From Pseudomonadota bacterium (GTDB taxonomy: Bacteria > Desulfobacterota > Desulfovibrionia > Desulfovibrionales > Desulfovibrionaceae), in contig JAHIUD010000076.1 in NCBI GenBank assembly GCA_018817515.1, positions 1 to 40,718 of the forward strand: a DNA stretch of 40,718 nucleotides, given 5' to 3'. Below, piece after piece: positions 1 to 40,718 of the stretch (position 1 is the stretch's first letter; each line of letters opens with the position of its first letter). Both the position numbers and the translations under genes were made by a program. The notes beneath the pieces are model-generated. The model was given only the letters and a program-made list of their open reading frames with translations. It made no database searches and was not told where the DNA came from.

Positions 1-1307
1 AGCCCTTCCTGGTCGGTACAGCGCAGGCAGGCCATGATGTCGCGGCTGTGCCGGGCGTCCTCAAGGGCGCCGGTGTACGCCGCGCACAGCTCGTCCAGGT
101 GGACGTGCTCCTGCATGGCTGCGGCCTGGTCGGCCTTGTCCAGGAAGTCGGCCTTGTCCAGCGCGGGTGCGGCCAGGGCCTGCTCAAAGGACATGGGGGC
201 GCAGACCTCCGGGTCCAGCAGGCTCCAGGGCGAGAGGTTGCGGAAGACGGCGCCCTGGGCGGCGGTTATCTCCCGGGCGAACATTTCGGCCTCGGCCGCC
301 ATGGCGAAATACTGCAACGGTGCGTAGGCGAGCCGTCCGTTCATGTCCACAGTGGCAAGCCCCCCCCCTGGCAGGGTGGTCATAGGGTCTGTGGAGAGCG
401 GCGCGGGCTCGTGGTCCTTTTGCTCACTGACGTACACGCTATGCCCCATGAGGCGCAGGTCCACCCCGACCAGCAGCACCTCGGGAGCGTGCAGGGTCTC
501 GGCCACGCCCAGGCAGGCCAGCATGGAGCTCAACCATGATTCCCGGATGCGCGCGGGGTTCGGCAACACGGAGAGGTTGAAGCTGTCGATGAAGAAGACG
601 CGCCGGAAGCGCGACGCGAAGGAACGCACGGGCGCCAGCGAGAGCGACAGCAGCACGGTGTTCGGGAACAGGTCGTTCTCGTGGTGGAAATGCTCCTGCA
701 AGGGCACGGTGTCCAGCTGCACCAGCACATCGGGCAGCACGCCGCAGGAGCGCAGGAAGGGCAGCACCCTGGAGATGGTGATGATGAGGTAGCGGCGGGA
801 AAGCTCCGGCAGATGCTCCCTGACGAGCTCCAGGGACGGGCCCGGCAGCAGCAGCAGGCAGGGCATGCCAACGGCCTTGTCGCGCAGCTTGTCCACCAGG
901 CAGTGCTGCAGGTGCAGCGGCGTGTTGCGGAAGATGTTGAGCATGTGCGGAAATTCCGGCGGCGTGTTCGCAGGCCGCAGCCGGGCCGGGTCCGGAATGC
1001 GGGTGCTCGACAGGGGCATGTCCACGTACTTCACGAACAGATAGGCCAGCAGCTTCTGCGCGCGCAGCATCATGCGCGGATCGCGGGAGTTCTCCTCCCG
1101 GGAGGCCACGACGACGACGCCCTTGGTCATGCGCCGCGGGTCAAGGGCGGCGATGCGCCCGAGCGCCGCCTCGTCCACCCGGTACAGCACAAGAAGCCGG
1201 TCCTTGGGGAGCTGCGGTATGGTCTTCGGCCTGCCCAGGCAGACGACCAGCTCCTCCGCCAGCGGCGGGATGTCGTCGGCTACGGACAGGAAAAGGGGGT
1301 GGGCCAT
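1..1307 (-). CDS. DUF115 / MptE-like (Maf-type) protein, C-terminus outside window
   Basis: An open frame runs from an ATG at 1307 leftward off the window edge, giving 435 visible codons without a stop. A GGGAG ribosome site lies just upstream. Residues 155-160 read PGPSLE inside a hydrophobic strand (PCLLLLPGPSLE), which matches the nucleotide-binding-like motif of the DUF115 / 6-hydroxymethylpterin diphosphokinase MptE-like family. A later LVGVDL and the DVLVQLDT strand near residue 194 also fit. In bacteria this family includes the motility-associated factors (Maf) that transfer nonulosonic acids to flagellin. The upstream neighbour is a glycosyltransferase, 54 bases away and on the same strand, which supports a glycosylation role. 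The exact sugar or acceptor cannot be told. The C-terminal part is missing only because the window ends. Confidence 0.8.
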   Translation of the reverse strand, partial: MAHPLFLSVADDIPPLAEELVVCLGRPKTIPQLPKDRLLVLYRVDEAALGRIAALDPRRMTKGVVVVASREENSRDPRMMLRAQKLLAYLFVKYVDMPLSSTRIPDPARLRPANTPPEFPHMLNIFRNTPLHLQHCLVDKLRDKAVGMPCLLLLPGPSLELVREHLPELSRRYLIITISRVLPFLRSCGVLPDVLVQLDTVPLQEHFHHENDLFPNTVLLSLSLAPVRSFASRFRRVFFIDSFNLSVLPNPARIRESWLSSMLACLGVAETLHAPEVLLVGVDLRLMGHSVYVSEQKDHEPAPLSTDPMTTLPGGGLATVDMNGRLAYAPLQYFAMAAEAEMFAREITAAQGAVFRNLSPWSLLDPEVCAPMSFEQALAAPALDKADFLDKADQAAAMQEHVHLDELCAAYTGALEDARHSRDIMACLRCTDQEG

Positions 1308-1361
1308 GAATATCTCCCGTTCTAAACGCCGCTTCGGGGCAACCAGGCGGATCGAGGCGGC

Positions 1362-2990
1362 TTAAGCGTTCTTCCAGGGCAGCAGGCTTACGTTGTCGAG
1401 CTTGCGCAGCTCGCCCATGCGCAGGACATGCTTGTAGAACAGCTTGATGTCATTGCCGATGCTGTTGCCGGTGCGCGCAAAATCCGCCGCGTCGGAATGC
1501 AGGCCCGTGCCGGAGGACTGATGGTGCACACAGCTGACCAGGCCGCAGTAGATGACCTTGAAGCCCGCGAGGCACAGGCACAGGTCATGGTCGATGTCGT
1601 CCACCTGCGAGGGTGAGAAACGGATGTCGAAGCTTGGCACCGCGCGCAGGGCCTCGGTGCGCAGCAGATGCAGGCAGCCCATGACCGAGCGCGTCTCGCG
1701 GATGTAGTCATAGCTGCCGTTGTCGTACTGGTGCTGGGGCACGGGCAGGCTCATCTTGAAGAGGTCATCGCGCGCCACGCTGACATAGCGGCAGAGATAC
1801 TGGTACTTGGCCGGCTGGCCGGGGAACACCACCTTGCAGCCCACCACGCCGATCTTCGCGTCGGTCTCGGCAAGGGTCAGGTACCATTCGAGCCAGTCCT
1901 CGGGCACGTCGACGTCGTCGTCGAGGAAGGCCACGTAGTCGCTTTCCCAGGTGGAGGCCAGGCTGATGAGCCAGTTGCGCGCGGCGGGCGCGCCGATGTT
2001 CACGTGCAGCGGGATGATGGTGAAGGAGTTGCTGGGGAAGAGCTTCTGCGCCCACTGGGCCACGGCCAGGCTGTCGTCGGTGCAGCCGTTGAGGAGCACC
2101 GTGATGGACGCCGGACCGATGTTCGAGCCCGCGAGGCTGGCCAGGGTGGACTTGAGCTTTTCGGATTTGTTGTACGAGTAGAGATAGATGGCGACCTTCC
2201 TCTGGCCCACCAGCGCGCTGTTCTTGCGGCTGGGGCTGCACAGCTCGGCCAGGCGGAAGCGCACCGGAGCCTGGGTCTGGTCCAGAGCCAGGGAACGCTC
2301 GTACAGGGCGATGGCCTCGGGGATATCGCCGCGCAGGCGCGCCAGCTCCGCGGCGAAGTTGAGGTTCACCTCGCGCCGCTCCTCATCCGGCAGAACCTGC
2401 CAGAGCTTCTCCGCCTCCTCGGCCAGGCCCATGGCCGCATAATGCCGGAAAAGCATGCCGTTGAACTCGTCCTGCAGGCGCTTGGGGCATTTGAATCTGC
2501 CCACCCAGTCCGCCGGGGAGCGGCCCAGGACGAAGTCCGCCTCCAGGAGCTTGCCCGCGGCCAGGGCGTAATTGGGGTAGGCGTCCAGGAGCGTGCGCAG
2601 GAATCCGGCGATGTCGGAAGCCTCGCGCCCGAGGTTCAGTCCCTCGATCATGCGGAAGGTCTCGGCCTCGTAGTTCGTCTTCTCCAGAATCTCGATCTTC
2701 GCGCGCGCCGAGGGATCGTCCATGATGGACCTGCTGCGCACATGGAATCTGTCGAAGGGGGCGAGCTGGAGGCACTTGTCCAGCAGGTATTCAAGGGGCT
2801 TGACGGCGCAGGGGGCGGAGTCTTCGTTGACGCCGATGAGGAAGCGGTTGAGGTAGCACACCGCCACGTCCCGATCGAACAGACAGTTTGCCTGGTAGTT
2901 TCTGAAGTGGACCAGCACCTCCTCGATGGGGAGAAACGCCAGTTCGCCACTCAAGCCTTCCGCCAAGATCTTGAAATAATCGTCGTTCAT
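1362..2990 (-). CDS. Family 2 glycosyltransferase with helical (TPR-like) N-terminal region
   Basis: The protein has 542 residues and starts at an ATG preceded by AAGGG. The first ~260 residues are helical and include a TPR-like stretch (about 200-250, with LARLRGDIPEAIALYERSL). Residues ~263-500 form a GT-A fold family 2 domain: KVAIYLYSYNKSEKL at the start, the NGCTDDS strand-loop near 301, and the metal/nucleotide-sugar acidic motif FLDDDVD around 355-361. A DDIDHD acidic motif near 464 may hold the catalytic base. No membrane segments are evident, so it is probably a cytoplasmic enzyme adding sugar to a protein or lipid-linked glycan. It lies directly upstream of the DUF115 gene and is probably co-transcribed with it. 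Donor and acceptor are unknown. Confidence 0.85.
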   Translation of the reverse strand: MNDDYFKILAEGLSGELAFLPIEEVLVHFRNYQANCLFDRDVAVCYLNRFLIGVNEDSAPCAVKPLEYLLDKCLQLAPFDRFHVRSRSIMDDPSARAKIEILEKTNYEAETFRMIEGLNLGREASDIAGFLRTLLDAYPNYALAAGKLLEADFVLGRSPADWVGRFKCPKRLQDEFNGMLFRHYAAMGLAEEAEKLWQVLPDEERREVNLNFAAELARLRGDIPEAIALYERSLALDQTQAPVRFRLAELCSPSRKNSALVGQRKVAIYLYSYNKSEKLKSTLASLAGSNIGPASITVLLNGCTDDSLAVAQWAQKLFPSNSFTIIPLHVNIGAPAARNWLISLASTWESDYVAFLDDDVDVPEDWLEWYLTLAETDAKIGVVGCKVVFPGQPAKYQYLCRYVSVARDDLFKMSLPVPQHQYDNGSYDYIRETRSVMGCLHLLRTEALRAVPSFDIRFSPSQVDDIDHDLCLCLAGFKVIYCGLVSCVHHQSSGTGLHSDAADFARTGNSIGNDIKLFYKHVLRMGELRKLDNVSLLPWKNA

Positions 2991-3211
2991 GTGCGGCCCT
3001 TGGGTTGTCTTCCAGCCTGACCGACCGCGCCGCCAGAGCCCTGCGCAGCATCGGCTGCGCGCCCTGCGGCACGGTTATCCCCTGCGCCGGGCCGCGCCCG
3101 CATGCAGGGGCGGGCGTCAATAATCCAGGCTGCCGGGGTCGAGCAGCGATTGTTGATTCACTTTCCGTGCCATTCTAGGCACGTGGGCCAAGCGGGCGGT
3201 CCGGCCTGAGG

Positions 3212-3454
3212 TCACTCCTGCTCGGGCGTCGGCTCCGGCTCCTGCTCCAGGTCTTCCTGGCAGGCCAGGCAGCGTTCGGCGTCCGGCACCCCGGCCAGGC
3301 GCGCGGCCGGAATTTCATCGCCGCACTCCCGGCACCTGGGCGTGCCGTCGCTCATGTCCGGCCCCAGCCCACGCGGGCGGTAGCGAACGGTATCGATGGC
3401 GGCTTGACGCGACTTCGCCTCAGCTGCCTGGGAGTCGTCGACGTTGTCGGACAT
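3212..3454 (-). CDS. Small DksA/TraR-type C4 zinc-finger protein
   Basis: The 80-residue protein starts at ATG 3454, chosen because AGGAGAG sits directly upstream. The frame stays open further upstream, but that extension has no good ribosome site and an unlikely composition. The C-terminal half contains CRECGDEIP and, 18 residues on, CLACQ, the Cys-X2-Cys ... Cys-X2-Cys zinc finger of the DksA/TraR family, followed by an acidic tail. It is much shorter than DksA (about 150 residues) and lacks the long coiled coil, so it belongs to the short TraR/YbiI-like group. Such proteins can bind the RNA polymerase secondary channel, but that role is not established here. It is single and flanked by non-coding stretches of about 220 bases on each side. 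Confidence 0.85.
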   Translation of the reverse strand: MSDNVDDSQAAEAKSRQAAIDTVRYRPRGLGPDMSDGTPRCRECGDEIPAARLAGVPDAERCLACQEDLEQEPEPTPEQE

Positions 3455-3667
3455 GGCTCTCTCTCCTGTTGGGTCAGCCGCGTGGCCGGGTTCGGCAAAA
3501 AGCCGCAGCAGCGCAACGGCTCGAAAATTCGTGCAAGTCCACAGAGGCCCTGGGCCGAGAACGCCAAGCGCACGCGGCTGGGTCGCCAGGAACGATGTAA
3601 CACAGAAGGCGGACAACGCCAAAGCATCGCCCAGGTGCCAACGCGGACAGCCGAGGCCTGACGCTGC

Positions 3668-7378
<3,711 letters not shown>

Positions 7379-7387
7379 GACGCCCCC

Positions 7388-7807
7388 CTAGCCGGTGTGC
7401 ACTCCGGGCAGGGCTCCGGCGAAGAGTTCCTTGAGCTTGGCGTCGATGGTCGTCTTGTCCACCGGTTTGACCAGATAGCCTGTGGCCTGGCCCTTGAAGA
7501 AGGCCTTGGTGGCTTCCTTGGGGCTGTTCAGGGAGGTCGTCATGACCACCTTGACCTCACGGCCAGGGGGCACTTTCCACTGCGTCTCCATCTGGCGGAC
7601 GGTCTGCAGGAACTCATGGCCGTCCATCTCCGGCATGACGATGTCCAGGAAGATCACGTCAAAGGGGGTGTCCTTGCCAAGGGCCTCAAGGAATTTCCCC
7701 AGGGCAGCCTTGCCGCTTTCCTCCAGCACGCATTCGCCATAGCCGGAGAGCAGCTTCTTGAGCAAGAGCCTGCTGGTGATGTCGTCATCGATGACCAGGA
7801 TACGCAC
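7388..7807 (-). CDS. Single-domain response regulator (CheY-like receiver)
   Basis: The 139-residue protein is one receiver domain with no output domain. The conserved residues are visible: acidic pair in VIDDD (7-9), phospho-acceptor D55 in FLDIVMPEMDG, T90/T91 region in VVMTTS, and K114 in YLVKPV. The start is GTG at 7807, preceded by a strong GAGGAGG. It is the first gene of a two-gene operon with the large hybrid kinase, which begins 9 bases after its stop. It may pass phosphate to or from the kinase's HPt domain or modulate a protein partner. A spaced insertion between the phosphorylation site and strand 4 (METQWKVPPGRE) makes it slightly longer than CheY. Confidence 0.92.
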   Translation of the reverse strand: MRILVIDDDITSRLLLKKLLSGYGECVLEESGKAALGKFLEALGKDTPFDVIFLDIVMPEMDGHEFLQTVRQMETQWKVPPGREVKVVMTTSLNSPKEATKAFFKGQATGYLVKPVDKTTIDAKLKELFAGALPGVHTG

Positions 7808-7913
7808 AGCCTTACCTCCTCATGACAACCGGGGGGTGTCCGGTGCGCGAATGCGCGACCAAACGTACAGGCACTATTGCCATATGTATGAGGATAAGAC
7901 ATCAACGCCGTTT

Positions 7914-7926
7914 TTGTCCAGGACAA
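7914..7926. promoter_or_regulatory. 13-bp dyad TTGTCC-a-GGACAA upstream of the receiver/kinase operon
   Basis: A perfect 6+1+6 inverted repeat lies about 107 bases upstream of the GTG start at 7807, in the AT-rich part of the gap between nifA and the receiver gene. Its size and symmetry suit a dimeric repressor or activator site. No regulator can be named, and the promoter itself was not identified. Confidence 0.3.
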
Positions 7927-8029
7927 TAGACAAGATCCTCCCTGCTGCCTACGATTTCGCAGGGGGGCCGAGCGGGGGGCGGCCGGCCTCAAAGCGCCGC
8001 CAGGGGGAAGGGGCAGGAGCGGCGGAGGG

Positions 8030-9604
<1,575 letters not shown>

Positions 9605-9650
9605 GTAGCGGTCAAAGCAATATCAATGCCGTGACGACGCCCTCTCGGCA

Positions 9651-9673
9651 AATTTCTGCAACACGCAGAAATT
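9651..9673. promoter_or_regulatory. Perfect 9-bp inverted repeat upstream of nifA
   Basis: AATTTCTGC and its exact complement GCAGAAATT are separated by 5 bases, centred about 58 bases upstream of the nifA ATG, in an AT-rich island between modC and nifA. There is no T-run after either arm, so it is not a classical terminator. It could be an operator controlling nifA or a structured mRNA leader. Confidence 0.4.
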
Positions 9674-9787
9674 AAAAGGCATTTCATGTTTCTCACGCCG
9701 CCTTCAAAAACGGAAAAATTACATTTTTGGAAATCAACAGCGCCAAGCATCCTTTCGTCTCACAGAATTGAACAATCTCCGCCGACC

Positions 9788-10546
9788 TCAGCCGTAGGCG
9801 CTGAAATGCTCCCCCAGCACCAGCGCGCGAGCGCCAGGGCCGCCCGTGCAGCCGCCGTCCGGCCCATCGCTGAAGGCCTCCAGCCGCCGCACCCGGCCCG
9901 CGTCGTAGAGCACCACCGTGCCGCCGAACTCGGCCACGTCCTCGGGATCGTGGGTGATGAGCAGCGTGGGCGTGCCCAGGGCCTGGCACATGGAGCGCAC
10001 CTCGCGGCGCATGCGCGCGCGCAGAAGCGGGTCCAGGGCCGAGAAGGGCTCGTCCAGCAGCAGGGCGCGGGGGCTCTTGGCCAGGGCGCGCAGCAGGGCC
10101 ACGCGCTGGCGCTGCCCGCCGGAAAGCCGCTCCGGGCTGGCATCGGCCATGCCGGTCATGCCGGCCAGGTCCAGCAGCTCGCCCACGCGGCGGCGCGCCT
10201 CCCGGTCCAGCCGCCCGAAAAGCCCCCGCCCCAGGCCAAAGCCCACGTTCTGGGCCACCGTCAGGTGCGGAAACAGCGCGTAGTCCTGGAACATGAGGCC
10301 CACGCCTCGTTCACGCGCCGGGACGTTGATCCCCTGCGCGGCATCGAACAGGCACTGGCCGTCCAGTTCGATGCGCCCGGCGTCCGGGGCCATGAGCCCG
10401 GCCACGGCGCGCAGGGTAAGCGTCTTGCCCGAGCCCGAGGGCCCGAAGAGCACGATGGACCGCCCCTCCGCCTCAAAGACGGTGGAGAGCTCGAACTCCT
10501 GGGCCCCGGACCGGAGCGTCTTTCGTATGTTCAGGCGCAGCGCCAC
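9788..10546 (-). CDS. modC: Molybdate ABC transporter ATP-binding protein
   Basis: The 252-residue ATPase shows Walker A GPSGSGKT (35-42), Q-loop FQDYALFPH (~86-94), signature LSGGQRQR (141-148), Walker B LLLDEPFSALD (~162-172) and the switch histidine in ITHD (~197-200). Its place directly after modB and modA (9-base gap after modA) assigns it to molybdate import on the cytoplasmic side. It is about 100 residues shorter than E. coli ModC (about 352) and has no visible C-terminal TOBE domain, so it probably lacks the regulatory molybdate-binding domain. It is the last gene of the nifV-orf-modB-modA-modC unit. Confidence 0.88.
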   Translation of the reverse strand: MALRLNIRKTLRSGAQEFELSTVFEAEGRSIVLFGPSGSGKTLTLRAVAGLMAPDAGRIELDGQCLFDAAQGINVPARERGVGLMFQDYALFPHLTVAQNVGFGLGRGLFGRLDREARRRVGELLDLAGMTGMADASPERLSGGQRQRVALLRALAKSPRALLLDEPFSALDPLLRARMRREVRSMCQALGTPTLLITHDPEDVAEFGGTVVLYDAGRVRRLEAFSDGPDGGCTGGPGARALVLGEHFSAYG

Positions 10547-10555
10547 CAGGCCCCC

Positions 10556-11317
10556 TTACGGCTTCTTGAAACCGAAGGTGCTGAGGATGCGCTGGGCCTC
10601 GTCGCTCTGCAGGTAGTCCACAAAGGCCTTGGCGCCGGGCTTCTTGCTGCTGGCGATGATGGCCACGGGATACAGGGCCGGGGTCTTGCCGTCGGCAGCC
10701 TGCAGCACGCGCACCTTGTTGCCGGCCTTGATGGCGTCGGTGGCGAAGACAAAGGCCGCGTCCACCTCGCCGCGCGTCACGTAGTCCAGCACCTGGCGCA
10801 CGTTGTTGCCAAGGATGTACTTTTTCGTCAGCTCGGACCACAGGCCGTTCGCCTCCAGAAATTCCTTAGTATAGCGCCCGGCGGGCACGATGTCCGGGTT
10901 GCCCAGGGAGATGCGCGCCACGCTCGGCAGGGCCAGGTCCTTGGCGCTGTTCAGGTTCAGCTTCGAATCAGCCGGAACCACCAGCACCACGGAATTGCGC
11001 ACGAAGTCGCGCCGGGTGCCGGGGGCGATGAGCCCCTTGGCCGCGGCCTGGTCCATGGTCTTCTGGTCCGCGCTGGCGAACACGTCCACGGGCGCGCCGC
11101 TTTCCATCTGCTTGAGCAGCGCCCCGGAGGCCGCATAGTTGGTGACGATGGTCACGCCGGGGTGCGTGGCCTCAAAGCTCACCTTCACCGCGGTCAGGGC
11201 GTTGGTCAGGCTGGCCGCAGCGGAGACGAGGACATCCTCGGCCTGGGCCGGGACGGCCTGGGCTGAAAGCAGCAGAGTCAGGGCCAGGGCGCCAAGGACG
11301 AGTTTCAACTTCCGCAT
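10556..11317 (-). CDS. modA: Periplasmic molybdate-binding protein
   Basis: The 253-residue protein begins with a signal peptide (MRKLK, then a hydrophobic core, cleavage probably after AQA at residue 26). The mature start, DVLVSAAASLTNAL, is the classic ModA opening with oxyanion-binding serines. Other family marks are the TNYAASGAL stretch and the FASADQKTMD segment. It captures molybdate or tungstate outside the membrane and hands it to ModB. Its start lies 16 bases from the modB stop. The order modB-modA-modC differs from the common modA-modB-modC. Confidence 0.92.
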   Translation of the reverse strand: MRKLKLVLGALALTLLLSAQAVPAQAEDVLVSAAASLTNALTAVKVSFEATHPGVTIVTNYAASGALLKQMESGAPVDVFASADQKTMDQAAAKGLIAPGTRRDFVRNSVVLVVPADSKLNLNSAKDLALPSVARISLGNPDIVPAGRYTKEFLEANGLWSELTKKYILGNNVRQVLDYVTRGEVDAAFVFATDAIKAGNKVRVLQAADGKTPALYPVAIIASSKKPGAKAFVDYLQSDEAQRILSTFGFKKP

Positions 11318-11333
11318 TTCGATCTCCTTTGGT

Positions 11334-12050
11334 TCAAGTGCAGGGATTGAGCTTGAGAAATTTCCCCGAGGCCAGCAGCAGCAGGATGCACACCAGCGAG
11401 GTCAAAAGCACCAGGAACATGGCCTCGTCGTCGCGCCCGGCCTGCGCCGCGTCGTAGATGGCGAGCGAGAGCGTCTGGGTGCGGCCCGGCAGGTTTCCGG
11501 CGATCATCAGCGTGGCCCCGAACTCGCCCATGGCCCGGGCCAGGGCCAGCATGGTGCCGGAGAGCACCCCGCGCCAGGCCAGCGGCAGCGACACGCGCAG
11601 GAACACCCCGGCCTCCCCGGCCCCCAGGCTGCGGGCTGCATGCTCCAGGTTCTGGTCCACGCCCTCGAAGGCCGTGCGCGCGGCCTTGCAGACCAGCGGA
11701 AAGGCCACCACGCAGGCGGCCAGGGCCGCGCCCTGCCAGGTGAAGATCAGGGTCACGCCGAAGTGCTCCTGCAGCCACTGGCCCAGCACCCCGCGCCGCC
11801 CGAAGAGCACCAGCAGATAGTAGCCGATGACCGTGGGTGGCAGCACCAGCGGCAGGGTGCACACGGCGTCAAGCAACTCCCGGCCCGGCAGACCCCGGCG
11901 CGAGAGGGCGAAGCCCGCCCCCACGCCAAGGAGGCAGGCCCCGGCAGTGGCCGTCAGCGCCACCTTGAGGGTCAGCCCCAGGGGGACTAGTGCCGGGAAC
12001 AGGAGCTCGGGCCAGAAGTCAGGCCCGAACCCGGACAGGAAATATGGCAT
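11334..12050 (-). CDS. modB: Molybdate ABC transporter permease
   Basis: The 238-residue integral membrane protein has about five helices. The start at ATG 12050 is chosen because GGAGGACG precedes it; the frame is open further upstream, but that part reads as another gene's shadow. The EAA-type cytoplasmic loop that docks ModC is seen as ARSLGAGEAGVFLRVSLPLA. A conserved LPLVLPPTVIGYYLL segment is typical of ModB. The start overlaps the end of the small Cys-rich ORF upstream by 64 bases, suggesting coupled translation. The channel passes molybdate from ModA into the cytoplasm for FeMo-cofactor and molybdopterin enzymes. Confidence 0.92.
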   Translation of the reverse strand: MPYFLSGFGPDFWPELLFPALVPLGLTLKVALTATAGACLLGVGAGFALSRRGLPGRELLDAVCTLPLVLPPTVIGYYLLVLFGRRGVLGQWLQEHFGVTLIFTWQGAALAACVVAFPLVCKAARTAFEGVDQNLEHAARSLGAGEAGVFLRVSLPLAWRGVLSGTMLALARAMGEFGATLMIAGNLPGRTQTLSLAIYDAAQAGRDDEAMFLVLLTSLVCILLLLASGKFLKLNPCT

Positions 12051-12226
12051 GGCTCGTCCTCCAGGGGGATGTTCTCGCAGCTGCAACGGGCAGGACAGCC
12101 CTCGGCCAGGTCCGGACAGTCGGCCCCCGGTCCGAAGTGCTCCAGCCCGAGATCCGCAAAGGCTCCGATGCCGCCAATGTCCCACAGGACGTCCACAATG
12201 CTCTTGAAGACTTGCGTCAGACTCAT
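11987..12226 (-). CDS. Small Cys-rich protein between nifV and modB, unknown function
   Basis: A 79-codon frame starts at ATG 12226 with AAGGAG at good spacing, so it is likely translated. It opens with an amphipathic or hydrophobic segment (MSLTQVFKSIVDVLWDIGG) and then carries seven cysteines (37, 44, 48, 50, 60, 64, 76), densest in CPARCSC. That density suggests metal or Fe-S binding. The last ~21 codons overlap the modB start in another frame, so the final cysteines could be incidental. It lies 43 bases after the nifV stop and shares its operon. I do not recognise the family. Its place between homocitrate synthase and molybdate permease hints at a role in metal supply for the cofactor (inference). 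Confidence 0.6.
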   Translation of the reverse strand: MSLTQVFKSIVDVLWDIGGIGAFADLGLEHFGPGADCPDLAEGCPARCSCENIPLEDEPCHISCPGSGLTSGPSSCSRH

Positions 12227-12269
12227 GATGCGCTCCTTGGAACCATAAATTTGGAACCATAAATGCGGG

Positions 12270-13424
12270 TTACAGGACTCCCAGCAGTTCCTTATCCGTA
12301 AGCGGTCGGCCCAGGCGGGCGGCCAGCTCGCGCACGCGGCCCAGCAGGTTCGGCTCTCCACCGCACTCACCGCGGGACGGCAGCCGCAGCCGCGACAACG
12401 GCGCGCCCAAAACCGCGCCCATGGCCGCGTTTATCGCGGCGCCGCCGCTCTTGGCCCCCACGCCCAGGCGCCGGGTCGCGCCCACGGTCTCCGGGGCAAA
12501 GGGCTCGAACAGGGCCGGATCGCGCAGCAGGCCATGCACATGGATGCCCGACTCGGCTGCGAACACATCTTCCCCGGCCACGGCCTTGTTGCGCGCCAGG
12601 GGCACGTGCGCCGCCTTGGCCGCCACGCGGCACAGCTCCCGCAGGGCCGGAACATCGTAGGCAAGGCCGGCGGGAGCCTGCGTGACCAGGGAACAGCGCA
12701 GGACCAGCCAGGCGGCCACTTCCTCCAGGGCGGCGATGCCCGCCCGCTCGCCCAGGCCCAGGACCGAGACATCCACGAAGCTCGCCCCGCACTCCAGGGC
12801 CGTGACGGCATTGGCCGTGGCCATGCCCAGGTCGTTGTGGCCGTGAAAGGCCACCGGAACCGGCAGCTCGCGCACGAAAGTCTCCACCAGGCGGGCCGTG
12901 GACAGGGGCGTGAGCACGCCCACCGTGTCCGAGAGCCGGATGCGCGCCGCCCCGGCGGACACGGCCGTGCGGGCCAGGGCCAGGGCCTCGGGCAGAGACG
13001 CGCGGGAGGCGTCCTCCAGACCCACGGAGATGTAGGGAACAAGCGCGGCCCTGGCGGCGGAGAGCACCACCCTCAGACGCTCGCTCATCTCGTCCAGGGA
13101 GAGCCCGAGCCGCTTCTGGCGGTGCGCGGCGGAGGACGGCGCGCCGATGTTCAGACGATCCACGCCCAGGCTGGCGGCTGCGCGCACGTCGTCCTCGCGG
13201 CAGGGGCACCACACGGACAGGGCCGGTCCGCCCTGGGCCAAGCCAGGCAGGGTCGCCCTGGCCCAGCCGATGAACTCGGCCAGGCCGTCCTGGCCAAGCC
13301 AACCGCACTCGATCTCATCCACCCCGGACGCGGCCAGAATTTTCGCCATGCGCCGCTTGGTGGCCTGTGTGAAATAGACGCCGAACGCCTGAGCACCTTC
13401 ACGCAATGTACTGTCGATGAGCAT
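12270..13424 (-). CDS. nifV: Homocitrate synthase
   Basis: The 384-residue protein starts at ATG 13424, fixed by GGGAGGAG directly upstream; the frame is open upstream but passes through the promoter. It opens with LIDSTLREGAQ, the metal-binding DxTLREG motif of the HMG-CoA-lyase-like / alpha-isopropylmalate synthase family. The HGHNDLGMATANAV motif, which supplies metal-ligand histidines, and the GLGERAG loop are present. The reaction joins acetyl-CoA and 2-oxoglutarate to give homocitrate, the organic ligand of FeMo-cofactor. Its location divergent from nifH, behind its own sigma-54 promoter, supports NifV rather than leucine or lysine biosynthesis. The downstream mod genes are probably co-transcribed. 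Confidence 0.92.
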   Translation of the reverse strand: MLIDSTLREGAQAFGVYFTQATKRRMAKILAASGVDEIECGWLGQDGLAEFIGWARATLPGLAQGGPALSVWCPCREDDVRAAASLGVDRLNIGAPSSAAHRQKRLGLSLDEMSERLRVVLSAARAALVPYISVGLEDASRASLPEALALARTAVSAGAARIRLSDTVGVLTPLSTARLVETFVRELPVPVAFHGHNDLGMATANAVTALECGASFVDVSVLGLGERAGIAALEEVAAWLVLRCSLVTQAPAGLAYDVPALRELCRVAAKAAHVPLARNKAVAGEDVFAAESGIHVHGLLRDPALFEPFAPETVGATRRLGVGAKSGGAAINAAMGAVLGAPLSRLRLPSRGECGGEPNLLGRVRELAARLGRPLTDKELLGVL

Positions 13425-13453
13425 GGCTCCTCCCGTATCTTGACGGAGGGGAC

Positions 13454-13470
13454 TGCACCTCTGGTGCCAG
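13454..13470 (-). promoter_or_regulatory. Sigma-54 (-24/-12) promoter for nifV-mod operon
   Basis: On the minus strand the sequence reads CTGGCACCAGAGGTGCA: the -24 TGGCAC (13469-13464) and the -12 TGCA (13457-13454) with exactly 10 bases between GG and GC. Only the first -12 base departs from the consensus TTGC. Transcription would start near 13443, about 19 bases before the nifV ATG, leaving room for the GGGAGGAG ribosome site. Confidence 0.8.
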
Positions 13471-13555
13471 TTGTTCCCTGGTCCGGCAATTACGTGCGAT
13501 TTCAGGCTTTTGACCTGAGCCATGCCCCACCCCATACCCGCATACAAAAACGTAG

Positions 13556-13590
13556 TTCCTACACTTTTGGTGTGTAGGTCTGTGTAGGAA
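13556..13590. promoter_or_regulatory. Repeated TTCCTACAC / GTGTAGG(AA) element, probable upstream activator site
   Basis: Three copies of one element occur within 35 bases: TTCCTACAC (13556-13564, inverted), GTGTAGG (13572-13578) and GTGTAGGAA (13582-13590). The outer pair forms a 9-bp perfect inverted repeat and the two right-hand copies repeat at 10 bases, one helical turn. The block lies about 100-135 bases upstream of the predicted nifH start and about 115-145 bases from the nifV start, the usual position for a sigma-54 activator site. It is not the classical NifA site TGT-N10-ACA, which I could not find here. Confidence 0.55.
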
Positions 13591-13620
13591 ACATACCCGA
13601 GCCCAGCGCTTATGGCGAGA

Positions 13621-13657
13621 AAAAACGCGTTGATATCACGCTGTTATAAAAACGCGT
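13621..13657. repeat. Paired AAAAACGCGT direct repeats flanking the IHF-like site
   Basis: AAAAACGCGT occurs at 13621-13630 and again at 13648-13657, a 27-base period. Because ACGCGT is itself palindromic, the pair also reads as an imperfect dyad with GATAT and TTATA on the inner sides. It lies just upstream of the nifH sigma-54 promoter and could bind a regulator such as a ModE-like or redox factor; no identity is claimed. Confidence 0.35.
13634..13646 (+). promoter_or_regulatory. Possible IHF site in nifH promoter region
   Basis: TATCACGCTGTTA matches the IHF consensus WATCARNNNNTTR at all fixed positions except R (C here). It sits between the repeated upstream element and the -24/-12 promoter, where IHF bends DNA so that NifA can touch sigma-54 polymerase. 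A 13-base degenerate match can arise by chance. Confidence 0.4.
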
Positions 13658-13662
13658 GAGTC

Positions 13663-13680
13663 CTGGCACAGCCCTTGCCT
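13663..13680 (+). promoter_or_regulatory. Sigma-54 (-24/-12) promoter for nifH operon
   Basis: CTGGCACAGCCCTTGCCT contains TGGCAC (13664-13669) and TTGC (13675-13678) with 10 bases between the invariant GG and GC. This is a near-perfect sigma-54 promoter. The start would fall near 13690, with the AGGAG ribosome site (13711-13715) and nifH ATG (13722) following. Confidence 0.93.
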
Positions 13681-13709
13681 TAGGGGTCGTGTTCCCAAAC
13701 CCATTTTGA

Positions 13710-14561
<852 letters not shown>

Positions 14562-14591
14562 CTACAACGAAAAGACGAGGAGGGAAATTCT

Positions 14592-14936
14592 ATGATCATG
14601 GTGAGAGCAATCGTTCGTCCCGAGAAGGCTGATGACGTTTTGGCAGCCCTCATGGACGCCGGCTTCCCCGCAGTGACCAAGTTCTCCGTGGCCGGTCGCG
14701 GCAAGCAGCGCGGCATCAAAATCGGCGAAGTGACCTACGACGAGATCCCCAAGACCATGCTCATGAGCGTGGTCAAGAACGCCGACCGCGACTTCGTCAT
14801 CGAGACCATCATGGCTGCGGCGCGCTCCGGCGTGAAGGGCGCCTTCGGTGACGGCAAGATCTTCGTCAGCCCGGTGGAAGAGGTCTACACCGTCAGCTCC
14901 GGAGTTTGCGAAACGGCCACACCCGAGGAGGCGTAG
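14592..14936 (+). CDS. nifI1: P-II-like nitrogenase regulator NifI1
   Basis: The 114-residue protein has the P-II fold pattern: N-terminal strand MVRAIVRPEKADDVLAAL, a shortened T-loop region (~36-55) and the C-terminal GDGKIFVSPVEEVYTV motif typical of GlnB-like proteins. It lacks the usual uridylylated YRG tyrosine motif of GlnB. Its place between nifH and nifD identifies it as NifI1. In methanogens NifI1 and NifI2 form a complex that binds NifDK and blocks activity when nitrogen is sufficient, relieved by 2-oxoglutarate. The same post-translational switch-off is inferred here. Confidence 0.95.
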   Translation: MIMVRAIVRPEKADDVLAALMDAGFPAVTKFSVAGRGKQRGIKIGEVTYDEIPKTMLMSVVKNADRDFVIETIMAAARSGVKGAFGDGKIFVSPVEEVYTVSSGVCETATPEEA

Positions 14937-14941
14937 CCTTT

Positions 14942-15316
14942 ATGAAGGAAGTCATCGCAGTGGTGCGCATGAACATGATGAACCGCACCAAGCAGGCCCT
15001 CACCGACGCCGGCATCGACGGCTTCTTCGCCCACGAGGCGCAAGGCAGGGGCGTCGGCATGGTCAATCCCCACGTTCTGCAGGGTGCGGCCAGCGGCTAT
15101 GAAGAGGCAGTGGCGTTGCTGGGCGAGAAGGGCAAGCTCTACCCCAAGCGCATGGTCACCGTGGTGGTGCCGGACAAGGCCGTCAAGACAGTGATCAAGA
15201 CCATCATCGAAGTGAACCAGACCGGCAAGCCCGGCGACGGCAAAATCTTCGTCATGCCCGTGGCCGACGCAGTGCGCGTGCGCACCGCCGAGTCCGGTGA
15301 AAAGTCCATCATCTAA
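14942..15316 (+). CDS. nifI2: P-II-like nitrogenase regulator NifI2
   Basis: The 124-residue protein starts at ATG 14942, five bases after the nifI1 stop, with GAGGAG of the ribosome site lying inside the end of nifI1; translation is therefore probably coupled. It is P-II-like: KEVIAVVRMNMMNRTKQAL at the start, a T-loop region with GRGVGMVN and LYPKRMVTVVVPD, and GDGKIFVMPVADAVRVRT at the end. NifI2 carries the larger T-loop that in the methanogen system contacts dinitrogenase. It partners NifI1. Confidence 0.95.
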   Translation: MKEVIAVVRMNMMNRTKQALTDAGIDGFFAHEAQGRGVGMVNPHVLQGAASGYEEAVALLGEKGKLYPKRMVTVVVPDKAVKTVIKTIIEVNQTGKPGDGKIFVMPVADAVRVRTAESGEKSII

Positions 15317-15351
15317 CGGCCCATCATCATTAAGGGTAAGGAGCCAATACC

Positions 15352-16986
15352 ATGGCCATACAGAACAAGCACGCTGAGTGGACCCCCACCGAGGTCAAGG
15401 AGGAGATGCTCAAGAAGTATCCCGCCAAGGTGGCCCGCAAGCGCGCCTCGTCCATCCTCATCAATGAGGCGCTCTCCAACACCACGCCGGAAATCCAGGC
15501 CAACGTGCGCACCATTCCCGGCATCATCACCATGCGCGGCTGCACCTACGCCGGTTGCAAGGGCGTCATCATGGGCCCCACCCGGGACATCGTGAACCTG
15601 GTGCACGGGCCCATCGGCTGCAGCTTCTACGCCTGGCTCACCCGCCGCAACCAGACCGACGCAGGCGAGGCCGGCGAGAACTACATGACCTACTGCTTCA
15701 GCACGGACATGCAGGACTCCGACGTCATCTTCGGCGGCGAGAAGAAGCTCAAGGCCGCCATCCAGGAAGCCTACGACCTGTTCCATCCCAAGGGCATCGC
15801 GGTGTTCGCCACCTGCCCGGTCGGCCTCATCGGCGACGACATCCACGCCGTGGCCAAGGAGATGAAGGAAAAGTTCGGCGACTGCAACGTCTTCGCCTTC
15901 TCCTGTGAAGGGTACAAGGGCGTCAGCCAGTCCGCCGGCCACCACATCGCCAACAACCAGGTCTTCAAGCACCTTGTTGGCCAGAACGACGAGAAGAAGC
16001 CCGGCGAGTACAAGATCAACCTGCTCGGCGAGTACAACATCGGCGGCGACGGTTTCGAGATCGACCGCATCCTGAAGCTTTGCGGCATCAGCAACATCGC
16101 CACCTTCTCCGGCAACTCCACTTACGACCAGTTCGCCAGCGCGCACACGGCCGACTTGTCCTGCGTCATGTGCCACCGCTCCATCAACTACGTGGCCGAC
16201 ATGCTGGAGACCAAGTACGGCATCCCCTGGATCAAGGTGAACTTCATCGGCGCCGAGGCCACGGCCAAGTCCTTACGCAAGATCGGCCAGTACTTCGGCG
16301 ACAAGGCCCTCATCGACCGCATCGAGGCCGTCATCGCCGCCGAGATGCCCGCCGTGAAGGCCGCCATCGCCGACGTGCTCCCCCGCACCCAGGGCAAGAC
16401 CGCCATGCTCTTCGTCGGCGGCTCGCGCGCCCACCACTACATGGAGCTCTTTGGCGAGCTGGGCATGAAGACCGTGAGCACGGGCTACGAGTTCGGCCAC
16501 CGCGACGACTACGAAGGCCGCGAAGTCATCCCGAACCTCAAGGTCGACGCGGACTCCCGCAACATCGAGGAGATCGAGGTCGAGGCCGATCCCGACAAGT
16601 ACGCCCCGCGCAAGACCGCGGAGGAGCTGAAGGCTCTTGAGGACGGCGGCTTCGAGTTCAAGGATTACAAGGGCCTGATTCCGGACATGGACAAGGGCAC
16701 CCTCGTCATCGACGACCTCAATCAGTACGAGGCAGAGAAGCTGGTCGAGCTGATCAAGCCGGACCTCTTCTGCGCGGGCATCAAGGAGAAGTACTCCATC
16801 CAGAAGCTCGGCATCCCCATGAAGCAGTTGCACAGCTATGACTACGGCGGACCCTACGCGGGATTCAAGGGCGCGGTGAACTTCTACAAGGAGATCGACC
16901 GCCTCGTGAACAGCAAGGTCTGGGGTTACATGAAGGCCCCCTGGCAGGAGAACCCCGAACTCTCGGCCACCTACGTCTGGGAATAG
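15352..16986 (+). CDS. nifD: Nitrogenase MoFe protein alpha chain
   Basis: The 544-residue subunit holds FeMo-cofactor and half of the P-cluster. P-cluster ligands are C64 (MRGCTYAGC), C90 (HGPIGCSFY) and C155 (ATCPVGLIGDD). FeMo-cofactor ligands are C274 (VMCHRS) and H494 (KQLHSYDY); the homocitrate-side SQSAGHH motif (~192-198) is also present. It is about 50 residues longer than Azotobacter NifD because of an insertion around 390-450, as in clostridial and methanogen-type molybdenum enzymes, which matches the presence of nifI1 and nifI2. AAGGAG lies upstream of the start. It acts with NifK as a heterotetramer in the cytoplasm. Confidence 0.99.
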   Translation: MAIQNKHAEWTPTEVKEEMLKKYPAKVARKRASSILINEALSNTTPEIQANVRTIPGIITMRGCTYAGCKGVIMGPTRDIVNLVHGPIGCSFYAWLTRRNQTDAGEAGENYMTYCFSTDMQDSDVIFGGEKKLKAAIQEAYDLFHPKGIAVFATCPVGLIGDDIHAVAKEMKEKFGDCNVFAFSCEGYKGVSQSAGHHIANNQVFKHLVGQNDEKKPGEYKINLLGEYNIGGDGFEIDRILKLCGISNIATFSGNSTYDQFASAHTADLSCVMCHRSINYVADMLETKYGIPWIKVNFIGAEATAKSLRKIGQYFGDKALIDRIEAVIAAEMPAVKAAIADVLPRTQGKTAMLFVGGSRAHHYMELFGELGMKTVSTGYEFGHRDDYEGREVIPNLKVDADSRNIEEIEVEADPDKYAPRKTAEELKALEDGGFEFKDYKGLIPDMDKGTLVIDDLNQYEAEKLVELIKPDLFCAGIKEKYSIQKLGIPMKQLHSYDYGGPYAGFKGAVNFYKEIDRLVNSKVWGYMKAPWQENPELSATYVWE

Positions 16987-16999
16987 CGAGGATCACACT

Positions 17000-18373
17000 A
17001 TGTTGCTCAGACACACACCCAAGGAAATCAACGAGCGCAGCGCTCTGGTCATCAACCCGGCCAAGACCTGCCAGCCCATCGGCGCAATGTACGCAGCACT
17101 CGGCGTCCACGGCTGCCTTCCGCACAGCCACGGCTCCCAGGGCTGCTGCGCCTACCACAGAAGCGCCTTGACCAAGCACTACAAGGAGCCCATCAGCGCC
17201 GCCACCAGCTCCTTCACCGAGGGCGCCAGCGTCTTCGGCGGCCAGGCCAACCTGCTGCAGGCCATCGAGAACATCTTCACGGTCTACGAGCCGGAAGTCA
17301 TCGCCGTGCACACCACCTGCCTGTCGGAGACCATCGGCGACGACATCAAGCAGATCCGCGACAAGGCGGAGAAGCAAGGCCTCGTGCCCAAGGGCAAGCA
17401 CATCATCTACTGCAACACCCCGAGCTACATCGGCTCGCATGTCACCGGCTTCTCCAACATGGTCAGAGGCATGACCGAACTCGCCGAAAACACGGGCAAG
17501 AAGAACGGCAAGGTCAACGTCATCCCCGGCTGGGTCGAGCCTTCGGACATGGAGGAGATCAAGCGCATCGCGGCCCTCATGGCCGTGCCCATCACCCTGT
17601 TCCCGGACACCTCCGGCGTGCTGAACGGTCCCCTCTCCGGCGAATACCACATGTTCCCGGAAGGCGGCGTGACCATCAAGGAGCTCAAGGAAGCCGGCGA
17701 TGCCATCGGCACCCTGGCGCTGGGCGAATGGTGCAGCGCGGACGCTGCACGCACCCTGGACACCCGCTGCAAGGTGCCCTGCAAGGTGCTGGACATGCCC
17801 TTCGGGCTCAAGGCCACGGACCGCTTCGTGGACACCCTGCGGACCATCGCGGGCACCAGCGTGCCCGAGGAGATCACCCGCGAGCGCGGCCAGCTGGTGG
17901 ACATGATCAGCGACTCCCACCAGTACTACTACCAGAAGAAGGTTGCGCTCTACGGCGACCCCGACCAGTTGATCGCCATGACCGAGTTCCTGGTGTCCAT
18001 CGACATGTGGCCCACGCACCTTGTCACCGGCACCCCGGGCAAGAAGTTCGAGAAGCGCATCCAGGAACTGACCGCGCACCTGCCCTATGAGGTCAACGTC
18101 AAGGCCGGCGGCGACATGTTCCTGCTGCACCAGTGGATCAAGAACGAGCCCGTGGACCTGCTCATTGGCAACACCTACGGCAAGTACATCGCCCGCGACG
18201 AGGACGTGCCCTTCCTGCGCTGGGGCTTCCCCATCCTGGACCGCATGGGGCACCAGTACTTCCCCACCGTCGGTTACAAGGGCGGGCTGCGCCTCCTGGA
18301 GAAGATCCTGGGCCTGATCCTGGACCGCAAGGACCGCGACGACTCCGAGATCCAGTTCGAGCTGACCCTGTAA
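17000..18373 (+). CDS. nifK: Nitrogenase MoFe protein beta chain
   Basis: The 457-residue subunit has P-cluster ligands C24 (KTCQPIG), C49 (HGSQGCC) and C107 (TTCLSETIGDD). The NTPSYIGSHVTGF segment corresponds to the serine-containing P-cluster loop. It lacks the ~50-residue N-terminal extension of Azotobacter NifK, as usual for the clostridial/methanogen-type group. It starts 13 bases after nifD, behind a GCGAGGAT ribosome site, and ends just before a strong stem-loop at 18392-18421 that may protect the nifHDK message. Confidence 0.99.
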   Translation: MLLRHTPKEINERSALVINPAKTCQPIGAMYAALGVHGCLPHSHGSQGCCAYHRSALTKHYKEPISAATSSFTEGASVFGGQANLLQAIENIFTVYEPEVIAVHTTCLSETIGDDIKQIRDKAEKQGLVPKGKHIIYCNTPSYIGSHVTGFSNMVRGMTELAENTGKKNGKVNVIPGWVEPSDMEEIKRIAALMAVPITLFPDTSGVLNGPLSGEYHMFPEGGVTIKELKEAGDAIGTLALGEWCSADAARTLDTRCKVPCKVLDMPFGLKATDRFVDTLRTIAGTSVPEEITRERGQLVDMISDSHQYYYQKKVALYGDPDQLIAMTEFLVSIDMWPTHLVTGTPGKKFEKRIQELTAHLPYEVNVKAGGDMFLLHQWIKNEPVDLLIGNTYGKYIARDEDVPFLRWGFPILDRMGHQYFPTVGYKGGLRLLEKILGLILDRKDRDDSEIQFELTL

Positions 18374-18391
18374 CCTCCCCTGTCCCCTGGT

Positions 18392-18421
18392 CCGGGCCCC
18401 TCCACAGGCGAGGGCGCCCGG
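18392..18421 (+). other. GC-rich stem-loop after nifK
   Basis: CCGGGC-CCCT (18392-18401) pairs with AGGG-c-GCCCGG (18411-18421), with one bulged C and a 9-base loop. No T-run follows, so it is not a classical terminator. It could stabilise the 3' end of an nifHI1I2DK transcript or cause partial termination, giving lower expression of the assembly genes downstream. Confidence 0.5.
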
Positions 18422-18475
18422 CCCCGGGGCGGGACAAACGCCGCCATGAACAGGCCGCACGAACAGGAGCCTCAG

Positions 18476-19825
18476 ATGACCAACGCGACCAATCCCAGCC
18501 TCACCCGGTCCGCCTGCGCAAAGGGCGGGAGCATCTACCTGCCCGTGGCAGCCAAGACCAACGTGCGCCGCCGCTTCGGCGAGCCCGAGACGCCGGGCCG
18601 CGCCCTTTCCCCCCGCGACGTCTGCCAGTGGCTGGACCGCGTGCTGGCCGACACCACGGACGGCGGCGTGAAGCTTTCCACCGTTGGCATCAACGGCCCC
18701 GGCGACCCCCTGGCCGACCCGGCCACGACCCTTGAGACCCTGCGCGCCGTTCGCGCCGCGCACCCGGAGCTGGCCCTGAGCCTGACCACCATCGGCCTGT
18801 GCCCCCAGGACACCACCATCGCCGAACTGGCCGGCCAGCTCGCCGCGGCCGGTGTCTCGCAGGTGACGCTGCTGGTGGACGCGGTGGACCCGGTCATCGT
18901 GGAAAAGCTTTTCGCCTGGATTCGTCCCGGCAAGCGCACCCTGCCCCTGCCCGAGGCCTGCCGCATGCTCGTGGACTCCCAGGCCCAGGCCATCCGCTTC
19001 TTTCGCGAGGCCGGACTCTTCGTCAAGGTCAACATGACCGTGTACGCGGGCATCAACGAAGACCACGTGCCCGACGTGGCGAGCATCGTGGCGTCCCTTG
19101 GCGCGGACATGCTGGCCGTGCTGCCCTTCACCCCGGCCGCCCCGGTTCTGGCCGCCAGCTCCTGCGGTTGCGACAGCGTGCCCTGCACGCCTGTGAAGTG
19201 TTCCTCCTGCGCCACGTCCTCCAGCTGCGGCAGCAAGCCCGCCGAGCTGCCCGACGCCCTGGCCGAGGAGCTGGAGACCCCGGCCCTGCCCCCGCTGGCG
19301 CCCGAACGCCTGGCCGAGCTGCGCGCCACCGCCGCGCGGATCATCGCCCTGGTGCCCGAGGCCGACCCCTGCGGCCAGGACATCACCTGGGTTGAAAACG
19401 CCGGGGCCGCCGCAGTGCTGGACCTCCAGAACCCGGCCCTGCCCAAGCCCGCGCCCGGTCGCCCCAACGTGGCCGTGGCCAGCTCCGGCGGGCTTGAGGT
19501 CGACCTGCACCTGGGCCAGGCCATCCGCTTTCTGATCTACGGCCCCCGCGAGCGCGACGGCCTGCCGAGCCTTTTGTGCACCCGCGACGCCCCGGAGCCG
19601 GTGGCCACGGGCTCCGGCACGGGCGACGCGCGCTGGAACGCCCTGGCCGACACCCTGTCCGACTGCTTCGCCATCCTGGCCTCCAGCGTGGGCCAGAACC
19701 CCCGCAAGGTGCTCTCCGAGCGCGGCATCACGGTCATGACCACCGAGGCCGACGTCCAATCCGCAGTGGACGCCCTGTTCGGCGGCGGAAAAAAAAACGG
19801 CAAGAAACGTGTGAAAGCTGACTGA
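18476..19825 (+). CDS. NifB paralogue without radical-SAM cysteines, with C-terminal NifX-like domain
   Basis: The 449-residue protein (start at ATG 18476 with AGGAG upstream; an earlier ATG at 18446 has a weaker site) aligns by eye with NifB encoded at 23620. LPVAAKTNV matches NifB LPVAPKCNI, but the C-X3-C-X2-C cluster motif is replaced (KTNVRRRFG). The GPGDP SAM-site motif (74-78) and a VKVNMTVYAGIN strand (183-194) remain. The NifB HCRRC motif is lost. A new Cys-rich insert with C230, C232, C237, C242, C245 and C251 appears instead. Residues ~330-435 form the NifX/NafY-type cofactor-binding domain (VAVASSGGLEVDLHLGQA). It cannot be a normal radical-SAM enzyme and is probably a scaffold, carrier or NifB partner. 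Confidence 0.85.
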   Translation: MTNATNPSLTRSACAKGGSIYLPVAAKTNVRRRFGEPETPGRALSPRDVCQWLDRVLADTTDGGVKLSTVGINGPGDPLADPATTLETLRAVRAAHPELALSLTTIGLCPQDTTIAELAGQLAAAGVSQVTLLVDAVDPVIVEKLFAWIRPGKRTLPLPEACRMLVDSQAQAIRFFREAGLFVKVNMTVYAGINEDHVPDVASIVASLGADMLAVLPFTPAAPVLAASSCGCDSVPCTPVKCSSCATSSSCGSKPAELPDALAEELETPALPPLAPERLAELRATAARIIALVPEADPCGQDITWVENAGAAAVLDLQNPALPKPAPGRPNVAVASSGGLEVDLHLGQAIRFLIYGPRERDGLPSLLCTRDAPEPVATGSGTGDARWNALADTLSDCFAILASSVGQNPRKVLSERGITVMTTEADVQSAVDALFGGGKKNGKKRVKAD

Positions 19826-19885
19826 GCCCAATATCACTGTCTGATACAAACGAAACAATAACCTCAAGCTTCAAGGAGCATCACC

Positions 19886-20194
19886 ATGGCGCTGCCCGAA
19901 AAACTCATCCTGGTCTGTCAGAGCTTCCGCCTCGGCAAGGAGCCCAAGGGCATCTGCCACAAGGGCACCGAAGGCCTGGGCCTGCTGCAATACATCGAGG
20001 AAGGCATCCTGGACCGCGGCCTGGACGTGCAGGTGGCCACCACCGGTTGCCTCAAGCAGTGCGAAAAGGGCCCCATCCTGGTGATCCAGCCCGACAACCT
20101 CTGGTTCAAGGGCGTGAACAGCGAAGAAGCCATCGACGCCATCCTGGACGGCCTGGAATCCGGCGAGCCCGCCGCCGAGTACCTGTTGTCCTAG
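19886..20194 (+). CDS. Thioredoxin-like [2Fe-2S] ferredoxin
   Basis: The 102-residue protein has ligand cysteines C11, C24, C55 and C59 in the C-X12-C ... C-X3-C spacing of the thioredoxin-fold [2Fe-2S] ferredoxins (Clostridium pasteurianum type / Azotobacter FdI-Shethna family). AAGGAG precedes the ATG. Members of this family are common in nif operons and have been proposed as electron donors to nitrogenase or to NifB-type assembly steps. Here it sits between the degenerate NifB paralogue and the acetyltransferase. Its redox partner is not shown by the sequence. Confidence 0.92.
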   Translation: MALPEKLILVCQSFRLGKEPKGICHKGTEGLGLLQYIEEGILDRGLDVQVATTGCLKQCEKGPILVIQPDNLWFKGVNSEEAIDAILDGLESGEPAAEYLLS

Positions 20195-20218
20195 TCCTGA
20201 CCAACTGAGGAGCATTTC

Positions 20219-20689
20219 ATGACCGCCGCCTGCACCCTCCGCGAAGCCCGCACCACCGACCTGGACGCCCTGGTCGACCTTCTGGGGTTGCTCTTCACCC
20301 TGGAGGCGGACTTTGCGGTGGATGCGCGGCGGCAGCGTGACGGCCTCTTGCAGATGCTTGAGGGCGCCAAGAACCGCCTGGTGCTCGTGGCCACCATCCC
20401 AGGGGAAGGGGCTGGCGTGGTGGTCGGCATGGCCACTGCCCAGGTGGTCATCTCCACCGCCGAGGGCGGCCCGGCGCTCCTGGTGGAAGACGTCGTGGTC
20501 CGGCCCGAGTCCCGTGGCCAGGGCATCGGCCGCGCCCTGCTCGCGCGCATCGAAGCCTGGGGCCTGCGCCTGGGCGCCACGCGCCTGCAGCTCCTGGCCG
20601 ACAAGGGCAACGCGCCGTCCCACGCCTTCTACCGCGCCTGCGGCTTCACGCCCACCAACCTCGTCTGCCTGCGGCGCACCCTGCCCTAG
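20219..20689 (+). CDS. GNAT-family N-acetyltransferase in the nif operon
   Basis: The 156-residue protein shows the GNAT fold: the acetyl-CoA pyrophosphate loop RGQGIGRAL (99-107) after the VEDVVVRPE strand, and the C-terminal NAPSHAFYRACGF motif (131-143). It starts 24 bases after the ferredoxin stop with a GAGGAG ribosome site, and ends 26 bases before nifE, so it is inside the operon. The substrate is unknown. It could acetylate a nif protein lysine or a small metabolite such as an amine. It is not one of the classical nif genes. Confidence 0.88.
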   Translation: MTAACTLREARTTDLDALVDLLGLLFTLEADFAVDARRQRDGLLQMLEGAKNRLVLVATIPGEGAGVVVGMATAQVVISTAEGGPALLVEDVVVRPESRGQGIGRALLARIEAWGLRLGATRLQLLADKGNAPSHAFYRACGFTPTNLVCLRRTLP

Positions 20690-20715
20690 GGCAGCGCGGG
20701 ATAAGGGAGTCCACC

Positions 20716-22167
20716 ATGACCGAGACAGCCAAGGCCATCACACCCGAGGTCATCACCTGCCCTGAAGAGCACGTGGCCATTTTTGAGGAAAGAAGGGACC
20801 AGATCCACCGCATCGGAGAAGGCGACTTCTCCATGGCCTGCAACCGCGACTCGCTGGCCGGGGCCGTGAGCCAGCGCGCCTGCGTGTTCTGCGGCTCGCG
20901 CGTGGTGCTCTACCCCATCGCCGACGCCCTGCACCTGGTGCACGGGCCCATCGGCTGCGCGGCCTACACCTGGGACATCCGCGGCTCGCTCTCAAGCGGC
21001 CCGGAGCTGCACCGCCTGTCCTTCAGCACCGATCTGCAGGAGCTGGACGTGGTTTTCGGCGGCGAGAAGAAGCTGGCCAAGGCGCTGGACGAGCTCATCC
21101 CGCGCTACGAGCCAAAGGCCGCCTTTGTTTACTCCACCTGCATCGTGGGCCTCATCGGCGACGATTTGGCCGCCGTGTGCAAGGCCGCCAGCGCACGTCA
21201 CGGCATCCCGGTCATCCCGGTGCAGAGCGAAGGCTTCAAGGGCAACAAGCGCGAGGGCTACCTGGCCGCGTGCAAGGCCATGCGCACGCTGGTCGGCACC
21301 GGCGACACCTCCGACATTTCGAAGCTGTCCGTGAACATCATGGGCGACTTCAACCTCGCGGGCGAGACCTGGATCATCAAGGACTACCTGAGCCGCATGG
21401 GCATCCAGACCGTGGCCGGAATCACCGGCGACGGCCGGGTGGACGACCTCCGCCGGGCGCACGGGGCCGGGCTGAACATCGTGCAGTGCTCCGGTTCCAC
21501 CCAGGACCTGGCCAAGATGATGCGCGACGACTTCGGCATCCCCTTCCTGCGCGTGTCCTGGATCGGCATCGAGGACGTGGCCGAGAGCCTGTACGCCATT
21601 GCCGAGCATTTCGAGCTGACCCAGCCGGAGCTCGCCGCAGGCATCATGGAGCGCACGAGCAAGCTGGTGCGCGAGGAGCTGGCGGTGCTCATGCCGCAGC
21701 TCAAGGAGCTCCGCCGCGACCTGGAGGGCAAGAAGGCCGCCGTCTACGTGGGCGGCAGCTTCAAGGCCTTCTCCCTGGTCAAGGCCTTCCGGCACCTCGG
21801 CATGGAGGTGGTCATCGTGGGCTCCCAGACCGGCACCGAGGAGGACTACCGCGAGCTGGCCGCCATCTGCGCGCCCGGCACCATCGTGGTGGACGACGCC
21901 AACCCGCTGGAGCTCTCGGCCTTCATCAAGGAGAAGGACGTGGACGTGTTCGTGGGCGGCGTGAAGGAGCGGCCCATCGCCTTCAAGCTGGGCGTGGGCT
22001 TCTGCGACCACAACCACGAACGCAAGATCGCGCTGGAAGGCTTCGTCGGCATGCTGAACTTCGCCAAGGAGATCCACGCCTCGGTCATGAGCCCCATCTG
22101 GCAATTCGTGCCCCGGCGTGAGCTTCAGAACAGCGCGGCCCCCAGCAACGCGGGCGAGGAGGCATAG
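20716..22167 (+). CDS. nifE: FeMo-cofactor scaffold subunit NifE
   Basis: The 483-residue protein resembles NifD. Its cluster ligands are C56 (RACVFCGS), C81 (HGPIGCAAY) and C142 (STCIVGLIGDD), and C258 (NIVQCSGS) aligns with the NifD cofactor cysteine. The NifD histidine that binds the cofactor is not matched. NifEN receives the NifB product (NifB-co/L-cluster), then gains molybdenum and homocitrate with NifH. It starts with a GGGA-type site 26 bases after the GNAT gene; its stop is 3 bases before nifN, so the two are coupled. Confidence 0.97.
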   Translation: MTETAKAITPEVITCPEEHVAIFEERRDQIHRIGEGDFSMACNRDSLAGAVSQRACVFCGSRVVLYPIADALHLVHGPIGCAAYTWDIRGSLSSGPELHRLSFSTDLQELDVVFGGEKKLAKALDELIPRYEPKAAFVYSTCIVGLIGDDLAAVCKAASARHGIPVIPVQSEGFKGNKREGYLAACKAMRTLVGTGDTSDISKLSVNIMGDFNLAGETWIIKDYLSRMGIQTVAGITGDGRVDDLRRAHGAGLNIVQCSGSTQDLAKMMRDDFGIPFLRVSWIGIEDVAESLYAIAEHFELTQPELAAGIMERTSKLVREELAVLMPQLKELRRDLEGKKAAVYVGGSFKAFSLVKAFRHLGMEVVIVGSQTGTEEDYRELAAICAPGTIVVDDANPLELSAFIKEKDVDVFVGGVKERPIAFKLGVGFCDHNHERKIALEGFVGMLNFAKEIHASVMSPIWQFVPRRELQNSAAPSNAGEEA

Positions 22168-22170
22168 GCC

Positions 22171-23592
22171 ATGAACGACACGACCGTCCTGAACCACGTC
22201 GCCGGCAGAAACGTCATCGACAGCCCGGGCAACGACTACAAGGGCCCGAGCAACGTCTCCACCACCAACGCCTGCAAGCTGTGCACGCCGCTTGGCGCCA
22301 CCCTGGCCTTCAAGGGCGTGGAGAACGCGGTGAGCTTCCTGCACGGCTCCCAGGGCTGCGCCACCTACATGCGCCGCTACATCATCAGCCATTTCCGGGA
22401 GCCCATGGACATCGCGTCCTCGGCGCTGGGCGAAAAGAACGCCATCTACGGCGGCGGCCCGAACCTCAAGAAGGGGCTGCTCAACGCCATGCAGAAGTAC
22501 GGCGCGGGCGTCATCGGCGTGGCCACCACCTGCCTCACCGAGACCATCGGCGACGACGTGGCCCGTCTGCTCATCGAGTTCCGCGAGGAGTTCAAGGACC
22601 TGCCCCTGGCCCACCTGGTGCACGTGTCCACCCCGAGCTACTCCGGCACGCACATGGACGGCTTCCACGGCGCGGTCAAGGCCATCGCCGACCAGCTTTG
22701 TGTGGAGAAGGCCCCTGCCAACTCCCGCGTGAACCTGTTCAGCGGCATGGTCAGCCCGGCGGACATCCGCCACCTGAAGGAGATCGTTCGCGGCTTCGGC
22801 GTGGAGCCCATCCTCCTGCCCGACTATTCCGAGACGCTGGATGCCCCGGCCCTGCTGGAATACGAGAACATCCCCTCGGGCGGAACGAGCGTGGCCGACA
22901 TTAGGGCCATGTCCGGCGCGCGGGCCTCCATCGAGCTTGGCCGCGCCATCTCGACCCAGGACACCGCCGGAACCTCGCTGGCCGAGCGCTTCAACACCCC
23001 GCTGTTCCGCCTGGGCCTGCCCATGGGCATCCGCGAGACCGACGCGCTGTTCGCGGCGCTCAAGTCCATCACCGGCTTCGAGGCCCCACGCGACCTGCTG
23101 CTGGAGCGCGGCCGCTACATCGACTCCCTGGTGGACGGCCACAAGTACGTGTCGGGCCTCAAGGCCGTGGTCTACGGCGAGGAGGACCTGTGCATCGGGC
23201 TGACCAGCTTCCTGGCCGAGATCGGCGTCAAGCCGGTGCTGGTGGCCACGGGCGCGAAGAACCGCAACCTGGCCGCGCACATCGAGGCTGCCTGCGGCTC
23301 CGTGCTGCGCGAGATGCCCATAATCCGGGAGGGCGCGGACTTCTTCGACATCGTGGAAGAGGCCAAGACCCTCGCCCCGGACCTGCTGGTGGGCCACAGC
23401 AAGGGCCAGCGGGCCGCGCGCGAGTGGAACATCCCGCTTCTGCGGGTGGGCTTCCCCATCCACGACCGTTTCGGCGGCCAGCGCCTGCTGCACCTGGGCT
23501 ACCGGGGCGCGCAGAGCCTCTTCGACCGCCTGGTGAATCTCGTCCTGGAAAAGAAGCAGAACGATTCCGACATCGGCTACGGATACCTCTAG
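22171..23592 (+). CDS. nifN: FeMo-cofactor scaffold subunit NifN
   Basis: The 473-residue protein resembles NifK. Cluster cysteines are C35 or C38 (NACKLCTPLGA), C63 (HGSQGCATY) and C121 (TTCLTETIGDD). The start follows the nifE stop by 3 bases and its ribosome site (GAGGAGG) lies inside nifE. With NifE it forms the heterotetramer on which the cofactor is matured before transfer to apo-NifDK. The nifE-nifN-nifB order places the NifB-co maker next to its acceptor. Confidence 0.97.
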   Translation: MNDTTVLNHVAGRNVIDSPGNDYKGPSNVSTTNACKLCTPLGATLAFKGVENAVSFLHGSQGCATYMRRYIISHFREPMDIASSALGEKNAIYGGGPNLKKGLLNAMQKYGAGVIGVATTCLTETIGDDVARLLIEFREEFKDLPLAHLVHVSTPSYSGTHMDGFHGAVKAIADQLCVEKAPANSRVNLFSGMVSPADIRHLKEIVRGFGVEPILLPDYSETLDAPALLEYENIPSGGTSVADIRAMSGARASIELGRAISTQDTAGTSLAERFNTPLFRLGLPMGIRETDALFAALKSITGFEAPRDLLLERGRYIDSLVDGHKYVSGLKAVVYGEEDLCIGLTSFLAEIGVKPVLVATGAKNRNLAAHIEAACGSVLREMPIIREGADFFDIVEEAKTLAPDLLVGHSKGQRAAREWNIPLLRVGFPIHDRFGGQRLLHLGYRGAQSLFDRLVNLVLEKKQNDSDIGYGYL

Positions 23593-23619
23593 CTCTCGTC
23601 ACTGGAAAAGGAGCCGAAC

Positions 23620-24927
23620 ATGCAGACCATCATCTCCCCCGCCCCCTCCGCCGTTGTCGACCCGAAGTCCGTCAAGCACCCCTGTTTCAACAAGGAATCG
23701 TCCGGCTCCTGCGGCCGCGTGCATCTTCCGGTGGCGCCCAAGTGCAACATCCAGTGCAACTATTGCAACAGGAAGTACGACTGCGTGAACGAGTCGCGCC
23801 CGGGCGTCACCAGCGGCATCCTGAAGCCCTTCCAGGCGCTGGAATACACCCGCCAAGTGCTGGACAAGGAGCCGCGCATCACAGTCATCGGCATCGCCGG
23901 GCCCGGCGACCCCATGGCCAACCCGGCGGAGACGCTGGAGACCATGCGGCTCATCCGCAAGGAATACCCGCACATGCTCTTCTGCCTGTCCAGTAACGGC
24001 CTGGCCATGCCGGAGTACCTGGACGACCTGGCGGAGCTGGGCGTGACCCACGCCACGGTGACGCTGAACACCATCGACCCGGCCATCGGCGCCAAGATCT
24101 ACTCCTGGGTGCGCGACGGCAACGTGGTCTACCGGGGCCAGGACGCCGCCGAGCTCATCCTCAGCCGCCAGTTGGAAGCCATCGCAGGCCTCAAGGCGCG
24201 CGGACTGGCCGTGAAGGTCAACACCATCGTCATTCCCGGCGTCAACGACCACCACATCCTGGCCGTGGCCAAGAAGGCAAACGAGCTTGGCGTGGACCTG
24301 CAGAACCTCATGCCCATGTTCCCCACCGAGGGCACGCCCTTTGGCGACCTGATCGAGCCGAGCAAGGAGCAGATAAACGCCCTGCGCGCCGAGGCCGGAC
24401 CGCTGGTGTCGCAGATGACCCACTGCCGCCGCTGCCGCGCCGACGCCGTGGGCCTCTTGTGCAACGACCGCTCCACCGAGCTTGGCGGCGTCCTTTCCGC
24501 GTGCAGCAAGATGGCCCCCAAGGCCCAGGACGACCGGCCCTACGTGGCCGTGGCCACCCGCGAGGGCCTCTTGGTGAACCTGCACCTGGGCGAGGCCAAG
24601 CGCTTCCAGATCTGGGGACTGGCCGAGAACGGCGGCTTCCGCCTTGTGGAGGAACGCCAGGCCCCGTCCGCTGGCTGCGGCCCCTCGCGCTGGGAGGACC
24701 TGGCCAAGCTCTTGTCCGACTGCCGGGCCGTGCTGGTCAACGCTCTGGGCGACGCCCCGCGCAAGATCCTGACCGAGCGCGGCACCATGCCCGCGGCCTG
24801 CTCCGGATTCATCGAGGACGCCCTGGCCCTGGCCTTCGGCGAGGACGGCATAGCCCGGCTGGAGGCCCTCAAGGCCCGGCGCGGCGGCCTCGGCAAGTCC
24901 TGCTGCGGCACGGGCGACGGCTGCTGA
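23620..24927 (+). CDS. nifB: FeMo-cofactor maturase NifB (radical SAM plus NifX-like domain)
   Basis: The 435-residue protein has the radical-SAM cysteines C42, C46 and C49 (KCNIQCNYC), further cluster ligands C22, C31, C269 and C272 (HCRRC), and the SAM motif GPGDP (94-98). The VKVNTIVIPGVND strand is typical. The C-terminal ~120 residues (from RPYVAVATREGLLVNLHLGEA) form the NifX/NafY-type cofactor-binding domain. A Cys-rich tail (SCCGTGDGC) ends the protein. NifB fuses two 4Fe-4S clusters, inserting carbide from SAM and a ninth sulfur, to form NifB-co for NifEN. AAGGAG precedes the start. This is the functional copy; compare the degenerate paralogue at 18476. Confidence 0.98.
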   Translation: MQTIISPAPSAVVDPKSVKHPCFNKESSGSCGRVHLPVAPKCNIQCNYCNRKYDCVNESRPGVTSGILKPFQALEYTRQVLDKEPRITVIGIAGPGDPMANPAETLETMRLIRKEYPHMLFCLSSNGLAMPEYLDDLAELGVTHATVTLNTIDPAIGAKIYSWVRDGNVVYRGQDAAELILSRQLEAIAGLKARGLAVKVNTIVIPGVNDHHILAVAKKANELGVDLQNLMPMFPTEGTPFGDLIEPSKEQINALRAEAGPLVSQMTHCRRCRADAVGLLCNDRSTELGGVLSACSKMAPKAQDDRPYVAVATREGLLVNLHLGEAKRFQIWGLAENGGFRLVEERQAPSAGCGPSRWEDLAKLLSDCRAVLVNALGDAPRKILTERGTMPAACSGFIEDALALAFGEDGIARLEALKARRGGLGKSCCGTGDGC

Positions 24928-24972
24928 GAAAGGCTGCCACAACCCCTGTAACCCGACTCATAAGGAGGCCAC

Positions 24973-25221
24973 ATGACCAGAGCCACGTGGGAAAAAGTGT
25001 TCGAATACGCGTCCATGCCGGTCCACGGCACCCTCTCGCGCAAACTGCGCAAGGGCATCAAGATCCAGGTCAACGAGGGCCGCATCTACGAGATGGCCAC
25101 CGTTTTCCTGGGCGAGGACTTCCTGCGCCTGAGCGAGACCAAAGGCAAAGAGATGATCAACACCTACTACGCCTGGGAGCAGCTCGTCTGCGTGCGCACC
25201 ATCGGCGACACAGAAAGCTAG
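24973..25221 (+). CDS. Small protein downstream of nifB, unknown function
   Basis: The 82-residue protein has a strong AAGGAGG ribosome site 5 bases before its ATG and begins 45 bases after nifB, so it is very probably translated as part of the nif operon. It has a basic middle (GTLSRKLRKGIKIQV), then predicted beta strands (RIYEMATVFLGEDFLRL) and an aromatic end (YYAWEQLVCVRTIG). There is one cysteine and no signal or membrane segment. The pattern suggests a small beta-barrel or OB/SH3-like protein. I do not recognise the family, and no function is claimed. Confidence 0.8.
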   Translation: MTRATWEKVFEYASMPVHGTLSRKLRKGIKIQVNEGRIYEMATVFLGEDFLRLSETKGKEMINTYYAWEQLVCVRTIGDTES

Positions 25222-25252
25222 GAGCGGCGGGAGCCGACATGGCGGGGGTTAC

Positions 25253-25516
25253 GTGGACACGTTGACGCTTTTCGGGCTGGTGGCCGTGAGCCTGATGCTC
25301 CTGTGCCACAGCCTGGAAGACAGGAGCCCCTGGTTCGTTCTGGCCTTTGCCGGGTCCTGCGGCCTGGGTTCGGTCTACGGGTTCGTGCAGGGGGCCTGGC
25401 CCCTCGGCCTGGGGGTGTTGGTGTGGGCCATGGTGGCCGTGAGCCGCTGGCTCAGGCTGCGCAGGGAGCAGGTCGGCAAGTACCGTCTCCAAAGCCTGCG
25501 CGGTTTGACGAATTAA
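25253..25516 (+). CDS. Small two- to three-helix membrane protein at the end of the nif operon
   Basis: An 87-residue frame begins at GTG 25253 behind a GGGGG stretch; no better start is visible. It contains hydrophobic helices at ~4-19, ~26-45 and ~48-64, with the short motif LEDRSPWFVLAFAG between the first two and a basic C-terminus (RWLRLRREQVGK). The motif LEDRSPWF...GS.YGF.QGAWP looks like a family of small inner-membrane proteins I have met in other proteobacteria, but I cannot name it with confidence. It ends 43 bases before the operon terminator. The function is unknown. Confidence 0.65.
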   Translation: MDTLTLFGLVAVSLMLLCHSLEDRSPWFVLAFAGSCGLGSVYGFVQGAWPLGLGVLVWAMVAVSRWLRLRREQVGKYRLQSLRGLTN

Positions 25517-25559
25517 CACCCCTACCGCCAAGCACGCCAACGTACACGCAACAAGAAAT

Positions 25560-25602
25560 AACGCCCGGCCTCCCAAACAGGGGGACCGGGCGTTGTCTTT
25601 TT
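25560..25602 (+). terminator. Rho-independent terminator of the nif operon
   Basis: AACGCCCGG (25560-25568) pairs with CCGGGCGTT (25586-25594), with additional CCTCCC/GGGGG pairing inside, followed by GTCTTTTT. It ends the nif transcript. The minus side reads ATTTCTTGTT after the stem, so it may also stop the converging aminotransferase transcript. Confidence 0.9.
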
Positions 25603-25617
25603 GCGGGCTTGCGCGGG

Positions 25618-26556
25618 TTAGAACGGCGTGCCGCTGAGCGCCAGGTCGGCCTGGAGCAGCGCGCGGATGCGGCGGCTCACCGGGCCCGGCTTGGCGTCGT
25701 GGATGGGCTTGTTGTTGTAGCGCACCACGGACACGCAGTCGAAACTGGTGCCGACCATCATGACCTCGTGGGCGTTGAAGATCTCGTCTTCGGTGACGCC
25801 CTTGAAGATGATGTCCAGCTCGTCCTTCACCAGGTCCACGGCGCGCATGAGCGTGGTGCCAGCCAGGGAGTTGGTGAACTCCGGGATGACCAGCCGCCCG
25901 CTCTCGTCCACCAGGCAGATGTTCTCGGTGGCGCCCTCGGCCAGGAAGCCCTTGTCGTCGAAGCAGAAGGGGAAGTCGAAACCGCCCTTGATGGCCTCGC
26001 GCTTCATGAGCACGTTGGGCAGGTAGTTGGTGGTCTTCACCGTGGCCATCCAGGCCTGCTTGGCCGGAATGGACGTGCGGAACGCCGTGACGCCCTTGTC
26101 GAAGTAGGCTTCGGGCTTCTCGTGCATGCGGTAGGCCACCAGGTACAGGCTCTGCACCGGGCTCTCGTAGGGGTCGATGCCGAAGCCGCCCGGCCCGCGC
26201 CCCAAGAGGATGCGGATGAGGCCGTCGGGCTCGTTGCCCGCGCTGGCCACCTCGATGAGCGCCTGCTTGAGCTCGGACCAGGAGCACGGCGGCTCCAGGT
26301 GGATGGCCTGGCAGGAGAGCTTCATGCGCCGCAGGTGCGGGTCCAGCTGGTAGAGCTTGCGGCCCACGTACTTGATGGTCTCGAACACGCCGTCGCCCCG
26401 ATGCACCAGATGGTCGTCCCAGGGCATGAGCATGAGCTTCGGGTCGGTGCCGATGACCCCGATGCGGTGGTCGTAGAACGCGAGCACTTCTTCGGTGCCG
26501 GGCCGGATGGCCTCCAGCATGGCCTCAAGGTACTCTATGGAATTGGCGACGCGCAT
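25618..26556 (-). CDS. Class IV PLP aminotransferase (branched-chain / D-amino-acid transaminase type)
   Basis: The 312-residue protein starts at ATG 26556, set by AAGGAG upstream; the frame continues upstream as a shadow of asd. Class IV marks are HRGDGVFETIKY (52-63), the probable PLP lysine K174 in VKTTNYLPN, and the FLAEGATENICLV motif (204-215), with GTTLMRAV (~233-240) binding the phosphate. The family covers IlvE, D-alanine transaminase and aminodeoxychorismate lyase. The HRGDGVFET start and length fit a branched-chain-type enzyme, but the substrate cannot be fixed. It begins 20 bases after asd and forms an operon with asd and metF, pointing to amino-acid synthesis. Confidence 0.87.
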   Translation of the reverse strand: MRVANSIEYLEAMLEAIRPGTEEVLAFYDHRIGVIGTDPKLMLMPWDDHLVHRGDGVFETIKYVGRKLYQLDPHLRRMKLSCQAIHLEPPCSWSELKQALIEVASAGNEPDGLIRILLGRGPGGFGIDPYESPVQSLYLVAYRMHEKPEAYFDKGVTAFRTSIPAKQAWMATVKTTNYLPNVLMKREAIKGGFDFPFCFDDKGFLAEGATENICLVDESGRLVIPEFTNSLAGTTLMRAVDLVKDELDIIFKGVTEDEIFNAHEVMMVGTSFDCVSVVRYNNKPIHDAKPGPVSRRIRALLQADLALSGTPF

Positions 26557-26576
26557 GCGTGCTCCTTTTGTTGACG

Positions 26577-27608
<1,032 letters not shown>

Positions 27609-27625
27609 GATTAGCCTTCCCCCGT

Positions 27626-28501
27626 TTAACGGATGCTGATGTTGTTCATGATGGACAAGCACGCCTCGGCGCGGTTGAGCGTGTACAGATGCACGCCCAG
27701 CACTCCCGCGTCGAGAAGCCCCTGGACCTGGCTGGTGGCATGGGCGAGTCCGAGTTCGCGCACGGCTGCGTCGCCGCCGCGGGCAAAGGCCGCCTCCAGC
27801 GTCTCGTAAAACCCGCCGAACACTTCGCGGCCATTGAGGCTGGCGATGAACTCGGCGGACTTCATGCTCAAGATGGGCATGATGCCCGGCAGGATCGGCA
27901 CGTTGACGCCCAGCTTGCGCAGGCGCTCCACGTACTTCAGATACAAATCGTTCTCAAAGAACAGCTGGGTGACCACGAACTGTCCGCCCGCGTCCACCTT
28001 GTGCTTCAGCCATTTGAGGTCGTCCGTCAGGCTGGCCGATTCAGGGTGCATGGTGGGAATGCCCGCCACGCCGATGCCCATGTCCGGGTAGTGCCGGCCG
28101 ATGAACTCCACCAGGTCCGAGGCGTGGCGGAACTCCTGGCCCTCGAAGGAGAAGTTCTCCACGTTCTTTGGCGGATCGCCGCGCAGGGCCAGCACGTTCT
28201 GGATGCCCGCCTCGGTGATGGCCTTGAGAAACCCGTGCAGGGCCTCGCTTGAGGCGCCCACGCAGGTCAGGTGCGCCATGGGTTCAAGACCCAGGTCGTT
28301 CTTCAGGCGCGTGACGATGTCGAGCGTGTTGGACTGGGTGCCGCCGCCCGCGCCATAGGTGACGGAAACGAAGAGCGGATCGAGGACCTTGAGCTTCTCG
28401 ACCTCTTCGAAAAATTTCGGCCAGGTGTCGCGATCTTTGGGCGGGAAAAACTCCAGCGACAAAAATGGCTTGCGTGTTGGTATCAGGTCCGCGATGCGCA
28501 C
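27626..28501 (-). CDS. metF: 5,10-Methylenetetrahydrofolate reductase
   Basis: The 291-residue FAD enzyme shows SLEFFPPKDRDTW near the N-terminus, SVTYGAGGGTQ, AHLTCVG, LALRGDPP and FVVTQLFFEN, all hallmarks of MetF. It reduces methylene-THF to methyl-THF for methionine synthesis. In sulfate reducers the methyl branch also links to one-carbon metabolism. AAGGAG lies about 10 bases upstream of the ATG. First gene of the metF-asd-aminotransferase unit. Confidence 0.97.
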   Translation of the reverse strand: MRIADLIPTRKPFLSLEFFPPKDRDTWPKFFEEVEKLKVLDPLFVSVTYGAGGGTQSNTLDIVTRLKNDLGLEPMAHLTCVGASSEALHGFLKAITEAGIQNVLALRGDPPKNVENFSFEGQEFRHASDLVEFIGRHYPDMGIGVAGIPTMHPESASLTDDLKWLKHKVDAGGQFVVTQLFFENDLYLKYVERLRKLGVNVPILPGIMPILSMKSAEFIASLNGREVFGGFYETLEAAFARGGDAAVRELGLAHATSQVQGLLDAGVLGVHLYTLNRAEACLSIMNNISIR

Positions 28502-28647
28502 GCGTCAGGGCTCCTTGTTTGTTGCAACGCCGTGAAGGACTAAAGGTTCAGCTCCGGGGTTGGCGCAGAAACTAGGCCTGTATCCTTTCTTGCCACGGCC
28601 CGCAACGTCTGCGCATGGATTCACAATCGTCAGGCGCCGGGTGGCCC

Positions 28648-28671
28648 CGCCATTTCGCGCGCAAAATGGCG
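28648..28671. promoter_or_regulatory. Inverted repeat CGCCATTT-N8-AAATGGCG upstream of metF
   Basis: Two exact 8-base arms (28648-28655 and 28664-28671) flank an alternating CGCGCGCA centre. It lies about 150 bases upstream of metF and just after the small membrane gene. A third GAAATGGCGCG occurs near 28705-28715. It could be an operator for metF or part of a stem-loop; no T-run follows. Confidence 0.35.
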
Positions 28672-28717
28672 CACAAGGCGCGGCAGCCCGCCTGTGGACC
28701 GCTGTGGAAATGGCGCG

Positions 28718-29212
28718 TCAGGCCGTGAAGGGGCTGTGGGGAGTCTTGGGGCCGAGGCGCGAGAGCGCCCACAGGGCAAGAATGTACGGAGGAAAAAAAA
28801 CGGTGACGGGCCCGGCGCTGGCCCAGAGATAGGGCGCAGGCACGCCCTCGAAACGAATGGACAGCCAGGCCAGGGCGACGATGCCCGGCCAGAGCAGCGC
28901 GGCTCCGCGCCCGGCGGACAGGGCCAGGGAGTTCCCGTAGTGCTCCTGGGCCAGATTGTTCTGGGCCAGGTAGGCCTCCTTGTCCTGCATCTGCAGGGCC
29001 TGGAAAGACAACTCGCTGCGGCGCGTGGCCTCGCCGTCCTCCTGCTTGCGGCGGACCCGGTTCGCATAGGCCACGAGGGCCTTGCTGCCCCAGCCGAGCG
29101 CCGCGCTGAAAAAGGCCAGCACCGTTATGCCGAAGTAGAACCCGGCCTCGGGGTTCGAGAACACGCGGAAGGGGATGATCAGGAAGTTGTCGACGGCTTG
29201 GAAGGGGGTCAT
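28718..29212 (-). CDS. Small membrane protein next to TauE/SafE exporter
   Basis: The frame beginning at ATG 29212 encodes 164 residues: a hydrophobic helix at ~20-45, a charged soluble segment with RVRRKQEDGEATRRSEL and Gln/Asn-rich sequence (~50-95), then two hydrophobic helices (~103-155). The ribosome site is weak (GAGCG). It starts 17 bases after a terminator-like hairpin behind the exporter gene, so it may be expressed only by read-through or from its own promoter. The family is not recognised. Its neighbours suggest a role with the exporter. Confidence 0.7.
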   Translation of the reverse strand: MTPFQAVDNFLIIPFRVFSNPEAGFYFGITVLAFFSAALGWGSKALVAYANRVRRKQEDGEATRRSELSFQALQMQDKEAYLAQNNLAQEHYGNSLALSAGRGAALLWPGIVALAWLSIRFEGVPAPYLWASAGPVTVFFPPYILALWALSRLGPKTPHSPFTA

Positions 29213-29228
29213 GGTGGACGCTCGGTCG

Positions 29229-29259
29229 AAAAAGGCCGGGCCCCCGTAGGAGCCCGGCC
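29229..29259 (-). terminator. Terminator hairpin between TauE gene and small membrane gene
   Basis: On the minus strand GGCCGGGC, a 10-base loop, GCCCGGCC and TTTTT form a textbook intrinsic terminator 15 bases after the exporter stop. Because the next gene starts 17 bases later on the same strand, it probably acts as an attenuator that sets a lower level of that gene. Confidence 0.85.
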
Positions 29260-29274
29260 AGGATGTGCTGGCGT

Positions 29275-30549
29275 CTAGACGCCGGGGATCTTGTAGCCGA
29301 CGAAGCCGGCCAGCAGGTAGCCCACGCCGATGTAGAACGAAAGCGCGATGAAGATGCGCTTCATGAGCTTGTCGGAGAGGTACTTGGAGGTCATGGGGCC
29401 AATGATGGAGCCCACGGTGATGCCCACCAGCTCGGTGCCGATGAGGGTCCACTCGATGGGGGTACCCTTGGTCATCAGGGTGATGATGCTGGTGACCATG
29501 CTCACGAGCACGGCCAGGGCGGAGGTGCCAGCGGCCAGGTACATGGGCAGCTGGGTCACGCTGGTCAGGAAGGGCACCAGCAGGAAGCCGCCGCCGACGC
29601 CCAGGAAGGCCGCCACGGCGGAGATGCAGATACCGCCCAGGAAGGGGATCAGCGGGTTGAACTTGAAGGGCACGCCGTAGAAGACGAACTCGCAGGTGGA
29701 CAGGTTGAACTTGTTGATGTGCAGGCCAAGCTTGGACTCATCCACGGATTCGCCGCTCTTCAGCTTCTTGACGGCGTCCTCAAAGGCGCGGGCGGCCTCC
29801 TTGGCGGTCTTCTTCTTGGTCTGGGCGCCGGGGGTCATTTCGTAGAGCAGGTAGCAGCCCAGAACCAGGACGAAGAGGCCGAAGTAGCCCTGGTAGGACT
29901 TGAAGTCGAGCTTGCCGGCGGACAGGGCGGCAGCGCCATACGCGCCGATGAGCGAGCCCAGGCCCAGGCTGATGGCCAGCGGCAGCACCAGACGGCCCAT
30001 CTTCAGGTAGTTGAAGGAGCTGATGGCGGCCGAGGTACCGACCAGGAACTGGTTGGAGGCCTTGATGGAGTCGGTGACGATCTTGCCCAGGTCCGGGACA
30101 GCCTTCTTCAGGCCGCCAGCGTAGCTGCCGAAGCCGAACACGCTCATGTGGCCCACGCCAGCCATGACGCCGCCGAAGGCGCCCACGGTGGAGAAGATCC
30201 AGCCTACCCACACGGCCCAGCAGAAGGCCAGGATCGGATTGACGGTGGGCGCGCCGGGGATGCCGAGGAAGCCCGCGGGCTTGGACTCGTCGATCATGCC
30301 CTTTTCCGTGCCGCGCGGGGCCTTGGCGATGGCAGCGGCCAGCTTGCTCACGGGAGCGCCGTCCACGGCCTTGGCAGCATCGGCTGCGGCGGCGTCGACG
30401 GTCTTGGCCGCCTCGCCAGCGACAGCGCCTGCGGCCTTGGCCGCATCAGCGGCGGGGGTCGCCGGAGCCTGCTGGGCCACGGCGATGCCGAGCCACAGAC
30501 ACAGAGACAATGCAGCGATGGCGCTGACAATGAGGGAACGTTTGTTCAT
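29275..30549 (-). CDS. TauE/SafE-family anion exporter with Ala-rich N-terminal extension
   Basis: The 424-residue protein has an N-terminal signal-like helix (1-26, ending AVAQQ), an Ala/Lys-rich stretch (~33-75), then about eight membrane helices in two halves with a long cytoplasmic or periplasmic loop (~240-300). The repeats VGAFGGVMAGVGH and VAAFLGVGGGFLLVPFL are the two inverted family motifs. TauE/SafE proteins move sulfite, sulfoacetate or related sulfur anions. GGAGGAG precedes the start. It lies 69 bases after the four-cluster ferredoxin gene and opposite a PhsA-like enzyme, which fits sulfur-compound traffic (inference). Confidence 0.9.
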   Translation of the reverse strand: MNKRSLIVSAIAALSLCLWLGIAVAQQAPATPAADAAKAAGAVAGEAAKTVDAAAADAAKAVDGAPVSKLAAAIAKAPRGTEKGMIDESKPAGFLGIPGAPTVNPILAFCWAVWVGWIFSTVGAFGGVMAGVGHMSVFGFGSYAGGLKKAVPDLGKIVTDSIKASNQFLVGTSAAISSFNYLKMGRLVLPLAISLGLGSLIGAYGAAALSAGKLDFKSYQGYFGLFVLVLGCYLLYEMTPGAQTKKKTAKEAARAFEDAVKKLKSGESVDESKLGLHINKFNLSTCEFVFYGVPFKFNPLIPFLGGICISAVAAFLGVGGGFLLVPFLTSVTQLPMYLAAGTSALAVLVSMVTSIITLMTKGTPIEWTLIGTELVGITVGSIIGPMTSKYLSDKLMKRIFIALSFYIGVGYLLAGFVGYKIPGV

Positions 30550-30618
30550 GGGCCGTGCTCCTCCTGTTTGATAGGGGTTAGAAAGTATGCTCCAGCGCCT
30601 GCAGCGCCGGTTGCGGTG

Positions 30619-31074
30619 TTATTTTGCAGGCCGCACAAAGGTCAGGGCCTTTGAGGTGCAGCCGGTGACGCAGGCCGGGTCAAGCCCCCGCTCAAGGCGG
30701 TCCAGGCAGTAGTCGCATTTCGTGGTCTTGCCCAGGGCCTCCAGAAAAACCGGAACGTCCCAGGGGCAGGCCTTCTCGCAACGGTGGCAGCCGATGCAGG
30801 TCTCCATGTTGAGACTGATGAGGCCGTCCTCCGCACGTTTAGTAAGCGAACCGGAGGGACACACCTTGACGCAGAACGGCTCGTCGCACTGCAGGCAATT
30901 CTGATAAACGAACTCCATGCGTGGGCTTCCATCCGGGCCGCTAAAAGGACCAAGCGCCTTGATGCGGTTCAGAGATACTCCCGGAGGCAGGTTGTTCTTG
31001 ACGTTGCAATGCACCAGGCAGGATTTGCATCCAATGCAACGGTTGGGGTTCAGCGCGATGCGGTAAATGCTCAT
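30619..31074 (-). CDS. Four-cluster [4Fe-4S] ferredoxin subunit (DmsB/PhsB type)
   Basis: The 151-residue protein has sixteen cysteines in four groups: 13, 16, 19, 23; 60, 63, 68, 72; 93, 96, 99, 103; and 120, 123, 135, 139. This is the pattern of the electron-transfer subunit of molybdopterin oxidoreductases (DmsB, PhsB, HycB). There is no signal peptide. AGGAG precedes the ATG. It is divergent from the PhsA-like gene at 31374 across a 299-base control region and probably serves as its electron partner, although co-transcribed with the TauE-type exporter. Confidence 0.92.
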   Translation of the reverse strand: MSIYRIALNPNRCIGCKSCLVHCNVKNNLPPGVSLNRIKALGPFSGPDGSPRMEFVYQNCLQCDEPFCVKVCPSGSLTKRAEDGLISLNMETCIGCHRCEKACPWDVPVFLEALGKTTKCDYCLDRLERGLDPACVTGCTSKALTFVRPAK

Positions 31075-31120
31075 GCACTTCTCCTGGCTTTACATGTGAC
31101 TCGGGATTGCCCAGCCGCAG

Positions 31121-31139
31121 CATACCCCTTAATGGTATG
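31121..31139. promoter_or_regulatory. CATACC-N7-GGTATG dyad near the ferredoxin promoter
   Basis: Exact 6-base arms (31121-31126 and 31134-31139) lie just downstream of the proposed -10 of the minus promoter, where a bound repressor would block transcription. Regulator unknown. Confidence 0.35.
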
Positions 31140-31150
31140 TTTGTGTTAAA

Positions 31151-31182
31151 AGTATAAATCATAAAGCAAGGCCCGCTGTCAA
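31151..31182 (-). promoter_or_regulatory. Possible sigma-70 promoter for the ferredoxin-TauE operon
   Basis: The minus strand has a perfect -35 TTGACA (31182-31177) and an AT-rich -10 region. TATACT (31156-31151) is the best hexamer, but its spacing is 20, longer than the usual 17; weaker hexamers fit the normal spacing. The 299-base gap is otherwise non-coding. Confidence 0.4.
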
Positions 31183-31248
31183 TAGCCGCCACGAGCTCGT
31201 TCTTTTTTTCCCATACAAAGAATATTCTACCTTAACAGGTGGATAGTA

Positions 31249-31264
31249 AAAATCGTACGATTTT
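31249..31264. promoter_or_regulatory. 16-bp perfect palindrome AAAATCGTACGATTTT
   Basis: A perfect palindrome lies 110 bases upstream of the molybdoenzyme ATG in the region between the divergent operons. It is followed at once by a second small dyad, CCCCG (31265-31269) and CGGGG (31276-31280). This is the strongest operator-like site of the region. The protein that binds it is unknown. Confidence 0.55.
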
Positions 31265-31373
31265 CCCCGGCATCACGGGGTTTACACGCAAGCCACTAGC
31301 AATTTTACGCGACCTGTAGTAAGGGGGGTATACGCTCAAAGTGCGTACCAAGAATCGCCTCAGGAGGTCGTCA

Positions 31374-33464
31374 ATGGATAGCAAACAGGTCTTCAGCGTG
31401 TGCGGCATGTGCAGCGTGCGTTGTCCCGTTGCCGTGGACGTTGTGGATGGCCGGGTGACAAGCGTCTTCGGCAACCCCCACGCCCCCGGGCTCAAAGGCG
31501 CGCTGTGCGCGCGCGGCGCCGCCGGTCCGGCCCTGCTTTACGACGACGAGCGCCCCCAGACCCCGCTCATCCGCGTGGGCGCGCGCGGCGAGGGCAAGTG
31601 GCGCGTCGCCACCTGGGACGAGGCCTTTGACTACGTGGCCGACAAGCTCAAAGACATCAAGGCGAAGCACGGGCCCGAGGCCCTGCTCTGGTCCGACCGC
31701 GGCGGCCCGTACATGGACCTCTCCAAGGCCTTCGTGCGCGGCTTCGGCTCGCCGAACTACTGCAACCATGACACCTCCTGCGCGCGCAACGTGCAGCACG
31801 CGTGCCTGTCCGTGTTCGGCTGCGGCCGCAAGGAGCTGGTCTACGACCTGAAGAACGCCCGCCACGTGGTGCTCCAGACGCGCAACATCCTGGAAGGCAT
31901 CAACGTCAAGGAAGTCAACGACCTGATGGATGCCCGCGATGCCGGATGCAAACTCACGGTCATCGACATCCGGGCCAACGTGCCCGCCGCCAAGGCCGAC
32001 CATTTCTTCCTCCTGCGCCCAGGCACGGACTACGCCTTCAACCTTGCGGTGATCAACGTCATCGTCAAGGAGAAGCTCTACAACCGCAAGTTCGTCAAGG
32101 AATGGCTGAAGGATTTCGAACTGCTGAAGGAATTCATCGAGCCGTACACCCCGGAATTCGCCGAGAAGGAGACCGGGGCCAGCGCCGAGGCCATCCGCAC
32201 CTTCGTGCGCCAGTTCGCCAAGGCCGCGCCCTCGGTCATCTGGCATCCGGGCTGGATGGTTGCGCGCTACGGCGACAGCTTCCACGTCTGCCGCACGGCC
32301 TACATCATCAACGCGCTCATGGGCGCCATCGGGGCCAAAGGCGGCCTGCCGCTGTCCTGCAAGGCCGGAGACGTGGGCCGCAAGGGCCTGAAGCAGCTGG
32401 TGGAGTTGTTCCCGAAGCCCGAGGCCAAGCGCGTGGACGGCGCAGGCTGGGCCGAGGGCCGCACGCACTTCGACGCCGGTCCGGGCCTGGTTAACCTGGC
32501 CTTTGAGGCCATCGCCTCTGGCAAGCCGTATCCCATCAAGGCGTACATCGTGCACCGCCACGACCCGCTCATGGGCTTCCCCGATCCGGCGGCCGTGAAG
32601 AAGCTGTGGGAGAAGCTGGAGCTCATGGTGGCCATCACCTTCACCTGGTCGGACACGGCCTGGAACGCCGACGTGGTGCTGCCCATGAGCACCTACCTGG
32701 AGCGCGAGAGCCTCGTGGCCAGCAAGGGCGGGCTCAAGCCGCAGTTCTTCCTGCGCCAGCGGGCCATGCAGCCGCGCTTCGACACCAAGGCCGATTGGGA
32801 GATCATCGCCGGACTGGCCAAGCGCCTGGGCATGGACCCCCTGGCCGTGGACACGCCAGAGGAACTCTGGACCAAGCAGCTTGAGGGCACCGGCGTCAGC
32901 GTCGAGGACTTCGCGGCCAAGGGCTTCGTGGAGCTGGCTCCCAAGCCCACGTACAAGCCCGTGGCCTTCAAGACCCCCTCGGGCAAGGTCGAGTTCATCT
33001 CGGAGAAGCTCGAAAAGGCGGGTGTCCCCTCCCTGCCGCCCTACGTCTCGCCCGCCAGCCCGCCCAAGGACCAGTTCCGCATCACCTTCGGGCGCTGCGG
33101 GCTGCACACCCAGGGGCATACGGTCAATAACCCGCTGCTGTTCGAGCTCATGCCCGAGAACGTGCTCTGGCTGAACAAGGCCCGGGCCAAGGCGCTGGGC
33201 ATCGAGCACATGGATCTGGTGGAGGTCCTTTCGACCAGGGGCGAAGGTGGCCAGCTGCGCGCCTTTGTCACGGAATTCATCCACCCGGAGGCGGTGTTCA
33301 TGGTGCACGGCTTCGGGCACACCCTGCCGGTGGAGAGCCGGGCCAAGGGCCGGGGCGTGTCGGACAACGACCTGATGCCCGGCGGCCTGGACAACTGGGA
33401 CAAGGGCGGCGGCGGCGTGTGCATGCAGGAGCACTTCGTCAGCGTGCGCCGCGTCGAGGGCTAG
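31374..33464 (+). CDS. Molybdopterin oxidoreductase, thiosulfate/polysulfide reductase-like catalytic subunit
   Basis: The 696-residue protein starts at ATG 31374, chosen because AGGAGG lies directly upstream. An N-terminal [4Fe-4S] site is formed by C10, C13, C17 and C45 (VCGMCSVRC ... ALCARG). The likely molybdenum ligand is C136 in HDTSCARN. Downstream are typical bis-MGD segments: VVLQTRNILEG, VIDIRANVP, WHPGWMVARYG and the C-terminal dinucleotide-binding domain from about 560. The best fit is the PhsA/PsrA group (thiosulfate, polysulfide, tetrathionate). Unlike those, it has no Tat signal, so it appears cytoplasmic. No membrane anchor subunit is adjacent. Substrate is unproven. Confidence 0.9.
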   Translation: MDSKQVFSVCGMCSVRCPVAVDVVDGRVTSVFGNPHAPGLKGALCARGAAGPALLYDDERPQTPLIRVGARGEGKWRVATWDEAFDYVADKLKDIKAKHGPEALLWSDRGGPYMDLSKAFVRGFGSPNYCNHDTSCARNVQHACLSVFGCGRKELVYDLKNARHVVLQTRNILEGINVKEVNDLMDARDAGCKLTVIDIRANVPAAKADHFFLLRPGTDYAFNLAVINVIVKEKLYNRKFVKEWLKDFELLKEFIEPYTPEFAEKETGASAEAIRTFVRQFAKAAPSVIWHPGWMVARYGDSFHVCRTAYIINALMGAIGAKGGLPLSCKAGDVGRKGLKQLVELFPKPEAKRVDGAGWAEGRTHFDAGPGLVNLAFEAIASGKPYPIKAYIVHRHDPLMGFPDPAAVKKLWEKLELMVAITFTWSDTAWNADVVLPMSTYLERESLVASKGGLKPQFFLRQRAMQPRFDTKADWEIIAGLAKRLGMDPLAVDTPEELWTKQLEGTGVSVEDFAAKGFVELAPKPTYKPVAFKTPSGKVEFISEKLEKAGVPSLPPYVSPASPPKDQFRITFGRCGLHTQGHTVNNPLLFELMPENVLWLNKARAKALGIEHMDLVEVLSTRGEGGQLRAFVTEFIHPEAVFMVHGFGHTLPVESRAKGRGVSDNDLMPGGLDNWDKGGGGVCMQEHFVSVRRVEG

Positions 33465-33502
33465 CCGAACACGACAACATCGGGCCACGGCCCGCAGAGA
33501 AC

Positions 33503-33537
33503 AAGCCCCTCCCAGCGCGCGTCGCCGGGAGGGGCTT
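33503..33537 (+). terminator. Terminator after the molybdoenzyme gene
   Basis: AAGCCCCTCCC (33503-33513) pairs with GGGAGGGGCTT (33527-33537) around a GC-rich loop, followed by a short TTGT. It lies between two converging genes and can serve both; the minus side reads TTGTTCT. Confidence 0.8.
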
Positions 33538-33558
33538 TGTCATGGGAAGTTAAGGGGC

Positions 33559-34569
33559 TCAGGGCTTGAGGCGCTTGCGCTGCCAGTCGAAGAAGACCTG
33601 CACGTAGCGCCCGGACACGGCCTCGGCCACGCTGAAGCGCGGGAAGCCCTCGGGCAGAAACTGGCCGGTCAGGGCCTGGTGTATCTCCCGCGAGGCCTTG
33701 GCCAGGGCGGAAGCAAGCTCCGTCTCCAGGCGCTCTGCCTCGTCCTGCGGCAGGTCGTGGAGGCGGCAGCGCAGGGGCCGGTCGACAAAGACCTTGCAGA
33801 TCCTGCCCTGCAACAGCGGGCAACTCGCGTCTGCGGTGGAGGCTTGCTCCTCCGCGGAGCGGTCGATGGCCGCCTTGCGGTCCTCCCTGGTCAGCAAGGC
33901 GTTGACGCGGGCGTTCAGGTGCACGGCCTCCACCAGGGTCATGTCAAAGGCCGCCCGGCAGCAGCGCGTGTGCCCCTGGCCGCAGCGCTCCAACGAAGCG
34001 CCCTGCGCGGCGCAGGCGTCCTCGACCTTTCGGACCAGCGCCCGGTAGTCGTCGTAAAACGGCTCCAGGTTCAGGAAGCTCTTGTGCTCCAGCGTGGGCG
34101 GCCGCACCGTGAGCGGCACAGCGCCCTTGCCGTAGCGCCGCACCATGCGCCACTGCCGGAAGTTGGCTGGCTGCGAGCGCAAGCTGCGCAGCTTGAGCCA
34201 GGCCCTGCGGTGCCCCAGCCCCCGGCGCAGGATGTAGGCGTTGAGCACCGTGCCCGTGCGCCCGATGCCGTGGCGGCAGTGGATGAACACCTTCTTGCCC
34301 AGGTAGATGGCCTCGTCCAGCCAGTCGAGCGCCTTGTCCAGCTCGGCCAGGTCCGGGGCCTCTTCGTCCTCGATGGGCAGGTGGTAGACCTCGAAGCCCT
34401 GCTCAGCCTCGATGACGTGCAGGTCCGTGAACTCCGCGCAGAGGTTCAGGATGCACCGCACGCCCTGGCCGCGCAGGTCGTCCAGGGCGGCGAAGGACAT
34501 GGGCGCCGGCCCCACGGCCAGATAGTCCGTGATCCAGGTCAGGGGGTGCCCGTGTGTCTCCTCGCTCAT
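33559..34569 (-). CDS. Dual-specificity protein phosphatase fused to YkgJ-like Cys-cluster domain
   Basis: The 336-residue protein starts at ATG 34569 (GGAGG upstream). Residues 1-150 are a cysteine phosphatase: ITDYLAVGPAP opening, possible general acid D67, and P-loop HCRHGIGRTG with nucleophile C98 and R104. Residues ~180-300 contain C186, C196, C203, C204, C250, C258 and C268 in a pattern (CGQGHTRCC ... CPLL ... CRLHD) like the YkgJ/UPF0153 zinc- or iron-binding domain. The fusion is unusual. It is the last gene of the five-gene unit and could remove phosphate from a partner protein such as the phosphotransferase encoded upstream (inference). Confidence 0.88.
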   Translation of the reverse strand: MSEETHGHPLTWITDYLAVGPAPMSFAALDDLRGQGVRCILNLCAEFTDLHVIEAEQGFEVYHLPIEDEEAPDLAELDKALDWLDEAIYLGKKVFIHCRHGIGRTGTVLNAYILRRGLGHRRAWLKLRSLRSQPANFRQWRMVRRYGKGAVPLTVRPPTLEHKSFLNLEPFYDDYRALVRKVEDACAAQGASLERCGQGHTRCCRAAFDMTLVEAVHLNARVNALLTREDRKAAIDRSAEEQASTADASCPLLQGRICKVFVDRPLRCRLHDLPQDEAERLETELASALAKASREIHQALTGQFLPEGFPRFSVAEAVSGRYVQVFFDWQRKRLKP

Positions 34570-34627
34570 GCCCGCCTCCGGTTTCCTGCAAGCAAATTCC
34601 GTCTTATTTCGCCACGCTGCTGCTTCG

Positions 34628-37225
34628 TCATGGCGCATCCTTGCTGGCGGCCAGAAATTCCTCGGCCAGTCGGCTGGCCTGGGCCTCGTCGGCAAGCCCC
34701 ATGTCCATGCGCTGCGTGCGCACCAGCAGGCGGCCCAGAAGGACGAGGGCGCTCTGGACTGCCCCGGCCTCGGCGCGGGAGAGCCGGGCATCGAGCATAT
34801 CCCCGCGCACCCGTACCTCGAAACCGCCTGCGCTCAGCACCTGGGTGATGAACCCGATGCGCAGCAGCCGCTGCTCCGGCAGCCCGCCGCCGCCCTTGAA
34901 GCGGAAGGCCACGTAGTTGGCCTCGGCCCTCGGCCCGCACAGGCTGTCCAGCACCGCGAAATGATAGCCGAAGCGCACCAGCAGGTGCAGGTAATCGGCG
35001 GACAGGAGCGCGTAGCTGGCCAGCAGGCGCGAGTCCTTGCGGAAGATGCCGGCGCTGATGCGGTCGAACTCCTGCCAGTCGCAGGAGAACCCCGTGTCCC
35101 GCCAGGGCTCGCCGGAGCGGGCCAGGCCCTGCCACAGGGCCTGCATGGGCAGGCTGGCCACGCCCTCTGGCGCGATGTCCTGATCGCTGCGGGCAGCCGG
35201 CTCAAGCCCGCCGCCCAGGTCCAATAGATAGAGCGACAGCGGCAGGTCCGAGCGCAGCCGCCGGGCCTTGCCCAGGCCCCGGCCCGACCTGTCGGAATCC
35301 TCCGCCTCGCCCAGCCCGACCATCTCGGCCACGGCCTTCTCGTGGCAAAAGCGCACCAGGTCGTGCAGGGAGGCGCAGCCAGCCGGGGCGAAGGCCGGGG
35401 CTTCGGGGTCCGTGAGCGCGAGGTGGCAGGTCTGCCGGGCCAGGTCCGCGAAGCGCTCCGCCAGGCGCTGGCGCTCCACGCCCTGCCTGCGCCTGGGGCC
35501 CTCCAGCAGGGACTGCGCGCAGCCGACGAGGATGCGGCCCCCAGTCGCGGCCCCAGTCGCGGCCCCAGTCGCGTCAACAGTGACCAGCAGGCCCTCGGGC
35601 AGGCGCGCGCGCAGGTCCTCCAGGCCAGAGACCACGGGCAATCCGGCCTCCCGCGCCACAGAGGCGAAGTGGCTGGCGCGGCTGCCCACCCTGGCCGCCA
35701 CGGCCGCCACGCTGTCCACGCAACGGGCCAGGGCCGGGGTCAGGCTATCCACGACCAGCACGCACCCAGCCGGGATGCGCGGAATATCCGCCGCGCCCTT
35801 GAGGTGGTGCACCGGCCCGCAGCCCCGGCCCGGTGCCACGGGGCTCAAGCCCTCAGCCAGAATCTTCTCGCCTGTTTCGCCCGGCTCGCCCGGCAGAGGG
35901 GAATCCTGCGCCCCGTCCGGCCGGACCACCTCTTCGCCGGGCTGCGCCTCGGGCGCAGCGTTGTAGGTGCGGGATTGCAGCACGAAGAGCCGCCCCTCCC
36001 GGTCGAGCGCCCACTCCACCTCCTGTGGCCTGCCGAACACCGACTCCAGCACCAGGCCGGTCAGCACCAGCTCGGAGAGCGCCGACTGGCCGAGTTCCAC
36101 GCCCGTGCCGCCGGACACGTCCAGCACCTGCATCGGCAACCGCCTGGCCACGCGCGCCACCCACGGGTCCACGCTGCCGGAGACCAGGGCGTCGCCCAGG
36201 CCCGGCAGGGCAAAGACCGACAGACACTTCCCGCCCTGGCCCGGGAGGGTGTCGCTGCTGTGCAGCACCCCGGCCGAGACCGCGTCGACCATGGGCAGCA
36301 GAAGCACGGCCATGGGCGAACAGTCGTCGGGCAGGCCGCAGCGTACGCGGTAGGTCACGGCCCTGGTGCGGTACTTGGCTGCCACCACGCGCCGGTAGGC
36401 GTCCACGATGTCATCCGGGGGCACATTGAGCTCGCTGGCGTACTGCCCGGCAAAGGAGAGCTCGCCGTCCTCGCCCACGGCGGAGCTGCGCACGGCCAAG
36501 AGGCCGCCGCCGAGCTCCGGACTGGCCGCAGCCGCACGCAGGGTCTGGGCCAGCTCCTCCGGCACCTGCGCGCCGAGCACCAGGGCCCGCATGCCGAGGC
36601 ACAGCGGACCGAGACGCTCCGGCCGCGAGAGATCCACCTGGCGCAGCAGCCGCTCCAAACGGGGCCGCAACTTGCCGGTGCTGAGGAACGCCCGGAAGGC
36701 ATCGGTGGTGATGACGAGCCCCGGCGGCACGCGCTGCCCGGCCTTTTGCACCGCGGCCAGGTTGGCCGCCTTGCCTCCGGCCAGGTCCTGCCTGCCCAGG
36801 GCCTGGGCCAGGGGCAGCACCAAGACGCTGGGGGAAAGTCCGGGGAAATGTCCGGCGCTGTCCGGCAGCGAGTGCGGCGGGTGCGGGTGGCACAGCGGCA
36901 GGCTGGCCTGAACGCTGGCCAGGACCTTGCCCCGGACCCTGGCAAAGGCCTCGCGCAGGCCCGCATAGCCCCCGGGATTCATGGCCAGCAGCCGCTCCAC
37001 CACCTCGCCCACGGCCTCGGACAACTGGCCGCACAGCCAGCGCGTCCTGGCCGGGTCCACCTGGCGCGCCCCGGCAAAGATTTCCTCCAACTCGGCCACC
37101 AGCAGCAGGCTGGCCTCGTCCGCAGCCAGCAGGGCCTTGAACGCCTCGTAGCGCAGGCGCAGGCGCTCCGCCGGGGCGAAGAGCGCCCGGCCCCAGCGCG
37201 TGAGCGTCTGCGACAGCTGGCCCAT
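34628..37225 (-). CDS. PEP-synthase-like phosphotransferase without the PEP/pyruvate barrel
   Basis: The 865 residues begin with a ~130-residue helical region, then the PPDK/PpsA ATP-grasp domain (~133-420: LAGGKAANLAAV, VRSSAVGEDGELSFAGQY, VEWALDREGRLFVLQSRT). A swivelling phosphohistidine domain follows (~480-570) with H519 in GSRASHFASVAREAG. The C-terminal ~290 residues do not resemble the PEP-utilising TIM barrel and are not recognised. ATP could phosphorylate H519, but the usual pyruvate acceptor site is missing, so the acceptor may be a protein or an unknown substrate, as in rifampin phosphotransferase. A short in-frame tandem repeat (TGAATGAATG) lies near 552-562. Its neighbours are a kinase, a receiver and a phosphatase. 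Confidence 0.85.
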   Translation of the reverse strand: MGQLSQTLTRWGRALFAPAERLRLRYEAFKALLAADEASLLLVAELEEIFAGARQVDPARTRWLCGQLSEAVGEVVERLLAMNPGGYAGLREAFARVRGKVLASVQASLPLCHPHPPHSLPDSAGHFPGLSPSVLVLPLAQALGRQDLAGGKAANLAAVQKAGQRVPPGLVITTDAFRAFLSTGKLRPRLERLLRQVDLSRPERLGPLCLGMRALVLGAQVPEELAQTLRAAAASPELGGGLLAVRSSAVGEDGELSFAGQYASELNVPPDDIVDAYRRVVAAKYRTRAVTYRVRCGLPDDCSPMAVLLLPMVDAVSAGVLHSSDTLPGQGGKCLSVFALPGLGDALVSGSVDPWVARVARRLPMQVLDVSGGTGVELGQSALSELVLTGLVLESVFGRPQEVEWALDREGRLFVLQSRTYNAAPEAQPGEEVVRPDGAQDSPLPGEPGETGEKILAEGLSPVAPGRGCGPVHHLKGAADIPRIPAGCVLVVDSLTPALARCVDSVAAVAARVGSRASHFASVAREAGLPVVSGLEDLRARLPEGLLVTVDATGAATGAATGGRILVGCAQSLLEGPRRRQGVERQRLAERFADLARQTCHLALTDPEAPAFAPAGCASLHDLVRFCHEKAVAEMVGLGEAEDSDRSGRGLGKARRLRSDLPLSLYLLDLGGGLEPAARSDQDIAPEGVASLPMQALWQGLARSGEPWRDTGFSCDWQEFDRISAGIFRKDSRLLASYALLSADYLHLLVRFGYHFAVLDSLCGPRAEANYVAFRFKGGGGLPEQRLLRIGFITQVLSAGGFEVRVRGDMLDARLSRAEAGAVQSALVLLGRLLVRTQRMDMGLADEAQASRLAEEFLAASKDAP
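35534..35570. repeat. 12-bp tandem repeat inside the phosphotransferase gene
   Basis: gcggccccagtc occurs twice exactly (35547-35558 and 35559-35570) with a third copy before it carrying one extra C (35534-35546). In the gene's frame it encodes a Thr-Gly-Ala-Ala repeat in a linker beside the phosphohistidine domain. A 12-base unit changes length without breaking the frame. Confidence 0.7.
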
Positions 37226-37236
37226 GCGCGCGCCCG

Positions 37237-37596
37237 TCAGCCCTTGAGCACGGCCGCCACGGTGGACTCCAGTTCGTCCCTGTCGATGGGCTTGACGCAG
37301 TAGGCCGCGGCCCCGAGCTCCAGGGACTGCTTGGCCGTCTCCAGGGTGGGGTAGCCGGTGAGCATGATGCCCTTGGTGGCGGGCGAAATCTTCTTCAGCT
37401 CCTCCAGCACCTCCACCCCGGTCATCTTGAGCAGCTTCATGTCCAGGATGGCCAGGTCCACCGTGTTCTTGCGCACGAAGTCGATGGCCTGCTGCTCCTC
37501 GGTGAAGGCCTCCACCACGTGGCCCTGGCGCGAGAGGATGCGCTTGATCATGATGGCGGCGTCGGCGACGTCGTCGAGGACGATGATGGTGGCCAT
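37237..37596 (-). CDS. Single-domain response regulator
   Basis: The 119-residue receiver has acidic pair D8/D9, phospho-acceptor D52 in ILDMKLLKMTG, T79 in MLTGYPT and K102 in CVKPID. There is no output domain. AAGGAG precedes the ATG. It lies 17 bases after the histidine kinase and 11 bases before the phosphotransferase, so it is the natural target of the kinase and may regulate the phosphotransferase or phosphatase. Confidence 0.94.
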   Translation of the reverse strand: MATIIVLDDVADAAIMIKRILSRQGHVVEAFTEEQQAIDFVRKNTVDLAILDMKLLKMTGVEVLEELKKISPATKGIMLTGYPTLETAKQSLELGAAAYCVKPIDRDELESTVAAVLKG

Positions 37597-37613
37597 GCGG
37601 ATGCTCCTTCTAG

Positions 37614-39770
37614 TTAGGCCGTGGTCGTATGCTGCGGGGCCGGGCTGGCGGCCTCGCCGGTGGCGGCCTGGCGCAGGGGCAGCAGCACGTGGAACACGGT
37701 CCCCGGACCGCCCGCGCCGCCAATATCGCAGCCAGTTTCGATGCCAGCTTCTAGGTCTGTGTCTTCTTCATCTTCGGCAGGCCGGAACTCGGGCGGGGCC
37801 GGGCTCACGGCCTCGATGGTGCCGCCGTGATTATGCACGATGCCAAACGACACGGACAGGCCGAGTCCCGTGCCCTCGCCCACGCCCTTGGTGGTGAAGA
37901 ACGGGTCAAAGACCTTGCCCAGGTCCTCGGGGCTGATGCCCGTGCCGCTGTCGGCCACGGACACGGCGAGCATGCCGTCCTTTTCGCGCAGCCGGGAGCG
38001 GATGCGCAGCACCCCGCCGCCGGGCATGGCGTCGCGGGCGTTGTTAAAGAGGTTCATCCAGACCTGGCCCATCTTCTCGCGGTCGCCGGTGATGGCGGGC
38101 AGGCTCTCGTCCAGGTCCAGCTCGATGACGACCTTTTCCAGGCCAAAGGTGTGCCGCACCAGAGACGCCACCTCGCGGATGGACTCGTTGACGTCCATGT
38201 CGCCCATGCTCGACTCGTGCTGGCGGGAGAAGCCCAAGAGGTCGGCCACGATCTTCCGGCAGGCCTTGGCCTGGCGCTCGATGATGCGCAGGTCCTCCAG
38301 CATCTGGCCGCCTTCGGGCACGTCGTCCTGCAAGAGTTGCGCGTAGCCCAGGATGATGCCCAGCGGGGTGTTGATCTCGTGCGCCGCGCCGCCCGCCAGC
38401 TTGCCCAGGGATTCCATCTTCTGCGATTGCAGAAGTTTTTCCTCGATGCGCTTGACCTCGGTGACGTCGCGGGCGGTCTTGAGCACGCCAAGGACCCTGC
38501 CGGCCCCGTCGCGCACGGGCACGTTGACCTCGTGGAACCAGCGCCGCCCCTGGGGCGCGGGCACGCTGACCTCGGCCTGGCCGCCCTGGCCGGACTCGAT
38601 GATGGCCCGGGTGTGCGCCAGGCGCTCTGATGCCCAGATCGGGGCCCAGCCCGGGGCCCAGCCCGGCGCAAGGCCAGGGGCCAGGTCCGGCCCCTGCTGC
38701 GGCGGAAGGACCTCGGATTCGCTGTGGCCGATGATGGATTCCGCGCTCCTGTCCAGGAACTCGGCAAAGGCCCGGTTCACAGCCAGATACCGGCCCTCGG
38801 CGTCCAGCAGGCAGACCAGGTCCGGCGTGGCGTCCAGAATGGTCCGCATGAGCTGCTGCTGCTGGCCCAGGGCGCCGATCTGCTTCTTCAAGGTCATGGC
38901 CATGATGCCGAAGGTCTCGGCCAGGTCCTGGATCTCGTCGCCCGCGTTCTCGCGGAACACCGGACAGCGCACGCAGGACTTCTTGCCCTGGCTGTCGGCC
39001 GGGGCGCAGTCCGGGCACAGGGTGCCGTGCATGTGCCAGCAGCGGTGCCGGGGCTTGGCGTAGGCCGGGCACTGGGTGCGCCCGCAGTCCATGATCTCCC
39101 AGCAGTTCTTCTTGAGCGTGGAGGCCGTCTCGATGTCCAGATTGCCGCCCACGACCTCCTGGGCATATTCCTTCAAGAGATTGATGCGCCGGGCCACGCG
39201 CCGGGCGAAGATGGAGCTGAGCACCAGGGCCGCGGCCATGGCCGCCACCGAGAGCCCGCTGAAGGTCAAGAGCAGGTGCCTGACCTCGGCCTCGGCGCGG
39301 GAGCGCGAGAGGCCCAGGCGGGCCGTTCCGAAGCGGCGGTCCGAGATGACCACCGGCACGGCGAAGTCGTAGACCAGCTCCGTGCCGGTATCCAGCAACT
39401 GGACGCGCGCGCCCTTGCCCTCGGCCAGGTTGGCGGCCTTGAGCTCAACGGGGAAGCCCTTCTTGAAGGTGTGCACCAGCACGTCGCCCGCATCGTCGAG
39501 CACAAAGGCGTAGACGGTGTCGTCGCCCACCGCGGTCAGCTCGTCGACCATGGTCTTCATGCGCAGCAGATCCTGGGTCAGCATGGCGTCGGCCAGGCGC
39601 AGGGAGAGGTTCTCGGCCAGGGCCAGGCCACGGCCGCGCGACTCCCCGATGATGGCCCGGGAGGCCATGCGGCTCACAGGAATGGCCGTCATCAGGGCCA
39701 CGGCCACCACGATGAGGAAGGTGCCGAGGCTGATCTTGGTCTGGAACTTGAGCCGGGAGATGAGCCGCAT
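37614..39770 (-). CDS. Membrane sensor histidine kinase with Cys-rich module and PAS domain
   Basis: The 718 residues include TM1 (~14-36), a periplasmic Cache-like region (~40-165), TM2 (~167-190) and a cytoplasmic linker. A Cys-rich module follows (220-270) with C223, C229, C234, C244, C252, C255, C266 and C269 (NCWEIMDCG ... CPDC ... CVRCP), then PAS (~305-440), HisKA with H464 in AAHEINTPLG, and HATPase (~535-700; NLFNNARDAM, DSGTGI, GEGTGLGL). The Cys module could bind metal or Fe-S and sense redox. It follows the PhnD-like lipoprotein gene by 12 bases, so that protein may present the ligand. An in-frame Gly-Trp-Ala-Pro repeat lies at ~368-376 in the PAS domain. Confidence 0.93.
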   Translation of the reverse strand: MRLISRLKFQTKISLGTFLIVVAVALMTAIPVSRMASRAIIGESRGRGLALAENLSLRLADAMLTQDLLRMKTMVDELTAVGDDTVYAFVLDDAGDVLVHTFKKGFPVELKAANLAEGKGARVQLLDTGTELVYDFAVPVVISDRRFGTARLGLSRSRAEAEVRHLLLTFSGLSVAAMAAALVLSSIFARRVARRINLLKEYAQEVVGGNLDIETASTLKKNCWEIMDCGRTQCPAYAKPRHRCWHMHGTLCPDCAPADSQGKKSCVRCPVFRENAGDEIQDLAETFGIMAMTLKKQIGALGQQQQLMRTILDATPDLVCLLDAEGRYLAVNRAFAEFLDRSAESIIGHSESEVLPPQQGPDLAPGLAPGWAPGWAPIWASERLAHTRAIIESGQGGQAEVSVPAPQGRRWFHEVNVPVRDGAGRVLGVLKTARDVTEVKRIEEKLLQSQKMESLGKLAGGAAHEINTPLGIILGYAQLLQDDVPEGGQMLEDLRIIERQAKACRKIVADLLGFSRQHESSMGDMDVNESIREVASLVRHTFGLEKVVIELDLDESLPAITGDREKMGQVWMNLFNNARDAMPGGGVLRIRSRLREKDGMLAVSVADSGTGISPEDLGKVFDPFFTTKGVGEGTGLGLSVSFGIVHNHGGTIEAVSPAPPEFRPAEDEEDTDLEAGIETGCDIGGAGGPGTVFHVLLPLRQAATGEAASPAPQHTTTA
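38641..38689. repeat. 12-bp tandem repeat inside the histidine kinase gene
   Basis: ggggcccagccc occurs twice exactly (38641-38652 and 38653-38664) followed by two diverged units. In frame it encodes the LAPGLAPGWAPGWAP stretch within the PAS domain. As in the neighbouring phosphotransferase gene, the 12-base unit keeps the frame when copy number changes. Confidence 0.7.
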
Positions 39771-39782
39771 GCCAGCCGCCCC

Positions 39783-40712
39783 CTAGTTCAGTTCGAGCTT
39801 GCGCACGAGTTCGCGCACAGGGTCGAAGTCCTGGTCCCTGGCCGGGATGATGCCCTTCAAGCCCGCCGCCTCAAGGATCGCCGCGTGCTCCGCGTTCGTG
39901 GTGTCCAGCGCGAACATGGCCTGGGCGATCTTCGCCACCACCCGCTCATCCAGGCCCTTGCGCGCGGCGAAGAGCCAGCCGGGGTAGGCCCTGGTGCGCG
40001 CCAGAATGCGTATCTGGTCCTGGTCGATGCGGCCCTTGAGCACATCCAGCGTGCCCTCGCGGATGGTGCCGAAGTCGTACTTGCCCGCCAGCACGGCCAG
40101 CACCACGTTCTCCTGCTTGCCGCCCGGACCGGGCGCAAAGGCGATCTCCGGGAAGTCGCCGCGCTTGAGCCCCAGGTCGTAGAACTGGCCCAGGGCGAAC
40201 AGGAAGCCGCCCGCCGAGTGCGGGTCCACGGCGATCCAGCGCTTGCCCCGGCAGTCCGCCAGGGTCTTGATCTGGCGGTTGTCGGCGCGGCAGATGACCT
40301 GCCCCCGGAACTCCGGCTTGCCCGAGACCTCCATGCTGCGGGCGAAGCAGCGCGCGCCCTGGGTCGAGAGCTTGATGTAGGCGAAGGGGTTGGAGAAGGA
40401 GATGTCGATGTCGCCCTGGGCCACCATTTTCATGTGCTCGTCGAAGGTGTTCGGGAAGACCTGGCGGATGGACATGCCCGTGGCCTTGGCCAGGTATTCC
40501 ACCAGCAGGTGGTGGCGCTTGTAGGAGGTGGTGTGCGAGTACTGGGGCAGGTAGGCGTAGGTGATGCCCGCCTGTGCGGCCGGGGCCGCGGTCTCCTGGC
40601 GCTTGGTCAGGTCCACGCGCAGGGCGGGCTCGTCGTCGGTGCCGGGCGAGCACCCCAGGCAGGCCAGACTGGCCAGGCAAAGCAGCAGCGCGGCGCACAA
40701 GGCCCCGGCCAT
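39783..40712 (-). CDS. PhnD-like periplasmic binding lipoprotein, true start may lie outside the window
   Basis: The visible 309 residues begin with a hydrophobic signal and a lipobox (LACLGC) whose cysteine would be lipid-modified. The mature part fits phosphate/phosphonate/phosphite-type binding proteins (PhnD/PtxB): YLPQYSHTT, DISFSNPFAYIKL, KRWIAVDPHSAGGFLF, YDFGTIREGTLDVLKGRI. The first codons lack the positive charge expected in a signal peptide; the frame continues as Gly-Arg to the window edge, so the real start may be further upstream. No permease or ATPase gene is adjacent. It lies 12 bases from a sensor kinase, so a ligand-presenting role is more likely than transport. Confidence 0.87.
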   Translation of the reverse strand: MAGALCAALLLCLASLACLGCSPGTDDEPALRVDLTKRQETAAPAAQAGITYAYLPQYSHTTSYKRHHLLVEYLAKATGMSIRQVFPNTFDEHMKMVAQGDIDISFSNPFAYIKLSTQGARCFARSMEVSGKPEFRGQVICRADNRQIKTLADCRGKRWIAVDPHSAGGFLFALGQFYDLGLKRGDFPEIAFAPGPGGKQENVVLAVLAGKYDFGTIREGTLDVLKGRIDQDQIRILARTRAYPGWLFAARKGLDERVVAKIAQAMFALDTTNAEHAAILEAAGLKGIIPARDQDFDPVRELVRKLELN

Positions 40713-40718
40713 GCGCCC

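Follow-up and report, generated by a model that had tools for sequence, protein, structure and literature searches.

A gene at positions 18476-19825 of the contig analysed here (the window, 40,718 nucleotides in full) encodes a real, conserved and most likely non-catalytic derivative of NifB. It is flanked by nifK on one side and a 2Fe-2S ferredoxin gene on the other, a gene place that we refer to as the slot. The slot protein has lost the catalytic site of NifB, occupies the same place in the nif operons of many relatives and has kept the His of its NifX-like domain, which is under selection. We propose, with a probability of about 0.55, that it is a pseudo-enzyme derived from a duplicated NifB which now acts on the NifDK side as a carrier of the NafY/NifX type, with NifB-co or FeMo-co as its cargo. 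Its cargo, client and partners, cofactor binding and the role of its barrel are the parts of this proposal that we infer.

The slot gene and the surrounding nif operon

The nearest named relatives of the window are Humidesulfovibrio MAGs. The features of its nif operon and of the slot gene, with their basis in brackets, are as follows.

13664-13679, plus strand: sigma-54-type site TGGCAC-N5-TTGC, 42 nt before nifH (motif scan)
13722-14561, plus strand: nifH (over cut-off)
14592-14936, plus strand: P-II-like gene, presumably nifI1 by position (below cut-off)
14942-15316, plus strand: P-II-like gene, presumably nifI2 by position (below cut-off)
15352-16986, plus strand: nifD (over cut-off)
17000-18373, plus strand: nifK (over cut-off)
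18465-18469, plus strand: AGGAG, likely ribosome-binding site, 6 nt ahead of ATG 18476 (sequence)
18476-19825, plus strand: slot gene, NifB-derived pseudo-enzyme of 449 aa with two domains (sequence, orthologues)
18524-19165, plus strand: dead radical-SAM barrel, about residues 17-230 (Pfam, alignment, low-confidence model)
18554-18580, plus strand: KTNVRRRFG where NifB has KCNIQCNYC (lost CxxxCxxC); the next loop, C63/ExRP, is deleted
18695-18709, plus strand: GPGDP, kept (first G in 68/68 dead copies)
18914-18928, plus strand: AWIRP, signature of the dead copies (WxRP count)
19163-19228, plus strand: Cys block, residues 230-251, lineage-specific (sequence, family count)
19370-19372, plus strand: Cys299, second Cys of NifB CxxCRxDAxG, MaNifB C277 (alignment)
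19454-19783, plus strand: NifX-like domain, Nitro_FeMo-Co (Pfam, sequence and fold matches)
19508-19516, plus strand: His345-Leu-Gly, counterpart of the cofactor ligand NafY H121 / NifX H35 (alignment)
19781-19822, plus strand: basic C-terminal tail GGGKKNGKKRVKAD (sequence, charge count)
19886-20194, plus strand: 2Fe-2S ferredoxin-like protein, right border of the slot (NF041612 below cut-off; without Pfam match)
20219-20689, plus strand: GNAT acetyltransferase (Pfam)
20716-22167, plus strand: nifE (over cut-off)
22171-23592, plus strand: nifN, by position (best NCBIfam models NifEN, NifK and NifN, all under cut-off)
23620-24927, plus strand: true nifB, motifs present (NCBIfam, motif check)

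The longest open reading frame at the slot opens at ATG 18446, upstream of ATG 18476. The shorter frame, 18476-19825, is the likely gene because the AGGAG fits ATG 18476 and because a relative that is 90% identical (L005) lacks a Met at the position corresponding to 18446; the coordinates of the original prediction are therefore correct.

A scan of the window with what we take to be the sigma-54-type consensus, allowing up to one mismatch, gave seven matches against 8.1 expected, hits that are no commoner than chance, and only its place ahead of nifH marks the site at 13664 as a candidate. The presumed NifA-site motif TGT-N10-ACA matched the window once, at 36024, against 3.7 expected, and a NifA-like regulator on the minus strand (8030-9604) scored 527.1 bits, just under its cut-off of 528.85. 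The GNAT acetyltransferase gene (20219-20689) stands between the ferredoxin gene and nifE in many operons, not all. Two small open reading frames without a Pfam match follow nifB (24973-25221 and 25253-25516), the former of which is 58-68% identical in many relatives and represents a conserved small nif-linked protein of unassigned role.

A NifB derivative without the radical-SAM site

The slot protein aligns over its whole length with the NifB of the window (23620-24927; BLASTP, 29% identity, 457 columns, E 5e-56). Its score for Pfam Nitro_FeMo-Co (PF02579) lies above the gathering cut-off (35.6 vs 26.3 bits), bearing out the prediction of an intact NifX-like C-terminal domain. Pfam Radical_SAM was missed (26.3 bits vs a cut-off of 29.5), with an alignment only from profile position 53 on, as was the NifB family TIGR01290 (136 vs 343.65 bits). 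No match of TIGR02663 (NifX) to the window's slot protein was found at 0.001, and the Pfam scan gave no NafY N-terminal domain in it. By the tests made, the slot protein belongs to neither NifB, NafY nor NifX; we infer that it is NafY/NifX-like in its working and NifB-descended. A whole-protein model from a three-row alignment has a pLDDT of 44, and the first structural match of the dead barrel in this low-confidence model is NifB 6y1x. The mean net charge of the tail over 15 residues is +4.6 in 72 slot proteins, +0.1 in NifB and 0 in five stand-alone forms of the NifX-like domain that are described below.

The loss of catalytic motifs is extensive. HPC, ExRP and CxxCRxDAxG, which are among the NifB motifs listed in PMC5715403 (cited, like the other papers given here by PMC number, for the part of its text that was available), are all absent from the window's slot protein, as is CxxxCxxC, in place of which it reads TNVRRRFG. 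The BLASTP alignment with the window NifB confirmed the original prediction that KCNIQCNYC has become KTNVRRRFG while GPGDP and the VKVN strand are kept. Of the AGPG motif, GPG is present and is preceded by N; TxTxN was not found, NifB TVTLN aligning to VTLLVD. HCRRC, which had been described as gone, is indeed replaced, but a counterpart of its second Cys survives as C299. One motif is peculiar to the dead copies, as we call slot proteins without CxxxCxxC: WxRP occurs in 68/68 of these, in 0/4 slot copies with an intact CxxxCxxC and in 0/81 NifB.

Ligand roles and numbering of NifB follow PMC7145814 (ligand roles also PMC6053413), and their mapping onto the window NifB and the slot proteins was made in the present analysis. 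All three radical-SAM Cys are kept in 57/57 NifB sorted by position, and the equivalents of C50, C54, C57 and C63 are gone in the 68 dead copies. Other ligands have persisted to varying extents: over the 68 dead copies, in counts that are dominated by the window's family, the equivalent of C30 is found in 53, of H43 in 48, of C129 in 41 and of C277 in 57. The respective numbers are 46, 42, 35 and 45 in the 51 dead copies of the window's family, and 3, 6, 6 and 9 in the 14 of other families. Among these K-site ligands the window's slot protein has only the C277 equivalent (C299) at the aligned places; the equivalents of C30, H43 and C129 survive in many members of its family outside its genus, which leaves open a possible cluster site in those proteins. 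An intact K1 site as a general rule was rejected, since it is kept neither in the 14 other-family genomes nor in the window protein.

The six Cys reported as new at residues 230-251 were correctly placed (230, 232, 237, 242, 245 and 251), but the gain of a cluster is a local matter, as four of them (C237/242/245/251, C-x4-C-x2-C-x5-C) are conserved in 7/72 slot proteins and 0/81 NifB. All seven block-bearing proteins belong to one Humidesulfovibrio clade (support 97), and C230 and C232 are also present in only two of them, the window's and that of G008. In Humidesulfovibrio the four-Cys block occurs in exactly the 7/12 slot proteins without HPC/QPC; since the seven form one clade, this pattern probably reflects a single event rather than a statistical association. 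The Cys block may bind metal. As the key of the slot family it was rejected.

Distribution of the slot gene

Some match to the slot protein was present in 36 of 59 relatives, and 107 of the 288 genomes of the family (Desulfovibrionaceae) matched at 1e-30, both figures including true NifB. Loci were fetched around part of the stronger matches and were chosen by similarity to the dead form, so the counts given here are no measure of prevalence and intact slot forms are possibly undersampled. The survey covers one phylum; a plasmid scan gave nitrogenase-type matches of other phyla.

A full slot gene was present at 54 loci, 51 without CxxxCxxC and three with it. Four further slot genes of the same family (G240 with the motif; G060, G059 and G030 without) and 14 more from a phylum sample of 395 genomes, which represent six other families and all lack the motif, bring the total to 72 genomes of seven families, 68 without CxxxCxxC and four with it. 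The original prediction had looked to orthologues for conservation of both of its changes: the loss of CxxxCxxC is conserved (68/72 full-length slot genes), the gain of the Cys block is not (7/72). Two of the intact copies, those of L051 (G029) and L149 (G240), have kept CxxxCxxC and CxxCRxDAxG and are without HPC, and may be active or half-way forms.

The order nifK-slot-ferredoxin was found in 14/14 fetched genomes of the six further families. In the window's family, nifEN lies mostly one or two genes downstream of the slot gene. In 6/14 other-family genomes nifE-N-B is not downstream within the stretch read, and the slot gene still adjoins nifDK; in five of these six, nifE-N-B is absent over about 5-7 kb or as far as the contig reaches, and in G698 nifN-nifB lies upstream of the slot gene. 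In genus g32 of an eighth family (f4), the slot gene encodes only a NifX-like protein that stands alone, about 110 aa in length (5/5 fetched genomes), which is 49-53% identical to the C-terminal domain of the slot protein in four genomes and 44% identical over a longer stretch in the fifth. The one g32 protein that was scanned had the C-terminal part of NifB as its sole NCBIfam match at 1e-5. No gene occupies the slot in G042, which represents a different genus of f4, in G425 or in two N. vulgaris plasmids, where nifK and the ferredoxin gene are 190 bp apart, and nifK is followed by nifE in G632 and G383.

A scan of the 288 Desulfovibrionaceae for stand-alone NifX found two proteins above 90 bits (about 95), neither over the cut-off. 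Both genomes (G184 and G293) are without the slot gene and have NifX directly between nifK and nifE; these NifX genes (L146:5173-5577 and L147:5288-5695) have the motif HFA, not HFG, and stand in divergent Desulfovibrionaceae nif operons. Most nif clusters without a slot gene in the 288 genomes have no strong NifX match either, so the slot gene is no simple substitute for NifX. Two genomes carry further NifX-like open reading frames besides the slot gene, one of 109 aa with HFG directly past nifB in G637 (L163, about 15858-16184) and one of 113 aa about 100 bp from the nifB match in G488.

The survey also brought to light other unusual nif genes. A 929-aa NifN-NifB-NifX three-domain fusion is encoded in G088 (L145:5279-8065, minus strand; genus g44, Desulfovibrionaceae), an architecture confined to Firmicutes according to the available part of PMC5715403. 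Matches of the nifX model in frames of more than 900 aa occur in seventeen g44 genomes and in some of g20, g47 and g55, G088 alone having been scanned. Extra NifB with motifs, and no other nif gene in the fetched stretch, were found at L102, L104 and L151 (G078, G080 and G079, respectively), that of G079 having a long Gly/Cys-rich stretch between the barrel and the NifX-like domain. G005 has a second nitrogenase-like cluster (L054, contig C36) that consists of H, two P-II-like genes, D, K and its own NifB; its D and K are only 33% like nifD/nifK, and it is possibly an alternative nitrogenase.

Selection and evolutionary history

The slot gene has dN/dS values of 0.18-0.44 in seven Humidesulfovibrio pairs, those of NifB being 0.15-0.23 in five pairs. 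In 50 genomes, mean pairwise identity of slot proteins vs NifB is 53% vs 77% in the barrel, 32% vs 63% in the linker and 63% vs 65% in the NifX-like domain; constraint has shifted from the barrel to the carrier domain in the slot protein. Within the genus, the slot protein is 52-60% identical to that of the window in 10/11 genomes, and nifK pieces are 81-95% identical. A pseudogene or an assembly or sequencing error was rejected in view of the open frames in the slot, the dN/dS values and the 68/72 slot genes without CxxxCxxC.

Trees were inferred for both domains as quick trees with long branches flagged (including a warning where G030 joins) and with 14 other-family proteins left out. In that of the NifX-like domain (83 rows), a branch (support 98) parts all 36 NifB from all 47 slot proteins, the stand-alone ones included. 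In the barrel tree (78 rows), NifB is on one side of a branch (99) and the four intact slot proteins form a branch of their own between NifB and the dead copies, with CxxxCxxC needing one change. For these two reasons the four orthologues that keep the Cys, which the original prediction would have read as a sign of a sequencing or local-decay artefact, look like lineage history and not local decay. The trees are consistent with a history in which NifB was duplicated once, the copy became fixed next to nifK and the radical-SAM site was lost a single time. For the stand-alone form as ancestral or as cut back, the AU p values were 0.50 and 0.46, favouring neither.

The NifX-like domain and its His

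The His of the HLG motif is found in all slot proteins (77/77), comprising 68/68 dead, 4/4 intact and 5/5 stand-alone forms. Three sites near it separate slot proteins from NifB: D in 65/68 dead copies vs N in 81/81 NifB; no E following HLG in 68/68 dead copies (H/Q in 64) vs E in 73/81 NifB; and Y/F in 68/68 dead copies vs W in 77/81 NifB. NafY and NifX have the D and the Y of the slot proteins, and S after HFG. Near the His, slot proteins are thus aligned with NafY/NifX at two sites, and at the third have only the loss of Glu in common with them.

The best match of the slot domain among solved structures is by sequence NafY (2.3e-6), followed by NifX (6.8e-5), the NifX-like domain of NifB itself matching NifX at 8.1e-5 and NafY at 1.8e-3. 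A model of the slot domain with a modest pLDDT of 68 likewise has NafY (1p90) and NifX (9ian) as its first predicted fold matches. By sequence and fold, the slot domain is slightly closer to NafY than to NifX, and the margin is small. NifX holds NifB-co via H35 and passes it to NifEN (PMC13128457), and NafY holds FeMo-co via H121 of its HFG motif, its N-terminal domain binding apo-NifDK (PMC8496260). The NifX-like domain of NifB itself is not essential in Klebsiella (PMC5715403).

Proposed function and alternative explanations

Because many relatives carry such a dead copy in the same location, the switched-off NifB copy is probably a delivery protein derived from an enzyme. The slot protein would no longer make NifB-co; rather, its C-terminal domain would hold NifB-co or finished FeMo-co through the His and then hand it on. 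Its working side would be NifDK, as for NafY, a placement we suggest because it has the same domain and His, a slightly closer match to NafY than to NifX and a linkage to nifDK that outlasts that to nifE-N-B. The dead barrel with its AWIRP motif may be a docking or sheltering module, and in genus g32, where the slot has no barrel, the carrier domain occurs by itself. The earlier suggestion of a pseudo-enzyme that carries NifB-co fits these data, with the His kept in 68/68 dead copies and the domain about as conserved as that of NifB.

Other explanations share part of this evidence. The same carrier could have NifB-co as its only cargo and NifEN as its client, being NifX-like and not NafY-like; it would have the same domain, and nifEN is mostly close by in the window's family, but the linkage to nifDK is the more lasting one and NafY is closer than NifX by its small margin, and we regard this version as rather unlikely. 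Pairing with an active paralogue is a common fate of dead paralogues, and a slot protein that pairs with active NifB and stabilises or tunes it would suit a NifB paralogue with fixed barrel residues (GPG and WxRP) whose gene, in the window, belongs to one run of genes with nifB. Such a role is unlikely given that the slot gene stays by nifDK in the 6/14 other-family genomes where nifB is not downstream, and that the g32 slot protein is without any barrel.

Potentially, the slot protein could instead be an Fe-S donor or store for NifB or NifEN, in which residual K1/K2 ligands or, in Humidesulfovibrio, the four-Cys block would hold a [4Fe-4S] (K-type) cluster. The many ligand equivalents in the 51 dead copies of the window's family point in this direction, as does the restriction of the block to proteins without HPC/QPC, as if one site had replaced another. 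Nevertheless, the window protein retains C299 alone among the aligned ligands, each of these ligands is kept in only 3 to 9 of the 14 other-family members, the block is confined to one clade and probably one event, and the gene stays by nifDK; the original suggestion of a partner supplying NifB or NifEN with Fe-S clusters is therefore improbable. A decaying duplicate without function would account for the faster evolution of the slot gene relative to its neighbours (as seen in the same-genus identities of slot protein and nifK), yet dN/dS is below 0.45, frames are open in the same slot in 72 genomes, the W, R and P of WxRP are fixed and the NifX-like domain is as conserved as that of NifB, so that we give decay very little credence.

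Some observations also tell against the preferred reading of a carrier on the NifDK side. Diazotrophs without a slot gene exist, as N. vulgaris, whose plasmids have none, fixes N2 (PMC10102598); G637 and G488 bear their extra NifX-like open reading frames besides the slot gene; the NafY N-terminal domain was not found in the slot protein by the Pfam scan; and the stand-alone form is without the basic tail. The empty slot of G042, from the family of the stand-alone form, the scarcity of strong NifX matches where the slot gene is missing, the dispensable NifX-like domain of Klebsiella NifB, the surviving C30, H43 and C129 equivalents in the window's family, the small margin of NafY over NifX and the possible undersampling of intact forms also weigh on this side. 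A more far-reaching version of the carrier reading, possible though doubtful, is a phylum-wide assembly family of anaerobes that arose via the killing of a NifB, in which the AWIRP barrel would be a dock for NifDK and the NifX-like part, retuned near its His, a chaperone for FeMo-co delivery, convergent with NafY and in one family cut back to the carrier alone.

Comparison with known proteins and significance

The slot protein combines traits of three known proteins and differs from each. With NifB it shares the two-domain order, its 29% identity, the GPG and VKVN strands and HLG in the C-terminal domain, but it is without CxxxCxxC, ExRP and CxxCRxDAxG and falls under the TIGR01290 cut-off. 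Its likeness to NafY lies in the C-terminal NifX-like domain with the His and the nearby D and Y, in NafY being the solved structure that the domain most resembles in both sequence and fold, and in its gene standing beside nifDK; the nafY gene lies after nifHDKT. However, its N-terminal half is a dead NifB barrel, whereas NafY has an N-terminal domain of its own. It has the domain of NifX and its His, but NifX is a single globular domain and the slot protein is a two-domain protein without a TIGR02663 match. In addition, its tail is basic, whereas the C-terminus of NifX docks on a positive patch of NifE (PMC13128457). The pseudo-SAM family TIGR04347, a radical-SAM relative taken as non-catalytic by its family name, was a weak match of one slot relative and is a different family.

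A literature search of titles and abstracts, with subscription journals mostly outside its coverage, found no description of the slot pseudo-NifB family. In PMC5715403, 28% of 390 putative NifB were set aside because motifs were missing, in most cases CxxxCxxC, and the motif-less entries were interpreted as misannotated NifX; as far as the available text of that paper indicates, those entries may include the slot family. Paenibacillus NifB3 and NifB4 are inactive NifB-like proteins, but these two-domain copies are said to keep Cx3Cx2C and represent a separate case (PMC8287671). The available part of PMC3464626 has no bearing on the slot family.

Dead copies may be counted among the genes of this phylum that are annotated as 'NifB' or 'radical SAM protein'. 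What is known of the carriers that operate between NifB, NifEN and NifDK comes mainly from Azotobacter and its relatives, and the transfer of nitrogen fixation to new hosts is limited by FeMo-co assembly as a bottleneck. If our reading is true, the pseudo-NifB would be a natural test of the role of the NifB barrel apart from its chemistry and, conserved by nifDK in anaerobes, would represent a new accessory factor.
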